DNA from: Halodesulfovibrio sp.
GTDB taxonomy: Bacteria > Desulfobacterota > Desulfovibrionia > Desulfovibrionales > Desulfovibrionaceae
Assembly (NCBI RefSeq): GCF_025210605.1
Contig: NZ_JAOARI010000035.1
Location: 1 to 64,000, forward strand
DNA: 64,000 bases
Reading direction: 5' to 3'
Shown here: positions 1-64,000 of the stretch, one piece after another
Position numbering within the stretch: position 1 is the stretch's first letter
How the letters are laid out: each line of letters starts with the position of its first letter
The notes under the pieces: generated by a model
Told to the model about the DNA's origin: nothing
What the model saw: only the letters and a program-made list of their open reading frames with translations
The model's database searches: none
Translations under genes and position numbers: made by a program

Positions 1-1
1 C

Positions 2-100
2 ATATATAATACAGAACGTCCTCACCTGAGCTTACAGATGAAGACGCCTGGATACGTACATCAAAAATGGCTGCAAGACATTCGTCCTACAGCCATCTAG
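2..100 (+). pseudogene. 3' end of an IS3-family transposase (OrfB), cut by the window edge
   Basis: The frame starting at base 2 reads 32 codons to a TAG at 98-100. It contains YNTERPHLSLQMKTPGYVH, which matches the conserved C-terminal end of the IS3-family integrase core (usual form YNxxRPHxSLxxxTPxxxH). Only this tail is visible, so I cannot tell whether the element is intact to the left. It is followed by a likely IS right end. Confidence 0.75.
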
Positions 101-111
101 ATAACCTTATT

Positions 112-139
112 ACCCGTCAACTTATTCTAGGACGGGACA
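112..139 (+). mobile_element. Probable right terminal inverted repeat of the IS3-type element
   Basis: After the transposase stop the sequence runs through gtcaacttattctaggacgg to gaca. Its reverse complement begins TGTCCCGTCC, the usual form of an IS3-family end. The left end is outside the window, so the pairing and the target duplication cannot be tested here. Confidence 0.5.
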
Positions 140-610
140 AATACGAGCTGCCCCTCGTATTGCCCTTCGGTTTTCCCGAATCTTTTGGATGAAATTGCAG
201 CTTCTTTACTCGATACACCATGGCTTCTTCGCGTTAAGAAAAATACCTTCGCAGTAACCCATATCTTCTGCGTAAACCTCGTCCAGCTGCGCCTGCTACG
301 CATTTTTTATACCTCATAGATCAATGCGGTATAGTAACGCCTGCACCGGAATATTTGTCCATTGCAGTATACCGCGTATCTATTATAAAAAAGAATAGTT
401 ACCTCCAAAAGATTCGGGAATCCCCCTACTTCCAGCGCATACTATACAGCCTTGCAATCTCCCTCTACAAGGCCACTAGACAACACCCCCGCAATATAGA
501 GCGTTACAGTTACCAGCTAAACTAGCACCTGTTTATTTACCCAACCCGCTCTCATTTATTATACTTCGCTACAGTTTCTTCATTTTTTTCAGCACAGCAT
601 GCGCGTTCAG
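140..610. other. Non-coding or degenerate stretch between the IS end and the frd promoter
   Basis: No frame here stays open with a plausible start. Two frames hold short protein-like runs (around 142-190 and 190-310), each interrupted by stops. This looks like the decayed remains of a gene hit by the insertion, but I cannot name the family. Confidence 0.3.
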
Positions 611-668
611 TTGCACAAAGTTTGTTTATCCACATAATATAGTAATATAATTACTGTATCGTGTGGAT
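611..668 (+). promoter_or_regulatory. Putative sigma70 promoter and inverted repeat upstream of frdCAB
   Basis: TTGCAC (611-616) and TAATAT (635-640) are separated by 18 bp. A six-base inverted repeat, atccac (628-633) and gtggat (663-668), brackets the -10 region and could be an operator. The distance to the frdC start is about 90 bp. This is inferred from sequence only. Confidence 0.4.
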
Positions 669-736
669 TTGTTTTTTTATTTTGCCTATTATTCCACTAC
701 TAATAACTTTTTAAGGACTTGTATGGAGGACGAATA

Positions 737-1402
737 ATGAACTCTAGCACCATTACTCTGCACGCTCCCGCAAAAAGCAAGGCACAAGGTCGTCTGGATG
801 TTCTTCAGATGCTTTCCGGCGTGCTGCTTATCCTTTTTTTATGGACTCACATGCTCCTTGTTTCCAGTGTTATTATAGGTCCCGGAGTGATGAATGCCAT
901 TGCGTGGTTTCTAGAAGTTACCTACATGGCACAGATAGGCGGTCCCATGATCGGGTTGCTTATTTTTACCCACTTCTTACTCGCAGCACGCAAAATGCCT
1001 TGGAAATCTTCTGAATCCGAAGCGTTCATCAAACACAGTGTTATGATGAAACACCGCGACACTTGGATGTGGCTTGCACAGGTAGGCACAGCACTTATCA
1101 TTCTCATCATGGCTGGCGTACACATGTGGGTAGTACTGACTGATCTACCTATCACAGCAATAAAAAGTGCAGCCCGTATTCAACACGGCGGCTGGCTTCC
1201 TTTCTATCTTATCCTTCTCCCTATTGCAGAAATACATGTCGGCATCGGCTTTTATCGCATTGGCGTAAAATACGGCATCATTACTGCGGAAAACCGCGCA
1301 TGGTACAAACGTAAGGAATACGCTTTGACAGGCGGCTTTATTATTATCGGGCTCATCACACTTGTTCGCTTTATGTATCTTCCACTTTTTACAGCCATGT
1401 AA
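737..1402 (+). CDS. frdC: Fumarate reductase/succinate dehydrogenase cytochrome b subunit (dihaem)
   Basis: This is the membrane anchor of a quinol:fumarate reductase or succinate dehydrogenase. The 221 aa protein has five hydrophobic helices. The four histidines expected to ligate the two b haems are visible at H38, H79, H129 and H167, inside helices, as in the Wolinella FrdC family. E165 sits two residues before H167, in the place of the glutamate of the Wolinella E-pathway, which suggests electroneutral quinol oxidation (inference). The start is ATG 737 because GGAGGA lies at 725-730; a TTG at 719 is less likely. It is the first gene of frdCAB-fum, and the next gene starts 18 bp downstream. 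Confidence 0.93.
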   Translation: MNSSTITLHAPAKSKAQGRLDVLQMLSGVLLILFLWTHMLLVSSVIIGPGVMNAIAWFLEVTYMAQIGGPMIGLLIFTHFLLAARKMPWKSSESEAFIKHSVMMKHRDTWMWLAQVGTALIILIMAGVHMWVVLTDLPITAIKSAARIQHGGWLPFYLILLPIAEIHVGIGFYRIGVKYGIITAENRAWYKRKEYALTGGFIIIGLITLVRFMYLPLFTAM

Positions 1403-1420
1403 TCTAGAAGGAACAGACTC

Positions 1421-3310
1421 ATGCAAATTTTTCATACTGATTTGTTGTGTATAGGAGCCGGACTTGCAGGAGAGCGCGTGGCTGTTGAAGCAGCAAAAGC
1501 CGGATTCAATGCAACGTGCCTTTCCATTGTGCCACCTCGGCGCTCTCATTCTTCCGCAGCACAGGGGGGAATGCAGGCAGCACTGGGGAACTGCGTTATG
1601 GGTGAGGGAGATTCTCCGGATATTCACTTTGCAGATACGGTAAAAGGCTCAGACTGGGGATGCGATCAAGAGGTAGCACGAATTTTTGCGGACACCGCGC
1701 CAATTGTTATGCGTGAAGTCGCGCACTGGGGTGTTCCTTGGAACCGCGTTGAACAAGGACCCGCAACATACTACAAAGGCGGCAAGCCATTTGAAGCAGT
1801 CGAAAGCGAAGAAAAACATGGTCTCATTCATGCCCGTGCATTCGGCGGCACAGCCAAATGGCGCACCTGCTACACAGCAGACGGTACTGGTCGTTCTGTA
1901 CTGAATACGCTCGACTCCATGTGCCTGCGGTATGACGTAGCTATTCATGACCGAACTCAGGCAGAAGCACTTATCCACGACGGAGAAAACTGCATCGGCG
2001 CTATTGTTCGCTGTCTTCGCACAGGTGAACTTATGGCGTATTATGCAACAGCTACACTTATTGCCACAGGCGGATACGGGCGCATCTACAAAGCCACCAC
2101 AAATGCCGTTATCTGCGACGGCGGCGGACAAATTGCCGCGCTCGATACAGGCATTGTTCCACTGGGCAACATGGAAGCAATCCAATTCCACCCGACTGGA
2201 ACCGTTCCGACAGATATTTTGGTAACAGAAGGCTGCCGTGGCGATGGTGGAACGTTGCTGGACGTAAATGAATACCGTTTTATGCCTGACTACGAACCGG
2301 AAAAAGCAGAACTGGCTTCACGCGATGTTGTTTCGCGCCGGATGCAGGAACACATGGCAAAAGGACACGGAGTACCATCTCCATACGGCGAGCACTTATG
2401 GCTTGATATCCGGCATCTTGGCGAAAAACATATCACAACCAAATTGCGTGAAGTATACGATATCTGCACAAGCTTCCTCGGTGTCGATCCCATTACCGGA
2501 CTGATTCCCGTTCGCCCTACCCAGCACTACTCTATGGGCGGTGTGCGCACAGATAAAAACGGTGCTGTCTACGGGTTAAAAGGGTTATTTTCCGCAGGAG
2601 AAGCTGCATGCTGGGATATGCACGGCTTCAATAGACTGGGCGGAAACTCTCTTGCAGAAACGGTTGTCGCAGGACGCTACGTAGGGAAAAAAGTCGTCGA
2701 ATTTCTGAAAGGATATGCTGCTGATTTTAAGCAGGATGCTCTGCGCGATGCTCATTTGAAAGTACAAGGACGCATCAAACACCTTGAGAAAAATTCTGGA
2801 AACGAAAGTGCCATTACTCTGCGTAATGAAATGCAAGATATAATGATGGACTACGTAGGAATCTTTCGTAATGGTAAAGACCTGCAAACCGCAGTGGATA
2901 AACTGGAAGAGTTATACGCACGTTCCCAAAACATCGGGCTGCAAGGGTCAACAGCCGGATTCAATCCAGAAATATCGTTGGCATTACGTATGCCCGGCAT
3001 GATTAAGCTGGCGCAATGTACTGCATTCGGTGCGCTTAAACGCACTGAATCACGCGGTGCACACACCCGTGAAGATCACCCTGAACGTAACGATAAGGAA
3101 TGGCTCAACCGTACCTTAGCGTACTGGAAAGAAGGCGATTCCCTGCCGACACTCCACTATGAAGATGCTTCACCTTACTTTGAAATTCCTCCTGGCGAAC
3201 GCGGCTACGGCGGTGGCAAAATAATCCATGCCGATATTCCGTCAGACAAATTGCGCGTTCCAGAGAATACCACGTCAGAAAGTTCCACTTTTACGAACGA
3301 TACAAAGTAA
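1421..3310 (+). CDS. frdA: Fumarate reductase/succinate dehydrogenase flavoprotein subunit
   Basis: This is the catalytic subunit that interconverts fumarate and succinate in the cytoplasm. The 629 aa length is normal. The N-terminal FAD-binding GAGLAGE is at residues 12-18. RRSHSSAAQGG places H43 as the likely covalent FAD-attachment histidine, the same number as in Wolinella FrdA. Substrate-site segments are visible as HPTGTVPTDILVTEGCRGDGG, RPTQHYSMGG and FNRLGGNSL. The RBS is AGAAGGA just before ATG 1421. It is co-transcribed with frdC and frdB. Direction in vivo (fumarate respiration or succinate oxidation) cannot be decided from sequence. Confidence 0.95.
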   Translation: MQIFHTDLLCIGAGLAGERVAVEAAKAGFNATCLSIVPPRRSHSSAAQGGMQAALGNCVMGEGDSPDIHFADTVKGSDWGCDQEVARIFADTAPIVMREVAHWGVPWNRVEQGPATYYKGGKPFEAVESEEKHGLIHARAFGGTAKWRTCYTADGTGRSVLNTLDSMCLRYDVAIHDRTQAEALIHDGENCIGAIVRCLRTGELMAYYATATLIATGGYGRIYKATTNAVICDGGGQIAALDTGIVPLGNMEAIQFHPTGTVPTDILVTEGCRGDGGTLLDVNEYRFMPDYEPEKAELASRDVVSRRMQEHMAKGHGVPSPYGEHLWLDIRHLGEKHITTKLREVYDICTSFLGVDPITGLIPVRPTQHYSMGGVRTDKNGAVYGLKGLFSAGEAACWDMHGFNRLGGNSLAETVVAGRYVGKKVVEFLKGYAADFKQDALRDAHLKVQGRIKHLEKNSGNESAITLRNEMQDIMMDYVGIFRNGKDLQTAVDKLEELYARSQNIGLQGSTAGFNPEISLALRMPGMIKLAQCTAFGALKRTESRGAHTREDHPERNDKEWLNRTLAYWKEGDSLPTLHYEDASPYFEIPPGERGYGGGKIIHADIPSDKLRVPENTTSESSTFTNDTK

Positions 3311-3321
3311 GGGAGGATACT

Positions 3322-4116
3322 ATGTCCCGTCGTCTCCATATTGAAGTATTTCGGTACAATCCGCTTGATCCGAATTCTGTTCCGCATATGCAGTCATTTT
3401 ACATTGACGAATATGATTCCATGACCCTGTTTATCGCGTTGAATAGTATTCGCGATCAACATGATCCCACATTGCAGTTCGATTTCTGCTGTCGGGCTGG
3501 AATCTGCGGTTCCTGCGGTATGGTTATCAATGGACGCCCCGGTCTTGCCTGCCATACGCAGACAAAAGACTTGCCGGAGCACATTGTCTTACATCCACTG
3601 CCGGTATTTAAACTGATTGGCGACCTTTCAGTAGATACTGGCGTGTGGTTCCGTGATGCAGGAACACGCATTGAAGCGTGGGTGCATAACGATGATACCA
3701 CGTTTGATCCGTCGCAAGAGGAAGCACGGATGGAAAACTCTCTTGCGAACGAAATTTTCGAATTGGACAGATGTATCGAATGCGGCTGCTGCATTGCTGC
3801 ATGCGGTACAGCCCGCATGCGTTCCGATTTCCTTGGTGCTGCCGCAATAGCCCGTGTTGCACGCTTCTATCTAGACCCGCGTGACGAACGGAACGTGGAA
3901 AACTATTACGAAGTAATCGGCAATGACCAAGGGGTGTTCGGCTGCATGGGGTTACTCGCCTGCGAGGATGTCTGCCCTAAACATATCCCTTTACAGGATC
4001 AACTCGGCATCATGCGCCGCATGTTAGCTCTGCATTCTGTAAAAGGAATTTTGCCAAAAGCGTTGCGAGAAAAGCTCGCACATAAAGGATGCTGCCATGA
4101 GAGTCATCAAAGCTGA
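3322..4116 (+). CDS. frdB: Fumarate reductase/succinate dehydrogenase iron-sulfur subunit
   Basis: This subunit carries electrons between the flavin of FrdA and the haems of FrdC. In the 264 aa product the [2Fe-2S] ligands are C57, C62, C65 and C77 (CRAGICGSC then C). The ferredoxin-like half has C151, C154, C157, C161 (CIECGCCIAAC) and C208, C214, C218 (CMGLLACEDVCP), which supply the [4Fe-4S] and [3Fe-4S] clusters. GGAGG precedes ATG 3322. The last 20 bp overlap the start of the next gene, so fumarase is probably translationally coupled. Confidence 0.95.
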   Translation: MSRRLHIEVFRYNPLDPNSVPHMQSFYIDEYDSMTLFIALNSIRDQHDPTLQFDFCCRAGICGSCGMVINGRPGLACHTQTKDLPEHIVLHPLPVFKLIGDLSVDTGVWFRDAGTRIEAWVHNDDTTFDPSQEEARMENSLANEIFELDRCIECGCCIAACGTARMRSDFLGAAAIARVARFYLDPRDERNVENYYEVIGNDQGVFGCMGLLACEDVCPKHIPLQDQLGIMRRMLALHSVKGILPKALREKLAHKGCCHESHQS

Positions 4117-4933
4117 AACTATCCATAATGCCGTAGTGGAACTTGTTCTTACTGCTGCGCGATACCTGCCTGACGATGTGAAGCAGGCAATAGCTGAAGC
4201 CAGAGCAAACGAAAACTCCGATTCTGCCCGCGAAATACTCGGTCAGTTGCTGGAAAATGCAGAGCTTGCTGCAAGCTCTGGACTTCCTCTGTGTCAGGAC
4301 ACAGGGGTAGGAGTCTTTTTTGTTGAACTTGGAGATCAGGTTCACGTAGAAGGCAACCTGCCGGAAATTATCAATAACGCAATGGTCGAAGGATACGAAA
4401 AGGGACTTTTGCGAAAATCCCTCTGTCATCCGCTCACCAGAGCTAACACGAAGGATAATTCACCAGCTGTTGTGCATGTTGATATCGTCTCCGGTGACAA
4501 AGTTACTGTTAAGCACATGGCAAAAGGCGGCGGTTCTGAAAACATGTCCCGCTGCACCATGCTTACCCCTGCTCAAGGCTGGGAAGGGATTAAAGAATTT
4601 GTTGTGCGCCGTATGGCAGAAGCAGGTCCTAACCCATGCCCACCTACCATCGTCGGCGTGGGCATCGGCGGCACATTTGACCTTGCCCCGGCACTGGCAA
4701 AAAAAGCGCTCTTCCGCCCACTCAGCAAGCCGAACCCCGACCCGCAAATTGCAGCAATGGAAGAAGAGTTGCTTACCGAGATCAATAAGCTTGGTATCGG
4801 TCCAATGGGGCTTGGCGGCAAAACAACAAGCCTTGGTGTCAAAATTGAGATGCGCCCTTGCCATATCGCAAGTCTACCGCTTGCTGTAAATGTGCAGTGT
4901 CACTCTTCACGTATCAAGGAGGTCGAAATCTAA
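4097..4933 (+). CDS. Fumarate hydratase class I, alpha subunit
   Basis: This is the iron-sulfur subunit of a two-subunit class I fumarase/tartrate dehydratase that hydrates fumarate to malate. Family segments include LPLCQDTGVGVFF near residue 70, GGGSENMSRCTMLTP, and NPCPPTIVGVGIGGT; the cysteines in these supply the [4Fe-4S] cluster ligands. The 278 aa length is typical. It starts inside frdB (20 bp overlap) with AAAGGA upstream. With FrdCAB and the beta subunit it forms a succinate-fumarate-malate module. L-tartrate dehydratase alpha is a sister family, but the frd context favours fumarase. Confidence 0.93.
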   Translation: MRVIKAETIHNAVVELVLTAARYLPDDVKQAIAEARANENSDSAREILGQLLENAELAASSGLPLCQDTGVGVFFVELGDQVHVEGNLPEIINNAMVEGYEKGLLRKSLCHPLTRANTKDNSPAVVHVDIVSGDKVTVKHMAKGGGSENMSRCTMLTPAQGWEGIKEFVVRRMAEAGPNPCPPTIVGVGIGGTFDLAPALAKKALFRPLSKPNPDPQIAAMEEELLTEINKLGIGPMGLGGKTTSLGVKIEMRPCHIASLPLAVNVQCHSSRIKEVEI

Positions 4934-5478
4934 TGGCTGTCTATCATCTGACTTCCCCGTTATGTGATAATGATGTTGAAAAATTACGAGCTGGCGACGT
5001 AGTAAAGCTGACTGGCACGATATACACTGCACGAGATGCAGCGCATAAGCGATTATGCGACATGCTAGATAACGGTGAAAAGCTTCCTTTTGAATTGAAA
5101 GGTGCTGTCATCTATTATGTAGGTCCTAGCCCTGCACCGGAAGGTCGCCCTATCGGTTCAGCCGGTCCAACAACAAGCTACCGGATGGATACCTATGCCC
5201 CGCGGCTCCACAGCCTTGGTGTAAAAGCAACCATCGGCAAGGGAAAACGCAGTGCGGAAGTATGCGAAGCCCTGAAAGAGCATACAGGTGTGTACTTTGG
5301 CGCTACTGGCGGCGCAGGAGCACTGTTGTCACAGTGTATTGACGAAGCCGAAGTAATTGCATTTGATGATCTGGGACCAGAAGCAATCCGCAAACTTACT
5401 GTTAGCAATTTCCCGTTGCTTGTCGTAAATGACGCCCACGGTAACGAATTATACGCAAAGCCTAATTACGAATTATAA
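4933..5478 (+). CDS. Fumarate hydratase class I, beta subunit
   Basis: This is the second subunit of the fumarase, 181 aa. GPTTSYRMDTYAP and GATGGAGALLSQCI are characteristic of the class I beta fold. The start is ATG 4933, overlapping the alpha stop as TAATG, with a strong AAGGAGG at 4916-4922. An upstream in-frame start at 4858 is unlikely because that stretch is alpha-subunit coding sequence. It is the last gene of the operon and is followed by a strong hairpin. Confidence 0.93.
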   Translation: MAVYHLTSPLCDNDVEKLRAGDVVKLTGTIYTARDAAHKRLCDMLDNGEKLPFELKGAVIYYVGPSPAPEGRPIGSAGPTTSYRMDTYAPRLHSLGVKATIGKGKRSAEVCEALKEHTGVYFGATGGAGALLSQCIDEAEVIAFDDLGPEAIRKLTVSNFPLLVVNDAHGNELYAKPNYEL

Positions 5479-5527
5479 TTACTCTACAGTATATTGGTTT
5501 TCCACCGAATACCTGCTACCTCTTTTT

Positions 5528-5576
5528 CCGCAGTCCTTGAATCAACAAACAGCAAGGACTGCGGAAAATTTTCTAT
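5528..5576 (+). terminator. Rho-independent terminator after the frd-fum operon
   Basis: A perfect 12 bp stem, ccgcagtccttg (5528-5539) and caaggactgcgg (5553-5564), is followed by aaaattttct. Confidence 0.75.
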
Positions 5577-5789
5577 ATCCCTTTTTTAACTACAACATTT
5601 TGCAAATTATATGGTAGTTAACACGGGAACCACGGAAAAATGTCATTTGATTACATTTGCAAAATACAGACAACTCTCCTGCCTGTAAGCTAACACCGTT
5701 TACAGAAGCGAGCTGCATGTTAATGCTTCACTAGTCAATGAATGCCGTGTTAAGAGAAACGTATCTTGCTGCACGTCGTGTTGTTAGTT

Positions 5790-5960
5790 CTGTGTGTCAG
5801 GGGTTTCCCCTTCTTATTCAAAACACACAGCTGCGACATAAAAATACGACAAGCCTGTCAGGGGGCTTACCGTATTTTTAGCCACAGCCATCTTCATGGA
5901 TGCCATCTAACGGACGACTATTGTTCCAGGTTCCGATATGTTCTGATATCGGCTGCAATC
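5790..5960 (+). promoter_or_regulatory. Structured 5' leader upstream of nfnAB
   Basis: Three successive stem-loops occupy the gap before nfnA. The first is ctgtgtgt (5790-5797) with acacacag (5823-5830). The second is aaaaatacg (5840-5848) with cgtattttt (5871-5879), with an inner aagcc/ggctt pair. The third is ccgatat (5933-5939) with atatcgg (5946-5952), and a T7-8 run follows near 5968. The arrangement resembles an attenuation leader, but I recognise no known riboswitch class. Confidence 0.4.
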
Positions 5961-6048
5961 TATTCGGCTTTTTTTAAAGCTGACACGCGCTTCAACCGCA
6001 CTAACATTTCCGCTATCGCTGTATTTTCACGGCGGAACAGGTACGATT

Positions 6049-6897
6049 ATGGCTAATAAAATTCTTAAAAAAGAACAGTTAATTCCAGGACAAACCAGCA
6101 AGCTGGTTATTGATGCACCGCATATTGCGGCAAAAGCCCAACCGGGTAACTTTGTTATTTTACGAGTAACCGAAAAGGGCGAAAGAATCCCGCTCACTAT
6201 TGCTGACACTGATACTGAAAACGGTACCATTACCATTGTATATCTGGTGCTCGGCAAATCCACAGCTTTGCTTGAGCAGCTTAACGAAGGTGACGAAATC
6301 CTCGACCTTTGCGGTCCCCTCGGAAAAGCAACCGAACTGCACACTGGCGGCACCGTTATTTGTGTTGGTGGCGGTACTGGTATTGCGGCAATGCATCACA
6401 TCGCCAAGGGTCACCATGAAGCAGGCAACCACGTTGTTGCTATCATCGGTGCCCGTACTAAAGACCTCTTGCTGTTTGAAGACGAACTCAAAGAATTCTG
6501 TCCAGAAGTTCTCATATCCACCGATGATGGCTCCTATGGTCATCATGGTCTTGTCACTGACTTATTGAAAGATCGTCTTGAAAAAGATGACTCTGTTATC
6601 GAAGTCGTCGCAGTTGGTCCTGTACCAATGATGGCGGCTGTTTCCAAAACAACCGAACCATTCGGCACTCCAACTACAGTAAGCCTTAACTCCATCATGG
6701 TTGATGGCGTAGGTATGTGCGGCGCTTGCCGTGTTACCGTTGGTGGAGAAACCAAATTTGCTTGCGTTGATGGTCCTGAATTTGACGGTCACAAAGTAGA
6801 TTTCGGCGAATTGAGACAGAGACTGGCTGCTTTCTCCAGCCACGAAAAAGAATCTTTCGAACATCACTGCAGGTGCAAGTGCAATGACAACAGCTAA
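6049..6897 (+). CDS. nfnA: NADH-dependent reduced ferredoxin:NADP+ oxidoreductase, small subunit NfnA
   Basis: With NfnB it links NADH, NADPH and ferredoxin by flavin-based electron bifurcation; it was formerly called sulfide dehydrogenase. The 282 aa protein belongs to the dihydroorotate dehydrogenase electron-transfer/FNR family. A flavin-side segment ERIPLTIAD lies near residue 45, and VGGGTGIAAMHHIAKGH near residue 105 binds NAD. C224, C227 and C239 (MCGACRVTVGGETKFAC) bind the [2Fe-2S] cluster. The C-terminus ends in an unusual HHCRCKC tail. No strong RBS is visible; GGAACAGG is nearest. The 3' end overlaps nfnB by 14 bp. Confidence 0.9.
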   Translation: MANKILKKEQLIPGQTSKLVIDAPHIAAKAQPGNFVILRVTEKGERIPLTIADTDTENGTITIVYLVLGKSTALLEQLNEGDEILDLCGPLGKATELHTGGTVICVGGGTGIAAMHHIAKGHHEAGNHVVAIIGARTKDLLLFEDELKEFCPEVLISTDDGSYGHHGLVTDLLKDRLEKDDSVIEVVAVGPVPMMAAVSKTTEPFGTPTTVSLNSIMVDGVGMCGACRVTVGGETKFACVDGPEFDGHKVDFGELRQRLAAFSSHEKESFEHHCRCKCNDNS

Positions 6898-8317
6898 AAA
6901 GACAAAAAAACAAATTGCCCCACGTGTCCCTATGCCTAACCAACCGGCAGCAGAACGCGCACGCAACTTTAAAGAAGTAGCACTAGGCTACACTAAAGAA
7001 ATGGCAATGCAGGAAGCTGCCCGCTGCCTGAACTGTAAAAAACCAAAATGTGTTCAGGGCTGCCCTGTTCAGGTTCCAATTGCAGATTTTATTGCCGAAG
7101 TTGCTAAGGGTAATATCGAAGAAGCATATTCTATCATTAAAAGCACCAACAGCCTTCCTGCTATTTGTGGACGTGTTTGTCCGCAGGAAATTCAGTGTGA
7201 AGGCGCATGTATTCTCAATGCAAAGAAACAGCCGATTGCTATCGGTCGCCTCGAACGCTTTGTAGCAGACGAATACATGCACATGGATGCGTGTGATCTT
7301 ATTAGTGCGAAGCCGGAATGTCCTTTCATTGATGACGAAAAGAAAGTCGCCTGTATCGGCTCCGGTCCTTCCAGCCTCACTGTGGCAGGCTACCTTGCCA
7401 GCCGTGGCTGTAAAGTAACCATCTTTGAAGCACTTCATGAAGTAGGTGGCGTACTTGTATACGGTATTCCAGAATTCCGTCTGCCAAAAGAAGATATTGT
7501 TGCCAAAGAAGTCGGTGCTCTTAAAGACCTGCAAGTTGAATTTGTCACCAACTATGTCGGTGGCAAAACCTTCTCCATTGAAGATCTGAAAGAGCAAGGC
7601 TACAAAGCTATCTTCATTGGCGTAGGCGCAGGATTGCCACGCTTCTTGAATATTCCGGGCGAGAACCTTTGCGGTGTATTTTCCGCGAACGAATATCTTA
7701 CCCGTGTCAACTTGGGACGTGCATACGACTTCCCTAACTACGACACCCCGATCATTAAAGGTCGCAAGGTAACTGTGTACGGTGGCGGTAACGTGGCAAT
7801 GGATGCCGCAAGAACTGCCCAGCGCCTCGGTGCTGAATCTGTACATATTGTCTACAGACGAACAGCGGACGCCATGCCTGCTCGCCTTGAAGAAGTCGAA
7901 CATGCTGTAGAAGAAGGCGTCATTCTTGAAGTGCTCGCGAATCCGATAGAATTCAAAGGCGATGGAAAGGGTAACCTTGCTTCCGTTACATTACAGAAAA
8001 TGAAAATGGGTGAGCCGGATGAATCAGGTCGTTGTCGTCCACTTCCTATTGAAGGCGAAACATACGAACTGGAAACAGATCTTGCTGTTATCGCTGTCGG
8101 TACTCGACCAAACCCTGTTCTGCTTGAAAACGAACCCGATCTAAAGCTGAACAAATGGGGCTACATTGAAGCCGATGAAGAAACCAACGAAACATCCATT
8201 CCTGATGTGTATGCAGGCGGTGACATTGTTACCGGTGCAGCAACGGTTATCCTCGCAATGGGTGCCGGCAGAAAAGCCGCACAAGAAATTGCACGGCGGT
8301 TTGGCATCGACGAATAA
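6884..8317 (+). CDS. nfnB: NADH-dependent reduced ferredoxin:NADP+ oxidoreductase, large subunit NfnB
   Basis: This is the bifurcating-flavin subunit, related to the small subunit of glutamate synthase. In 477 aa the N-terminal cluster domain has C48, C51, C56, C60 and C95, C99, C105, C109 for two [4Fe-4S] clusters. CIGSGPSSLTVAGYL near residue 155 binds FAD, and VYGGGNVAMDAARTAQRLG near residue 300 binds NADP(H). GltD itself is an alternative, but no gltB is adjacent and the overlap with nfnA settles the call. Confidence 0.9.
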   Translation: MTTAKKTKKQIAPRVPMPNQPAAERARNFKEVALGYTKEMAMQEAARCLNCKKPKCVQGCPVQVPIADFIAEVAKGNIEEAYSIIKSTNSLPAICGRVCPQEIQCEGACILNAKKQPIAIGRLERFVADEYMHMDACDLISAKPECPFIDDEKKVACIGSGPSSLTVAGYLASRGCKVTIFEALHEVGGVLVYGIPEFRLPKEDIVAKEVGALKDLQVEFVTNYVGGKTFSIEDLKEQGYKAIFIGVGAGLPRFLNIPGENLCGVFSANEYLTRVNLGRAYDFPNYDTPIIKGRKVTVYGGGNVAMDAARTAQRLGAESVHIVYRRTADAMPARLEEVEHAVEEGVILEVLANPIEFKGDGKGNLASVTLQKMKMGEPDESGRCRPLPIEGETYELETDLAVIAVGTRPNPVLLENEPDLKLNKWGYIEADEETNETSIPDVYAGGDIVTGAATVILAMGAGRKAAQEIARRFGIDE

Positions 8318-8337
8318 ATAATCCCATCACAATATAA

Positions 8338-8365
8338 GGGGCAGCTTTCTGGCTGCCTCTTTTTT
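8338..8365 (+). terminator. Rho-independent terminator after nfnB
   Basis: ggcagc (8340-8345) pairs with gctgcc (8352-8357), followed by tcttttttaa. Confidence 0.75.
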
Positions 8366-8549
8366 AATGACCATCAGCTCAACAAAAGCAAGTGTCACCT
8401 TTATTAATTAAAACTTCACGCTAGCTATAACTTTTTTGTCAATTTATCCGATATTCATAACTATAAGGGCAATTTAATCGAGATTATTGTTAATAACGAT
8501 TTACAATCAATGCTGCCATGCGAAACTGCTCACGGCAGGAGGGGATGCA

Positions 8550-10586
8550 ATGAAATTCAATCTAAAAACCCAGATTCTTTTGCCAACACTGCTCATTATC
8601 ATAGTTGGAATGGGTACTGCTTCTTTCTTATCATTCAAGCAAGCTGAAACTATCTTAGAAGAATCCATGCTTGAGCAATCAGAACAAATTGCTCACGGTC
8701 TCCAAACCCAAATTACCGGATGGGTTGAAGACATTCAGCTAGCCTTGAACATTGCAGCAGGCGATATTTCCATTAAAAGAGATTTGATAACAGAGAGTGC
8801 CAACCAATCAGCGCATATTCGTGCAATTTCTTACTGTCAAAGCATCGTCAAAGAATACACATTCTATGAAGCCGTTGGGGTTATCAATACCAGCGGTATC
8901 GCAACCGTTTATTCCGACATAAAGCAAATGGGAAAACTGGACATTAGCTCCCGTGACTACTTCAAAAAGGTCATGACAGGTGTTCCCGCTGTTTCTGATG
9001 CACTGAAAAGTAGAGCTAGCGGTGAGCCTATTTTTGTTGTTGCCGTTCCTGTCAAAGAAAATACCGAAGTCATCGGAGCGATTATCGGTGTCGTCAAACT
9101 GTCGTCATTTTCAGAAAAATACATTCGTCCTATCAAAATGGGACAGACTGGCTACGCTTTCCTCATCGCGCGGGACGGCTACCTTGCCGCCCACCCAAAC
9201 AATGCTCATATCCTGAAAACAAGATTGACTGATTATCCATGGGGACAAAAAATGGTCTCCCAAAAATCAGGCGCCATTACGTACAACTACGAAGGTGTAG
9301 ACAAAATAGTCTCATTCACCCACGAACCGCACACAGGGTGGACTATTGGTATCAGCACAAACATCGATGACATTTTCTCATCGGTTGAAGCCATTCGTAA
9401 CAGCAACATACTTACAGCGGGTATCGTTGTCCTTGTCGCTGGTATTGTTATCTTCTTCATTGTACATAAAATTATTCTCGCGCTAAGCAAGGGGGTGGCA
9501 TTTGCCGAAAATGTTGCCCGTGGAAATCTCGATAATGAACTTGCGCTGAATCGCCACGATGAAGTGGGCGCTTTGGCAAACGCACTGAATAAAATGACCG
9601 TCAACTTGCGTGAAATGATCTCCACAGCAGAGCAAAAAACTGCTGAAGCGGAGCAAGAATCGCAACGCGCACAACTGGCAGTACAAGAAGCAGAAAAAGC
9701 CCGTCACGAAGCTGAACTGGCAAAACGACAGGGAATGCTTCAGGCTGCCGAACAATTAGAAGCTATTGTTAACCATATTTCGACAACTGCTACAGAATTA
9801 GCAGCACAAGTAGACGAATCAAGCCGTGGTGCAGAATTGCAGCTGGAACGCACTGCTGAAACAGCAACAGCTATTGAAGAAATGAACGCAACCGTGCTTG
9901 AAGTTGCCCGCAACGCAACAACCGCTGCTTCTCATGCTGAAGATACCAGACACAAGGCAGAAACGGGGCAAGGCGTTGTTTCGTCTGTTGTAACGTCCAT
10001 CGAGGAAATTAGTAATCACTCAGCATCACTTACCGAAAGTTTAGGTGCTCTCGGAGAACGCGCTGAAGACATCGGAAACGTCATGACGGTGATTACTGAT
10101 ATTGCAGATCAGACAAACTTACTTGCGCTTAACGCAGCCATTGAAGCTGCCCGTGCGGGCGAGGCAGGACGCGGTTTTGCAGTTGTTGCTGATGAAGTCC
10201 GCAAACTTGCAGAAAAAACCATGCAGGCAACGCAAGAGGTTGAAGGTGCTATTCAGGCAATTCAACTTGCGTCACACAACAATATTGAAGAAATGCAAAA
10301 TGCTGCCAGCGTGGTAGAGCAATCCACAGGGCTTTCAGGTGAAGCAGGCAATTCTCTCAAAGCAATTGTTGAAGTTGCTATTGCCAACGCAGACCAAGTC
10401 AGATCAATTGCTTCAGCAAGTGAAGAGCAGTCTGCAACCTCTGAACAAATCAGTAACAGTTCAGAAGAGATAAACCGCATTGCAATGGAAACAGCCTCAG
10501 CTATGCGCGAATCTGCTACCGCAGTTAACGAACTTGCAGAAATGACACAAAGGCTGCAAGAAGTCGTTACTGACTTGAAATCCTAA
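8550..10586 (+). CDS. Methyl-accepting chemotaxis protein with a periplasmic Cache sensor
   Basis: This is an inner-membrane chemoreceptor of 678 aa. TM1 lies at about 10-32 and is followed by a periplasmic region of about 250 residues with Cache-like features ([29 protein letters not shown]). TM2 lies at about 286-311, then HAMP and a coiled-coil cytoplasmic domain. The signalling tip is visible at about 519-555 ([20 protein letters not shown]). No CheR/CheB docking pentapeptide is seen at the C-terminus. The start is ATG 8550 behind AGGAGGGG; an upstream in-frame start at 8487 has no RBS. It is monocistronic. The ligand is unknown. Confidence 0.93.
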
Positions 10587-10591
10587 ACGAA

Positions 10592-10628
10592 ACGCCCTGT
10601 TACTAGCCAAGTAACAGGGCGTTTTTTT
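10592..10628 (+). terminator. Rho-independent terminator after the chemoreceptor gene
   Basis: acgccctgttac (10592-10603) pairs with gtaacagggcgt, followed by T7. Confidence 0.85.
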
Positions 10629-10782
10629 GTACTATTGGATGGGAAAACAGCTTTCAACCGTCGCAGCGGAAAATACAAGTAGCTACTTCCTATCTTAGAC
10701 ACCCAACCTGCTGGGAAACAAAATAGAAGTTTTCTGAGGCTGTCGCAGTTCTGCAAAAATTTTTTTTTATAACGTAGTAAGG

Positions 10783-10983
10783 CTATTCACTGGAAGAATC
10801 GCCATCTTTCTTTTTTAATTTATGCGCTCTGGCAAGGGTAATACCAGCAACAAAGCCGGGAACCATGCCTAATGCAATAGCACGGGGAAGGTTTGGCAGA
10901 AAACCAATAAGATACCCGAGGACACCGATAGATGCCCCGATGAAAATTCCGCGAACAACAAAGTTAGGTGCTTCTTTAGACAT
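10783..10983 (-). CDS. Small membrane protein with two hydrophobic segments
   Basis: The 66 aa product has two glycine-rich hydrophobic stretches (about 11-30 and 34-50) and a lysine/serine-rich C-terminus (KLKKKDGDSSSE). TAAGGAG sits just upstream of the ATG on the minus strand, so it is likely translated. I do not recognise the family; glycine spacing suggests close helix packing. It lies 80 bp after the SDR gene on the same strand and may be its distal operon partner. Confidence 0.6.
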   Translation of the reverse strand: MSKEAPNFVVRGIFIGASIGVLGYLIGFLPNLPRAIALGMVPGFVAGITLARAHKLKKKDGDSSSE

Positions 10984-11063
10984 GTTTACTCCTTACATTA
11001 GCGCCGCATGGTACGGCGTGCTCCCTGTGAGTGTCAATTGACATTCTTTATGAACAACACGCC

Positions 11064-12647
11064 TTAGGTATGTCCATTGCGTTTCATAGCTTCCGCAACT
11101 GTAAGTTTCTGCACCGTATCAAGAGAGCACCGCTGGAGTGCAATATGCCGAATCCGCCACGGCCCTTTAACTACATCACCTTTTGCTGCTTTTGCTATTG
11201 CCTTTAACATCCCCTTAAAAATAACCATATGCACGGGGCAAAGAGAGTACCAGTAAGCCATACCCCATAAGCCTCGTGGATGAAAATACGCAACCATGCG
11301 TAGTTCTGTCACATGTTCTGTTCCCGTTGTTACTGGGAATAAAGTAAATTCGAGCAACGCTTCGCCCGGTAGCTTCATTTCCGCAAGAAGTAGTAGCCGC
11401 TTATTTTCCTGAACATCTAATACCCGCCAAAAATCCAGCGCATCACCTATAAACAATTCTTCAGGATTCCGCCGCCCGCGCCTGAGTCCGGGACCTCCGA
11501 TTATTTTGTCGATAAATCCTCGTATCCGCCACAAGTAGTCGTCTTTATACCATCCTGTTTCACCGCCGACAGATTTAACCACTTTCCACACCTGTTCCAC
11601 GGTATCCCGAATATGAACAGCATGGGCAGAATACAATGTAGTTCCCCCTGCATACGAGCTATCACCGCAGGTTACCCATTCAGGAATTTCCGGCTCTCCG
11701 GCATCTGTCCAGCATGTATCGACTGTACGCTGGCGGACTCGCGTTAACGCAAGTTCGACAGACTCTTGTACCGTAAGCAAACTCTGGGGAATAATTTCAC
11801 GTATCCGGTTCTCAGAACACACAACATTATTCCGTAACCCTTCAACCAAAGGTCTTGCGAGATTCGTCGGCACAGGGGTGACAAGATTAATCCATAGCGA
11901 ACTTAAACGAGGGGTTAACACTGGAACCGGAATAATAAAACGTTTCCGCAGCCCTGCTTCCTTCCGATATATTTCAAAAAGCTCCCGATACGTTACAACA
12001 TCCGGCCCGCCAATATCATATGTTTCACCAACAGTTTCCTGTGCATCTAACACACCCGTTAAGTATGTAAGCACATTGGATACAGCTATTGGCTGACATT
12101 TACTATGCACCCAGCGGGGAGTCACCATCATCGGCAAACGATCTACCAGATACCGCAGAAGCTCAAATGAAGCACTACCCGCGCCGATAATTTGCGCTGC
12201 CCGCAACACTGTCACGGGAACATCAGAAAGCGATAAAATTTGAGCAACTTCAGCACGGGAGGCAAGATGCTTACTCAAGTTGGGATCATCAGGAACAAGA
12301 CCAGAAAGATAAATAATACGTTGCACACGGTTAATTCTACATGCCTGCACCATATTGTACGCCGCCTTACGATCAGCATCGCTAAAATCCTTATGTGAAG
12401 GATTCATCGAATGAATGAGATAATACGCGACCCCACATCCTCTAGCAGCTTCCATTGTACGTTTGCCGGAAACCATATCCCCTTCAATCACTTCCAGATT
12501 CTCATGTGCCGCCCACGGTCTACTATCAAGCTTGCGTTTTGAGCGCACCAGAACACGAACCTTGCGCCCTTGCGCCAACAATAGCGGCACAAGCCTTCCA
12601 CCTATGTACCCAGTCGCTCCGGTCACTAAAATCGGTTTATCATGCAT
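11064..12647 (-). CDS. SDR-family NAD(P)-binding protein with C-terminal DUF2867 domain
   Basis: The 527 aa protein starts with an atypical SDR/epimerase Rossmann domain: the nucleotide loop TGATGYIGGRL is at residues 9-19, and YLIHSMNP and IIYLSGL follow as in NmrA/YbjT-like proteins. The C-terminal part from about 340 matches DUF2867, a SRPBCC-like domain that is often fused to such SDRs. The substrate is unknown. GGGGGGAG precedes the ATG. It is not part of an obvious pathway cluster. Confidence 0.8.
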   Translation of the reverse strand: MHDKPILVTGATGYIGGRLVPLLLAQGRKVRVLVRSKRKLDSRPWAAHENLEVIEGDMVSGKRTMEAARGCGVAYYLIHSMNPSHKDFSDADRKAAYNMVQACRINRVQRIIYLSGLVPDDPNLSKHLASRAEVAQILSLSDVPVTVLRAAQIIGAGSASFELLRYLVDRLPMMVTPRWVHSKCQPIAVSNVLTYLTGVLDAQETVGETYDIGGPDVVTYRELFEIYRKEAGLRKRFIIPVPVLTPRLSSLWINLVTPVPTNLARPLVEGLRNNVVCSENRIREIIPQSLLTVQESVELALTRVRQRTVDTCWTDAGEPEIPEWVTCGDSSYAGGTTLYSAHAVHIRDTVEQVWKVVKSVGGETGWYKDDYLWRIRGFIDKIIGGPGLRRGRRNPEELFIGDALDFWRVLDVQENKRLLLLAEMKLPGEALLEFTLFPVTTGTEHVTELRMVAYFHPRGLWGMAYWYSLCPVHMVIFKGMLKAIAKAAKGDVVKGPWRIRHIALQRCSLDTVQKLTVAEAMKRNGHT

Positions 12648-12845
12648 GTGCTCCCCCCGCTCAGTGCGTCGATTATCAATACTATTCGCTACTGAAGTGT
12701 CTTTGATTCGCCCTTTAGCATACCAGATGTCACACCGGTCAGCGGCTATTTTTTACTCTATCCTCGTATTGCAGAACTTTCCAAGCATGGTATGCTGACA
12801 ATTCCCTAGTACCGTCATGAGAACACAACCGATTGTGGAGAACAT

Positions 12846-14540
12846 ATGGCATCTTCAAGCAAGTCCAACACATCTTCTACGTCGCATGAGACATCGAATA
12901 CCGCTGACGAGCACTGGTTAATTCCAGAAGAAGCCCGAAACAACCTTTCTGAATTATTCAAGCAGCTCAAACGCACCATAGAACTGCACGTTGTGACTGA
13001 TTCTGATACCGAAAACATGTTTAACGGGTTCACACTACAATTTGCTCTGGATATGTCACGTCTCTCTCCTAAGATATCTGTCATACCCCACAAACTTGGT
13101 GACGAATTTTCGCAAAAGCATGACGTCCAATTATCACCAAGCTTGCTTTTCAATCCAGAAAAGTATGACATACGTTTCACTGGCGCTCCCCTAGGCGAAG
13201 AAGGAAAAGCCTTCATCGAAACTATCCTGCACCTTTCTCTTGGTAAAAGCTCCCTCTCTGAAACATCAAAAACAATTCTCGCAGAATTGCATGAACACCG
13301 ACAGGTACGCGTTTTCTCTTCACCGGGCTGCCCGTATTGCCCAACACAGTTTATGAATGCAGTTCAGGCTGCAATCGAACGCCCTTTGCTGATTCGTGCA
13401 GAATGCATTGATTCCGATGAATTTCCAGACCTGACGAAACAATACGGTGTTGGCTCAGTTCCTCATACGTCTTTTAACCAGTCTTATCATAGGGTTGGAC
13501 TACTGCCTCAAGAGCGTTTCTGCCTTGAACTGCTCATGCTACGCGATGCGGAAGAGGTATTGCGCGATCAGATACAGGAGCAGCCGGAAGAGGAAGGAAA
13601 AATATACGACCTGCTCATTCTGGGAGCAGGACCGGCAGGGCTTACAGCGGCAATCTATGCAAAACGGTCAGGGTTGGATTCAATGGTGCTGGATAACTCT
13701 GTCATTGGCGGTCAAGTTATGACAACGCCCGTAGTCGAAAACTACCCCGGCTTTCAAAGCGTAGGTGGCATAGCGCTTGTGGAAATTCTTACCGCGCATA
13801 CACGAGAATACTCGAACATACGTGAAAATCAGGCAATTCAACATGTCAGCATTAATGATTTCATTGAAGTACAGACAGCCGAACGGGTGTATTCGGGTAA
13901 AGCATTAATTTTTGCAACAGGAACTGAGTGGCGACCACTAGGAGTAGAAGGAGAAAAAAAATATTTCGGAACCGGAGTAACCCACTGTGCCTCATGCGAT
14001 GGGTATATGTTCCGCGGCAAACACGTACTCATGGTCGGTGGCGGCAACAGCGCGCTGACGGATGCGCTGCATCTTAAAAACCTCAATATTGATGTAATGA
14101 TCGTCCACAGGCGCGACACCCTGCGCGCCCAGAAAACACTGCAAGATGCCGTTGAGCGGGAACAGATTCCTGTCATGTACAATACGGTTATCGAAAAAAT
14201 ATACGGAACAGAGACAACGGTTCAAGGTGTTACATTGCGCAATACTGAAACCGGAGAACAGACAGAGCACCCATGCGACGGCGTTTTCATCGCTATCGGT
14301 ATGAACCCTAACTCACAGCTGGCAGAACAACTTGGTGTTGCCCTCAATCCAGATAAAACTATTCATGTTGATACAACCATGCGAACCAATGTTCCCCGCA
14401 TATATGCCGCTGGTGATGTGAACGGCGGCGTGCGCCAAATAGTAACTGCTGTCAGCGACGGCGCAGTGGCTGCCATGTCCGCGTTTGAAGATTTGCAGCA
14501 CCCTTACTGGGCTTCAGAGAAAGAATCCGGTTCATCATAA
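12846..14540 (+). CDS. Glutaredoxin-like (PDO) domain fused to thioredoxin reductase
   Basis: This is an NAD(P)H-driven disulfide reductase carrying its own redox partner, similar in plan to AhpF. Residues 1-245 hold a two-part thioredoxin fold with the active pair C162-P-Y-C165. The second half is a flavoprotein disulfide reductase: FAD loop LGAGPAGLTAAIYA from about 258, redox pair C381-A-S-C384 followed by DGYMF, NAD(P) loop MVGGGNSALTDALHL, and a C-terminal YAAGDVNGG FAD segment. GGAGAA precedes ATG 12846. No peroxiredoxin is adjacent, so AhpC reduction is not implied; protein disulfide or peroxide defence is likely (inference). Confidence 0.88.
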   Translation: MASSSKSNTSSTSHETSNTADEHWLIPEEARNNLSELFKQLKRTIELHVVTDSDTENMFNGFTLQFALDMSRLSPKISVIPHKLGDEFSQKHDVQLSPSLLFNPEKYDIRFTGAPLGEEGKAFIETILHLSLGKSSLSETSKTILAELHEHRQVRVFSSPGCPYCPTQFMNAVQAAIERPLLIRAECIDSDEFPDLTKQYGVGSVPHTSFNQSYHRVGLLPQERFCLELLMLRDAEEVLRDQIQEQPEEEGKIYDLLILGAGPAGLTAAIYAKRSGLDSMVLDNSVIGGQVMTTPVVENYPGFQSVGGIALVEILTAHTREYSNIRENQAIQHVSINDFIEVQTAERVYSGKALIFATGTEWRPLGVEGEKKYFGTGVTHCASCDGYMFRGKHVLMVGGGNSALTDALHLKNLNIDVMIVHRRDTLRAQKTLQDAVEREQIPVMYNTVIEKIYGTETTVQGVTLRNTETGEQTEHPCDGVFIAIGMNPNSQLAEQLGVALNPDKTIHVDTTMRTNVPRIYAAGDVNGGVRQIVTAVSDGAVAAMSAFEDLQHPYWASEKESGSS

Positions 14541-14716
14541 CGCTAGTTCACGTACCGTGCGTATGACACAGTATTACACACAGTAAGAATAGGCTTGTGC
14601 CTACGTTGCAAACAGCATAGCAGCGTTTCACTCATTTCCCCGCTTTACTCTGATTAGAGCAAGAGCTACCACATAGGCAGCTTACTAAAAAACACCAAGC
14701 GGATTATGAGTAACCA

Positions 14717-15829
14717 ATGATTTCACCAGACCAATACCCTACCATTGCCAACCAGCTCCTTACATGGTTCACACAAAATAAAAGACCCTTACCGTGGCGT
14801 ACAGATTACGCACCGTACCATGTATGGGTTTCCGAAATTATGCTGCAACAAACACAAATGGAACGCGGCGTAACCTATTTTAATCGATGGATGCAAATGC
14901 TGCCTGACGTCACGGCAGTTGCTGAAGCCCATGAAGACGATCTTTTAAAGCTCTGGGAAGGGCTGGGATACTACTCCCGTGTGCGCAATTTGCACAAAGC
15001 GGCTAAAATTATTGCAACAGAGCATGATGGTATTTTTCCAGAAACATACTCTGACATACGGGCACTTCCCGGAATTGGAGAGTATACAGCTGGTGCAATC
15101 GCCTCTATTGCCTTTAATCAGGATGTCATTTGTGTTGATGCTAACGTAGAGCGGGTCTTTGCAAGACTGTTTGATATAGATACCCCCGTTAAGCAAAAAC
15201 AAAACATGGAATTTATCCGTAAGACAGCAACCGAAATGCTTCCATCTGGTCGCGCACGGGAATTCAATCAGGCGCTCATGGAGCTTGGAGCACTGGTTTG
15301 CAGTAAAAAACCGCATTGCGCACGCTGTCCACTTCAGGAAAACTGTGAAGCCTTCCATCTGGGAATCCCGCAGGAACGCCCAGTACCTATCGCTAAAAAA
15401 GGTATAAAGCATATTGATGTTGCGACGGGCTTTCTTATGCACAACGGTAAAATTTATATTCAAAAACGTCCTGAGTTCGGTGTATGGGCAGGATTTTGGG
15501 AATTACCGGGTGGCTCTGTTGAAGAAGGTGAAACACCGGAAGAAGCAGTTGTACGAGAGTTTATGGAAGAAACAGAATTTCCAGTGCAAATCAAAGACAA
15601 AATCCTCGTAGTCAAACACGGCTACACAACCTATCGGGTTACCATGCACTGTTATTTTCTGACGTTTGCAAAAGAACATACAGCAGAGCCAGTGCTCCAT
15701 GCGGCTACAGCATATCAGTGGGTCAACATGAAAGAGCTTGATGCCGTGACTCTTCCGGCAGGACACCGCAAGCTTCTTGACCATTTGCAAACAGATTTAC
15801 GGCTTATTCCGCTCTTAGAAAACAGTTAA
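14717..15829 (+). CDS. mutY: A/G-specific adenine glycosylase MutY with NUDIX-like C-terminus
   Basis: It removes adenine mispaired with 8-oxoguanine. The 370 aa protein has the catalytic-glutamate segment LQQTQMERG, the helix-hairpin-helix GIGEYTAGAI, the aspartate in VDANVERV, and cluster cysteines C195, C201, C204 and C210. The C195-C201 spacing is one residue shorter than in E. coli MutY. The C-terminal domain contains an almost complete Nudix box (GSVEEGE then REFMEE), where MutY usually has a degenerate one. A weak RBS precedes ATG 14717. The M50 protease gene follows within about 60 bp. Confidence 0.9.
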   Translation: MISPDQYPTIANQLLTWFTQNKRPLPWRTDYAPYHVWVSEIMLQQTQMERGVTYFNRWMQMLPDVTAVAEAHEDDLLKLWEGLGYYSRVRNLHKAAKIIATEHDGIFPETYSDIRALPGIGEYTAGAIASIAFNQDVICVDANVERVFARLFDIDTPVKQKQNMEFIRKTATEMLPSGRAREFNQALMELGALVCSKKPHCARCPLQENCEAFHLGIPQERPVPIAKKGIKHIDVATGFLMHNGKIYIQKRPEFGVWAGFWELPGGSVEEGETPEEAVVREFMEETEFPVQIKDKILVVKHGYTTYRVTMHCYFLTFAKEHTAEPVLHAATAYQWVNMKELDAVTLPAGHRKLLDHLQTDLRLIPLLENS

Positions 15830-15886
15830 CCGGAGAGCTTGCCACGCCTTTGGAACCGTGAATTTACTTGCTTCACAAGGGGGTTC

Positions 15887-16579
15887 GTGGTAGCCGCAAA
15901 AGTTATGTTTAGTACCGATATCGCAGAAAGTGTTACTAAGATCGCCGTCGCGTTAGTTCCTATGTTACTTGGCATGGTATGCCATGAGGTTGCGCACGGC
16001 TGGGTTGCGTACAAGCTGGGTGACCCCACTGCAAAATCGCATGGACGCCTTACGCTCAACCCTGTTCCGCACATTGACCCTATGGGTACAGCCATGTTTG
16101 TACTCACGGCACTTACCAGCCCGTTTGTTATCGGCTGGGCAAAGCCTGTGCCGGTTGATGCGCGCTGGTTCAACAACCCAAGAAAGGGTATGATCCTTGT
16201 GTCAGCAGCAGGCCCTATTACGAACTTTATTCTTGCAATTCTGTTCGGTGTGGCATTTGCTTTTGTGGCACAAAATGGTCCCACAGCTGGCTCTGTATAC
16301 AGCTATGGTTACGATTTTTTATACAAAATGTGCATAGCCGGAGTCTGGATCAATCTTACACTCGGCTGGTTTAACCTTATGCCGTTTCCACCGTTGGACG
16401 GCAGTAATATTTTGGCAGGATTACTCCCGCCTCGTCTCGCATATAAATTCCAGGGAATTTCCCGCTACGGATTTTTTATAATAATGCTGTTGTTGGCAAC
16501 AGGCTTTCTGGGAAAAATCATCAGCCCGCTGATTCAAGGTTCCGCAGGACTGATTCAACAATTAATTTCCATTATCTAA
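15887..16579 (+). CDS. Site-2 protease family (M50) membrane metalloprotease
   Basis: This is an intramembrane zinc metalloprotease of the small M50/rhomboid-like YwhC type. The zinc motif HEVAH lies in the first helix (VCHEVAHGWVAY), and the second ligand segment NLMPFPPLDGSNIL is near the C-terminus. About five hydrophobic helices are seen in about 230 aa. The start is uncertain: GTG 15887 lies only 3 nt after AAGGGGG, ATG 15905 lies 21 nt after it, and TTG 15839 is also in frame. It sits between mutY and trpS, an order common in delta-proteobacteria. The substrate is unknown. Confidence 0.85.
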   Translation: MVAAKVMFSTDIAESVTKIAVALVPMLLGMVCHEVAHGWVAYKLGDPTAKSHGRLTLNPVPHIDPMGTAMFVLTALTSPFVIGWAKPVPVDARWFNNPRKGMILVSAAGPITNFILAILFGVAFAFVAQNGPTAGSVYSYGYDFLYKMCIAGVWINLTLGWFNLMPFPPLDGSNILAGLLPPRLAYKFQGISRYGFFIIMLLLATGFLGKIISPLIQGSAGLIQQLISII

Positions 16580-16606
16580 GCCTGACAACATTTCCGGAGG
16601 AAAGAA

Positions 16607-17599
16607 ATGACTCGTAAACGTACCGTTTCCGGTATGCGCCCTACTGGCGCTCTTCACCTTGGCCACTACTTTGGCGTACTCAAAAACTGGGTAGCAATGC
16701 AAAACGACATGGACTGCTACTTTTTCGTGGCAGACTGGCACGCGCTTACCAGTGATTACGCAGATACCAGTGGCATCAAAACTCATGTTCCGGAAATGGT
16801 AAAAGACTGGCTTGCCTCCGGTCTTGATCCTGAAAAATGTACTATTTTCCAGCAGTCCGCTGTTAAAGAACATGCAGAGCTGCATTTGCTGCTCTCTATG
16901 ATTACTCCGCTTGGCTGGCTGGAACGCTGCCCTACCTACAAAGAACAGCGCGACCAGATTAGCCATAAAGACCTCGGCAACTACGGTTTCCTCGGCTATC
17001 CGGTGCTCATGGCTACAGATATCCTTATGTACCGCCCTGCATACGTTCCTGTAGGACAGGATCAGCTGCCGCATATTGAAATGACCCGCGAAATCGCACG
17101 CCGTTTCAACCACATGTACGACTGTAGCATCTTTACCGAACCGGAAGGAAAGCTCACTCCTGAAGCAAAACTGCCGGGTCTGGATGGTCGTAAGATGTCA
17201 AAAAGCTACAACAACGGCATCTTCCTGCGTGAAGGTATGGAAGATATCCAGCCGAAAGTTCGCAGCATGCTTACAGATAAAAACCGTCTGCGTCGTAATG
17301 ATCCGGGCGATCCTGATATCTGTAACCTCTTCCCGTATCATGTACTCATGACATCTGAAGAAAAACAGGCTGAAATCCGTAAAGGCTGCACATCTGCTGG
17401 TCTTGGCTGTGTTGATTGTAAGAAAATCCTTCTCGAATCCATGGAAGAGTTTCTTGCTCCTATTCAAGAACGCCGCCGAGCTATTGATGCAAATCCTAAG
17501 CTTGTACAGGAAGTGCTTGAACACGGTAACGAGCGCGCAAGAGCAATGGCTCGTGAAACCATGGAAATGGTTCGCAGCGCAATTAACTTCGACTTTTAA
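16607..17599 (+). CDS. trpS: Tryptophanyl-tRNA synthetase
   Basis: It charges tRNA-Trp. At 330 aa it is a normal class Ic enzyme. The HIGH-type signature is LHLGHYFG (residues 17-24), the tryptophan/adenylate region includes GYPVLMATDILMYRP and VGQDQLPHIE, and the KMSKS loop appears as RKMSKSYN. GGAGGAAAG sits upstream of ATG 16607. It is followed directly by a GC-rich terminator. Confidence 0.97.
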   Translation: MTRKRTVSGMRPTGALHLGHYFGVLKNWVAMQNDMDCYFFVADWHALTSDYADTSGIKTHVPEMVKDWLASGLDPEKCTIFQQSAVKEHAELHLLLSMITPLGWLERCPTYKEQRDQISHKDLGNYGFLGYPVLMATDILMYRPAYVPVGQDQLPHIEMTREIARRFNHMYDCSIFTEPEGKLTPEAKLPGLDGRKMSKSYNNGIFLREGMEDIQPKVRSMLTDKNRLRRNDPGDPDICNLFPYHVLMTSEEKQAEIRKGCTSAGLGCVDCKKILLESMEEFLAPIQERRRAIDANPKLVQEVLEHGNERARAMARETMEMVRSAINFDF

Positions 17600-17606
17600 A
17601 GACCTT

Positions 17607-17637
17607 AGGGCGGGCATTAGCCCGCCCTTTGATTTTT
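17607..17637 (+). terminator. Rho-independent terminator after trpS
   Basis: agggcgggc (17607-17615) pairs with gcccgccct (17620-17628) around the loop atta, then a T-rich tail. The tail runs into the leader of the next gene, whose RBS starts only a few bases later. Confidence 0.8.
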
Positions 17638-17649
17638 TCAGGAATATAT

Positions 17650-18456
17650 ATGTTTGTAGATCCACATGATGCAGGTCCAGACGATGAGTCCGCAGTTCAA
17701 GATACATTAGAATACCTTGAATCATTGCCGCAATTAGCAGGTGACGACACTTTTTCCTTTGCATGTCATCCAGAGGTTTCTTGCTTTAATGCATGCTGCC
17801 GCGATTTAAACATGCCGCTGTCCCCTTATGATGTCCTGCGACTACGCCAAGGACTGGGCATGGACAGCACAACCTTTATCAAAGAATACACTGTCATCGA
17901 ACAGTACCCTAACTCCGGTTTCCCGGTATTGTTCCTTAAAATGACGGATTCTATTGAACAGGAATGTCCGTTCCTTAGCGAAGAAGGCTGCTCAGTATAC
18001 GAAAACCGCTCTGCCGCCTGTCGTACCTACCCATTAGGTCGCGCCACACATCTTGATGAAAACGGAACAGTTATTGAGCAGTTTGTAGTTGTTAAAGAAG
18101 ATCACTGTAAGGGCTTTGATGAAGCAAAGCAGTGGACAGCAACAGAATGGCTCAAAGATCAAGGGCTGGACGAATACAACTATTTTGCAGACCGCTACAT
18201 GAGCATCATTTCCCGCTTCATCGACACAGATCTTGAGTTAACACAAAAACGTGTGCAGATGGCGCTGCTTGCATTCTACCAGCTCGACCATTTCAAAGGG
18301 TTTATGGAAGACATGAACCTTATGGATAGAGTCAACGTGCCGGAAGAACGACGCGAAAAAATTATGAATGACGAAAAAGAACGTCTTCTTTTTGCCATGG
18401 AATGGATGGAACTCATTCTCTTTGGCACCAGTACAACTCTTTCACATTCCTCATAG
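17650..18456 (+). CDS. YkgJ-family cysteine cluster protein
   Basis: The 268 aa protein has the cysteine layout of the YkgJ/UPF0153 family, a presumed zinc or iron-sulfur binding group: CHPEVSCFNACCRDLN near residue 45, then CPFLSEEGCSVYENRSAACRTYPLG near 110. Biochemical function is not known for the family. The start is ATG 17650 with AGGAAT just upstream; an in-frame TTG at 17629 lies in the trpS terminator. An rfaE2-like gene follows 9 bp later, so the two are probably co-transcribed. Confidence 0.8.
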   Translation: MFVDPHDAGPDDESAVQDTLEYLESLPQLAGDDTFSFACHPEVSCFNACCRDLNMPLSPYDVLRLRQGLGMDSTTFIKEYTVIEQYPNSGFPVLFLKMTDSIEQECPFLSEEGCSVYENRSAACRTYPLGRATHLDENGTVIEQFVVVKEDHCKGFDEAKQWTATEWLKDQGLDEYNYFADRYMSIISRFIDTDLELTQKRVQMALLAFYQLDHFKGFMEDMNLMDRVNVPEERREKIMNDEKERLLFAMEWMELILFGTSTTLSHSS

Positions 18457-18465
18457 TGCAGTACA

Positions 18466-18972
18466 ATGAGTCATAATAACGGTATACCAGCGCACCCTTC
18501 AATCTTCCGTGCTGACCAGTGGGACAGCCTGCTTGCAGCTCTGACAGATAAACGTGACCAGCGCATTATATTTACTAACGGCTGTTACGACATTCTGCAC
18601 CCTGGTCATGTTGACCTTCTCGCTCGCTGCAAAGCAAAAGGGGATATCCTCATTCTTGGCTTAAACAGCGATGACTCCGTACGGTCATTAGGCAAAGGTG
18701 ACAACAGACCTGTTAACACATTTGGAGTACGCGCATATGTGCTGGCACATCTTGCAAGCATTGATTACGTTGTAGAATTTAACGAATCCACACCACTTGA
18801 ACTGATTGATGCAGTTCGCCCTGATGTTCTCATTAAAGGCGGGGATTGGGGAATTGATTCCATTGTCGGAAAAGACATTGTAGAAAGCGATGGTGGTGAA
18901 GTACTGAGCCTTCCTCTTTTACACGGCTTTTCAACCACATCACTTATCGAGAAGATATGCTCTGGCTGCTAA
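18466..18972 (+). CDS. rfaE2: RfaE2/HldC-like nucleotidyltransferase (ADP-heptose type)
   Basis: The 168 aa product matches the cytidylyltransferase-like domain of HldE that adenylylates D-glycero-beta-D-manno-heptose 1-phosphate for LPS core synthesis. The nucleotide-binding motif is TNGCYDILHPGHVDLL, with NSDDSVRSLGKGDNRPVN and the terminal GFSTTSLIEKI also conserved. The kinase half of HldE is absent, so the heptose kinase must be separate. The RBS is weak. It is the last gene before a hairpin. Confidence 0.85.
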   Translation: MSHNNGIPAHPSIFRADQWDSLLAALTDKRDQRIIFTNGCYDILHPGHVDLLARCKAKGDILILGLNSDDSVRSLGKGDNRPVNTFGVRAYVLAHLASIDYVVEFNESTPLELIDAVRPDVLIKGGDWGIDSIVGKDIVESDGGEVLSLPLLHGFSTTSLIEKICSGC

Positions 18973-18996
18973 CGTTTTGAGCCAAAAAGAAATTAG

Positions 18997-19038
18997 AGTC
19001 CGCCCTAGCCGTTCCTCTGACAAGGGCGGACTTCTTTT
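18997..19038 (+). terminator. Terminator after rfaE2
   Basis: agtccgccct (18997-19006) pairs with agggcggact (19023-19032), followed by tcttttt. Confidence 0.75.
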
Positions 19039-19092
19039 TGCGACATATTGTTCGGGCTAGAAACGCGATTACAGCGTAACATGCCGCAAAAT

Positions 19093-19128
19093 AAAAGATC
19101 CCCTTAGCGCCAACAGAGGGGATCTTAG
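19093..19128. terminator. Second hairpin, possible terminator
   Basis: aagatcccct (19095-19104) pairs with aggggatctt (19117-19126). There is no long T run on either side, so its role is uncertain. Confidence 0.4.
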
Positions 19129-19597
19129 CCAAAAACTATCTTTCCGTACTCCGCTTCCGGCACTGAAACGGCTTACTCTGGACAGTCTGTCCTGCAAAAG
19201 CAGAACTCCTAAAAAACATACACTGTAGTAAACATGTTCACCAAAACAGCTTTCTACTGTGCTAGAGGTCACAAAGTGTACCCCGTTGTCTCAGCACTCT
19301 ATGCTACTCACCACCATATATCTGCCACATGGGGGCAACAAATATACAACCGAACTGTATAGTTTGCCTTTTCTGAAAGGCTACAGCAACTGCCCAATAG
19401 TTACTGTATCATAAGGAGCTTATACCTTCGGCGTGGCAGGCATAGAAATGCCGTAAAAACAAGCAACGCTCTTTGTATAAGGGAAAGCACTAGTTGTGTC
19501 CTAAAAAATTTTCTGCCGCACGTTTCGACACCAACTGATTGTCAAATACGCTTTTTTCTGTAAGGCTCCAAAACATAGCTTAATTCCAAATGATATA
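19129..19597. other. Gene-free stretch of about 470 bp
   Basis: No frame with a start, RBS and protein-like composition is seen. It may hold an unrecognised small RNA or only the promoter of the following small gene. I see no known riboswitch signature. Confidence 0.35.
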
Positions 19598-19608
19598 CGG
19601 AGCGCCTT

Positions 19609-19806
19609 ATGTCATCCGAACACCAGATTCCTTCCGAAATCCTCCTAGAGCTACAAGCTCTTGCTCACGAAAAAGACCCAAATACTGCGGCAACAACACC
19701 AGAAGAGCTATTGCAGCTACTTATGCCCCAACATCCCGATATTCTTGCAGATACGCCTTCAGCAATTCTCGCAATCAAAGAAGCCATTTCATACATTGAA
19801 AAATAG
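19609..19806 (+). CDS. Small conserved-looking protein of unknown function
   Basis: The 65 aa product is acidic and helical, with no membrane segment. GGAGCG (19598-19603) is well placed before ATG 19609, and a terminator-like hairpin follows at 19871, supporting a real monocistronic gene. I do not recognise the family. Confidence 0.55.
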   Translation: MSSEHQIPSEILLELQALAHEKDPNTAATTPEELLQLLMPQHPDILADTPSAILAIKEAISYIEK

Positions 19807-19868
19807 GATTGTTGTGCAAACTGCTTCTTGTGCTACACAGTTATTATCTATCATCACCTCTTTTTTGC

Positions 19869-19911
19869 ACAAAAAAAGATTAGCCGATTCTCTTTCGACT
19901 AACCTTTTTTA
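19869..19911. terminator. Imperfect bidirectional terminator
   Basis: An A-rich left arm aaaaaaagattag pairs imperfectly with ctaacctttttt across the loop ccgattctctttcga. It lies between a plus-strand gene (19609) and a minus-strand small gene (19947), so it can serve both. Confidence 0.55.
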
Positions 19912-19946
19912 TGAAATGCTACGCCCAAAAATTCGGTAGGTATGCA

Positions 19947-20081
19947 TTAACATTTCGGATCGTTATTTTTCCGCTTGCATCTGCGGGTATGCATAAAAGC
20001 TGCACCAATAACGAAAAAAATTATCGCCAATATAACCGCCGAAGCTGTAATTGCGTCAACTTCATATTTACCTACAACCAT
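19947..20081 (-). CDS. Small single-span membrane protein, 44 aa
   Basis: The minus strand carries a GGAGG eight bases before an ATG (codon at 20081-20079) and reads 44 residues to a TAA. The product has one hydrophobic helix (about 11-29, ITASAVILAIIFFVIGAAF) followed by a basic tail HTRRCKRKNN. This is the pattern of a real small membrane protein: N-out or short N-terminus, then a positive cytoplasmic end. The start overlaps the 3' end of the upstream minus-strand frame. I do not recognise the family. Confidence 0.55.
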   Translation of the reverse strand: MVVGKYEVDAITASAVILAIIFFVIGAAFMHTRRCKRKNNDPKC

Positions 20082-20343
20082 ACTCAAGCCCTCCGTAACG
20101 TTGTTTCCGGTTCTCTACGGTACTACAGTATTTCCCATCGTACCTATTCAGCGAATATCGCAACGCCCTGTCAAACCAACCTGTTATGCCTTTGCTTTCT
20201 TCCAATCCACAACCAAAGGGAAAGCAATGAACTGTCGCGTAAACCCATTGCTCACACAACTGCTCGCCATATCGTGCGTAAAAAATCTCTTCACCATTAG
20301 TATCCACACAATTTACAAAAAGGTCTTCGATAGTTTTCTTCAA
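20068..20343 (-). CDS. Uncertain 91 aa reading frame upstream of the small membrane protein
   Basis: The frame starts at a TTG with no clear RBS. It encodes a polar protein containing VNCVDTNGEEIFYARYGEQL and five cysteines. The composition looks protein-like rather than random, and it overlaps the start of the 44 aa membrane protein by 14 bp, which suggests coupling. The opposite strand also has open frames here, so this may be a shadow or the remnant of a longer gene. Confidence 0.3.
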   Translation of the reverse strand: MKKTIEDLFVNCVDTNGEEIFYARYGEQLCEQWVYATVHCFPFGCGLEESKGITGWFDRALRYSLNRYDGKYCSTVENRKQRYGGLEYGCR

Positions 20344-20522
20344 AGAATTATAGATTGTTCACCAAACCTGATTACGCGCCACAGCCAGTAATCCTGTATA
20401 TCCAACGTATAAGAGGGTGAACGATCCGCTCGTATTGGTGTATTCTAACCACTGACACCTATTGCTAGACAACGCGGTCTTGTCGACGATGGCAGAATAT
20501 ATGAGACAGAATGGGGGAACAC

Positions 20523-21590
20523 ATGCGAGTTATAAGCAAAAATGTTACGGACGCGAATTTGAAAGGCTTTGAGCATGTTGGCTCAAGCCGCGATACTGTG
20601 AGCTTGACGAAAAAAGGAACACTTAAAGCTGGAAAACCATGGAAAGGACGTTTGGTTTCTGCGCTGGAAACGATGGGGCTGTTCAAAGAATATTGCGCCA
20701 AAACACGGTTGGAGATGGAAGAAAGTAACCGTCATGCAGCGTGGACACTCTGGAATGGTCTTGTCCGCAAATATGGTATTGATAATGCGAAAGAAGCACT
20801 TTCCAAAACCAGCTCCTCACTGCACGGGATGGATGGTATCAAAGCTCGTCACGGAATCATTAGCCAGAAGGAAGTCAACACGTCAGATCGACTAACCTGC
20901 GGCGAAGTATCACAGCTGATGCACAAAGCAAGAAACATCAAATACGCCCGCGACCAGCAAATGAGCAACCTGCACCGCCATGCTCCTATGTCCGAGCACG
21001 AAGCAGCTTTTTACGATCGCAAAAACATGCGCACATCACGACTGAGTGATTCCATAAAAAACCATCAGCGGGTAAGAGACTTTGTGAGTAATAAAGAAAA
21101 TTTACGATTTCTCATGCAAGACTTGCACGAAAATCCCCGTAAATTGAACCAAGCAAGAATAGACTACATTACAGCCAGACTGCTTCAGGAAGTAGGCACA
21201 ACAAGGCATGAAGGTGTGTTTTCACGCGATCAAATCGTACGCCTTGCGGAACGCGCTCTTAAAGAATCGTTAGAACATAAAGCATCGTGGAGCCGCATGC
21301 AGGCTATTAAAATCACGATGAATCAACGTATGTCTGAACCGAGCAAACTATCGCAAGATCTTATAACATTAAAAAACGAAGTGATGGACGAAGCAAAAGC
21401 GACAGTCAATCGTCGATATGTTCGCGAAATAGGCGAAGAACTCGGATTCACCATAAAAGCTGCTCAGACACATAGAGTTGTCAAAAAAGTTCTGCGTAAC
21501 GTTGAAAAAAGGGTCACAAAAGAACATATCTATTTAACAACAGATGACTTTAAGCAAATGACCATCGAGGCATTGCACGCTCTGTACTAA
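20523..21590 (+). CDS. Unknown basic, helical protein
   Basis: The 355 aa product is rich in Lys, Arg, Glu and Ser, predicted largely helical, without membrane segments or a signal peptide. I see no catalytic motif. The start is ATG 20523 with GGGGGA at 20513-20518; an in-frame ATG at 20511 overlaps that RBS. It is monocistronic with a terminator behind it. A secreted or cytoskeletal role is possible, but nothing in the sequence shows it. Confidence 0.6.
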   Translation: MRVISKNVTDANLKGFEHVGSSRDTVSLTKKGTLKAGKPWKGRLVSALETMGLFKEYCAKTRLEMEESNRHAAWTLWNGLVRKYGIDNAKEALSKTSSSLHGMDGIKARHGIISQKEVNTSDRLTCGEVSQLMHKARNIKYARDQQMSNLHRHAPMSEHEAAFYDRKNMRTSRLSDSIKNHQRVRDFVSNKENLRFLMQDLHENPRKLNQARIDYITARLLQEVGTTRHEGVFSRDQIVRLAERALKESLEHKASWSRMQAIKITMNQRMSEPSKLSQDLITLKNEVMDEAKATVNRRYVREIGEELGFTIKAAQTHRVVKKVLRNVEKRVTKEHIYLTTDDFKQMTIEALHALY

Positions 21591-21615
21591 TCCAGCTTTA
21601 CCCTACGCATGTGTG

Positions 21616-21646
21616 AAAAGCCGTTCTCAAGTGAGAACGGCTTTCT
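21616..21646. terminator. Bidirectional terminator between the unknown gene and flgM
   Basis: aaagccgttctca (21617-21629) pairs perfectly with tgagaacggcttt (21632-21644). It lies between convergent genes. Confidence 0.8.
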
Positions 21647-21674
21647 ACATTCTTTGATATATAAACTGGGTGAG

Positions 21675-21992
21675 TTAGATGAACAAATCGATTTCATCGC
21701 GAAGCAAACCTTCAGCGATTTTATTACTATCGATTTTATACTCACCGGAAGCAATCTGTGCTTTAATAGCAGCAACTTTGTCTTTCCGGACTTCCGGTGC
21801 ATTCATAGCTTCTTTGTATGCTTCAGTGCGCAAACGTCCTTCTTCAGAAAAGCTCACTCGATCACCTTTGGACTCAACATCGACAGAAGCCTGTTCGCGT
21901 CCTTGCTGTTCACGTCCAGCCTGTTCAATACGGTTGCCTTTTTTTAAGGACGAGCCGTAATCCAGCTGCGCGTTATAATCATAAACTTTCAT
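21675..21992 (-). CDS. flgM: Anti-sigma-28 factor FlgM
   Basis: It binds and inhibits FliA until the hook is complete and FlgM is exported. The 105 aa protein has a disordered, polar N-terminal half and the conserved FlgM C-terminal helices RKDKVAAIKAQIASGEYKID then SNKIAEGLLRDEID. A GGAGG-type RBS (rc of cctcc) precedes the ATG. It lies 15 bp after the upstream minus-strand gene, so they form an operon. Confidence 0.88.
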   Translation of the reverse strand: MKVYDYNAQLDYGSSLKKGNRIEQAGREQQGREQASVDVESKGDRVSFSEEGRLRTEAYKEAMNAPEVRKDKVAAIKAQIASGEYKIDSNKIAEGLLRDEIDLFI

Positions 21993-22007
21993 TCCCTACC
22001 TCCACGC

Positions 22008-22454
22008 TTATAACATGGTCGCATTAACTTTATCTAAAGAAATTGCCCAGAGCTTGTTTAGTACATCTTCTTTTTCATCACCTGAAAGCTTTATCGGCCC
22101 AAATTCGCTTTCTTTATATATTTGTAAGGAAAGATTTGGAAAAGGATGTCTAAAAAGCACGGAAAAACCTATATCAATTTCAAGCTGCGTTTTTATTTCT
22201 TCCACTATCGGGTTGTTGCTGCCGGAAAAAAGTAAGTTTTCATAAACTTCTCTGGCAACTCGCTCTACAAGCCTCTGGCGATTTTTATCCAGAAGTTTTC
22301 TATTAATGTCAGAAAGTTGAGCATCACCATCCTGATAGTCCTGATTTTGCAAAATACGCGCCGAACCACCTGCCCGCGCAATAAGCTGGGCAGAAGTTAT
22401 TTGCTTCTTGTACTTTCGAAGCATATTTTGCACATAAAATGATTTTACTGTCAT
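22008..22454 (-). CDS. Hypothetical protein co-transcribed with flgM
   Basis: The 148 aa product has a basic N-terminus, a helical middle (DINRKLLDKNRQRLVERVAREVYENL in part) and a C-terminal mixed region. No known motif is visible. The 15 bp gap to flgM and the family pattern of unknown genes next to flgM in Desulfovibrio suggest a flagellar or motility role (inference). Confidence 0.7.
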   Translation of the reverse strand: MTVKSFYVQNMLRKYKKQITSAQLIARAGGSARILQNQDYQDGDAQLSDINRKLLDKNRQRLVERVAREVYENLLFSGSNNPIVEEIKTQLEIDIGFSVLFRHPFPNLSLQIYKESEFGPIKLSGDEKEDVLNKLWAISLDKVNATML

Positions 22455-22720
22455 GACGCTATACTCTTAATACTCGCTATCGACCTCCTAAAGATAATCT
22501 TTAGGCTTCTGTGCATTATAAAAATGATTAGCCATACTTCTAATACACAAAACTAGTTAACGAGCAAAATAGAACAGCACTACAGTCACAGTACTAGCAG
22601 CTATAGAATGTGACTACGCCAAACAGCTGCTACATAGTTCAATTAATTGACAAGTGCCATACAAATACAGCACACTACGTCAAGATTTTATTTATTTTAT
22701 AACCGGAACAAACATACTAT

Positions 22721-23338
22721 ATGAATACCCCTGTTTACACCACGCTAAAGCCAATTATACTGGCTTCCGGCTCTCCACGCCGCAAACAATTTCTTTCCGA
22801 ACTTGGCATTACATTTACAGTTGAGACGCACCCAGGAGAGGAACCGCTTCCTACTCACGATGAAAATCCCGCGGACTTCGCCTGCCGTTGCGCTTTAACA
22901 AAAACTATGACTGTCTGCGCAGCTTCGGAACATTTCAGTAGCGCTTGTTTTATCGGTGCGGATACTATTGTAGTGCTTGGCAATGAAATTATGGGCAAAC
23001 CAGCGGATGATGCCCATGCACTTGATATGCTAAGCAGACTTTCTGGAAACACCCACAAGGTTATCACTGCTACCGCCATTATTTATCCAGACGGAGCCAC
23101 AGACACATACGCCGTAGAAACTGCGGTTACAATGAAAAAATATTCTGAAACTGCCCTTAAGGCATACATCCGTTCAGGTGAACCTGCTGATAAAGCTGGA
23201 GCGTATGCTATTCAAGGAGTCGGTTCTTTTTTAGTAGAACAAATCTGTGGTTCCTGGTCCAACGTAGTAGGGCTACCCGTTGCTGAGTTGCTAGAAAAAT
23301 TGGAAACAGCAGGGTTTGTAACTCCATCAACCTCATAA
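22721..23338 (+). CDS. maf: Maf-family nucleoside triphosphate pyrophosphatase
   Basis: It hydrolyses non-canonical or excess NTPs to NMP and PPi; some members are linked to septum control. The 205 aa protein has the N-terminal ILASGSPRRKQFL, the DTIVVLGNEIMGKP segment and DKAGAYAIQGVG, all typical. The family's dTTP/UTP-specific group is most likely, but I cannot fix specificity from sequence. The pgpA gene follows 35 bp downstream. Confidence 0.92.
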   Translation: MNTPVYTTLKPIILASGSPRRKQFLSELGITFTVETHPGEEPLPTHDENPADFACRCALTKTMTVCAASEHFSSACFIGADTIVVLGNEIMGKPADDAHALDMLSRLSGNTHKVITATAIIYPDGATDTYAVETAVTMKKYSETALKAYIRSGEPADKAGAYAIQGVGSFLVEQICGSWSNVVGLPVAELLEKLETAGFVTPSTS

Positions 23339-23373
23339 CCACCCGCAAGGGATTACCTTCAAAGGCATTTTTT

Positions 23374-23853
23374 ATGAGTACCGAACTTTCATTGCGCGAC
23401 AAGATAGCCGTCCACGCATCACGCTTGGGGCCTTCAGGACTTTCTCCTTACGCACCGGGCACTGTCGGCTCTGCTGTTGCCATCGCGCTTGCTCCTATTT
23501 TCTTTATGCCGCTGCCAATGTGGCTTCGTATTGTCGTATTAGCTGCTATCTTTTGCTGGGGAAGTATCCAGATAACGCGCGCTGAACAAATTTTAGGCAG
23601 TAAAGATCCCGGAGAAATCGTCATTGATGAACTTGTTGGACAATGGATAACCATTCTCCCGTTCGCTACATTATCACTTTGGTGGATGGTTCTGGCATTT
23701 CTGCTCTTCCGGCTTTTTGATATTACAAAACCATACCCCGTTAAAGATTCTGAAAGCTGGCTTTCCGGTGGATGGGGTGTGATGATTGATGATGTTATTG
23801 CAGGGTTCTACGCAATGGTCTGCATTGGTGCATTACGCTTCATCATACTATAA
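23374..23853 (+). CDS. pgpA: Phosphatidylglycerophosphatase A
   Basis: It dephosphorylates phosphatidylglycerol phosphate to phosphatidylglycerol at the inner membrane. The 159 aa protein shows YAPGTVGSAVAIAL near the N-terminus, GEIVIDELVGQWIT in the middle and DDVIAGFYAMV at the end, all conserved in the PgpA family, with three to four membrane helices. It is downstream of maf and followed by a terminator. Confidence 0.93.
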   Translation: MSTELSLRDKIAVHASRLGPSGLSPYAPGTVGSAVAIALAPIFFMPLPMWLRIVVLAAIFCWGSIQITRAEQILGSKDPGEIVIDELVGQWITILPFATLSLWWMVLAFLLFRLFDITKPYPVKDSESWLSGGWGVMIDDVIAGFYAMVCIGALRFIIL

Positions 23854-23996
23854 TCACTTGTTTTAAAAGACATTCATACATCGATACGATGGTTCAGGTT
23901 CTTTCTGAAAGCATACAATCAGCAATAGCGATGCAGTCTGCTTCGGACGGTGAGAACCCATCCCCAATGCTATAGTCAGTAATTTGAATTAGGCAC

Positions 23997-24034
23997 AAAA
24001 AAAGACTTCGTATAAATACGAAGTCTTTTTTTGT
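23997..24034. terminator. Strong bidirectional terminator
   Basis: aaaaaaagacttcgta pairs with tacgaagtcttttttt around the loop taaa. It separates pgpA from the convergent USP gene. Confidence 0.9.
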
Positions 24035-24136
24035 ATCGTCCCCTACTCTGCAAAAAATGGGCGTTTTTTACAGAGCAGGGTTAATCTAAGACTTGGAGTT
24101 ACCTAGAGGTTTTGCGAAGTTACCACAAATGGGCTT

Positions 24137-25144
24137 CTAACACGATAACCACAGGCAAGCGTTATTAAGCTTTTTCCACACATGAGCTACAGAGGAACCC
24201 ATAAGCATGTGGCGCATAAAGCTATTTCCAGTACCGGAACGACCCATAGCTACAACTGCAAAGTTACCTTGATCAGAGGTTTCCATGATAACAGAAGCAG
24301 GATCATTGGAATGAGCCAACTGGGTTGAGATGGCATCTTCCTTCACACCGTTTGCAACGAGCAGAGCAACTGCATCCGCTACAACCTGATGACTGGTCTT
24401 TGAAATAAAACACTGCGCTTTGCGTTGATTGCGGAACTGCTTATTCAGAAACGCAACACTTGGGGAAGCGGTAGTATATTTTTTACCGGGAGCAACATGC
24501 AACACAGTAATGGTATGCAATGGGTTACCTGCAACCATACGCGCTACATGTTCAGTGATGTTTCTGGAGGAACGTGAGCCGTCCACACACAACAACACAT
24601 TCTTGCGGCCATAGATCGATGAAGGGGCAAGCCAAACCGGTCTAGCGCAAGAGCGCTCAATAACTTCTTTTGTGATATCGGTAGAGCCGTTAATCATGCT
24701 CTCAAACCATGACTTGCCGCGTTTACCAAGAACAAGGGCGTCATGGTCACCGTTGGCAGCTTCTTCCATCAGATCCCACGCCTTAGAATGGGTCTGCACT
24801 CTCGAAAGAAGTGACAAGCGATTACTTGATATACCTACCTGCTTCAGGCTTTCCTGAGCAGTAACCAAGCATGACAGCTGTTCACCTGTTCTAGCTAAGA
24901 ACTCTTCAGCAACGGTCTCTTTGGCGCTTGAAGACCGTTCACTTGTGCCGAGTAACTGAAGTGTTTTAGCGTTTTGCAGATGAAAAAGTGTAAATTTTGC
25001 TAGTTCATCCTGGAAAAAAAAGTCACGTACAAAACGAATACCGTATTGTTTGGTGTGGTCGTTACCAACCCCAATGAGCACGCTACGTTGTGTTCTACTT
25101 TGGGACCAAACAGATGATTTCATCAGTGTTGCTTGCTGCATCAT
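24137..25144 (-). CDS. Tandem universal stress protein (two USP domains)
   Basis: The 335 aa cytoplasmic protein contains two UspA-like domains. The first ends with the ATP-loop pattern VLGKRGKSWFESMINGS (G-x2-G-x9-GS) and the second with AMGRSGTGNS then MGSS, a looser version. Between them a linker carries LAPSSIYGRKNVLLCVDGSRSS, the start of the second domain. I chose ATG 25144; an in-frame GTG at 25153 lies upstream, and no strong RBS decides between them. A long AT-rich upstream region suggests its own promoter. The stress signal is unknown. Confidence 0.85.
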   Translation of the reverse strand: MMQQATLMKSSVWSQSRTQRSVLIGVGNDHTKQYGIRFVRDFFFQDELAKFTLFHLQNAKTLQLLGTSERSSSAKETVAEEFLARTGEQLSCLVTAQESLKQVGISSNRLSLLSRVQTHSKAWDLMEEAANGDHDALVLGKRGKSWFESMINGSTDITKEVIERSCARPVWLAPSSIYGRKNVLLCVDGSRSSRNITEHVARMVAGNPLHTITVLHVAPGKKYTTASPSVAFLNKQFRNQRKAQCFISKTSHQVVADAVALLVANGVKEDAISTQLAHSNDPASVIMETSDQGNFAVVAMGRSGTGNSFMRHMLMGSSVAHVWKKLNNACLWLSC

Positions 25145-25382
25145 ACTGTTCACTCACTATTATGTTATTTTTTTGCCTGTGTTGGCGCACAGACCTGACT
25201 TGTTAATCAGTTGGTTTTATTGATATACAAAAGTTCTTTTTTTCACAAGGCTTTTGTTACAACCTTCTGGATTAATTATTTATAACACAAAAATCAGTAT
25301 TTGCAGAATGTTACAATACAAACAGCAGACTTTTTTTACCATATTTGGCAAAAAAAAGTTTTGGAATATTTGAAAAAACCAT

Positions 25383-25420
25383 CAAAAAATATTGCGGATT
25401 GAATATTCAATCCGCAATAT
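25383..25420 (-). terminator. Perfect 32 bp palindrome with terminator layout on the minus strand
   Basis: Bases 25389-25420 are an exact palindrome centred on gaatattc. On the minus strand the stem (tattgcggattga/tcaatccgcaata) is followed by TTTTTT, as in a rho-independent terminator; on the plus strand there is no T run. No minus-strand gene is visible to its right to be terminated. Confidence 0.6.
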
Positions 25421-25804
25421 ACGGAAAAGAGGCAGCAAGCAATTTATAGTCTCTTCTCCAGAATGACTGCACGGCTAATACCACATACGTTTGAGTACAC
25501 AAACAATTTTTTTAAAAAAATGGATAACGAGACTATCGCAGTAACCTATTCTAGTACCACTAACGCATTATGATAAAGCAAACAAAAAAAGCGAGTGCCT
25601 GATCGTTTCCACACTGTTTTACAATCTTCAACAAAAGTAAAAACTTTTAAATAATATTTAAGACAAGTTACATTCAATAATCGATGCTTATTTCATCAAT
25701 AAACAGCTTATTAACTCCCAAAATCAGGTTGTAGCAGGCTCCTTTAAAAGCTGGTACACAGGCACAAACCCTGCATTTACAGAACAGTTTCAGGAGACGA
25801 CGAT
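25421..25804. other. AT-rich gene-free stretch, possible small RNA on the minus strand
   Basis: No frame with an RBS is seen on either strand. The minus strand ends in a strong terminator-like palindrome, which leaves room for an unannotated transcript of up to about 380 nt. The plus-strand part near 25790 holds the AGGAG of the next gene. Confidence 0.3.
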
Positions 25805-26614
25805 ATGAACAAACCAACCAGACGCAGTCTGTATTATGGTGCAAATCCATTAAAACGCCCATCAAAAGATGATCTTACGCGCGTCACCGCACGCCCGATG
25901 CCTCATCTTCAGCAGGCACAGGAACTTCTCAAACCATATCTCGTTTTCTCAACACTACGTACGGTGCAGGCATTACGTATTCTCGCAAACCTCATCGGGC
26001 GAGATTACGGCATATTCAAAACAACACAACTTGCCTACTTGCTCGGTATGTCTAGCCGCATTGTTGAATATAACCTTATTGAGGAATTTCTCGAAACTGC
26101 TCTCAAAGATATAAATGATAACAGTGTGTTTATGGTTGAAATAGTTCATTCCTTCGACCACTCAGAGAAACGTAAAAAAGCCAAAAGTGATGACGATGTG
26201 TTGCCAGATGAAGTCGTCTTTTTAGTAGTAGAAAAAGACCGCTATGAAGATTGTCCTAAGCAGCTTGCAGGCAATCTTGTACGCATTGCCAACTTTAATC
26301 CTCTTGAAGCTCTTGAATATGCAAGCCAGATGGACAAACGAAACCTGACCAGTGAATTTGTATCCGAACTTCGTATTGCCGAACAAAAAGCAGTACACAT
26401 GACCATGAACGGCAGACGTTTTTATCTCAAGCGCTGGATAAAAGGAAACATAGATAGAATTAACGGTGCAACATCCCAGAAAAACAAAGCCGCAGAAAAA
26501 GCCGTTGCCCTGATGCAGGCAGAAGAATGCTTCGCCAAACGAGGAGAATACTGTTCACCACGCGATTCGTACACCTGCACAGTCTGCCAGCAGGTATTCA
26601 AAAAGTCGTCGTAG
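25805..26614 (+). CDS. Unknown protein with C-terminal cysteine cluster
   Basis: The 269 aa product has no membrane segments. The N-terminus is basic and the middle is acidic and helical. The C-terminus carries a possible zinc site: ECFAKRGEYCS followed by YTCTVCQQVF. CAGGAG precedes ATG 25805. It is transcribed in the same direction as the trmN-like gene, 127 bp away. I do not recognise the family. Confidence 0.65.
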   Translation: MNKPTRRSLYYGANPLKRPSKDDLTRVTARPMPHLQQAQELLKPYLVFSTLRTVQALRILANLIGRDYGIFKTTQLAYLLGMSSRIVEYNLIEEFLETALKDINDNSVFMVEIVHSFDHSEKRKKAKSDDDVLPDEVVFLVVEKDRYEDCPKQLAGNLVRIANFNPLEALEYASQMDKRNLTSEFVSELRIAEQKAVHMTMNGRRFYLKRWIKGNIDRINGATSQKNKAAEKAVALMQAEECFAKRGEYCSPRDSYTCTVCQQVFKKSS

Positions 26615-26741
26615 CCAGCAGGCTCTCTATTCAAGCACGCTTCGCAACCGATCTTGTTGAGTAATTCTACAAACATTGCGATCACGCAAACATCTTCACA
26701 ACACACATACCAGCATCGCACACATTTTTTACAGGATACAC

Positions 26742-27506
26742 ATGATTACTGACGAGAAGATAGCTCAAGCACGGCAATACTTTCCACGCGGCTTGTTCCA
26801 ACCGGAAGGAACCTTCAAATTTTCAATGGATGCTCTGCTACTTGCACGATTTGCGGGAGCGGCAAAATATCGAACAGCTGTTGATCTGGGCACAGGGTGC
26901 GGGGTAGTCGGGCTTACTATGCTTCTCGAAAACACACGTCTCTCCATGACAGGCATTGAGCTGCAAGAAATACTTCTCGAAGCCGCACACCAAAACGCCG
27001 CACACCTAGGGCTTGCTTCTCGTTTCACAGGAACATTAACAGATGTTGCCGCAATCCGTGACAGCGGAATTACAGCAGAAAGTGCAGATATCGTTGTTTC
27101 CAATCCGCCCTACCGCAAACCTAATCAAGGACGCCACTCTGCAACGCAAGAGCGCACCTGTGCCTTATTTGAAACAGAAGGCTCTTTAAAAGCGTTTGTG
27201 CAGGCAGCATCTTTTCTGGTAAAAAATAAGGGATCATTTTGCTGTATTTTCCCTTCTGAACGCCTTGAAGAATTGCTGAGTGCTTGCACCATGCACAAAC
27301 TCACACCTAAGCGTCTGAAATTTATTCACAGCAAGGCAGATCAAAAGAGTACGCTAGTGTTGCTTGAAGCCCGAAAAAACGGTAATTGCGGTATAGTTGT
27401 CGAACCACCGCTCGTTATGTATAGCGGCACTGGCGACAAGACAGCTCTGACAGACGGGGCTATTGCATATTGTCCCTATCTTGAATGTAATGCACGTGGG
27501 CGATAG
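26742..27506 (+). CDS. tRNA1(Val) (adenine-37-N6)-methyltransferase-like protein (TrmN6/YfiC)
   Basis: The 254 aa protein is a class I SAM-dependent methyltransferase. FQPEGTFKFSMDALLLARF at the N-terminus is typical of the TrmN6/YfiC group, the SAM loop is AVDLGTGCGVVGL, and the N6-adenine catalytic motif is VSNPPYRK. AGGATA lies upstream of ATG 26742; an in-frame start at 26676 is less likely. The aldolase-like gene follows 15 bp later. The tRNA target is inferred from family resemblance only. Confidence 0.8.
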   Translation: MITDEKIAQARQYFPRGLFQPEGTFKFSMDALLLARFAGAAKYRTAVDLGTGCGVVGLTMLLENTRLSMTGIELQEILLEAAHQNAAHLGLASRFTGTLTDVAAIRDSGITAESADIVVSNPPYRKPNQGRHSATQERTCALFETEGSLKAFVQAASFLVKNKGSFCCIFPSERLEELLSACTMHKLTPKRLKFIHSKADQKSTLVLLEARKNGNCGIVVEPPLVMYSGTGDKTALTDGAIAYCPYLECNARGR

Positions 27507-27521
27507 CCAACAGGAGAATGT

Positions 27522-28307
27522 ATGATTGGTATGTTTCGTAGAAGAGAACGTCTGCTCCCGACAGAAAGCAACGCTAAATCTATGATTGTTTCTTTTGAGC
27601 AATCACGGCTGGACGGCGGCTTTACGCCGCAGGCAACCGCGTCCACATGCATAGATGCAGTGAGCCAACATTCTATTCAATCCCTGCTCGTTCCTTGTGG
27701 ACTTGCTCGAACCTACGGATTAACTGTTCCCGCATCGCTTCCGCTCATTATTCAGTTATCTACAGCAAGCAAACATGCAGTGCCGTCATGGAACCGTACC
27801 GTTGTCTGCACAGTGCTCGAAGCACTCCGCGCCGGAGCCGATGCCGTTGCATTACAACTTGCCATAGGCAACGAGTATGAAGAAAAAATGATGCAAGATT
27901 TTTGCAGCATCAGTGAAGAAGCACATTCCTACGGGTTGCCTGTCCTTCTTTCCATCTGCGCAAAAGGCGACAGGATTGTGCAGGAATATGATCGCGCCCT
28001 TATTGCAGATTCAATAAGCTTTGGGAGCGAACTCGGCGCTGATATCGTTGCAGTTCCATACTCAGGGCATCAACCTAGTTTTGCGCAGGCTGTTAACGAA
28101 TCAACCGCCCCTGTTGTACTCGCAGGGACACACGGTGCAGCAAACTTCGATGCATACTGCAAATCGGTAGAAGCTGGCATTGCAGCCGGAGCAGAAGGCG
28201 TTATCGTTCCGTTCCAACTCCTTTCACAAGAAAACCCTGTAGAAGGTCTGGAGCGTATTCAGAGCTTAGCAGTTCAACCAGAAGAGCCTAAGGAAGCTGA
28301 TGTTTAA
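27522..28307 (+). CDS. DhnA/LacD-type class I aldolase-fold protein, active-site lysine apparently absent
   Basis: The 261 aa protein follows the pattern of archaeal-type class I fructose-bisphosphate aldolase and ADH synthase. The strand usually containing the Schiff-base lysine (DIVK-x-x-YTG) reads GADIVAVPYSGH, with Ala in the lysine place, and the N-terminal DHG signature is replaced by MIVSFEQSRLDGG. PVVLAGTHGAANFD fits the phosphate-binding part. So it is probably catalytically altered or non-enzymatic (inference). AGGAG precedes ATG 27522. It overlaps the next gene by 8 bp. Confidence 0.65.
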   Translation: MIGMFRRRERLLPTESNAKSMIVSFEQSRLDGGFTPQATASTCIDAVSQHSIQSLLVPCGLARTYGLTVPASLPLIIQLSTASKHAVPSWNRTVVCTVLEALRAGADAVALQLAIGNEYEEKMMQDFCSISEEAHSYGLPVLLSICAKGDRIVQEYDRALIADSISFGSELGADIVAVPYSGHQPSFAQAVNESTAPVVLAGTHGAANFDAYCKSVEAGIAAGAEGVIVPFQLLSQENPVEGLERIQSLAVQPEEPKEADV

Positions 28308-28563
28308 AATAGCAGTCCTTTTTTTCGTGATCGTCTGGATCATGAGCTTTTTTATGAGCAAGCGCCGGAAGGTGATTCGTGATTCGAATCACCTCTTTCA
28401 GCTTATCATCAGTGCGGCAATCATCTTCAGCGGCATAACAATGCTACGCAATTCCGAAATCGCTTCTAATACCCCACTCTACTTTCTTTCATTGGCTATT
28501 CTTTTTGGCAGTGCATGGTTCATTGCAAGGCTTCTGCTGAACGTAGTAACGCGCCGTAAATAA
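28300..28563 (+). CDS. Small membrane protein, two to three helices
   Basis: The 87 aa protein has hydrophobic segments at about 2-18, 33-49 and 57-80, separated by the basic loop SKRRKVIRDSNH. AAGGAAG is placed before the ATG, and the start overlaps the aldolase-like gene by 8 bp, so it is translationally coupled. No family recognised. Confidence 0.65.
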   Translation: MFKIAVLFFVIVWIMSFFMSKRRKVIRDSNHLFQLIISAAIIFSGITMLRNSEIASNTPLYFLSLAILFGSAWFIARLLLNVVTRRK

Positions 28564-28580
28564 TCCTATCAACAGGCTAC

Positions 28581-29043
28581 ACACATGGTGGCGCTGATGG
28601 AAAAAGAAGGTCTTCGACGACGCTACCGCCGGCTTTAAGAGGTCTCCGACGGCGCTGCCGCGAGCTTCAAGAACCTTTCTCGAAGAAAGGTTCTTAAAAA
28701 TCTCCAAAGACTTTTATCCGCGATACCAGCCCGTTTTTTACACCACCTCGCGGCTTATGCACCACTACCTTACTCAATAAAATCGATACGCAAAAAATCA
28801 AGTTCCTCCAGTTATCCAAAAAAATCCCCTAATCGGGGTTAAGAGGACACATGTTCATACAAAAGAAAGGATGGAGTAAGAACTCCACCCTTTCTTGATT
28901 GCTTGTTCCATCCTTGAATAAGTCCTTTTATTATAAACTTATTCAAGATCCTGATATAAATACAAATTCACCTAAACGGGGTCAAGGGGACATGTCCCCT
29001 TGCGGGGGTGCAGGGGGCAACGCCCGCCTGCCCGTCGGAGACC
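28581..29043 (+). repeat. Dispersed repeat, copy A (left arm of an inverted pair)
   Basis: This stretch recurs in reverse complement at 33952-34555. Shared parts include gaaggtcttcgacgac, gtctccgacggcgctgccgc, aagaacctttctcgaagaaa, the aaaggatggag hairpin, the cctaaacggggtcaagggga block and its gcgggggtgcagggggcaac neighbour. It carries internal hairpins and no credible gene. Copy A is somewhat shorter than copy B in its first half. Confidence 0.85.
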
Positions 29044-29057
29044 AAAAAAGATACAAC

Positions 29058-29092
29058 GTAAAAAGGGTGGCACATCTGCACCACCCTTTTTA
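29058..29092. terminator. Terminator of the acyl-CoA ligase operon
   Basis: aaaagggtgg (29061-29070) pairs with ccaccctttt (29081-29090), with T/A runs on both sides, so it can act in both directions. Confidence 0.85.
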
Positions 29093-29102
29093 TTTCAATG
29101 TA

Positions 29103-30752
29103 TTATCTAACTTCACCGAAGTATTCTTCGGACTTTTCGCGAAGCTTGAATTTTTGAATTTTCCCTGATGCTGTCATCGGGTATTCTTTTACAAATGCTA
29201 TGTAACGCGGAACCTTATGCCATGCGATTTTGCCACGGCAGTAATCACGTACATCTTCAGGGGCAAGATCATAGCCTTCTTTATTGATAATAAAGGCAGC
29301 AACCTCTTCACCATATTTGCGGCTTGGAATACCGACAACTTGAACGTCGTGTACGCCGTCCATGCCGTAGAGGAATTCTTCGATTTCACGCGGATAGATA
29401 TTTTCACCGCCACGGATAATCATGTCTTTGATACGGCCTGTGATAACGACGTATCCATCTTCGTCCATGACTCCGAGATCGCCGGAATGCAGCCAGTTGT
29501 CTTTATCAATCGCTGCTTCTGTGGCTTCCGGCATGGCGTAGTAGCCTTTCATGACGTTGTAGCCTCGGCAGACAACTTCGCCTTGTGTACCGCGTGGACA
29601 TTCTTCACCTGTTTCTGGATCAATAATGCGTACTTCGATTCCCGGCATTTTCTTGCCTACGGACTGGGTTCGACGTTCGAAGCTGTCATGCGGCAAGGTC
29701 TGGGTCATAACCGGAGAACCTTCAGTAAGACCATAGCAGATGGTTACTTCTGTCATGTTCATATCTTCGATAACACGCTTCATCAGCGGCTCGGGACAGA
29801 TGGAGCCTGCCATAATGCCGGTACGAAGCGATGAGTAATCAAATTTGGAGAACATCTTATGCTCAAGCACTGCAAGGAACATTGTCGGTACCCCGTAGAG
29901 GGCGGTGCAGTGTTCCTGATCTACAGAAGCCATAATGTGCACAGGTGAAAAGTTTTCCAGAATAACGAGCGTTGCACCGTGGTTTACTGCGGCAAGAACA
30001 CCGAGCACACAACCAAAGCAGTGGAACAGCGGAACAGGCAGACAGAGTCTGTCCTTATTGGTAAAACCTTGGTTTTTCCCGATCCAGTATCCATTTAGAC
30101 CAATACCTACATGTGTCAGCATAACCCCTTTCGGGAATCCTGTAGTACCGGAAGTGTACTGCATGTTGACCACATCATATGGAGAGAGTGTAGCTTGTCG
30201 TTCAAGGTATTCATCTTCAGAAACCATCGCCTGCATAGCCATGATTTCAGGAATGGAGTACATGCCTCGATGCTTTTCAACACCAAGAAACATGACGCGC
30301 TTCAGTGACGGAAGCTTATCGACGTTAAGCTTGCCGCGAGGCTGATGACGCAGCTCGGGAATCATATCGTAAATAGTCTGAACAAAGTCATGATCGCGGT
30401 ATCCATCCATAATGAACAGGTTCTCGCATTCAGACTGAGATAGCAGGTATTCTAGTTCGCTTTTACGGTAGTTGGTATTTACGGTTAGTAGGATGGCACC
30501 AATTTTTGCTGTCGCAAACTGTAGTGCAACCCAGTAGGGAACGTTTGTTGCCCAAACAGCAACTTTTTCGCCCCGCTGAACACCAAGAGCCATAAGCCCT
30601 TGCGCCAGATCATCAACCACCTTGCCAAATTCTTTGTAGGTCTGCCGGTAATCACGGTCTACGTATACAACGGCATCGTTGTCAGGATATTTTTCGACCG
30701 TTTCATCAAGAATCTGACCAAGGGTCTTTTCGCGAAGTTCGAATGCTTGCAT
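29103..30752 (-). CDS. AMP-binding acyl-CoA synthetase (fatty-acid--CoA ligase family)
   Basis: It activates a carboxylic acid with ATP and CoA. The 549 aa protein has the P-loop-like YTSGTTGFPKGVMLTH near residue 190, YGLTEGSPV near 335, HSGDLGVMDEDGYVVITGR near 425 and the catalytic-lysine segment MTASGKIQKFKLR at the end. Chain-length specificity cannot be read. An AGGA RBS precedes the ATG. The XRE-cupin regulator gene is 8 bp upstream on the same strand, so the regulator probably controls this ligase. Confidence 0.92.
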   Translation of the reverse strand: MQAFELREKTLGQILDETVEKYPDNDAVVYVDRDYRQTYKEFGKVVDDLAQGLMALGVQRGEKVAVWATNVPYWVALQFATAKIGAILLTVNTNYRKSELEYLLSQSECENLFIMDGYRDHDFVQTIYDMIPELRHQPRGKLNVDKLPSLKRVMFLGVEKHRGMYSIPEIMAMQAMVSEDEYLERQATLSPYDVVNMQYTSGTTGFPKGVMLTHVGIGLNGYWIGKNQGFTNKDRLCLPVPLFHCFGCVLGVLAAVNHGATLVILENFSPVHIMASVDQEHCTALYGVPTMFLAVLEHKMFSKFDYSSLRTGIMAGSICPEPLMKRVIEDMNMTEVTICYGLTEGSPVMTQTLPHDSFERRTQSVGKKMPGIEVRIIDPETGEECPRGTQGEVVCRGYNVMKGYYAMPEATEAAIDKDNWLHSGDLGVMDEDGYVVITGRIKDMIIRGGENIYPREIEEFLYGMDGVHDVQVVGIPSRKYGEEVAAFIINKEGYDLAPEDVRDYCRGKIAWHKVPRYIAFVKEYPMTASGKIQKFKLREKSEEYFGEVR

Positions 30753-30760
30753 GGAATTTC

Positions 30761-31330
30761 CTAGTCAGGGTAGTAGATTACTGCGTAAATTTCAGCCTCT
30801 TCACCATCTGCCGCACCTACGTAATGCGGAACAATGGAGTTGAAATAGACGCTGTCGCCAGTCTCAAGTACGTGTTCTTCTTTGCCATAGCGCACAAGCA
30901 GCTTGCCGGAAGTAACCACAATAAACTCTTCGCCCTGATGTGAAGATATCTTACGGTCTTCTTCAGCTTCAGGAGTAATATGGATAAAAAATGGTTCCAT
31001 ATTACGGTCAGTTTTGCCTTTGCCTAAAGAGTGGAACAAAAAGCTTGGGTTTTTATCGCCAGCTTTCTGCATTGTAAGATCAGCCTCACGGGACTCTTTA
31101 CGTACAATCAACGGGTCAACAGAAATTTCATCATCCATAAATGTGCCGAGGCGAACGCCAAGTGCACGGGCTATTTTTTGCAACGGCGCAATAGAAGGAT
31201 ACAGGTCTTCTTCCTCTAAAGCGGTTACAAATAATTCTGTTAAATCAGCCTGTTCTGCAAGCTCTGCGCGGCTTAAGCCCCGCTCTTCCCTGAACTTGCG
31301 AATGCGATTTCCTAATTTTTCAGTCGCCAT
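30761..31330 (-). CDS. XRE-family transcriptional regulator with C-terminal cupin domain
   Basis: The 189 aa protein has an N-terminal helix-turn-helix (RKFREERGLSRAELAEQA, residues 11-28) and a C-terminal cupin (SSHQGEEFIVVTSGKLLVRYG, then FNSIVPHYVGA). This plan is common in repressors of small-molecule pathways, where the cupin senses the ligand. It is the promoter-proximal gene of the operon with the acyl-CoA ligase, and likely senses an acyl-CoA or related compound (inference). Confidence 0.9.
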   Translation of the reverse strand: MATEKLGNRIRKFREERGLSRAELAEQADLTELFVTALEEEDLYPSIAPLQKIARALGVRLGTFMDDEISVDPLIVRKESREADLTMQKAGDKNPSFLFHSLGKGKTDRNMEPFFIHITPEAEEDRKISSHQGEEFIVVTSGKLLVRYGKEEHVLETGDSVYFNSIVPHYVGAADGEEAEIYAVIYYPD

Positions 31331-31570
31331 GGTCTCTCCATACTACAAAATTGTTCAAATAAGATTTAACAGGTAGCCGACGTTACAAGAATATTCAAGT
31401 GTTCAACAGTGGTGTTTCGCGCTTATATTCTCATTATTATACAGAAGAGTAATCGTATCATACATGATTGTAGGATGTTATAAATAAAGCCGGATTTAGC
31501 AAAATTGTAATCAGTATATTCGAGTCTGTGCGTCCCTTTTCTCCTCCATGTATTTACGATAAGGTTCTGC

Positions 31571-33910
31571 ATGACTCATCGTGTACGCCGTAAGCGCTAT
31601 ATCATTACTGGTCAGGTTCAGGGTGTTGGATTTCGTCCTTTCGTGTATAGAATTGCCTTGGAAAACAAGGTGACTGGCACTGTAAGCAATACTTCTGATG
31701 GAGTGTTTATTGAAGTGCAAGGGGATGATGTAACACTAGCTGGTTTTGCATTCGACTTGGTAGACAAACTGCCGCCACTTGCGGAAGTGACCTCGAAGAC
31801 AGAGGAAGAGCTTCCCGCTGTAGACGGTGAAAACAGCTTTATAATTTTGGAAAGCGAAGGCAAACAGGGCAACCGTGTCCTTATCAGTGCCGATGTTGCT
31901 ACGTGCGATGACTGCCTGCGGGATATGTCTGATCCTGATAATCGCAGGTATGAGTATCCTTTTACCAACTGCACCAATTGCGGCCCGCGGTATACCATTA
32001 CTCGTTCCATTCCTTACGACAGGGCAAAGACTTCCATGTCCTGTTTTCCGCTATGTCCCGACTGTAAGAAAGAATACGAAGACCCGCTCGACAGACGTTT
32101 TCATGCCCAGCCGAACGCTTGTGATGTTTGCGGCCCTTATGTCTGGTTGACTGAGCCGGATGGAGTGGAAGTGTGCCGTGGCACTGAAGCTATTGCGCAA
32201 ACAGCGGCAGGTCTTGCAGAGGGTAGAATCGCAGCCGTGAAGGGGCTTGGCGGCTTTCATCTTGTATGCATGGCAACAGGTACTCAGGGGCAGCAAGCTG
32301 TAGAGACATTGCGAACCCGAAAGAACAGGTGGGGCAAGCCGCTTGCTGTGATGGTGAAAGACATTGAAACCGCTCGCACGATAGCAAATCTCACAGATGC
32401 AGAAGAAGCGTTGTTGCAAACGAAAGAGCGCCCGATAGTTCTGTGTAAACAGCGTGGCGATGCTCCGTTAGCCGCGGCACTGAATCCAGGTACACAGTAT
32501 ATCGGCATTATGCTTCCCTACACCCCACTTCATCATATTCTTTTTAAATATTACGCAAAGCAGACTAGCGAGCTACCTGTTCTGGTTATGACGTCCGGTA
32601 ATATGAGCAGCGAACCTATTGCTCTTGGGAACCGTGAAGCTCTTAAGCGTTTGCATTCTCTTGCAGATATTTTCCTACTTCATAATCGCGACATTTTGGT
32701 GCGCGTGGATGATTCGGTTGTGCGTGTCCAAAAAGATACAGGCAAGCCACAATTTTTGCGCCGCGCCAGAGGTTTTGCACCGCGTCCTGTTTTTATGACG
32801 GAGAAAGCACCGTCAGTGCTCGGGGTAGGTCCCGAACTTAAGAATACGCTTTGCTATACCCGCGATAATGAGGCGTTTGTTTCACAGCATATTGGCGATA
32901 TGCAAAATCTCGAAGTGTACTCATTCTATGAGGAAATTGCAGAATTTTTACCGCAAATTCTTGAGGTAAACGTCGAGGCTGTTGTTCATGACCTGCATCC
33001 CGATTACATGACAACCCGCTTTGCCCATGAATATGGGAAGAAGCATGATATACCCGTCTTAGGGCTTCAGCACCATGCAGCGCATATCTACAGTGTTCTG
33101 GCAGAAAATAAATTTACAGGAACTGCACTTGGGCTTGCGCTGGATGGAACTGGCTTTGGAGAAGACGGGACTATATGGGGAGGCGAATTGCTGTGTGTGA
33201 ATAACCAGTCGCTGGAGCAATCAAGGCTCGGCAGATTTGCACATATCCCGCTTCCCGGTGGAGAGACAGCCATACGCGAACCGTGGCGCATAGCACAGGG
33301 CATTCTTTGGAGTGCTGGCATACAGCGTTCCGAAAAAGAATGGACATGGGAGCAGGATTTTGCCCAGCAGGCAACGTTGTTACCACAATTGCTGGAACGT
33401 AACATTAATACACCGCTAACATCATCCTGTGGGCGTTTGTTTGATGCCGTATCTGCCTTGCTCGGAATATGTCATGTCGTAACCTATGAGGGCGAAGCCG
33501 CAATTTTACTAGAAAACGCACAAGATTTAACAGTATCAGAAGCGTATGAATGTCATGTGCAACATACTAACGGAGTTCTTGTGTTGGACACCGTCAGCTT
33601 ATTTCTTCAGTGCTATAGAGATTGGGAGCAAGGTGTTCCGAATAGTGTCATTGCCCGCAAGTTTCATCTAGGGCTTGTGCAGGGTTGCGCAGAGCTGGCA
33701 GTTCAAGGAATGCGTGATACTACGCTTAATACGATAGCTCTTTCAGGTGGAGTTATGCAAAGTTTTACTATCGGGAAAGAGCTTCCAGAAGCACTTGCAG
33801 CTCAAGGGCACACTGTGATTCAGCATACACAATTGCCGCCTAACGATGGGTGCATATCGTTAGGACAAGCAGCATACGGTAGGCAGTGGTTATTGAATCA
33901 GAGTGAGTAG
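31571..33910 (+). CDS. hypF: Carbamoyltransferase HypF
   Basis: It makes the carbamoyl group used for cyanide ligands of [NiFe] hydrogenases. The 779 aa length is normal. An N-terminal acylphosphatase domain (GQVQGVGFRPFVYRIA) is followed by two zinc fingers (CDDCLRDM, CTNCGPRYT, CPDCKKEY, CDVCGPYV), the YrdC-like domain (residues about 200-390), and the Kae1/TobZ-like domain with QHHAAHIYSVLAEN and LALDGTGFGEDG. No other hyp genes are nearby. It is the only plus-strand gene of the block between the inverted repeats. Confidence 0.96.
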   Translation: MTHRVRRKRYIITGQVQGVGFRPFVYRIALENKVTGTVSNTSDGVFIEVQGDDVTLAGFAFDLVDKLPPLAEVTSKTEEELPAVDGENSFIILESEGKQGNRVLISADVATCDDCLRDMSDPDNRRYEYPFTNCTNCGPRYTITRSIPYDRAKTSMSCFPLCPDCKKEYEDPLDRRFHAQPNACDVCGPYVWLTEPDGVEVCRGTEAIAQTAAGLAEGRIAAVKGLGGFHLVCMATGTQGQQAVETLRTRKNRWGKPLAVMVKDIETARTIANLTDAEEALLQTKERPIVLCKQRGDAPLAAALNPGTQYIGIMLPYTPLHHILFKYYAKQTSELPVLVMTSGNMSSEPIALGNREALKRLHSLADIFLLHNRDILVRVDDSVVRVQKDTGKPQFLRRARGFAPRPVFMTEKAPSVLGVGPELKNTLCYTRDNEAFVSQHIGDMQNLEVYSFYEEIAEFLPQILEVNVEAVVHDLHPDYMTTRFAHEYGKKHDIPVLGLQHHAAHIYSVLAENKFTGTALGLALDGTGFGEDGTIWGGELLCVNNQSLEQSRLGRFAHIPLPGGETAIREPWRIAQGILWSAGIQRSEKEWTWEQDFAQQATLLPQLLERNINTPLTSSCGRLFDAVSALLGICHVVTYEGEAAILLENAQDLTVSEAYECHVQHTNGVLVLDTVSLFLQCYRDWEQGVPNSVIARKFHLGLVQGCAELAVQGMRDTTLNTIALSGGVMQSFTIGKELPEALAAQGHTVIQHTQLPPNDGCISLGQAAYGRQWLLNQSE

Positions 33911-33951
33911 TGTATTCGGCATGCGTCGGTATGCGCCGTGATGCCTCCGGC

Positions 33952-34555
33952 GGGTCTCCGACGGGCAGGCGGGCGCTGCCCCCTGCACCCCCGCAAGGGG
34001 ACACGTCCCCTTGACCCCGTTTAGGTGAATTTACATTTATATCAAGATACTGAATAAGTTTATAATAAAAGGACTTATTCAAGGATGCAACAAACAATAA
34101 AGAAAGGGTGGAGTTTTTTACTCCATCCTTTTTTTTGTATGAACATGTGTCCTCTTAACCCCGATTAGGGGCTTTTTTGGGAGGGGAGGACGAAGAGGGT
34201 TAGTTCTTTTCGACGTAACTGGGGGAACTTGATTTTTTGCTTGTCGATGTTATTGGGTAAGGTAGTGGTGCGTAAGCCGCGAGGCAGTGTAAGAAACGTG
34301 CTGACCTCGCGGGTAAAAGTTCTGGGAGAGTCCAGAGAACCTTCTTTCTGTAGATTGTAATTTGGTCGCCGAAGGCACATGGTAGCGAGACGTTGAGACC
34401 TTTCTTCGAGAAAGGTTCTTAAAGCTCGCGGCAGCGCCGTCGGAGACCTCTTGAAGCCCGCGGCAGCGTCGTCGAAGACCTTTTTAAGCATCATCAGCAT
34501 GTGTGCATTTGGTATGCGCCGTCGAAGACCTTCTTTTTCCACCAGCGCCACCATG
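33952..34555 (-). repeat. Dispersed repeat, copy B (right arm of an inverted pair)
   Basis: The reverse complement matches copy A at 28581-29043. It encodes a 129 aa open frame on the minus strand (34165-34554) that is probably spurious, since copy A breaks it with stops. The unit begins with atggtggcgct, includes two variants of the gtcttcgac(g)acg segment, and ends with the gacgggcaggcgggcg block. The unit is likely a family present elsewhere in the genome (inference). Confidence 0.85.
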
Positions 34556-34578
34556 TGCGTAGTTAAAAGACATCTAAT

Positions 34579-34618
34579 AAAAAACGAGGCAAAACATGCG
34601 TTCTGCCTCGTTTTTTAT
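34579..34618. terminator. Bidirectional terminator between copy B and pyrD
   Basis: aaaaaacgaggca pairs with tgcctcgtttttt around a 10-11 base loop. It is downstream of pyrD on the minus strand. Confidence 0.85.
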
Positions 34619-34700
34619 TCAATTTCGAAAAGTAGATGCTGCGCGCAGCTGCATCGACATACTTTTTTACTTTGGCTGCAACAAAAGCACAAACTGATTG

Positions 34701-35621
34701 TTAGAGCTTCAGTGAACCTCTAAATTCTTCAAGATCAGTAATATTCATTTCTTCCATCAGCTTTTCAAGTTCGTTTACAAGACGGAATGAAAAGTCAGGG
34801 CGGAGGAAGTTTGCTGTGCCAACCTGTACTGCATGTGCGCCAACAAGGATAAACTCAAGCACATCTTCAGCAGAAGCAATGCCGCCCATGCCGATAACCG
34901 GAATAGAAACAGCTTTGCACACCTGATGAGTACAGCGCAATGCAACTGGTTTAATTGCAGGACCGGAAAGCCCGCCGATCACATTTGCGAGAAGAGGCTT
35001 ACGGGAACGGATATCAACGCCCATTCCGGAAAGAGTGTTGATACAAGATATTACATCTGCACCAGCATCTTCTACTGCTTTCGCAATGGTTGTGATGTCG
35101 GTAACATTCGGGCTAAGCTTGATGATAACAGGCTTGGTTCCAGCAGCTTTCTTTACAGCACTTGTAACACTCGCTGCCAGCAACGGATCTTGCCCGAAAA
35201 GAATGCCACCTTCCTGCACGTTAGGGCAGGAAATATTCACTTCAATCGCTGCAATACCTTCTTCGGCTGCAAGTACGCCTGTTAACTCGCCAAACTCAGC
35301 AGGGTCGCATGCGTAGATGTTTGCAATAACCGGAAGTTCTTCTGTAGGAAGTTTTGGAAGCTTTTCTTTGATAAAAGTTTCCACACCGGAGTTCTGCAAA
35401 CCAACAGCATTCAGCATACCGCACGGGGTTTCCGCAATACGCGGCATTGGATTGCCAGCACGCGGCTGAAGGGAAAGCCCTTTTACAACAATACCGCCAA
35501 GGGTTGTAAGGTCGCCGTAGGGTGCGAACTCAACACCGTATCCAAATGTACCGGATGCAGTAAGAATAGGGTTTTTAAACTGTAAACCGCTAGAGCCGGG
35601 AAGCGCTACGTTCATCGTCAT
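34701..35621 (-). CDS. pyrD: Dihydroorotate dehydrogenase B, catalytic subunit
   Basis: It oxidises dihydroorotate to orotate in pyrimidine synthesis and passes electrons to PyrK. The 306 aa class 1B protein shows the N-terminal KNPILTASGTFGYG, the catalytic-loop region NISCPNVQEGG with the catalytic Cys, VIIKLSPNVTDI, and the FMN phosphate site IPVIGMGGIASAEDVLEFI. It starts 11 bp after pyrK, on the same strand. Confidence 0.95.
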   Translation of the reverse strand: MTMNVALPGSSGLQFKNPILTASGTFGYGVEFAPYGDLTTLGGIVVKGLSLQPRAGNPMPRIAETPCGMLNAVGLQNSGVETFIKEKLPKLPTEELPVIANIYACDPAEFGELTGVLAAEEGIAAIEVNISCPNVQEGGILFGQDPLLAASVTSAVKKAAGTKPVIIKLSPNVTDITTIAKAVEDAGADVISCINTLSGMGVDIRSRKPLLANVIGGLSGPAIKPVALRCTHQVCKAVSIPVIGMGGIASAEDVLEFILVGAHAVQVGTANFLRPDFSFRLVNELEKLMEEMNITDLEEFRGSLKL

Positions 35622-35631
35622 TTAAGCCTCC

Positions 35632-36450
35632 TTACTCTTCGTCCAGAATAATTTGATCCGACCAGAACACAGGACCATGTTCGCATGCCTGTGCGCGACC
35701 AGCTGCCACACCTTTTGCTGTCATTTTATCGGTGGTTTTGGTTACACAACCCAAACATGCACCAACACCGCACGCCATGCGGTTTTCTAAAGAAAGCTGA
35801 CAACGGGCGTTATGTTTAGCCGCAAAGCCCTGAATCGCACGTAAAAACGGCGTAGGACCACAAGCAAGTACAAGACCATCGCTCTCTGCATATTCCTTAA
35901 TACTGGTTTCCACCAAATCAAGAAAATGAGCCAAGTCATCAGGACCACGCTCAAGATGGCTTGCTGCGGTAATACGTTCATTCATAGATTCGAACGGGTA
36001 GCAGTTCAAAGGCATTCTGTGCCCGAACTCCATGTGCAGGTTCCACGGCTGTGGATGCTTTTGTGCGTATGCAACAAGCGGCGCAATACCAATACCGCCA
36101 GCCAGCAGCAACGTAGAAGTTTTTTCTTCTACGGCAAATGGAGTACCAAGAGGTCCCCATACCACAACTTTATCCCCTGCTTTTAACTGTGCAAGACGCT
36201 TTGTTCCACGCCCTACAACCTGAAAAAAGATTACCAGATCGCGTTTGCTTACGCGACAAATTGAAAAGGGACGCGCCCACATCATATCAAGCGCCCACCC
36301 TTCCGGGCGAAGCATCACAAATTGGCCTGGCTGCCAGTCTGCCCAATCCGGGCGCTCAATGCGTAGGGCGAAAAAAAGGCTTTCGCCGGATACTGATCCA
36401 AACGGGACAGTATCAAGGACTGTAAGTGTAGTGCATTGTTCCTGATGCAT
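35632..36450 (-). CDS. pyrK: Dihydroorotate dehydrogenase electron-transfer subunit
   Basis: This FAD/[2Fe-2S] subunit carries electrons from PyrD to NAD. The 272 aa protein has an FNR-type FAD domain (RPFSICRVSKRDL), a nucleotide loop LLAGGIGIAPLVAYA, and the cluster ligands in ACGVGACLGCVTKT plus a later Cys in GRAQAC. Its family resemblance to NfnA is expected. It is the promoter-proximal gene of pyrKD. Local bases before the ATG give no strong RBS. Confidence 0.93.
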   Translation of the reverse strand: MHQEQCTTLTVLDTVPFGSVSGESLFFALRIERPDWADWQPGQFVMLRPEGWALDMMWARPFSICRVSKRDLVIFFQVVGRGTKRLAQLKAGDKVVVWGPLGTPFAVEEKTSTLLLAGGIGIAPLVAYAQKHPQPWNLHMEFGHRMPLNCYPFESMNERITAASHLERGPDDLAHFLDLVETSIKEYAESDGLVLACGPTPFLRAIQGFAAKHNARCQLSLENRMACGVGACLGCVTKTTDKMTAKGVAAGRAQACEHGPVFWSDQIILDEE

Positions 36451-36959
36451 AATTCCTGTAACCTTATTGCATTTTTTTTAAGCAGTTACCTCTGCCCAAA
36501 GCATGCAAATCCTGATAATAAAGTATTACCCGTACGTCGGGCTGTATACGTGTACGTTCTTTCTTCTTAGCTCGCAATCAATACTTTGCGCAGAATTGAC
36601 TATTTAAGACTGCTCATTTTAAGAACGTATCATAATTATCCTGCTTAGATAATTTTATTCATAGATTTATTAACCATACAAATGCAGTAGAAAAAATCAT
36701 ACGCACACACTGCTGCTTTGACACCATACCCAAAAACATTGTTAGCGTATCATATGCAAATACCAAATAGCGCTGCCTGTAGGTAACTCAAGCCAAACCG
36801 TACAAATTAAAAATACAGAAAAAAAAGACAGTTAAACCAGCCATCTTTCCCTTTTCTCTTCCTGCTCTTATGTTCTTTCGTATTCTAATGATAGCATGGC
36901 GGTGCAAAAGAGTTTCCACGAGACGAGTATTAGAGTTGCCAACCACTAATTCAATAGGT
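36451..36959. other. Gene-free AT-rich stretch between divergent pyrK and rlhA
   Basis: It should contain the promoters of both directions. One TTGACA-like box is at 36718-36723, but no convincing -10 follows at the right distance. I see no hairpin with a T run and no known RNA. Confidence 0.3.
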
Positions 36960-37064
36960 ATGAGCTACACCGCAGACTACGACGAAAATTATTTCCGCCA
37001 GCAAATTTTTTTCAAGCAATTGTACGGCAGTTGCTTAAACCACCTAGGTGCGGCGGAATCATAA
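36960..37064 (+). CDS. Possible 34 aa leader peptide upstream of the U32 gene
   Basis: ATG 36960 opens a 34-codon frame ending at 37064, 12 bp before the next gene start. It is rich in Tyr, Phe and Gln. The ribosome site is weak (aataggt). It may be a regulatory upstream frame or chance. Confidence 0.22.
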   Translation: MSYTADYDENYFRQQIFFKQLYGSCLNHLGAAES

Positions 37065-37076
37065 GAGATATATATT

Positions 37077-39089
37077 ATGGAAAATAAACCTGAAATTTTG
37101 GCACCTGCCGGTGATAAGAATGCATTTCTTGCAGCAATTGCTGCCGGTGCAGACGCTGTATACCTTGGCTTAAAGCACTTCTCCGCTCGTATGGCGGCGG
37201 ACAACTTCTCCTCTACTGAATTATCCAAGATGGTAGAACTTGCCCACAAGGAAGACCGCAAAGTCTATGTAGCAATGAACACTCTTGTTAAGCCGGGTGA
37301 TCCTGACTCCGCAGCACGTCTTATCGGCAGACTTCAGCGCGATGTAGGCCCTGATGCGCTCATCATGCAGGATCTCGGTATGGTTGAAGTTGCAAAGCAA
37401 GTTGGATTTACGGGCGAACTGCATCTGTCCACATTGGCAAACGTAACCCATCCCGCAGCGTTCAAAGTCGCGCAGGACATGGGCGTAGATCGTATTATTC
37501 TTCCGCGTGAATTAGATATTGATGAAGTCCGCCAGTGCAGTGATGCATGCCCTGAAGACATGACACTCGAAATGTTTGTACACGGTGCACTTTGCTACTG
37601 TGTTTCCGGTCGCTGTTACTGGTCAAGCTACATGGGTGGTAAATCTGGACTGCGTGGGCGCTGCGTTCAGCCTTGTCGTCGCGTGTACCAACAGAAAGCG
37701 CGTAAAGGTCGCTTCTTCTCCTGTCAGGATTTATCGTTGGATGTTCTGGCAAAGACGCTTCTTCCTATTGAAAATCTCAAATCATGGAAGATCGAAGGGC
37801 GTAAAAAAGGACCGCATTACGTTTACTACGTAACCACCGCATACAAATTATTACGCGACCATCCTAACGACCCGAAAGCACGCAAGCAGGCTGAGCAAAT
37901 TTTGGAACAGGCACTCGGACGCCCTTCCACACACAGCACATTCCTGCCGCAAAAACGTCGTTCTCCTGTTAATCCGGGTGAACAGACCAGCTCTGGTCGT
38001 CTTGTGGGTAAAATCACCGTTGAACCGCCGAAAAAAGCGAAAAAAGGTGAACGCACCTACCCTAAATATTTCTTCAAGCCACGCTTTGAACTGCTTAAGG
38101 CGGATTATCTACGAATCGGGTACGAAGATGAACAGTGGCACTTTACCGACCGAGTTCCGCATCCTGTACCAAAGAACGGAACCTTTGTGCTGCGTGCTCC
38201 TGCCGGTAAACGCCCGAAAAGCGGCACGCCTGTCTTCTTGATTGACCGTCGTGAGCAGGAAATGATCAAAATTCTGCGAGAATGGGAAGGCAAGCTTTCC
38301 CGTTGCAAAGGCAGAAAAAGTGCTTCTATTGAAGCAAACGTCATCTACCCTGCAAAGGGTAAGCGTCCACGCTCCATGACAATTTTGATGCGTGACCACC
38401 TGCCGCACGGCAAACAGGGCAAAGCTGGTAAATTTACCGACACTGCTAACGGAATCTGGCTCGGTCAGCGTTCGTTGAAAACTGTAGGGCGTACTCTCTT
38501 TGGTCGTATGTCATGGTGGCTTCCACCAGTAATCTGGCCAAACGAAGAAAACAAATGGCGCTCTATGATTAAGCAGGCACTGCGTCAGGGTGCTCGCCAC
38601 TTTGTTCTCGGCTCTCCTTGGCAAGCTGCCTTTTTTGAAGGTGCTCGCAATATCGACCTTATCGCAGGCCCGTTCTGTAACCCGTCCAACCCTGCTGCCA
38701 TCGCAGCATTAAAAAAGATGGGCTTCAAGGGCGCGATAGTTTCTCCTGAGCTGTCTCAGGAAGATATTATGGAACTGCCTAAACAGAGCTGTCTACCACT
38801 CGGTATTGTTCTGTACGGCTACTGGCCTATGGGCATCTCCCGCTTCCCTCTGGAAGGCGTAAAGCCGAATGAACCATTCTATTCTCCAAAAGGTGAATGT
38901 TTCTGGCTGCGTCGCTATGGTCAAAACTCATGGATTTACCCGGGGTGGCCAATGGACATTGAAAAGAACAAACAGCAGCTTCTTCAGGCTGGGTACACCA
39001 TGTTTGTTAAACTGATGGAAAAACCACCAGCAGCAGTACCGGAAGCAAAACGCACCTCCCCATTCAACTGGGATTTAACGTTGTTATAA
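37077..39089 (+). CDS. rlhA: U32-family protein, probable 23S rRNA C2501 hydroxylase (RlhA-like)
   Basis: The 670 aa length and plan match E. coli RlhA (YdcP), which with iron-sulfur chemistry hydroxylates C2501 of 23S rRNA. The N-terminal U32 barrel shows LAPAGDKNAFLAAIAAGADA and the signature MFVHGALCYCVSGRCYWSS, followed by GRCVQPCRRVY; these cysteines are likely cluster ligands. A long C-terminal extension (from about 300) holds an added domain. Other U32 members (TrhP/YegQ, UbiU/V) are shorter, so RlhA fits best. RBS is weak (AAGAGA). Confidence 0.78.
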   Translation: MENKPEILAPAGDKNAFLAAIAAGADAVYLGLKHFSARMAADNFSSTELSKMVELAHKEDRKVYVAMNTLVKPGDPDSAARLIGRLQRDVGPDALIMQDLGMVEVAKQVGFTGELHLSTLANVTHPAAFKVAQDMGVDRIILPRELDIDEVRQCSDACPEDMTLEMFVHGALCYCVSGRCYWSSYMGGKSGLRGRCVQPCRRVYQQKARKGRFFSCQDLSLDVLAKTLLPIENLKSWKIEGRKKGPHYVYYVTTAYKLLRDHPNDPKARKQAEQILEQALGRPSTHSTFLPQKRRSPVNPGEQTSSGRLVGKITVEPPKKAKKGERTYPKYFFKPRFELLKADYLRIGYEDEQWHFTDRVPHPVPKNGTFVLRAPAGKRPKSGTPVFLIDRREQEMIKILREWEGKLSRCKGRKSASIEANVIYPAKGKRPRSMTILMRDHLPHGKQGKAGKFTDTANGIWLGQRSLKTVGRTLFGRMSWWLPPVIWPNEENKWRSMIKQALRQGARHFVLGSPWQAAFFEGARNIDLIAGPFCNPSNPAAIAALKKMGFKGAIVSPELSQEDIMELPKQSCLPLGIVLYGYWPMGISRFPLEGVKPNEPFYSPKGECFWLRRYGQNSWIYPGWPMDIEKNKQQLLQAGYTMFVKLMEKPPAAVPEAKRTSPFNWDLTLL

Positions 39090-39100
39090 CAGCAATACAC

Positions 39101-39136
39101 AAAAACGGCTGTCCTTTATAAGGACAGCCGTTTTTT
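39101..39136 (+). terminator. Terminator after the U32 gene
   Basis: aaaaacggctgtcct pairs with aggacagccgttttt around the short loop ttata, followed by T6. Confidence 0.9.
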
Positions 39137-39193
39137 CATTCTATTATATGTACCGCAGACAGAGCGCATGCTGTAATTTTGCAAAGCAGAAAA

Positions 39194-39466
39194 TTATTCC
39201 ACCGGACGTTCCATAATTTCAAACGGAATAGTTTGCTGCATTCCTTTGAGAAAGCTTCGAATTTCACGTTCCTGATGCGGTGAAAACGTAATTTTCAGCA
39301 CACAGTCGTAATTATCAACCACAGATGCGTATCCGAGGTTGTCCTGCGCTTCTAATAAAAAGCGAAACATGCCGATATATTTCTTCTCAATCTTTGCATA
39401 CAGCATCATCGACCAGCTAGGAGCCGGTAACGGTGGACGCGGTTTTCTTGTGCGTTTTTTTCCCAT
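39194..39466 (-). CDS. DUF4911-domain protein
   Basis: The 90 aa protein has a basic, proline-rich N-terminus (GKKRTRKPRPPLPAPS). The rest matches the DUF4911 plan: KKYIGMFRFLLEAQDNLGY, then LKITFSPHQEREIRSFL. The function is not known. It is convergent with the U32 gene and divergent from the ABC ATPase gene, so it is probably monocistronic. Confidence 0.7.
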   Translation of the reverse strand: MGKKRTRKPRPPLPAPSWSMMLYAKIEKKYIGMFRFLLEAQDNLGYASVVDNYDCVLKITFSPHQEREIRSFLKGMQQTIPFEIMERPVE

Positions 39467-39622
39467 AGTGATTCCTTCGGTGGTGGAAATTGGCTCATTT
39501 CAAACTCCTTGTCAATAAAGCGTTATTACCTGCGACTACAACGCTGAATACACATGCGAGTTTTTGCTAACCGGCGCACACTCTGCTAGTATGAAACTAT
39601 TGCACACAAACTTATCGGAGAA

Positions 39623-40594
39623 ATGAGTATTACCACCTTCTTAGAACTTAAAAATATCACTCGCAGGTTTTCCGTAGACCAGCCTTTATTTTCGACAGCT
39701 CCCAGAGAATTAACAGCCGTTCGTGACGTCAGCCTTGCCATTGCCAAAGGAACAACGCTCGGTTTGGTTGGGGAAAGTGGCTGTGGTAAATCTACATTGG
39801 CAAAAATTGTTGCACACCTGCTCCCGCCATCTTCCGGCGATATTTTACTGGAAGGCGAATCCATATGGCACGGAAGCAGCGAAACAATACGTTCTTTGCC
39901 CCAGCGCATCCAAATGATTTTCCAAGATCCTGTGTCGTCACTGAACCCACGTAAGAACATTGGGAAAAGTATTCAGGAAGCGCTGGATGTACACCGTATC
40001 GGCAAATCCAGTGACAGAAAAAAAACTGTAACGGACTTGCTAGAACGCGTCGGCATGCGCGCCGAACATTACGCACGTTACCCACATGAATTTTCCGGTG
40101 GTCAACGGCAGCGTATCGCAATTGCCCGCTCTTTGGTGCTAAATCCCGACTTTATTGTATGCGATGAGCCTGTTTCTGCGCTGGATGTATCTGTTCAAGC
40201 GCAGGTACTGAACCTGCTTAAAGAACTGCAAACCGCATTCGGGCTGACGTACCTGTTTATCTCGCACGACTTGGCAGTAGTTGGGCATGTAAGCGATGTA
40301 ATCGCAGTTATGTACCTTGGTCGCATTGTCGAACTTACAGATGCACAAAAATTATTTGATAATGCGCTGCACCCTTACACCCAAGTACTTTTGCAAGCTG
40401 TACCCGTCCCGATTCCAGGAAGGCGGCATGCTGCCAAAGCACAAAACGGCGACTTGCCAAGCCCGTTAACACCGCCGCAAGGTTGTCCTTTTCATCCCCG
40501 TTGTTCTAAAGCCATGCAAGTTTGCAAAGAGGTAACTCCCAACTGGCTTGAAGTGGAAAAAGACCACCATGTCCTGTGTCATTTATACTCCTAG
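39623..40594 (+). CDS. Oligopeptide/dipeptide ABC transporter ATP-binding protein (OppF type)
   Basis: This energises uptake of peptides or nickel-like solutes. In 323 aa the Walker A is GESGCGKSTLAKI, the signature is SGGQRQRIAIARSL, Walker B is FIVCDEPVSALD, and the C-terminal extension has the oligopeptide-type CPFHPRCSKAM. Partner genes (OppA-D) are not in the window. CGGAGA precedes ATG 39623. Confidence 0.9.
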   Translation: MSITTFLELKNITRRFSVDQPLFSTAPRELTAVRDVSLAIAKGTTLGLVGESGCGKSTLAKIVAHLLPPSSGDILLEGESIWHGSSETIRSLPQRIQMIFQDPVSSLNPRKNIGKSIQEALDVHRIGKSSDRKKTVTDLLERVGMRAEHYARYPHEFSGGQRQRIAIARSLVLNPDFIVCDEPVSALDVSVQAQVLNLLKELQTAFGLTYLFISHDLAVVGHVSDVIAVMYLGRIVELTDAQKLFDNALHPYTQVLLQAVPVPIPGRRHAAKAQNGDLPSPLTPPQGCPFHPRCSKAMQVCKEVTPNWLEVEKDHHVLCHLYS

Positions 40595-40690
40595 ATGTCG
40601 TTTGTGAAAAAACTCACTTGACGGATAGTCATCTAATGACCATAGTTAGTTGTACCCACACAGGGGAGAAATAGAGATAAGGAGTGCCAC

Positions 40691-41206
40691 ATGGCGGTTA
40701 CAGAATTTTCTAAGGCAGTTAAATCTATCAGCGAAGTTCTTATTTTTGAGAACTGGCTACGCTTCTACTTCATCAGCGAAGAGGAAGGAGAGAAGCTTTT
40801 CATACGTATTCCCGAAAAAGCAGATATGCGTATTCGCGAAAACTGGCCGCATCTTCATTCACTTGCTGACGCACTTAACAACAAGGAAATCACTCCGGAA
40901 ACCTCCCGTGAAGCAGTTGTTGTTCACGTTTCAAACGAACTTGACGGTAGCAGCATGAAAGCAGGCATGGCAGAGCGTGTTTTCAACAGCACAACCTTCC
41001 AGTTTGAACTGCACTTGTTCAGCATGTGGGTAGAAGGACACGAATCACAGCTCGATCAACAATTCCTCGACTTTGGCAACTGGCTCACCATGTATGCAGA
41101 ATGGAAACAGTCTGACAAAGTTAAAGGCTACATCGAGGAAACTCGTGAAAAAATGAAAGCAGCAGAAGCTGCAACCGCAACAGAGACTACTACTAAAAAA
41201 CAATAG
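40691..41206 (+). CDS. Conserved-looking hypothetical protein
   Basis: The 171 aa acidic protein is helical, with no membrane segment. Recognisable only as a likely soluble protein: FENWLRFYFI near the N-terminus, FGNWLTMYAEWKQSD, and a Thr/Ala/Lys-rich tail. TAAGGAG lies upstream of ATG 40691 and a strong terminator follows. It is the last intact core gene before the islands. Confidence 0.65.
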   Translation: MAVTEFSKAVKSISEVLIFENWLRFYFISEEEGEKLFIRIPEKADMRIRENWPHLHSLADALNNKEITPETSREAVVVHVSNELDGSSMKAGMAERVFNSTTFQFELHLFSMWVEGHESQLDQQFLDFGNWLTMYAEWKQSDKVKGYIEETREKMKAAEAATATETTTKKQ

Positions 41207-41240
41207 TATCTGTCTCACCTAAGAATCGTATTGTTAGCGC

Positions 41241-41284
41241 AAAAAAACAGGCACCGGAAAATTCCGGTGCCTGTTTTTTTTTGA
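41241..41284 (+). terminator. Terminator after the last core gene
   Basis: caggcaccgg (41248-41257) pairs with ccggtgcctg (41264-41273), followed by T8 or more. Confidence 0.9.
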
Positions 41285-41380
41285 TGAACACAATGTTGGG
41301 ATAGCCTACGTTTTGCGATTACAATCTCAAAGCAATCAAGATTATCATACTATTCTTCAACTAGCCCCCTAGCCATAGGC

Positions 41381-41430
41381 AAAAAAAAGCGCTCACAACA
41401 ATTTAAAAATCGTCGTAAGCGCTTTTTTAT
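41381..41430 (-). terminator. Terminator-like hairpin next to the left tRNA-Leu fragment
   Basis: aaaaaaaagcgct pairs with agcgctttttt across a 24 base loop. Similar hairpins lie beside the other two tRNA copies. This copy is probably the original tRNA-Leu terminator, now separated from the gene by the islands. Confidence 0.65.
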
Positions 41431-41433
41431 TTC

Positions 41434-41490
41434 TGGTACCCGGGGCCGGACTTGAACCGGCACGTCCTTGCGGACGAGAGATTTTAAGTC
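41434..41490 (-). repeat. Attachment-site copy L: 57 bp 3' half of tRNA-Leu
   Basis: It runs from the CCA end (tgg on the plus strand) through the T arm and variable arm to the anticodon loop, then diverges. It is identical to copy M (52473-52529) and differs from copy R (63837-63893) by one base in the variable loop (gcggac against gaggac). It marks the left end of element 1. Confidence 0.92.
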
Positions 41491-41630
41491 GCTGTACGAA
41501 CCTTCACAGATCCTCACAAATGAAATTCAACCATTTGACTTAAAAGAGTTTTTCATATTAAGCTTTTCACAGTTCATAACCTGTATCCCCACTATTTCAG
41601 CTACAAAATGGGGACAATAATGGAGAGCTT

Positions 41631-42782
41631 ATGGCAAAATTCAAATGGAACTCGACCTCAATTAGAGGCATTCGGTACAGAGAGCACCCAACACGCAAGC
41701 ATGGGGTAAAAAAAGATCGGTATTTTGCGATTTGCTACCAAAAGGACGGGAAAAGACGCGAGGCCGCTCTTGGATGGGCTTCTGAAGGCTAGACAATAGA
41801 CAAAGCCTTTGCGCAACTTTCAAAACTTAAAGAAGCTGCTACGACTGGCGAAGGGCACACGACCCTCAAAGACAAACGCCAAGCAGCAGAACAGAAACAG
41901 CAACAAAAGAAAGCTAAACGAATCACACTAGATGAATACTGGTCTTCTGCCTACCTTGCCCACGCTCAGAGAACTAAAAAAAAGTCATGGCACAAGGAAG
42001 AAAGCCATTACAGAAATCATCTCTCTCCATTGTTGGGAAAGACTTCTCTCTGCGATATTTCAATGCATCACTGGGATTCTCTTGTTAGCCGCCTGACTTC
42101 TCAGAAACTTTCTGAACGCTCTGTTGAGTATATCTCCGGAACACTGCGAAGAGTGCTTCGTCATGCCCATGATCGTGGAATTACAGATTCTCCACCGCCC
42201 TCTGGAAAAAAAGTGGGAGCGACCGCTCCCACCAATAACCGCAGAATGCGAATTATTACTCCAGAAGAAAAGGTATTAATTCTTAACGAGCTAAAAATCT
42301 CTGACCTTCAAGCATGGCGCATTACTCTATTCGCGTTTCTAACTGGTTGCAGAGCGAGCGAAGCCTTTTCTCTTGAATGGCGTAATGTAACCGCCAACGG
42401 AATAAATTTTGAGAACACTAAGAACTCAGAATCCAGAACTATTCCGATGAGCACCCCACTACGTGAGCTTATTGCATCAATTGCTACAGGCGCGCCAACT
42501 GAAAAAGTTTTTACCAATGCCCACATGCGAACCTACAAAGAAGCACCGTCGCCATTCAGAACAGCTGTAAGCAGACTTGGATTAAATGAAGACAGAGCAC
42601 GTCTAGACTGTATCTCTTTTCACAGCATCAGGCACACTGTTGCCACAGAACTAGCAAAACAAATCGATATTCGCTCACTCATGGATATCATGGGGTGGAA
42701 GGTTCCTGCGATGGCTTTGCGGTATATGCATGGAGATGATAGTTCTAAACTACGTGCTTTAGAAAATATACAATCATTATAG
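41631..42782 (+). pseudogene. Tyrosine-recombinase integrase of element 1, interrupted by TAG
   Basis: ATG 41631, behind GGAG, opens a frame of 384 codons with a single in-frame TAG at 41790-41792 (codon 54). The related integrase of element 2 has Trp at the matching place (GGWTAEKA against EG*TIDKA), so a TGG to TAG change is the simplest cause. Downstream the catalytic domain is intact: LTGCRASEAF, SFHSIRHTVATELA, LMDIMGW, AMALRYMHG with the Tyr. Restart at 42030 would lack the arm-binding and part of the core-binding domain. Read-through or sequence error are alternatives. Confidence 0.85.
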
Positions 42783-42845
42783 ACTTTATAGACAAAAATC
42801 ATACTGAAAGTTATCACTCACTGATATACTTTGGAGGGGTAACTA

Positions 42846-44468
42846 ATGTTCGCAAAACAACTATCGCTTGTTGAAAAAAATACAATACAAAAAAATAAGA
42901 AAAACCTTGGCTACAAAGGGATTGAACAACGAAAAAGTCGTGAATTAGTTTTTGCCTTTGTCGAACCCATAGGCGGCGGCGCTAAAGATGCAGCCAGAAA
43001 ACTAGAAGAGTTATTGAAATCTGCTGAATTCGATTACGAAGTAAACCCCATCTCTATGAGTTCAATAATTGAAGAAGAAGCTACAAGGCTCGGCTTCGAA
43101 GAGGGTGAAATAAAAACAGACCTCATTGGACACAATGCTTCAAAAGCCGCAAGCAAAATATATAAACTACAACGATGGGGGAATACCCTTAGAGAACGCT
43201 TTGGTTTCGACCATCTTGCCAAAATAGCAATCTCTAAGATCGTGGAATTTAAAGTAGATAATGACAGCTACGAAACAGCTGAAGGAGCTGTTACTGTTCA
43301 AAAACCGGACAAAATCGCTCACATTATCAGGTCAGTAAAACATAAAGATGAGTTAAAGCTGTTAGAGTCCATCTATGGAAAAATACTCTTTCTTATTGGA
43401 ACAAGTGGCAGCCATTCTCAACAACTTGAAAACTTTAGGTCATGCAGCAACGGTCAACGCCAACAAGATCAGCGTAAAAAAGAATATGACTTTCTAAGCA
43501 AAATTGACCAAAAAGAAGGAATCAAAAATGGCCAACAAGTTCGAGAAATCTTCCACAAAGCAGATCTATTTTTAAACAGCCAGCACAATAATCTCTCTCG
43601 TGACTTATCTCGCTTTTTAAATCTTCTTTTTGGACGACAAATTATTAGTCCAACAGTCGAAGAAACCATGATGGCTAAAGCTTTTTCAGCTCGCCTTCGC
43701 TCTACATGTTTATCTAGACAAGTAGGTGCTGCAATTTGTGATAGTAATAATGAACTAGTTTCTATTGGATGGAATGATGTACCTGCATACAAAGGAGGAT
43801 TAACGACAGATCATACAAGAAATTATGAAAAAGTTATGTGCAAAGAACTTGGCGAATGCAGAAGTAAAGTCGAAATTTCATCTTTACTTTCAAATATTTA
43901 TAATAACTTAAAAAAACAAGGGATGCTAAAAAAAACATGTAAAGAACAAGATATTTTTGAACTCCTTGAAGATGCTGGTTTAAAAAACCTTATTGAATTT
44001 TCTCGAGCTATCCATGCGGAAATGGAGGCGATTTTAAGCGCAGCCAGAACGTCCAAAAAAGGTTTGAGAGATGGTACGATTTACGTTACCACTTACCCAT
44101 GTGACAATTGTGCAAAGCACATTCTTGCTGTTGGGCTTGCACAAGTTGTTTACATAGAACCTTACCCCAAAAGCCGCGCAAAAGACTTTTTCGACGAATT
44201 AATTGAAGACGCCGAAGAATCTACAAGTGACTATAAACTTACATTCAAGCAGTTCGTAGGTCTTGCTCCTAAAGCTTACGCGTTATTCTTTGAGAAATGG
44301 TATGATCGAAAAAAGGATGATGGGACGTGTGTCAACAGAGCTGATGCAACACTCCCCTTAACTGATGTATACCTCGACAGCTATACATTATACGAACACC
44401 GTATTACCGAAGAATTAGAAGAGTTAAAAAGTAATGCAAAAACAAAAACAGAAGATACTTCCAATTAA
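42846..44468 (+). CDS. AvcD-like anti-phage dCTP/dCMP deaminase
   Basis: The 540 aa protein has the two-part plan of AvcD-type deaminases, which deaminate dCTP/dCMP on phage infection and starve phage DNA synthesis. The N-terminal P-loop-like region reads VEPIGGGAKDAARKLEELL. The C-terminal cytidine-deaminase domain has H390-A-E392 and P418-C419-D-N-C422, with a preceding LSRQVGAAICDSNNELVSIGWN. AGGGGTAACT precedes ATG 42846. It starts only 63 bp after the integrase, leaving little room for the RNA antitoxin (avcI) found upstream in Vibrio. A 75 aa frame overlaps its end. Confidence 0.85.
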   Translation: MFAKQLSLVEKNTIQKNKKNLGYKGIEQRKSRELVFAFVEPIGGGAKDAARKLEELLKSAEFDYEVNPISMSSIIEEEATRLGFEEGEIKTDLIGHNASKAASKIYKLQRWGNTLRERFGFDHLAKIAISKIVEFKVDNDSYETAEGAVTVQKPDKIAHIIRSVKHKDELKLLESIYGKILFLIGTSGSHSQQLENFRSCSNGQRQQDQRKKEYDFLSKIDQKEGIKNGQQVREIFHKADLFLNSQHNNLSRDLSRFLNLLFGRQIISPTVEETMMAKAFSARLRSTCLSRQVGAAICDSNNELVSIGWNDVPAYKGGLTTDHTRNYEKVMCKELGECRSKVEISSLLSNIYNNLKKQGMLKKTCKEQDIFELLEDAGLKNLIEFSRAIHAEMEAILSAARTSKKGLRDGTIYVTTYPCDNCAKHILAVGLAQVVYIEPYPKSRAKDFFDELIEDAEESTSDYKLTFKQFVGLAPKAYALFFEKWYDRKKDDGTCVNRADATLPLTDVYLDSYTLYEHRITEELEELKSNAKTKTEDTSN

Positions 44469-44661
44469 AGGATTAGAAAAATTTTTCTCTGATGTCTTTG
44501 TTGAAAGCCACTCGATTGAAGTAAATGTTAACAGTAAAGTTGTTGAGTTATCCAAGTACAAAAGTACAAAACATTCACTACAGCTTGATTGTAATTCCTC
44601 TTCTTCAAGACTTTATAATCATGCAAAAAGCTTTACAAGCCACTACAAAATATTTGGATGA
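44434..44661 (+). CDS. Small protein overlapping the end of the deaminase gene
   Basis: The 75 aa frame starts at ATG 44434, 35 bp before the deaminase stop, in another frame. It is polar and has a Ser/Lys-rich middle. No clear RBS is visible, but the terminator that follows immediately (44668) fits it being the last gene of the transcript. It could be a cofactor of the deaminase or a chance frame. Confidence 0.4.
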   Translation: MQKQKQKILPIKGLEKFFSDVFVESHSIEVNVNSKVVELSKYKSTKHSLQLDCNSSSSRLYNHAKSFTSHYKIFG

Positions 44662-44667
44662 TCTAAC

Positions 44668-44696
44668 GCCCCTACCTGTTAAGTAGGGGCTTTTTT
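44668..44696. terminator. Terminator between the deaminase unit and mobB
   Basis: gcccctac (44668-44675) pairs with gtaggggc (44683-44690), followed by T6. It lies between convergent units. Confidence 0.85.
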
Positions 44697-45169
44697 CATG
44701 CCAAGTAACGTGCTACCACGATCCGCATAACTATCACCAAGAGCATACCAATTAACACCCCTAGCCCAACACCACTCCATAAAGTACTCTTGCGAACTTC
44801 TAAAGCGTAGTCCCTGACATCATCAAGCAACATAGACGCTCTTTTTGCACTTTGTTCAACATTTCTTCCTGCTTGTGTAATATCACTGGTAACCCTTGCT
44901 ATCACACTAACGGGAAAGTCCTTTACTTGTTCTGCGGATTTTTCCACTTTGTTTGCTGCTTGATTTATCGTAGTCCGCAAATGCTTCAAGAGAGCCATCG
45001 TCTCGCCATAGCTTGAGGCCTTGTAATGCTCTAATTTGCCTATTACTTCCAGCAGCCCCTCTATGTCTTCCTTCTGCTGTTCTTCCTCTGGAGTCATCGC
45101 CTTGCGCGCCTCGTTGTACTCTCTGGCTCTGTCCAACACCATCGATTTCATTTGATCTGTTTTGCTCAT
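44696..45169 (-). CDS. MobB-like mobilisation protein with C-terminal membrane segment
   Basis: The 157 aa protein is helical, with a probable coiled coil (residues about 15-110) and one hydrophobic helix near the end (WSGVGLGVLIGMLLVIVMRI). This matches MobB of RSF1010/R1162-type systems, which is nested in the relaxase gene in another frame and carries a membrane segment. Here too the relaxase frame runs over its 5' part. The start is ATG 45169 with GGAG upstream; ATG 45181 is also in frame. Confidence 0.6.
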   Translation of the reverse strand: MSKTDQMKSMVLDRAREYNEARKAMTPEEEQQKEDIEGLLEVIGKLEHYKASSYGETMALLKHLRTTINQAANKVEKSAEQVKDFPVSVIARVTSDITQAGRNVEQSAKRASMLLDDVRDYALEVRKSTLWSGVGLGVLIGMLLVIVMRIVVARYLA

Positions 45170-45827
45170 AGCAAACTCCACGTTTTAGAAGTCCATTCCA
45201 AGAATAGCCACGTCCAAGGGAACTGCCTTTCATTACTACATCATCATATTCAAAGCTTATCCCACTGACGCGGCCTGTTTTTGCCTTGTTTAACAACACG
45301 CCGACACCTTGATGCGCCAAGTTCGTGCATAGTTCTAAAATTCTTTTGTATGCTTCAATGCTTCATCAAGCACATGCTGAAGCTGCTGTTTTACAGGGAG
45401 AGTGCCTGTTCTAAGCGCGAACTCAATCTCTTGCTTCTTAGGAGCCCGCTTCATTGCTTTCTGAGACAACAGCGCCATCCATCGACACACGGTTAGCTAT
45501 TATGTGAATATGATCATGCTCAGTGTCATTGTGCCGAACGACAACGTACTGGCTATTTGAAAACCCCATATGCTCCAAATAAGACTCTGCAACACCTTTC
45601 CATTACTCCCCATTTAAATTCTCATCAGGGGCAATACTAACAACAGAGTGAGCGACAGCTCTCCCTAGATTTGGGCGTAATTTACGTATAACTCCAAATT
45701 CAGAAGCAAACTGACGTGGTGTTTTACCAGCCATATTTGTTGCCAAAAACTCTGCCTTATCCTTAGATAGAGCGTAGTCTAATGCGCCCCTAAATCCTTT
45801 CCCCTTAATTACTTTCGCTATCATCAC
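44907..45827 (-). pseudogene. MobA-type relaxase, decayed
   Basis: Reading minus from 45827, the N-terminal part (KGKGFRGALDYALSKDKAEF) resembles MobA/VirD2 relaxases. A TAA ends it at 45603-45605. Beyond it the same frame continues with the histidine motif HNDTEHDHIHIIANRV, the relaxase metal site. Two further frame changes follow, near 45465 and at a short A run (45344-45347), after which the C-terminal part (GISFEYDDVVMKGSSLGRGY) continues to 44907, overlapping mobB. So nicking is probably lost. The mobC stop overlaps its start. Confidence 0.85.
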
Positions 45828-46200
45828 TAACTCCCAAAATCGCTAGCTGCACCTGACGCAACAAGTTCAATAAAATTTCTGGCTCTTTTTGAAGAGTCAC
45901 AGGCAGCCCCTTATTCGCTGCTCTCGCAAGTTGATTCAAACTCACACCGATTCTACTGAATTCGACATACATATCTCTATTCACTTCCGGAGCTGGCGGC
46001 GAAGGTAATTTGCGATCTAGTGCTGCATGACGAAGCCATTGAGCGGGACTCATACCCATTGTCTTTGCCCGTGCAATTAATTTGTCCATTTCTAACTCGT
46101 TAACTCGAACTCCAATTGTTCGAGAACGCACAGCCTCTTGCGACAACTTAGGGCGACCGCCCACTCCTTTTTTCCTTATGGAGTTCAACTGCTTTTTCAT
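45805..46200 (-). CDS. mobC: MobC-family relaxosome accessory protein
   Basis: The 131 aa protein resembles the plasmid MobC/TraJ-like family that binds oriT and helps strand opening. RKKGVGGRPKLS at the N-terminus, IGVRVNELEMDKLI (ribbon-helix-helix), GMSPAQWLRHAAL and VSLNQLARAAN are characteristic. The start is ATG 46200 with GAGG upstream; a longer in-frame start at 46290 lies in the putative oriT. Its 3' end overlaps the relaxase pseudogene by 23 bp. Confidence 0.85.
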   Translation of the reverse strand: MKKQLNSIRKKGVGGRPKLSQEAVRSRTIGVRVNELEMDKLIARAKTMGMSPAQWLRHAALDRKLPSPPAPEVNRDMYVEFSRIGVSLNQLARAANKGLPVTLQKEPEILLNLLRQVQLAILGVSDDSESN

Positions 46201-46204
46201 GCGA

Positions 46205-46260
46205 ACCTCGTGAGCATTGCCCCGCAGGGCAAGACGTTTGAGCGAAGCGAAAACATGGCT
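46205..46260 (-). other. Candidate origin of transfer (oriT)
   Basis: The stretch just upstream of mobC has a stem-loop ttgccc (46217-46222) and gggcaa (46227-46232) followed by a GC-rich segment gagcgaagcgaaaac. Position next to mobC and a stem beside a possible nick region fit an oriT. I cannot identify the nick site, so this is a weak inference. Confidence 0.35.
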
Positions 46261-46333
46261 TGCTACCAACCGATACAGCTTCAACCTCACTCAATATTTC
46301 AATCTATTGATGGCAACTGCGGGTAATATCTGT

Positions 46334-46540
46334 GTGTCCCACACACAAAATCACACTGGGACAAACAAAACGAAGGAATTACCGGAACTGTCCCACCACT
46401 TGTCCCGCATGACATCTGCAAAAGCAGAGTGACACCACCGAATAAGAAGAAGCTGTCCCGTATCCGTCCCACCGTGCGTCCCGAAAATTATGGGCTGTCC
46501 CACTGTCCCGCCTCTTATAGGTAGGGACAGCGGGACACCC
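46334..46540. repeat. Cluster of GTCCC-core repeats (iteron-like)
   Basis: At least ten copies of a (T)GTCCCRC core or its complement GGGACA lie within about 200 bp, for example at 46335, 46358, 46389, 46401, 46454, 46466, 46478, 46496, 46504 and 46523. They fill the gap between mobC and the RepA-like gene and run up to its 3' end. They may bind a replication initiator or the small regulator. Confidence 0.6.
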
Positions 46541-47451
46541 TACAATTTTGACTTAAGCCGGTGGATTGCAGATTTAGATTTTCCCATCTCTTCAGCGATC
46601 TCTCGAATTGAAAGCCCTTCGGCCAACAAGCTTCTTAACTGGTCTTGTTCTGCCTCTTCGATTTCCCGAACTGTCCATGTAAGGGCATCGCCTTCTTGCT
46701 GAAGCTGTACTTCGAAAGGTTTCACTCCATCCCCAGCAACACCACGAGCTTTCGTTAGATGCACTTCAAAGCGTGCTCCCTCCTGCATCGTGTACCCCTG
46801 AGGCCTTCGTAAACTGATCACGGTATCCATAATGTCCTCCTTTGCAGATGTGCCACGTTGATCGCCGGACTTGCCCGCATGATGCACGAGAAGAACAGAC
46901 AAAACACGACGGCGTAGATCCAGTAACCAAGACTGCACAGGAAGCCATGAATCTGCTTCGTTTTCCCGTCCATTACGGCAAAGAGTCGCCAAATTATCGA
47001 TAACAACAAGGCGAACACCGTTAAGAAACTCATCAACGGATCTCTGCCCAGCACTATGCGAAAGGTTGGGCATTGGAACTTGCTGCAAATCCGGAGTGAT
47101 TAACTGAAAAAAATGAGATGAAGGCAAGGCACTATCTGAACCATTTGAAAGTCCCAAAAGCCGTTCCTGCATTGTAGAAGCAGGCATTTCACCATCGATA
47201 TAGAGAACAGGCTGGGGAGAAGGAGCTTTCCAGCCATAAACCTCACCACCTGAAGCTACCGCAAGGGCCATACTTAACGCGGCATAGGTCTTTCCTAACC
47301 CGCGGGGAGCGTAGATAATTGCTAACCCTTGTTCTGGAAGAACAGGCTCCAACAAAAACTGTCTTTCGGGTAGTTCAAGAGAAAGGAATTCAGAAAGAGA
47401 ACAAGCGGCTAGAGATGAAGAATTGGCAGTCGTCAATGGCATCGGAGCCAC
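46540..47451 (-). CDS. RepA-like AAA ATPase with C-terminal HTH
   Basis: The 303 aa protein resembles RepA/AAA_25 ATPases (hexameric helicase type) of small plasmids and phage satellites. Walker A is YAPRGLGKTYAAL, Walker B is LVVIDNLAT, and a sensor-like LLVHHAGKSGDQRGTS follows. The final 25 residues form a helix-turn-helix (SIREIAEEMGKSKSAIHRL). The ATG directly adjoins the stop of the AlpA-type gene, so they are coupled. Element 2 has a related but frameshifted copy. Confidence 0.82.
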   Translation of the reverse strand: MAPMPLTTANSSSLAACSLSEFLSLELPERQFLLEPVLPEQGLAIIYAPRGLGKTYAALSMALAVASGGEVYGWKAPSPQPVLYIDGEMPASTMQERLLGLSNGSDSALPSSHFFQLITPDLQQVPMPNLSHSAGQRSVDEFLNGVRLVVIDNLATLCRNGRENEADSWLPVQSWLLDLRRRVLSVLLVHHAGKSGDQRGTSAKEDIMDTVISLRRPQGYTMQEGARFEVHLTKARGVAGDGVKPFEVQLQQEGDALTWTVREIEEAEQDQLRSLLAEGLSIREIAEEMGKSKSAIHRLKSKL

Positions 47452-47676
47452 CTACGAGCTAAGCCAACGTTCAAGCCACGCAACAAGATCTTCGCGTATA
47501 TAGGCAACGCGTCGACCACTTTTTACGGATTTTGGGCCAAGCCCTTTGCTATCAAGATTTGCCATGTAGCCACTGCTAATTAGTCCACCGAGGTAAACAT
47601 TCAAGTCTTTTCGGGCAATGACAGGGGGAAGGGTTTTGAGAAGAATTGAAAGGTCAGTTGATTGTAGCTTTTCCAT
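47452..47676 (-). CDS. AlpA-type small DNA-binding regulator
   Basis: The 74 aa protein fits the winged-helix AlpA/excisionase plan: ARKDLNVYLGGLISSGYMAN then KGLGPKSVKSGRRVAY and an IREDLVAWLERWL tail, which is the usual DNA-binding signature. GGAGG is 6 bases before ATG 47676. It heads a two-gene unit with the RepA-like ATPase and may control integrase or replication of the element. Confidence 0.75.
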   Translation of the reverse strand: MEKLQSTDLSILLKTLPPVIARKDLNVYLGGLISSGYMANLDSKGLGPKSVKSGRRVAYIREDLVAWLERWLSS

Positions 47677-47738
47677 ATGAAGCCTCCACATAATGTTTGT
47701 TGTTATGTGAAGAATAGAGAGGGCAAAATCTCGACAAG

Positions 47739-48551
47739 TTAGTTCTCGGGATTTTTTGCTTTAGAAAACCATGTTTGAAAGGTCTTAAACTTCATGGCTT
47801 TTTCTGATTCAAGCCGAGTTGTAGAAGAAACCCAAGAGTACATTAATTCATTATTATAATGTGAAAAAGTAAAAGTGTACTTCTCAATTTTCATTTCTTT
47901 GATCACAGCGAATTTTTCTTCCAAATAACTCCAACATTCCTTTGCAGTCTGTTTGGAATAATCTGGAACCATACGTATAAGAATAATTATTTCGTCTTTT
48001 ATTGAATGACTTGTTCCACCTCGGGATTGAGGTTTTACTTTTAGCGTTGGAAGATTGTTTGGAAATCTTGGGAAGGGATGAATCGGCAACTTCTTTGCGA
48101 CACTTAGCTCACTCAATAAGCAAACCAATCTATCAATAAAATTAGGTAAAAGAACTCTGCCTTGATCTTCTATAATCTCTCTTGAAAGCACATAAATTTC
48201 TAAACAAAGAGCAACGTCGTAAACCCTACGGTCTTTACGCTGCGCAATCGTTAAACAAGCAGAAATCGAATCAAATCTGTCTTTGAGCTGTTCATAGTAG
48301 CTATCTAAATTCAAACCAAAAACAAAAGCATCGGAGGCTAGCTGCATATCTTGCAAATAGTTTGTAGCCAAAAGAGAAATTGCTCTCTGATGTTCTACAA
48401 GCAACGCTCCCCTAGCGCGGTCATTCAACCGCCATAACGCATCACTACATTGCCCCCAAGGTAAGTCAGGTTTTTTTCCTAGATTTTTCAAATTAAAATC
48501 TTGAACTATGTCCTCAAGATATTGTGTGAATTTATCTCTTTCTTTGAACAT
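47739..48551 (-). CDS. Hypothetical protein of element 1
   Basis: The 270 aa product is soluble and rich in Leu and charged residues; I see no motif. It is the last gene of the minus-strand cargo series, about 100 bp after the DUF4365-TPR gene. GGTGG precedes the ATG. It could be a partner of the cargo operon or a maintenance gene of the element; the sequence does not say. Confidence 0.6.
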   Translation of the reverse strand: MFKERDKFTQYLEDIVQDFNLKNLGKKPDLPWGQCSDALWRLNDRARGALLVEHQRAISLLATNYLQDMQLASDAFVFGLNLDSYYEQLKDRFDSISACLTIAQRKDRRVYDVALCLEIYVLSREIIEDQGRVLLPNFIDRLVCLLSELSVAKKLPIHPFPRFPNNLPTLKVKPQSRGGTSHSIKDEIIILIRMVPDYSKQTAKECWSYLEEKFAVIKEMKIEKYTFTFSHYNNELMYSWVSSTTRLESEKAMKFKTFQTWFSKAKNPEN

Positions 48552-48654
48552 GCTATAACCACCTTTTTCATAAGTGGTTATATATGAAGCAAGTCTAATG
48601 CAAGATTCTTGTAGTCTAAATCAGATTTGTCTAAAAACGTACAAACAGAACGCG

Positions 48655-50595
48655 CTAGCTAGCCTCCCTATCTAGAATGTTGATCATTTTTCCATCCTCA
48701 TTCGGGAAACGAATTGCCAGTTTTGAATTAGCCTCTTTGATCTCTCCAATAATTGTCTCTATCACTTTAGCAAATGGGGCAACATTCTTACCGTGCTGCT
48801 CACACATGCTATAAGCCAAGTCAACATAGTCATCCTTTCCATAAAAATATGCCACTTTTACTGTAAATACCAAAACCCACAATGGAACTTCTGCGTCAAA
48901 ACAACATGAAGTTGCATTTACCCATGCTTCAAGATCATTTCTATTTACAAGAGAACAAACAATAAATGCGTATGCGGCATCTGCATTCATTCCCTCTTTA
49001 TGAAACTTTATCCCTAAATTATACCATGCTAAAGGACACAAAAGATCTAATCGCAGTGACTCATTAATTCGAGCTTCAGCGTCTTCTTGTGTTTTACATT
49101 CAGATATGTCCGCCATCTTAATGGCAGCTTTCCGCTCACGCGCTTGTAATTTCAGATCAAACTTTTCAAGCAACATACTTAAACAAAAGAACTTAAGACG
49201 CCATTCAGCATGCTCGTCATGTGACTCATCTAAAAATTTGGAAAAAATTTTACAAGATAATTGATAATTCCCTGCTAGCATCAAAGAATCCGCATACAAA
49301 GGAAGAATGCCCTCTCTTTCTTCAATATCTAACGACTTTTTATAGTACGCTGCAGCATGATTATATTTCCCAATATCAAACAACAGCCCACCAAGTTCAC
49401 TGAAAAAATATGCTTGCTGATAGTATGCAGGTTGATGTTTCCGAGCCCTTAAATAACATTGAATAGCTTTACGATTTTTACTAATGCTTCGATAAAAATT
49501 TCCAAGGTTGTACAAAGAATGTCCGTACATTTCATCATGGATTTTTTCGTTCCGTTCAACACAATGAAGTAAATAAGCTTCGATAGCGGCTGCCTTTTTA
49601 TCATCCGTTCTATCTAAAGAATGCAAAATGGCTATAAGCACAGCACCTTCAATATGTTCTGAGACGCCCTTCTCAATAGCTAACTTAGCAATCTCAATAG
49701 CCTTCTCAAACTCGTTTGAGTTAAGCAGCTGTGGGAAAATGTGGACTAACAAATCTGGTTTATTCACTAGTTTTGCACCAACGCCATCAGCAAAAGCTAC
49801 CTTTGCAGAAAAATCATTATTACCCATCTGAGCAATAATGGCAGCTAGTCCCAACATAATATCTTTTGCCAACTCAGCAGCTAGTGAATCTTGTTCCATT
49901 GACGCTACATTATGAAATACACAATGATACACGCCTCCAAGATCTATACTTAATTCCTCAGGTGAAATCTGAATATTAACGATCGCATCTTCTTTCGCCA
50001 ACAGCACTCGAACATGTTTGCTGTATTCTTGACGCATTTCTTTGCGTAACTTTGCCAAAAGAAGGCCGGACTCCACACCACAAACGTGACTTCCATTAAC
50101 GACCAAATTACATTTAACAGGAAAATTAATTGCTCCGTTTCGTATCATCTTAATCTTTTTTAGCTGTTCCTGAATAAGCCGAGGAGTTTTCTCTTTCTCC
50201 CAACAATCCGAATCAACGAATTTTATTAAGACAGTTTTAGCCCCCTCTTTTGCGCCATACAGATCTATTTCATGTGCCCATTTATAATAAAATTTATCCT
50301 GAACAGATGAATATCTGACAATCAAAACAGGGATATCTAACCTTCTATAGTACTCTAATGTTTCAATTTTTAGATTAAAATTTTTAATCGTGTATGCCTT
50401 TGTGGAGCTCGTGGCCTTAAGTTGAACCCAATAAACTAACCCAGAAGGACTACCATCAACATCAAAAACCTCAACTTCAACGTCAACTCCATAATCTTTA
50501 TCTTTATCACGACTTACCCATTCTTTAGGTAATAGTATTCCATACTTATGTCTTGAAAGATCTTCTAGGTGGTGCTGCATAACGCGTTTAGGCAT
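48655..50595 (-). CDS. DUF4365 (PD-(D/E)XK-like) protein with C-terminal TPR repeats
   Basis: The 646 aa protein has an N-terminal DUF4365 domain (residues 1-130). D38 in YGVDVEVEVF and Q58-L-K60 in YWVQLKATSS form a D...QxK version of the restriction-nuclease active site. Residues about 340-480 carry at least three TPR-like repeats (SLYNLGNFYRSISKNRKAIQ, FSELGGLLFDIGKYNHAA, YADSLMLAGNYQLS). TPR parts often sense partners. The gene follows the HNH gene by 65 bp. A defence function is an inference from domain type and island context. Confidence 0.72.
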   Translation of the reverse strand: MPKRVMQHHLEDLSRHKYGILLPKEWVSRDKDKDYGVDVEVEVFDVDGSPSGLVYWVQLKATSSTKAYTIKNFNLKIETLEYYRRLDIPVLIVRYSSVQDKFYYKWAHEIDLYGAKEGAKTVLIKFVDSDCWEKEKTPRLIQEQLKKIKMIRNGAINFPVKCNLVVNGSHVCGVESGLLLAKLRKEMRQEYSKHVRVLLAKEDAIVNIQISPEELSIDLGGVYHCVFHNVASMEQDSLAAELAKDIMLGLAAIIAQMGNNDFSAKVAFADGVGAKLVNKPDLLVHIFPQLLNSNEFEKAIEIAKLAIEKGVSEHIEGAVLIAILHSLDRTDDKKAAAIEAYLLHCVERNEKIHDEMYGHSLYNLGNFYRSISKNRKAIQCYLRARKHQPAYYQQAYFFSELGGLLFDIGKYNHAAAYYKKSLDIEEREGILPLYADSLMLAGNYQLSCKIFSKFLDESHDEHAEWRLKFFCLSMLLEKFDLKLQARERKAAIKMADISECKTQEDAEARINESLRLDLLCPLAWYNLGIKFHKEGMNADAAYAFIVCSLVNRNDLEAWVNATSCCFDAEVPLWVLVFTVKVAYFYGKDDYVDLAYSMCEQHGKNVAPFAKVIETIIGEIKEANSKLAIRFPNEDGKMINILDREAS

Positions 50596-50660
50596 AAATA
50601 ACTTCTTGTTTTCTAATGATTATGGACAACAACTTTTTTACTATTCATTATCTTTTAAGA

Positions 50661-51440
50661 TTAAGCATTACGCCACGCCTCCGGCCATCCTTTCCAGTCA
50701 AATGAATCGTCATACTGAACAAGAGCCATAACCATATCCTCAACCATCTTAATAACATCTTCCAATACAGCCCCTGTACAAAGGACATTCATTATCGTCC
50801 CACCAGTCCCCCCTCCTTGAGGTTCTGCAACAGCACGATGCCATCGATAACGTGTCGTAATCACGTCTGAAAAAAACTCTTCTGCAGTCTGACCACCAAA
50901 TTGATCTGGAGAATAAGAATTTGATAAAAAGATTAATACTGCTACCAGCGCATCCTTATAAGCATAGTTTGCCTCAACCATTCTTGCAGTTACTCCAGAA
51001 TCCCATTCAGGCTTTGCAAGCGCTGTAAGTTCACGTTTGAATTCCGGAAGTGAATTTATATAACTTAGCGATGGCTCTAACTTTCGTGAACATGATGCTG
51101 ACTTATAAACCTTGGAACCTCTCTCTTTAGATATTTTGTATTCTAGCGCTATCTCAACAGCCTTATCTCTCCGCCGTTTAACTATCTGCAGCCATTCGTC
51201 TCTATACTTACGAACTAATGTTGCCCCTAAATGCCGACCAAATCCCCCCTTTATTTGTGTCTGGTTATGGCAATGCAAACACAATGGAACTAAATTATCT
51301 AACGAGTTGTTTTCTGGATTCTCATCTATATGATGAATCTGAACATATTTACCTAACTCTTGACAAACACAGCACGTCCTATCAGCCATATACAAAACTT
51401 CTGCAGCGATATCATTTGGAATCGATTTTCTTTTTTTCAT
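50661..51440 (-). CDS. HNH endonuclease-like protein
   Basis: The 259 aa product has an N-terminal HNH domain: C23-C24-x-C26, HHIDENPENN (H36, H37, N45), then NLVPLCLHCHN (C54, C57, H58), the layout of a metal-binding betabetaalpha-metal nuclease. The rest is helical without a known domain. It lies 19 bp after the membrane gene and 65 bp before the DUF4365 gene, all on the minus strand, which suggests one transcript. Confidence 0.82.
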   Translation of the reverse strand: MKKRKSIPNDIAAEVLYMADRTCCVCQELGKYVQIHHIDENPENNSLDNLVPLCLHCHNQTQIKGGFGRHLGATLVRKYRDEWLQIVKRRRDKAVEIALEYKISKERGSKVYKSASCSRKLEPSLSYINSLPEFKRELTALAKPEWDSGVTARMVEANYAYKDALVAVLIFLSNSYSPDQFGGQTAEEFFSDVITTRYRWHRAVAEPQGGGTGGTIMNVLCTGAVLEDVIKMVEDMVMALVQYDDSFDWKGWPEAWRNA

Positions 51441-51459
51441 ATCTTACCGTTATCCAGCA

Positions 51460-52281
51460 TCAATTTTTTGCATGCTCAGCCTCATACTCTTCTAAGACTC
51501 TTCTCTCTTCCATTTTTTCCTGATCACGATCTAATGAAGAGAAGGTATTCACATTTAACCGCACATAGTTTCCAGATGTCACTTTTTCGATTCTTGTTCT
51601 AAGTTTTTTTACCTCATCAGCAAGCGTATATAACGGATCTCCTCCACCAATAGTACGCAAGCCTTTAAATTCTGACAGATCAATTGTTACAACATCAGCA
51701 TACTGAGTTCCTTCAACATCAAAATAGTCAATCTCGATAAATACAACTTCATCATATACACTTGAAGAAAGCTCTCTAAAGCTAAAAAGAAAACTTTTAA
51801 ACTCCTGCTCAATGCCAAAGGCTCGTATCCCTTTCGAAAAAATATTTATTTTCATAAGAGCATCAACAACATCATTTACTGCTGCATCGATCAACTCACC
51901 CTGCTCATTTCTCATAACAAAAGAAATATCTTTCGCAACTCCCCGCCCTCTATTTCTAACAACTACCATCATAAAGGCTGATGAAATTGGACTAGGTTCT
52001 AGCGTAACACTAACTTGTGGTCTAAGTGTTTCTTTCCGCAATGAATCAACTTGCTTATTCTGCGCTTTTCGTAATGCCCAAGTCTCCTTCGCCAACACAA
52101 CTGTTAGTATTGCTATTGCAACAGTAGCAAATGCAGAAACCCAACTCGCATATACTCCTGAAGAACCTAACGCCATCATTACTAAAATAATATCGTATCC
52201 ATCCCACAATACCCCAGCGAAAAAAAACACTACACCAAAGAACGCTAGCCCAAGAGCAGTTACCCAATAATTCTTATCCAT
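51460..52281 (-). CDS. Two-helix membrane protein with cytoplasmic C-terminal domain
   Basis: The 273 aa protein has two N-terminal membrane helices (about 5-25 and 45-65), then a short coiled stretch (KETWALRKAQNKQVDSLRKE), a soluble beta-rich domain (about 85-220) and a charged tail. AAGGA is placed before ATG 52281. It is the first gene of the minus-strand cargo operon, next to att M. Membrane effector, sensor or scaffold are all possible. No family recognised. Confidence 0.65.
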   Translation of the reverse strand: MDKNYWVTALGLAFFGVVFFFAGVLWDGYDIILVMMALGSSGVYASWVSAFATVAIAILTVVLAKETWALRKAQNKQVDSLRKETLRPQVSVTLEPSPISSAFMMVVVRNRGRGVAKDISFVMRNEQGELIDAAVNDVVDALMKINIFSKGIRAFGIEQEFKSFLFSFRELSSSVYDEVVFIEIDYFDVEGTQYADVVTIDLSEFKGLRTIGGGDPLYTLADEVKKLRTRIEKVTSGNYVRLNVNTFSSLDRDQEKMEERRVLEEYEAEHAKN

Positions 52282-52381
52282 CCTTTTCCTTCTCTTACGA
52301 TGCAAGTAAACAACATGACGAATTAGTTGACGATATTGCTATAGCATCTAACATCTCCACAATACACATTTCAGATTATAA

Positions 52382-52400
52382 GTGGGGACAATGTGGGGAC
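52382..52400 (+). other. Repeated GTGGGGACAA, possible integrase arm sites at the right end of element 1
   Basis: gtggggacaatgtggggac holds two direct copies. Similar motifs occur at the left end of element 1 (tccccac and tggggacaat near 41587-41620) and, in the form GTGGGGAGA, at the left of element 2 (52647-52663). Tyrosine integrases use such arm sites; this assignment is inferred. Confidence 0.4.
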
Positions 52401-52414
52401 AAACTGAATAAAGG

Positions 52415-52468
52415 GCAAAAAAAAAGCACTAACAACAATTTTAGAAATCATCGTAAGTGCTTGATTTT
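52415..52468 (-). terminator. Terminator-like hairpin at the middle att copy
   Basis: aaaaaaagcact pairs with agtgctt across a loop similar to that at 41381. It is part of the right end of element 1. Confidence 0.55.
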
Positions 52469-52472
52469 ACTC

Positions 52473-52529
52473 TGGTACCCGGGGCCGGACTTGAACCGGC
52501 ACGTCCTTGCGGACGAGAGATTTTAAGTC
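52473..52529 (-). repeat. Attachment-site copy M: 57 bp tRNA-Leu 3' half
   Basis: It is identical to copy L and separates elements 1 and 2. After the last shared base (gtc of the anticodon stem) it continues as ttaattcac, not as the tRNA 5' half. Confidence 0.92.
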
Positions 52530-52675
52530 TTAATTCACACCAAACCTCACCCCAGACAAAACAAATAACATTACGTTTTTACTGAATTTAATTCAAAAGC
52601 TCAGTTTTGTAGAAATTACAAAACGCCACTTCCCCTACGCAAGCTGGGGAGAAAGTGGGGAGAGAATGAATCAGT

Positions 52676-53796
52676 ATGGCAAAAATTATCTGGCACAAAA
52701 CCAAATTCCCTGGCGTACGCTTTTATGAACACAACACCAGAAGACACAATCGTCGAAAGGATAAATACTTCACTGCTCGCTTTCAAAAAAATGGAACACG
52801 TAAAGAATTAGGTCTCGGATGGAGTTCGGGTGGGTGGACGGCAGAAAAAGCCTACAACGAACTCCTAAACTGCAAAAAGGCAAAACCACATCCACATCAA
52901 CAGAAACAAAAAAACAAACTCAGACAGCCAAGCCTGAAGTGGAAGCAACACTCAATAGCTACTGGAAAGAATCCTACTTATCATTTGCTAAGCGAACTAA
53001 GATAAAGTCATGGCATAAAGAACAAAGTCATTTTGTTAACCACTTATCTCCAGTTCTCGGAGAAAAGAAACTTGCTACCATTTCAATCATAGATTGGGAC
53101 AAAATTATAACCAATCTAGTCGAAAAAAAGCTCTCAGAACGTTCTATCGAATATATTTCAGGCACGTTACGAAGAGTACTTAGGCACGCTCACCTAAGAG
53201 GAATCATCTCGCAAAGCCCACCAAGTGCTAAAGCTGTAGGTACCACCATCACCAATGACAATCGCCGAAAGCGCACAATCCAACCCCACGAAAAAGAAAT
53301 GATTCTTAACTACCTAAAAGAAAATGATGCAAATGCTTGGCGAATTACACTCTTTGCATTTCTAACTGGCTGCAGAGCAAGTGAAACATTCAAACTTGAA
53401 TGGCGACATATCACAAATACCCACATCACATTCGACAATACTAAAAATGGTTCATCCAGAACCATACCCATTAGTAATACATTGCAATCCCTACTGCTCT
53501 CTTGTGAAGAGCGTACTCCCACAAATCGAGTCTTTTTGCGAAAAGACTACACTCCCTATTACGAAGCACCAGCGACTTTCAGAACATGTATACAGACACT
53601 AGGATTTAATGAAGGTCGTGCGAGGCTTGATCGAATAACTTTTCATAGTATTCGGCATACAGTCGCAACAGAGCTCGCAAACAGGCTCGATTTACGTTCC
53701 TTGATGGACATCATGGGCTGGAAAGTGCCTGCGATGGCCTTAAGGTACATGCATGGCAACGAGCTACAGAAACTTGCTGCTCTTGAGATGCTTTAG
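52676..53796 (+). pseudogene. Tyrosine-recombinase integrase of element 2, frameshifted
   Basis: Two frames together encode a protein very like integrase 1. The first (52676-53005) covers the arm-binding part up to GGWTAEKAYNELLNCKK; the second continues with GKTTSTSTETKKQ to the catalytic domain (LTGCRASETF, TFHSIRHTVATELA, LMDIMGW, AMALRYMHG). Restoring one A in the A5 run at 52874-52878 joins them. A -1 ribosomal shift at caaaaag would have the same effect, so functional expression is not excluded. Confidence 0.85.
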
Positions 53797-54100
53797 TTTT
53801 TCACACTTGTCTAAACTTATCCACAAATGCTCTTAAAATGTTCCTAACTCAATCTCATTTTATTTCTAAATAACACTTTTAAGAAAAAACAAACTTAAAA
53901 CTGACTTTAAGAGCCATTTTGCCTTTATCCCATCGTTAAGTACAAGTTGTGCGAAAAAAACGTCTCAGAATTGTTTTTCTTGCATATAAACTTTTTTTTT
54001 GTGTAGAAGTAAGCCGCTTTTCCAAAAATGCGTGTTCTAAAAAGTACCCTTGGACTCCTGCGAGCTCACAACAATTTAATTTTATTAAGAAAGAAAAAAT
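53797..54100. other. AT-rich spacer between integrase 2 and the RepA-like gene
   Basis: No gene is seen. TTGTTTTTCT and a TATAAA-like box near 53970-53990 may form a promoter of the downstream gene. Confidence 0.3.
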
Positions 54101-55158
54101 ATGCCTCTAAGCAACAAAAATATTCTCCAAAATCAGTCACCCCCACTGTTATCTAATTTTACCATTTCTCTACCTGCTTCAAAGACACTCTCAGTAATGA
54201 CAGGAAGAGAATTACTTAAAGTTGAGACTCAATCGAATCCAATTCTCGAAGATCTCCTCTGCAGAAAGGATGCCCTACTTCTTTGCGCTACTTCTGGTTT
54301 AGGAAAATCCTTGATGATAAACCAAATCGCTATCACTGGAGGGATGAAAAGTAAGCCAAGCTTATTCAATGAATTTAAAATCACTAAAAATTTTCGCACG
54401 TTATTTGTTCAGGCAGAAAATAGTGATCAAGCTGTTGCTGCTAGGATTCTGAAAAAAGAAACTCAATCGAAGAACATGTGTTTACAGCTCAAATGCATAA
54501 TAGTGGCTGTGTTACTGGGGATATTGGTAATGACGACTTCTTGACTGAGATGGGGGATATTATCAAAGAACAATGCATCGATGTGGTCATTATCGATCCT
54601 TTGATTTCGTTCATCAAAGTTTCTGAAAATGACAATTGCAAGATGCGCGAGTTACTAGATAACTTATTTGCAGTAATCAAAAGCGCGAATGCTTCATTAA
54701 TACTAGTCCACCATGTTTCCAAAAGCGGAAACACTTATTCTCAAGGGGGACGAGGGGCTCAAGCAATTTCAGACTGGGCACCTAATATCATTAAGCTCTC
54801 TCACGCTAGAGGTTCGAAGGATGGAAAAAAAATTATCTTTCATCATGAAAAAGCCCGTAATTTCAAAATCAAAAAAACAGAATTGACTCTCTATAGGGAC
54901 GAAAATCTTTGGTTCACAACTGACCCAATTACAGACTGTAACATCTTGGAGGAAAAAGGAGTACTAGCAGTGAAAGCACTGCAGGATCATGGTAAGCCAT
55001 TTAATTCTCAAAAAGACTTTATCGCTGCCATGATGAGCTCATCTGATGTGAAAAAGACTGAAGCACAACGCAGAATTACCGCTGCAGTGGAATCAGGAAG
55101 CATTATCGCAACAGATATCCCTGGAAGTCGCAGTAAAAGCTACGCTCTTTCGCAGTAA
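54101..55158 (+). pseudogene. RepA-like AAA ATPase of element 2, frameshifted
   Basis: The first frame (54101-54544) holds the N-terminus and Walker A (CATSGLGKSLMINQIA) and VQAENSDQAVAARI. The second (54478-55158) continues with Walker B (IDVVIIDPLISF), LVHHVSKSGN and GGRGAQAISDWA. Adding one A to the A6 run at 54452-54457 joins them as ARILKKRNSIEEHVFTAQ. The counterpart in element 1 is intact, and both occupy the middle of their elements. Confidence 0.82.
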
Positions 55159-55707
55159 GAGCGACCGTATACCTGATCCTAGGTAAATAAATCAATACAT
55201 TGAGAAGTAAGGCTCAAAAATTCCAGACAATCTGGGGTCTTTTCTTACGCTCAAAAAACAACAAATCAGGAGATAGAAAATCTAATGAATACTTTATTCA
55301 ACCCATGCCCCAAATTGAAGCAAAAAGCTGGGTAACCCTTACAAACTGTAAGTTTAGCTAAAACCCGAAGCTAATCTTGACCCAACGAATACACACACAA
55401 TAATTTCATTTATTTATAGAGGGTGCCAGGCCAAAGGCCTGGATACGTTTCTTATTATCATTATTAGATAATTATAAGGCTCTGTTCTAATTAATTTCAC
55501 ATTACTAAGAGCTGCAAGCAACAAGATATTAAAATACTTTAATAAAAAGACTTTTTGAAATTCAATCTGGCAAGAGGAAGGTAAAAGTATGGTTTTCAGA
55601 CGTAACTTTATTTTATCAATAAGAAGTTGGCACACTGATCATACCCCCCCCTTTTTTTTTGTTCCCATAAAATTAAATTGATCAATGATGATCATGAAAA
55701 AAAAAAC
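55159..55707. other. Low-complexity, AT-rich stretch without a credible gene
   Basis: A short frame of 16 codons at about 55285-55335 follows AGGAG, and may be only a remnant. A GC-rich stem ccaggcc (55426-55432)/ggcctgg (55436-55442) stands out of the AT-rich surroundings. No known RNA recognised. Confidence 0.35.
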
Positions 55708-56606
55708 ATGAAAAATATTTCCACGACAACATCCATGCCAAACAGCACCCCAGTAGCATTCATCCCTTTCGTCATCGATAACGATTCAGAATGGAACACA
55801 CGCTACTTTTACCAAAATGAAAATTACTATTTTTCACTTTCAGATATTTGCAGAGCAATTGGGGCTAACTTTAGCCATACAAAGAATTTACTTACAGAAG
55901 AAGAACTGTGTTCATACACTTCTTCTATCGAGCAGGATAAAAAAATACTGAAGATTATGTAACAGTGTCCGGACTGCTCTATCTTCTTCACCGATTAGGC
56001 TACCTTTAACCTGACGAATATCGAGAATGGTTCATTTCTGAAGCACTCCCTTCTATCTATCGAAAAGAAGCTCTTCACCTACCAGAAAACTATATCCCTG
56101 GCACACTGCCTTCACTTCCAAAAAACTACTCAGAAGCTGTGACCCAACTAATTGAAGCAGCAGATGAAAGAAATGAACTCAAAGCAAAACTGTCTGAAGA
56201 GCGCCAGTCAAAAGGAAGGATTAGCGGAGAACGTGAAGCATCAATGGTGGAAAACATTTCTGCTAAGAATAAAAAAATTAGAAAGCTGGAAAATAGATTA
56301 GGGGAAGGTGAACACTGGATGAAAGCTGATACAATTACTTGGGCTAAGGAAATGTTTCCAGAAGCTAATACTAATGCAGTATTTTGGGCTCTTGGTACTC
56401 GCCTTACGCACTGGTGTGAATCAGGAGAACGCCCTATCAAGAAGGTACCTGGACAGCACTTCAATACTGTTAATGCCTATCCTGCAGTAGCTATTGAAAG
56501 CTACCAGAAATTTCTCCAGAGCAATTCAGAGGAACAGGAAAAGATTGCTGAACTGATCAAAAAAAGAGCATCTATTCCTACTGTACTTCCACTTACTCGC
56601 CAGTAA
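55708..56606 (+). pseudogene. Bro-N domain phage antirepressor, broken
   Basis: The first part (55708-55962) encodes a Bro-N start (RYFYQNENYYFSLSDICRAIG). Restoring one A to the A7 run at 55939-55945 gives DKKNTEDYVTVSGLLYLLHRLGYL, then a TAA, then PDEYREWFISEALPSIYRKEA, the typical antirepressor core, and onwards through a coiled coil to 56606. So one frameshift and one nonsense change are needed. The first codon choice (ATG 55708) is uncertain. Antirepressors release phage or satellite promoters from repression. Confidence 0.8.
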
Positions 56607-56615
56607 TTGATAAAC

Positions 56616-56647
56616 AAAAGGCACAGCATAATGCTGTGCCTTTTATT
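56616..56647. terminator. Bidirectional terminator
   Basis: aaaaggcacagcat pairs with atgctgtgccttt, between the convergent antirepressor and DUF4238 genes. Confidence 0.8.
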
Positions 56648-56659
56648 TGTCTAAACTCA

Positions 56660-57661
56660 TCAGCTTTTCTTTTCAAAACCGTGCACTTTCCACTTCATAC
56701 CTTCTTTGTATTCTGGATGATCTTCAATCATGCGCTTTGGCAAAGAAAAATCATTCGTACTTGAATAAAGATATCGTCGTGACCATTCTGTTTGAAGCGA
56801 GTTTATAAAGGTAACATGATCGTCTTCACAAAGTAATGGGCTTTCACCACTCAAAGCTGCAAGCACTGACTCTGCTTGCACTTTTCCTGCTCGTGGAAAA
56901 GAAGACAAGAGGGTCATCTTTGCCAATAATTCTTTTGCTTCATTTTCAAGCTTATCTGTCAATGTAGGGCAATACATTGCTAAAACGATATTTTTTGACA
57001 ATGGCATATATATTTGAATGCCTTTACAAGCGAGACCTAATGAAGCTCTCAAAGGGCTATCGTTATCGTTTGCCAAAACAACAGGGGTATCCGAAAGATG
57101 AAATACAGCGCCTGCTGGAGGGGTTAGTAAAAACCACTTTTTAAGGAAAATTAGTTTTGCAAACTCCTCACACTCAGGAATTAACATGCACGCATTGGCT
57201 TTTATCTCTTCTTCTGAAGGTTCCTGTTCTCCTTCAAGCTCACGTACTCCTGTAAGTTCTTCAGCAATATCAAAAAACATTTGGGAAATCCAAGCACAAT
57301 GCTCTCGAGTCGTTGGAGAACGAGTCATTTGCATAGCAATGAAAAAAGAAATTGCACCTCGCTCCTCGAACGTCAGATCATCAATACGCTGACGTGAGAC
57401 GATGTTAGAAACTATTGGAGCAAGTTCGTTTTCTATTCGTGCAAGTCCAAACTCAGCTGTGACCTTAAAGTCTTCTATTTTGAAATCATAATACTTATTT
57501 TCGCAGCCCACATCTCGGATATTCGCAGTAAAAATTATATCGCTGTGCTTATCATACACAAAAACCATTTTCCTCTTCGCACGCGGGTTCTTAGCAAAAC
57601 CTTTTAGGATAAATTTTGGCACATAATGCTGCTTAACAGGCTGTTTTGTTTTTTTTGACAT
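56660..57661 (-). CDS. DUF4238-domain protein
   Basis: The 333 aa protein starts with the DUF4238 signature KQHYVPKFILKGFAKNP and has FVYDKHSDIIFTANIRDVGCENKYYD and FIAMQMTRSPTTREH. Members are frequently found in genomic islands. The biochemical role is unknown; a defence or toxin role is possible. It lies between the antirepressor remnant and the recombinase, 92 bp from the latter, on the same strand. Confidence 0.75.
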   Translation of the reverse strand: MSKKTKQPVKQHYVPKFILKGFAKNPRAKRKMVFVYDKHSDIIFTANIRDVGCENKYYDFKIEDFKVTAEFGLARIENELAPIVSNIVSRQRIDDLTFEERGAISFFIAMQMTRSPTTREHCAWISQMFFDIAEELTGVRELEGEQEPSEEEIKANACMLIPECEEFAKLIFLKKWFLLTPPAGAVFHLSDTPVVLANDNDSPLRASLGLACKGIQIYMPLSKNIVLAMYCPTLTDKLENEAKELLAKMTLLSSFPRAGKVQAESVLAALSGESPLLCEDDHVTFINSLQTEWSRRYLYSSTNDFSLPKRMIEDHPEYKEGMKWKVHGFEKKS

Positions 57662-57753
57662 ACTTGTACTCCTTTTCAGAAGAGAACCTTGATATCTTGT
57701 AAATTAGCCCATTAAACCTATCAAATTAGAATATTATAATATTATTATCCCTC

Positions 57754-58323
57754 TTAACTCTTCGCTCTTCTTTTAGCCCGCGCAACAGTACTTTCTGAAC
57801 ATCCCATAAGTTTAGAAATCTGAGCAACACTTTTGCCTTGTGCTACATGCTCCATAATTACCACATCAGAATGCTGCTTATTATGAGCTTCACCATTCTT
57901 CTTTCGATACACGCCACGCTCTCTGGCTGCTGCAATTCCTAGCATCTGACGTTCTTTTCGAAGATTAGTCTCAAACTCAGCCATTACAGAGAGCGTCTGA
58001 AAAAACATCAGTCCTTCAGGACTACTGGTATCGATATTACGATCCAGAATTACTAATGATGCACCCTTAGATTGAATCTCTTCGAGCATATTGAGTGCAT
58101 CTTTCGTTGAACGAGCAAAGCGATCCATTTTCCATACAACAAGCGTGTCGCCTTTATCTATATGACGAAGAATCTCTTGCAGCTTTGGCCTTGCAGTGTT
58201 CGTCCCTGAAGCCTTCTCTTCAAACAATCCTCCCTCTGGATATGCTTTAATAAGAGCTTCAGATTGAGCAGCAGTATTTTGGTCTGTCGAACTAACTCGG
58301 GCATAGAGGTAGATTTTACTCAT
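57754..58323 (-). CDS. Serine recombinase (resolvase/invertase type)
   Basis: The 189 aa protein carries the catalytic serine region YLYARVSSTDQNTAAQ (S11 likely the nucleophile), VVWKMDRFARS, and GLMFFQTLSVMAEFET, plus a C-terminal helix-turn-helix SVAQISKLMGCSESTVARA. It is normal size for a small resolvase/invertase. It may resolve dimers of the excised element or invert a segment; the divergent region upstream has inverted repeats suitable as a res site. Confidence 0.9.
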   Translation of the reverse strand: MSKIYLYARVSSTDQNTAAQSEALIKAYPEGGLFEEKASGTNTARPKLQEILRHIDKGDTLVVWKMDRFARSTKDALNMLEEIQSKGASLVILDRNIDTSSPEGLMFFQTLSVMAEFETNLRKERQMLGIAAARERGVYRKKNGEAHNKQHSDVVIMEHVAQGKSVAQISKLMGCSESTVARAKRRAKS

Positions 58324-58340
58324 GTGTCATCTCCAAAGGG

Positions 58341-58460
58341 GTGTCATGTAGTCTAGACCCTCTCCAGTCCAGACAAGTGGGATAAAAAAATGGCTTAACC
58401 ACGCAAGTGATTAAGCCGCACATGACACCCTGTCAAGTTGTATACTGTATGACAGGGTAG
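58341..58460. promoter_or_regulatory. Inverted-repeat region between recombinase and unknown cassette (possible res/operator)
   Basis: Three symmetric elements lie here. gtgtcatgt (58341-58349) is complementary to acatgacac (58420-58428). ggcttaa (58392-58398) pairs with ttaagcc (58411-58417). ccctgtca (58428-58435) pairs with tgacaggg (58450-58457) across agttgtatactgta. Recombinase target or divergent operator is inferred. Confidence 0.5.
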
Positions 58461-58586
58461 GATTTTAGCAATTCTATAGGATTTAAAATTTCTTAAAAAC
58501 TCCCCCTGATTTCTAAAACAATTCCTATATGTTCCAAACATAGGTTGAGTAACTCACCTACTATAACAATCCGGAGGATAACCATC

Positions 58587-58907
58587 ATGATTCATACCAT
58601 TAAAGACTTAACAGTTGATACATTAGATAAAGTCAGCACTCCCGCAACTCGTGCAGGTAATACTGTTGAGCGAATTGCAACAATGATTGCTCATGGAGTA
58701 GACGAAGAAGTGGTGGCTTTACAGTTATCTAAGAATAGCCATCACAACTATGATTACACAACAGCAGATGTCCAAAGTTGCTGCAAGCTCTTTGCTGATA
58801 CAAAAACTAAAGTTGTGGTTACCAAAAAACAAACCAGAGCACTGATAGAAGACCAAGGAACTTCTACCACCAACACCAAAGACTGTACTCCCATCTTTGA
58901 ATTCTAA
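58587..58907 (+). CDS. Unknown small protein, first gene of a three-gene cassette
   Basis: The 106 aa product has a helical centre that resembles a helix-turn-helix (VERIATMIAHGVDEEVVALQ then YTTADVQSCCKLF). GGAGG (58572-58576) precedes ATG 58587. It is separated from the next gene by 11 bp. It could be the regulator of the cassette. No family recognised. Confidence 0.6.
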   Translation: MIHTIKDLTVDTLDKVSTPATRAGNTVERIATMIAHGVDEEVVALQLSKNSHHNYDYTTADVQSCCKLFADTKTKVVVTKKQTRALIEDQGTSTTNTKDCTPIFEF

Positions 58908-58918
58908 AAGGAGTTTGT

Positions 58919-59650
58919 ATGAATCGCTGCATAACCTCAGGAATTGAGGCCTACTTAAAAGAGCAAAGCCTCAGCCTATCTACTGAGGATTTAAAGACAT
59001 TTCTAAATGACCCAGACCAGATAGAAACTAGAACTATCTTTGATGGAAAAGTACTCACTGGAGAACACAGCCTTCACTATTCTGAATACCTATACAAAAA
59101 TCACTTAACAGAAGAGCAAAAAAAACACATTTTCTCTTCTGGTTACGAACTTGGTCACCCTGGCAAAATCCCAAGTCAATCTGAAGCTGACTTATTTCAG
59201 TACCTAACTGAAACATATGGAGGTGACGATGTAGAAGGCTTGGTTAAGCACATAAAAAAACACGTCTCAAAGCTTGTCGGCATTCCTTTTAAACGTCTTA
59301 TTAAAGACGATAGAAGCACAGCATACAAGGTGCTCACTTTATTTTATCGAATTAGTCGAAATCACAAAAAGCAACTTTTCACATTCATAGAAAAACGTTG
59401 CGAAAACAAGGCTGAGTTTGAACTGCGTTCATCTTACCCATACGAGGCTGAAAAAAATTCAAGCAAACGAGAAAAAGCTTATCTCAATACAGCAATCTTG
59501 GCAGAACTACTTTGCAATCTTGCTTATGGAATGTCTGAGGATGAATTGAAAATAGCGCGAAGAATCAATACAGAACTAGCTGAAGCTGGTTTAAATATGG
59601 CGCCTTACATCCGCACAGAGGTAATTGGAGAAGAAAAAAAAATCCCCTAA
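58919..59650 (+). CDS. Unknown protein, second gene of the cassette
   Basis: The 243 aa soluble protein has a mixed acidic/basic helical composition. AAAAGGAG lies upstream of ATG 58919. No motif is seen. Its last 26 bp overlap the next gene, in another frame, at a run of nine A (59634-59642). Losing one A there would fuse the two genes. Confidence 0.65.
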   Translation: MNRCITSGIEAYLKEQSLSLSTEDLKTFLNDPDQIETRTIFDGKVLTGEHSLHYSEYLYKNHLTEEQKKHIFSSGYELGHPGKIPSQSEADLFQYLTETYGGDDVEGLVKHIKKHVSKLVGIPFKRLIKDDRSTAYKVLTLFYRISRNHKKQLFTFIEKRCENKAEFELRSSYPYEAEKNSSKREKAYLNTAILAELLCNLAYGMSEDELKIARRINTELAEAGLNMAPYIRTEVIGEEKKIP

Positions 59651-60446
59651 CCATTCTACTAGAAATATCGATATCGCATTGCAAAACCTACTGGAGCTAC
59701 CTTCTTCAGACCATCTCCCTGACACTTATCAATTGCTATTCCGGTTGTATGCAGCAATATCTTTGCAGGAATATTCCTTTCGCGTACACTCAAATAAATT
59801 CTTAGCAAACTTCGTCTATTCTACCGAAATAAAGATGGAAAAGCTCTATAAAGCACGGATAAAGTCATTTGGGGATAAAGATGTTCTATCGCACTTGCTA
59901 GGCTACAAAGTTAAAAAAATAACAGCGAATTTAAGACTTCAAGCTGAATTCGTAAAACACATCATTCTTACTTATTCAGTTGGTAAGCCGTCGTCCATCA
60001 CTGAACGCTTTGGCTCAATGAATTTCCAAATAATTATGGCCATGATTATGCATCATGAAAAATGCAAGATCAAAATCCCATCAAAAATTAAGGGCATTAG
60101 TGATGTGCCAAACTCGGTAACATCAATACTAAAAGATGCAGTAAGCTATGCAAAAAACAATTCAGGAGAATTTCCTCCTCTATCTAGGTACTCAGAAGCA
60201 TTAGTTATGTATTGGGAAATGCGTTATCATCTTCTTGTTAACGCATTGATGTCAGAGGACATTGCATCTGGTGTCAACAGGATGCAAAAAATTGCAGAGT
60301 TAGAGTTACTGGTAGACGATAAGTTAGTACAATTTTTTTCGTATAAAGATTCGTCTGCATTTCATGCTTTACCTGAATTGCCATCCAAGTTTGCCAAGCT
60401 GCTTGGTTATGAACCTGGAAAGTACATCGATATTGAGAGCCTTTAG
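59625..60446 (+). CDS. Unknown protein, third gene of the cassette
   Basis: The 273 aa protein starts at a TTG (59625) followed by a lysine-rich stretch encoded by the A9 run. The rest is helical, with LQAEFVKHIILTYSVGKPSS and FGSMNFQIIMAMIMHHEKCK as the most hydrophobic parts. It may be translated by coupling to the second gene or joined to it by slippage at the A9. No family recognised. Confidence 0.6.
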   Translation: MEKKKKSPNHSTRNIDIALQNLLELPSSDHLPDTYQLLFRLYAAISLQEYSFRVHSNKFLANFVYSTEIKMEKLYKARIKSFGDKDVLSHLLGYKVKKITANLRLQAEFVKHIILTYSVGKPSSITERFGSMNFQIIMAMIMHHEKCKIKIPSKIKGISDVPNSVTSILKDAVSYAKNNSGEFPPLSRYSEALVMYWEMRYHLLVNALMSEDIASGVNRMQKIAELELLVDDKLVQFFSYKDSSAFHALPELPSKFAKLLGYEPGKYIDIESL

Positions 60447-60527
60447 CCCCCCCTGTAAAAACTCTAGCAACCACTTTAGCAGCCTAACCCTTGATAAAAT
60501 TTTCAAGGTGGGCATTTTCCGCAAAAA

Positions 60528-60564
60528 CAAAAAGGCTCTTGAGTTATTTCAAGAGCCTTTTCAG
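60528..60564. terminator. Bidirectional terminator
   Basis: aaaaggctcttga (60529-60541) pairs with caagagccttttc around gttattt. It separates the cassette from the convergent regulator gene. Confidence 0.85.
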
Positions 60565-60571
60565 TATTAAT

Positions 60572-61717
60572 CTATGAAGGGTAAAGCGCTAAAATTTTTG
60601 ATGTTGTACTGGCTTTCTGCTTTTGCAACTCATTGATCAGTTTATCGGGTACACCCTGAATCTCAAGCACATCCTTAATCTCATTTTGAAGCAGCCCAGT
60701 CTTTTCTTCAAGAAACTCAAGTGAGACAGAATCCGCAATTAACTGCAAAGCTTCTGCAAAAAGCACAGACTGTTCTTTTGGAAATTCCCCAGGTTCATTT
60801 ATTCGAATCCCTTGAGCATTCATGTTCTTAACTGCACGAGTATAGGACGACTCTGAAATAACTTTTAAATCTTTTGCTCGATATAACAATGCACCAATAG
60901 ACACTTTCCATCGAAGTTTAAGATCGACAAATAGTTTGAGGTTCCACCGCTTCGGACATTCTTCTTTAAAAGTCATCCAAGGAAGTAAAAAAGCACTTGC
61001 AAAGCGATTGGCTTCACGCTCTTCTTTACTTGTATGAAGTTCCCCTTCTCCATGAAGGATTAAATGACCAAGTTCATGCGCAAGATCAAACCGAAGACGA
61101 CTACTGGGCTTATCGCTACACAAAAAGATAAATGGAACATTCAAAATTCTAGTCGAAAAGGCATCAACCTTTTTATATTCCTCGCCAGAAAGGTATACAA
61201 TATTAACACCATGACTCTCAAGAAATGCTGTTAGATCATCGATTGGAGAAGCATTAAGTCCCATATCCTTTCTTATCTGCAGCGCAATCTCTTCTATTTC
61301 ATAAACCGAAGAAGCTTCCTTCTGATAATCTATAAACTGATCTTCTGGAAAAAGTACCCCTTCTTCTTTAAATAGAAAAAGTAAGTTAGCTATTGCTTGG
61401 CCTTTTCTAATTGCTCTTCTTCTATCAGCAACTGAAGTTGAGCGTAGGCACCTAAAATGACATTTATCCGGTTCAACCAATGCAGCATCAAAAGTCTTAT
61501 TCGACAAAAAACTTGGTGAAACCATCAACAGTCGAGAAAGAGTAAAAAAAGTTTCGATATCAGGGGCAAGGTCACCTTTCTCTATTCTAGTAATAGCAGC
61601 AGGAGTCTTCCCTAATCTTTCGGCAAGTTCTTTTTTTGTAAAACCCCGCAACTCTCGAGCCACTGTCACTGACTGGGGGGAAAACGTATTTAGATAATAT
61701 TGCAGGGCTCTTTTCAT
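60572..61717 (-). CDS. XRE regulator with ImmA/IrrE metalloprotease domain
   Basis: The 381 aa protein has an N-terminal XRE helix-turn-helix (residues 22-50, GFTKKELAERLGKTPAAITR) and a COG2856 zinc protease domain with H214-E-L-G-H218 and a downstream EEREANRFASAFLLP. Such proteins cut a repressor in response to DNA damage or phage signals, or act as antitoxin. The gene upstream (61738-62418) is 20 bp away on the same strand and is the likely partner. Confidence 0.88.
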   Translation of the reverse strand: MKRALQYYLNTFSPQSVTVARELRGFTKKELAERLGKTPAAITRIEKGDLAPDIETFFTLSRLLMVSPSFLSNKTFDAALVEPDKCHFRCLRSTSVADRRRAIRKGQAIANLLFLFKEEGVLFPEDQFIDYQKEASSVYEIEEIALQIRKDMGLNASPIDDLTAFLESHGVNIVYLSGEEYKKVDAFSTRILNVPFIFLCSDKPSSRLRFDLAHELGHLILHGEGELHTSKEEREANRFASAFLLPWMTFKEECPKRWNLKLFVDLKLRWKVSIGALLYRAKDLKVISESSYTRAVKNMNAQGIRINEPGEFPKEQSVLFAEALQLIADSVSLEFLEEKTGLLQNEIKDVLEIQGVPDKLINELQKQKASTTSKILALYPS

Positions 61718-61737
61718 AACTTAACTTTTGATTCCAT

Positions 61738-62418
61738 CTATACAGAGTCTTTTTTCTCAGGAGCAACCTCTTTCGTTGCCTTTTTACTGAGACGCAAACG
61801 TGTTTTTATTTCTGCAGAGGTATTGCTCACCGACTGTGCTGTGTCAATATCCAGAGTTGGCAACTCAGGCACAGTAACTGGCTCTCGGGTAAACAAAGTT
61901 TTAAAAGGTACAAAGTCGACAGCATTTTTTCCTTTTTTACCAGTTGCAGGGACTAGTCGACCAAGAACTGCTTTCTCTAATCCCCATTCCTCACTAATCT
62001 GAAGCCCAATAATTATTGAGCCGCAACGAAAATCGAACTCGTCTTCTAGACCTGGTAAAACAAAAGCTGGTTGAGCATAAGCTGCTTTTTTTGCTTTGTT
62101 TCCGCCCCTAGGAATGAAATCTATTCCTACTTTATGGCATCTAAAAGAAATACCATGCACATGAAACATTAAGTCCTTATTCGAGATCTGGATGTGATTT
62201 GCAGGCTTTAATCCCTTCTCTTTTATTTCTCTGAAGCGATTGAAATGGTTCTCCCAACAGATTGCCCCAAAAGAGTAATTCCCAAAATATTTATCCACAG
62301 AAAATGCCTCACAAGCAGCTTCTGCAGCAAGCTGAAAGTGGGAAAGTAAATACTCTAGGAAAAAATCTTTTACACAACCAAGTTGCTCTTCAGAAGGAAT
62401 AGGCTCGCTCATCAACAC
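61738..62418 (-). CDS. Unknown protein paired with the XRE-ImmA gene
   Basis: The 226 aa product has a soluble N-terminal part (residues 1-140) with KDLMFHVHGISFRCHKVG and a basic C-terminal tail (TRLRLSKKATKEVAPEKKDS). It lacks a known motif. The start codon is in a short series of Met residues. Operon position suggests a toxin, target or repressor for the neighbouring protease (inference). Confidence 0.6.
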   Translation of the reverse strand: MLMSEPIPSEEQLGCVKDFFLEYLLSHFQLAAEAACEAFSVDKYFGNYSFGAICWENHFNRFREIKEKGLKPANHIQISNKDLMFHVHGISFRCHKVGIDFIPRGGNKAKKAAYAQPAFVLPGLEDEFDFRCGSIIIGLQISEEWGLEKAVLGRLVPATGKKGKNAVDFVPFKTLFTREPVTVPELPTLDIDTAQSVSNTSAEIKTRLRLSKKATKEVAPEKKDSV

Positions 62419-62556
62419 CTCATGCTTTTTAAATTGTTTACTGATTGATTGTTTTTTGCAAAAAAATTAACTTGATGCAATTATTTTGTTCTTCATACAC
62501 ACTTTCTGCTACCATCAATCATACAATAAAAACAAATTATTAGAAAAAGGCTAACT

Positions 62557-63696
62557 ATGAACGTGTTTCTTGATACCAACATCTTACACAATGACCATTT
62601 AAGCTCAGCGTCTTTAAAGCGACTAGCCGCCCTTTCAAGTGCTGGAATTATCAATCTGTTCCTTCCAGACATTGTCACTCGAGAACTTACTAGCAACAAG
62701 GCATTAGAATTTTCCAATAATATTTCTTCATGCAGCAAGACACTCAAGAAGGCACTTAAGCAACATCATTTTTCAGATAAATTTTTAGCCGATTTCCAAG
62801 CTGTTAAGAATCAGCTTTTAGAAATAGAAAAAATTGCAGAGAAAGACATTGAAACAAACTTAACAAACTGGATTAAAGAGTCAAAAGCGACTCTTATTCC
62901 TTTTGAACATCACTTCATGGGATCAATCCTTGAACATTACTTCAAAGGTGGTGGCGCATTTGGCTCCCGTAAGAACCGTAAAGACTTTCCAGACGCCATG
63001 ATCGCTGCAACAATTTACAGCTTTGTAGAGAAAGCGGGGCCCTGCAGTGTAATTAGCAATGATAGCAATCTGTCAAAACACTTAAAAGAAAACAAAGAGA
63101 TAACTACCTATAGCTCAATCAGAAACTACTTAAAGCAGCTTGGTACAAAAATAGAATTTTCTGGCGGCCAAAAGATTTTAGACTACTTTTCTTCAAACCA
63201 CACTTCCAATCAACTTATTAAATTTTTTAAGAAAAACACAGATTATTTTGATTCTATCTATCTTGAAAATGACATGATCAGCAATAAAAGAGCGATCGAA
63301 GTTGAAGCTGACTATTTTGAAGTAAACTCTGCTGACTTTAACAATACAGAAGAGCTCACTGTAACCGACCTGAACTTTATCAATGAGAGCGAATTGGGTG
63401 GAAATATTTCTTTTGTTACTAACACTGGACTAAGCTACGTCACAGGCTACAAAGAGTGCTTAATGCTTGAAGAGTACAGAGATATTACCGTGTTTAGTGC
63501 GACAGGAAGTGGAGCATGTGAAATTGGCGAATCTGCTCTTATGAAGTTTTCTGGAGAGATCATTTTCAAACTTCTTAATAGGAAAGATGAACACATGATC
63601 GAACGACTTAATGAAACCCTGACATACAATGAGTTCAATGAGTTTTTTACAATAGAACTTGAGATAAAGACTGGCGAAATTTTAAACTATCTTTAA
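62557..63696 (+). CDS. PIN-domain protein with long C-terminal region
   Basis: The 379 aa protein opens with a PIN nuclease domain: D6 (NVFLDTN), E43 (VTRELT), DFPDAMIAA (D near 146) and SNDSNL (D near 169) give the acidic site for RNA cleavage. The remaining 200 residues form a separate mostly beta-like region (DADYFEV, ISFVTNTGLSYVTGY in part). It is the last gene before the tRNA, alone on the plus strand. No PIN antitoxin (Phd/RHH-type) is adjacent, unlike VapC. A DUF4935-type PIN protein is the nearest family I can think of. Confidence 0.75.
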   Translation: MNVFLDTNILHNDHLSSASLKRLAALSSAGIINLFLPDIVTRELTSNKALEFSNNISSCSKTLKKALKQHHFSDKFLADFQAVKNQLLEIEKIAEKDIETNLTNWIKESKATLIPFEHHFMGSILEHYFKGGGAFGSRKNRKDFPDAMIAATIYSFVEKAGPCSVISNDSNLSKHLKENKEITTYSSIRNYLKQLGTKIEFSGGQKILDYFSSNHTSNQLIKFFKKNTDYFDSIYLENDMISNKRAIEVEADYFEVNSADFNNTEELTVTDLNFINESELGGNISFVTNTGLSYVTGYKECLMLEEYRDITVFSATGSGACEIGESALMKFSGEIIFKLLNRKDEHMIERLNETLTYNEFNEFFTIELEIKTGEILNYL

Positions 63697-63781
63697 TCAT
63701 AAGATATTAACTACAATGGAACTACTGAGCACAGTAATGACGTAAGTGAGGAGAGACTGGGGATAAGAATTCACCAAGAAT

Positions 63782-63834
63782 AAAAAAAGCGTTTATAACA
63801 ACTTCGAAAAGCTATCATAAACGCTTGATTTTAC
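63782..63834 (-). terminator. Terminator-like hairpin of tRNA-Leu
   Basis: aaaaaagcgtttat pairs with ataaacgctt on the plus strand, across a loop like those at 41381 and 52415. It follows the 3' end of the tRNA on the minus strand and belongs to element 2. Confidence 0.6.
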
Positions 63835-63836
63835 TC

Positions 63837-63893
63837 TGGTACCCGGGGCCGGACTTGAACCGGCACGTCCTTGAGGACGAGAGATTTTAAGTC
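63837..63893 (-). repeat. Attachment-site copy R: 57 bp tRNA-Leu 3' half
   Basis: It is the 3' half of the intact tRNA gene and matches copies L and M except for one base in the variable loop (a at 63874 on the plus strand in ttgaggac, c in the others). Confidence 0.92.
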
Positions 63894-63923
63894 TCTTGTG
63901 TCTACCAATTCCACCACCCGGGC
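63837..63923 (-). tRNA. tRNA-Leu (UAA)
   Basis: The 87 nt gene on the minus strand starts GCCCGGG (63923-63917), has a D loop (GGAATTGGTAGACAC), anticodon stem-loop GAGACTTAAAATCTC with UAA at 63889-63887, a long class II variable arm (GTCCTCAAGGAC), T arm GGTTCAAGTCC and acceptor CCCGGGTA plus CCA encoded. Leu identity follows from the UAA anticodon and the class II arm. It is the insertion site of both elements. Confidence 0.97.
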
Positions 63924-64000
63924 TCAGAAAAGGTGAAGACTTCTATACCGCTAAGCGGCATGTCGTCAACCACATTATGCAATTTTTTTTATTTTTTCAT

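Follow-up and report, generated by a model that had tools for sequence, protein, structure and literature searches.

A small, fast-evolving gene overlaps an anti-phage dCTP deaminase gene in Halodesulfovibrio and accompanies related deaminases across several phyla

Results

A deaminase gene and a small overlapping gene lie at the left end of an integrated element

We analysed a 64,000-nucleotide stretch of Halodesulfovibrio sp. DNA (positions 1 to 64,000 of contig NZ_JAOARI010000035.1; hereafter, the window), in which the following features bear on the deaminase locus.

41381-41493, no strand assigned: left tRNA-Leu 3'-end repeat, att-like (blastn within the window, 85-91%)
41631-42782, plus strand: tyrosine integrase 1 of the element (ATG at 41631, in-frame TAG at 41790; PF00589 at 1.3e-21 for 42030-42782)
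42833-42839, plus strand: Shine-Dalgarno-like GGAGGGG of the deaminase gene, read from the sequence, inside the 63 nt gap that follows the integrase
42846-44468, plus strand: predicted anti-phage dCTP/dCMP deaminase (AvcD/DCTD-type), 540 aa (NF041025, PADLOC dCTPase, AF2 with Foldseek)
44434-44661, plus strand: small partner gene encoding 75 aa, with a 35 nt overlap with the 3' end of the deaminase gene (homologues, HMM, dN/dS)
44449-44466, plus strand: QKILPI, the window version of an N-terminal clamp-binding-like hexapeptide (aligned columns, regex counts)
44548-44655, plus strand: predicted C-terminal helix of the small protein, residues 39-74, ending YKIF (AF2, alignments)
44668-44690, plus strand: intrinsic terminator, an 8 bp stem and then TTTTTT, starting 7 nt past the small-gene stop (fold z -4.3)
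52418-52529 and 63782-63896: other tRNA-Leu 3'-end copies (blastn within the window, 85-91%)
63837-63923: intact tRNA-Leu

The deaminase operon occupies the left end of an element flanked by tRNA-Leu 3'-end copies. The presence of three such copies suggests that two elements inserted in tandem at one tRNA-Leu gene; the second element has its own integrase at 52819-53796. As the initial annotation had described, 63 nt separate the integrase stop at 42782 from the deaminase ATG at 42846. What it called integrase 1 does adjoin the deaminase gene but is a TAG-interrupted frame that extends over 41631-42782, of which the 250 aa ORF listed there is the C-terminal part. On the minus strand, 45603-46290 encodes a NikA-like mobilisation protein and then a relaxase of which 74 aa are left, which makes the element's mobilisation module look degenerate. 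Also on the minus strand, 48655-50595 encodes a DUF4365-TPR protein of 646 aa that weakly matches (3e-9) a PADLOC model of an Argonaute-associated nuclease; it is a possible second item of defence cargo on this element.

The 540 aa ORF at 42846-44468 agrees in coordinates, length and motifs with the initial annotation, the deaminase motifs being HAEM at residues 390-393 and PCDNC at residues 418-422. The zinc deaminase site (H390, A391 and E392; P418, C419 and C422) is invariant in alignments of 14 and 82 rows. The protein matches the NF041025 model, 'anti-phage dCTP deaminase', over model positions 1-437 of 437 and passes the curated cut-off by a small margin (402 versus 400 bits), and it matches the PADLOC dCTPase model at 4e-139. 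Foldseek searches with the two halves of an AF2 model (mean pLDDT 91.5) retrieved dCMP deaminases and an AdkA-like (adenylate-kinase-related) kinase (3lw7/3h0k), and both halves are also related to dCMP deaminase or adenylate-kinase-like proteins at the sequence level. The P-loop-like N-terminus noted earlier is indeed the kinase-like domain of the deaminase family, but the loop itself is degenerate: alignment gives VEPIGGGA in the window clade and CGxxGSG in distant homologues. In the window clade the kinase-like fold is present, but the loop departs from the GxxGSG type. With a full-length match, zinc deaminase motifs and a kinase-like N-terminal fold in common with the deaminases behind NF041025 and PADLOC dCTPase, the window protein is a member of the anti-phage dCTP deaminases, and family membership predicts phage protection and dCTP/dCMP deamination on infection. 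It is the only full-length copy in the host genome. The NCBIfam and PADLOC libraries treat the anti-phage dCTP deaminase as a single gene, whereas the window locus has a partner gene.

No AvcI-like RNA is detected upstream of the window deaminase gene

In the AvcID system, AvcI is reported to be a non-coding RNA that binds and inhibits AvcD and is lost on infection, and AvcID has been called a type III toxin-antitoxin system (PMC10511110); the RNA has been described in the region upstream of the deaminase gene (PMC9455884). One option raised by the initial annotation was that such an RNA overlaps the integrase 3' end. We searched upstream of the window deaminase gene by folding, by comparison with its closest relatives and with Rfam, and found no AvcI-like RNA. 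The 150 nt before the deaminase gene (42696-42845) fold no better than shuffled sequences (z = 0.08), and Rfam gave no credible match. The comparison covered eight loci of the window's own deaminase branch, the window included, with relatives at about 50% identity. Among the eight, at least four different genes lie upstream: the integrase in the window, a DUF900 hydrolase, a DUF2806 protein and, at four loci, dxs, with the deaminase starting about 10-55 nt after the dxs stop. The upstream 300 nt have nothing detectable in common across these homologues except dxs coding DNA. The initial annotation had pointed to the region 42600-42845 of homologues as the place to look for a conserved AvcI-like RNA structure, and neither the upstream comparison nor the fold of the window leader gave a sign of one. 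On these grounds (varied upstream genes, unshared sequence, an unremarkable fold and no Rfam match) we rejected an AvcI-like RNA at 42600-42845. Positional analogy with the Vibrio and E. coli AvcID systems is the sole point in its favour, and we regard it as extremely improbable.

A promoter scanner found no sigma-70 promoter in the 63 nt gap. The sequence TGATATACT at 42822-42830 is similar to an extended -10 promoter and almost abuts the Shine-Dalgarno of the deaminase gene.

The 75 aa frame belongs to a partner family that is found with the deaminase across phyla

The initial annotation had also offered a downstream regulator, encoded by the 75 aa frame, and, as a third option, control of some other kind. 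The frame does overlap the deaminase 3' end, and it is now strongly favoured as the place to look for a regulator, since it is under selection as a conserved gene and goes with the deaminase across phyla. What the data establish is a conserved coding gene; regulation of the deaminase by its product we infer. The terminator located 7 nt after the small gene makes the deaminase and the small gene look like one transcription unit.

At all 16 deaminase loci examined in the host family, the window included, an ORF of 56-77 aa lies just downstream, starting between 65 nt before and 134 nt after the deaminase stop. In alignment, the products have a central V-x-x-F, a C-terminal helix-like tail and, in most, an N-terminal QxxLP[ILFMV]. 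We extended the survey to 123 distinct deaminase loci, which came from GTDB genomes, viral contigs and plasmids; a single-protein query of the genome and viral contigs found nothing, and an alignment query was used instead. A partner HMM, seeded from the host-family downstream ORFs only and then iterated, placed a partner at 76 of the 123 loci (56 downstream and 20 upstream of the deaminase gene) and at none of 1697 control ORFs taken from the opposite strand or far away. Because iteration flatters the sequences that it has taken in, we scored each one with itself and all relatives of at least 40% identity removed; 72 of the 76 had E < 0.01 and 73 scored above every control, in alignment columns that had been built with the left-out sequences included. 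Scored with an HMM built without it and such relatives, the window frame had an E-value of 0.004, above all 1697 control ORFs. For a small separate set of plasmid and E. coli loci fetched afterwards, one near-copy of a training sequence aside, the best matches were all at the expected place: E-values were 0.002-0.026 for the partners of Photobacterium, Vibrio coralliilyticus, Pantoea, E. coli C11 and E. coli 13TMH22, and a weak 0.68 for the partner ORF of the enterotoxigenic E. coli (ETEC) plasmid p58, the best of 492 controls being 2.3.

The dN/dS of partner homologues was 0.05-0.43 in most comparable pairs, and synonymous changes were in excess, with p-values from 9.5e-5 (L014/L015, a pair with no deaminase overlap) to 5e-7 (L059/L086) and of about 0.01 for each upstream-type pair, indicating that the small ORF is coding. 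In most pairs, the partner evolves faster than the deaminase, a pattern that may fit regulators in an arms race. The small protein is thus encoded by a genuine gene that evolves fast and accompanies this family of deaminases in several phyla. We are nearly certain that the 75 aa ORF in the window is a real gene, its role being a matter of the arguments below. No partner was assigned to 22 of the 127 proteins in the deaminase tree, mostly in the more distant clades, and a search for a natural deaminase-partner fusion found none convincing. Representative partners had no match among Pfam and PADLOC models; the window copy had no match in Pfam or NCBIfam and a marginal one, at E 0.005, in PADLOC. 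Our search of the literature available to us for a small-protein or clamp partner of anti-phage dCTP deaminases found none.

The AF2 model of the small protein (mean pLDDT 71, pTM 0.28) is usable for secondary structure only, and at low overall confidence it gives an extended N-terminus and one C-terminal helix. In alignments, the YKIF end of the window partner corresponds to 'A..LxW' or 'GIF' tails elsewhere in the family.

Most downstream-type partners carry an N-terminal motif resembling a clamp-binding hexapeptide

In the downstream-type partners, the N-terminal hexapeptide has Q at position 1 in 50 of 56, L or F at position 4 in 52 of 53 and F, L, I, V or M at position 6 in 51 of 52, with S the commonest residue at position 3. 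Of the 56 downstream partners, 37 match the strict pattern Q[LM]x[LF]x[FL], compared with a mean of 0.14 in shuffled sequences and 1 of 1476 distant ORFs, and 48 match a loose version, compared with 1.1 in shuffles, although the sequences of a family are not independent and all that the comparison with shuffles establishes is that composition does not account for the motif. Members read, for instance, QLSLPL, QLTLPL, QLDLDF, QLSFNF and QLKLNF. In the window hexapeptide, QKILPI, positions 1, 4 and 6 hold the Q, L and I of the motif, but the K at position 2 is atypical and the peptide fails the regex used; relatives read QLFLPI, QLRLPI, QLLLPI and QLSLPL.

QLSLPL, the peptide of Hda, has a KD of 280 nM for E. 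coli DnaN, and the general consensus of such peptides is QL[S/D]LF (PMC12309361); the counterpart in HdaA is QFKLPL (PMC3836487). The downstream-type partner, like Hda and HdaA, has a QLxL(P)[LF] hexapeptide with a comparable N-terminal placement. It differs from them in that the partner has no AAA+ domain and goes with a nucleotide-pool enzyme, and in that its clamp binding is read from the motif. The downstream-type partner matches the beta-sliding-clamp-binding hexapeptide and would on that basis be expected to bind DnaN. That the motif stays while almost everything else in the partner changes argues that it has a function. In the upstream type, the motif is present in 1-2 of 20 partners and the C-terminal helix is kept; with the motif mostly missing there, clamp docking cannot be essential to whatever function the two types share.

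Upstream-type partner ORFs lie where the AvcI RNA is reported

In the deaminase tree, loci of the upstream type form one nested clade (support 0.948) plus one lone member, and the downstream type makes up the surrounding branches, including that of the window. The ETEC H10407 plasmid p58 deaminase, which the window deaminase matches at 29% over 95% of the query, falls in the upstream clade. Among the AvcID systems that have been tested by experiment is one from ETEC (PMC10511110), and we take it to be the H10407 p58 locus. There, a 61 aa ORF annotated 'hypothetical protein' ends 13 nt before the deaminase gene, where the AvcI RNA is reported. By score this ORF (L169) is a weak match to the partner HMM, and it is visibly like the ORF of E. 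coli 13TMH22. The original papers on AvcD and the dCTP deaminases reportedly considered small ORFs in AvcI.

In ETEC p58, Klebsiella, E. coli and Photobacterium, upstream ORFs annotated only as hypothetical are members of the partner family or look like it, and they occupy the position reported for the AvcI RNA of AvcID systems (L169:2222-2407; L170:2216-2398; L172:705-887; L174:1787-1975; L176:2169-2339), and the upstream ORF of E. coli 13TMH22 (L173) is unannotated. The upstream-type ORFs have a codon-position signature of 0.58/0.93/0.44 bits, compared with 0.15 bits past the stop codon, and the final Trp is invariant in the 22 upstream-type sequences used. Our claim is that AvcI-type DNA encodes a conserved protein in most of the upstream clade; we make no claim that the RNA result is wrong.

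We also looked for RNA constraint on the small gene. No consensus RNA structure was predicted for 17 upstream-type regions, which align poorly, and the 150 nt over the window small gene have no unusual fold (z = -0.27). A synonymous-rate test for RNA constraint gave a mixed result, with no general drop; in 3 of 14 gene pairs, the small ORF had fewer synonymous changes than any compared segment of the deaminase gene.

The window locus has a deaminase homologous to that of the Vibrio and ETEC AvcID systems, and the ETEC p58 small ORF adjoining the deaminase resembles the partner family, albeit as a weak match. By contrast, the small gene of the window lies downstream, overlaps the deaminase gene and belongs to the type in which the clamp motif is usual; no RNA signal is seen upstream (a 63 nt gap and no conservation), and the deaminase is on a separate branch with an altered P-loop. 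Because we looked for an upstream RNA antitoxin and found none, we do not file the window locus as AvcID. The distinction that the initial annotation had drawn between a usual RNA antitoxin and an unusual branch calls for revision: ETEC p58 has a similar small ORF upstream, where AvcI is reported.

Discussion

The reading that we favour, and hold to be somewhat on the probable side, is that the window carries a two-gene defence operon, consisting of the deaminase and a small regulatory, probably inhibitory, protein that docks on the clamp. The locus would be a phage-defence operon on a tRNA-Leu-integrated element, with the small gene translationally overlapping the deaminase gene and a terminator after it. 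The small protein would consist of an N-terminal clamp-like linear motif, a variable linker and a C-terminal helix, and would serve as the regulator of the deaminase, its helix or tail binding and restraining the enzyme in uninfected cells. It may be short-lived, docked on the replication clamp, or both. A phage that shuts off host expression or takes over replication would cause the small protein to be lost or titrated, and the freed deaminase would then destroy dC nucleotides. An upstream AvcI-type RNA would be unneeded at such a locus. Inhibition, deaminase binding and clamp binding by the small protein are all predictions from sequence.

On this reading the window locus may work like a toxin-antitoxin pair. 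As in type II systems, a small gene for a cognate protein is adjacent to the enzyme gene and conserved with it. With type II pairs and with small inhibitors of defence toxins, such as the short gene next to Sofic (PMC12249575), it has in common a toxic enzyme and an adjoining, overlapping small gene whose product has a linear segment and a helix. The window differs from these systems in having the enzyme first, a small protein with no recognised DNA-binding domain, an extra clamp-like motif and an inhibitory role that is read from the arrangement.

The clamp hexapeptide, the strongest single feature of the downstream type, is also typical of proteins that are recruited to the replisome, such as Hda (PMC3836487). 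It could instead mark the small protein as an adaptor that targets and activates the deaminase by tethering it to the replication clamp, so as to destroy dC nucleotides at replication forks, those of phages relying on the host clamp among them. The gene order would suit this role, as the main type encodes the partner after the deaminase and antitoxins are often encoded first. However, the upstream-type partners of the ETEC p58 clade keep the helix without the motif, suggesting that the shared function is deaminase binding or regulation, and tethering would gain little against a diffusible small-molecule pool. We consider an adaptor unlikely, if credible. Alternatively, the transcript of the small gene, downstream here and upstream in Vibrio and E. 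coli, could be an AvcI-type RNA antitoxin, with an ORF that is secondary or dual-function. The reported inhibition of AvcD by AvcI as an RNA (PMC10511110) means that in at least one clade an RNA suffices, which counts against a protein regulator, and both the position of the ETEC p58 61 aa ORF in the upstream region of the reported AvcI and the few synonymous changes in 3 of the 14 gene pairs are consistent with this alternative. The small gene is nonetheless conserved at the protein level, with a synonymous excess and, in the upstream type, a codon signature that falls away past the stop. The upstream-type regions yield no consensus structure (in a weak alignment), the fold of the window copy is unremarkable and the synonymous rate shows no general drop. 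An RNA regulator is, to our minds, unlikely too, and slightly more so than an adaptor.

The 22 of 127 deaminases without a partner suggest that some may not need one, and some distant deaminases have no recognised partner. These would suit a deaminase that is unregulated, or controlled only by nucleotides or its own kinase-like domain, beside a small gene with a separate role such as counter-defence or an unrelated clamp function. The partner, however, tracks the deaminase across phyla, in two positions and among otherwise changing neighbours, which argues for a joint function and makes a separate role very unlikely. Returning to the inhibitory, clamp-docking regulator, we extend it more tentatively to the anti-phage dCTP deaminases at large, and rate the extension as possible but short of probable: they would generally be two-protein systems, regulated by a small and mostly unannotated protein that in most cases carries a clamp motif and thereby makes deaminase release depend on the condition of the replisome, and the AvcI locus of Vibrio and E. 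coli would encode the same protein family.

As to how these deaminases are silenced and sense infection outside the few AvcID systems, the conserved partner is a directly testable candidate regulator, for which the clamp-like motif suggests a concrete sensing route, namely replisome occupancy. The partner is easily missed, being 50-77 aa long and encoded inside or beside the deaminase gene, and is present in several phyla; cloning the deaminase 'as a single gene' may unknowingly include the partner or cut it off. Because of the overlap with the AvcI locus, simple recoding could test the RNA-antitoxin model that has been published. Were the AvcI locus to encode the partner family, the type III (RNA) class would need a second look, or widening to take in a dual RNA/protein regulator.

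Other ORFs are found next to deaminases of this family. In a separate clade of deaminases (support 0.996; L062, L070, L119, L121, L123, L128 and L183, and L117 more weakly), the deaminase gene is closely followed by a second, different family of small ORFs, with a W-P-x-W-K/R motif (for example, NWPEWKR) and with no Pfam or PADLOC match among the representatives scanned. In Pseudosulfitobacter and Rhizobium, the downstream partners are larger, at 172 and 179 aa (L178:4194-4712 and L180:3542-4081), and have KQLSLFDDF or EEQLSFNLE near the N-terminus, together with an additional part of unknown family.
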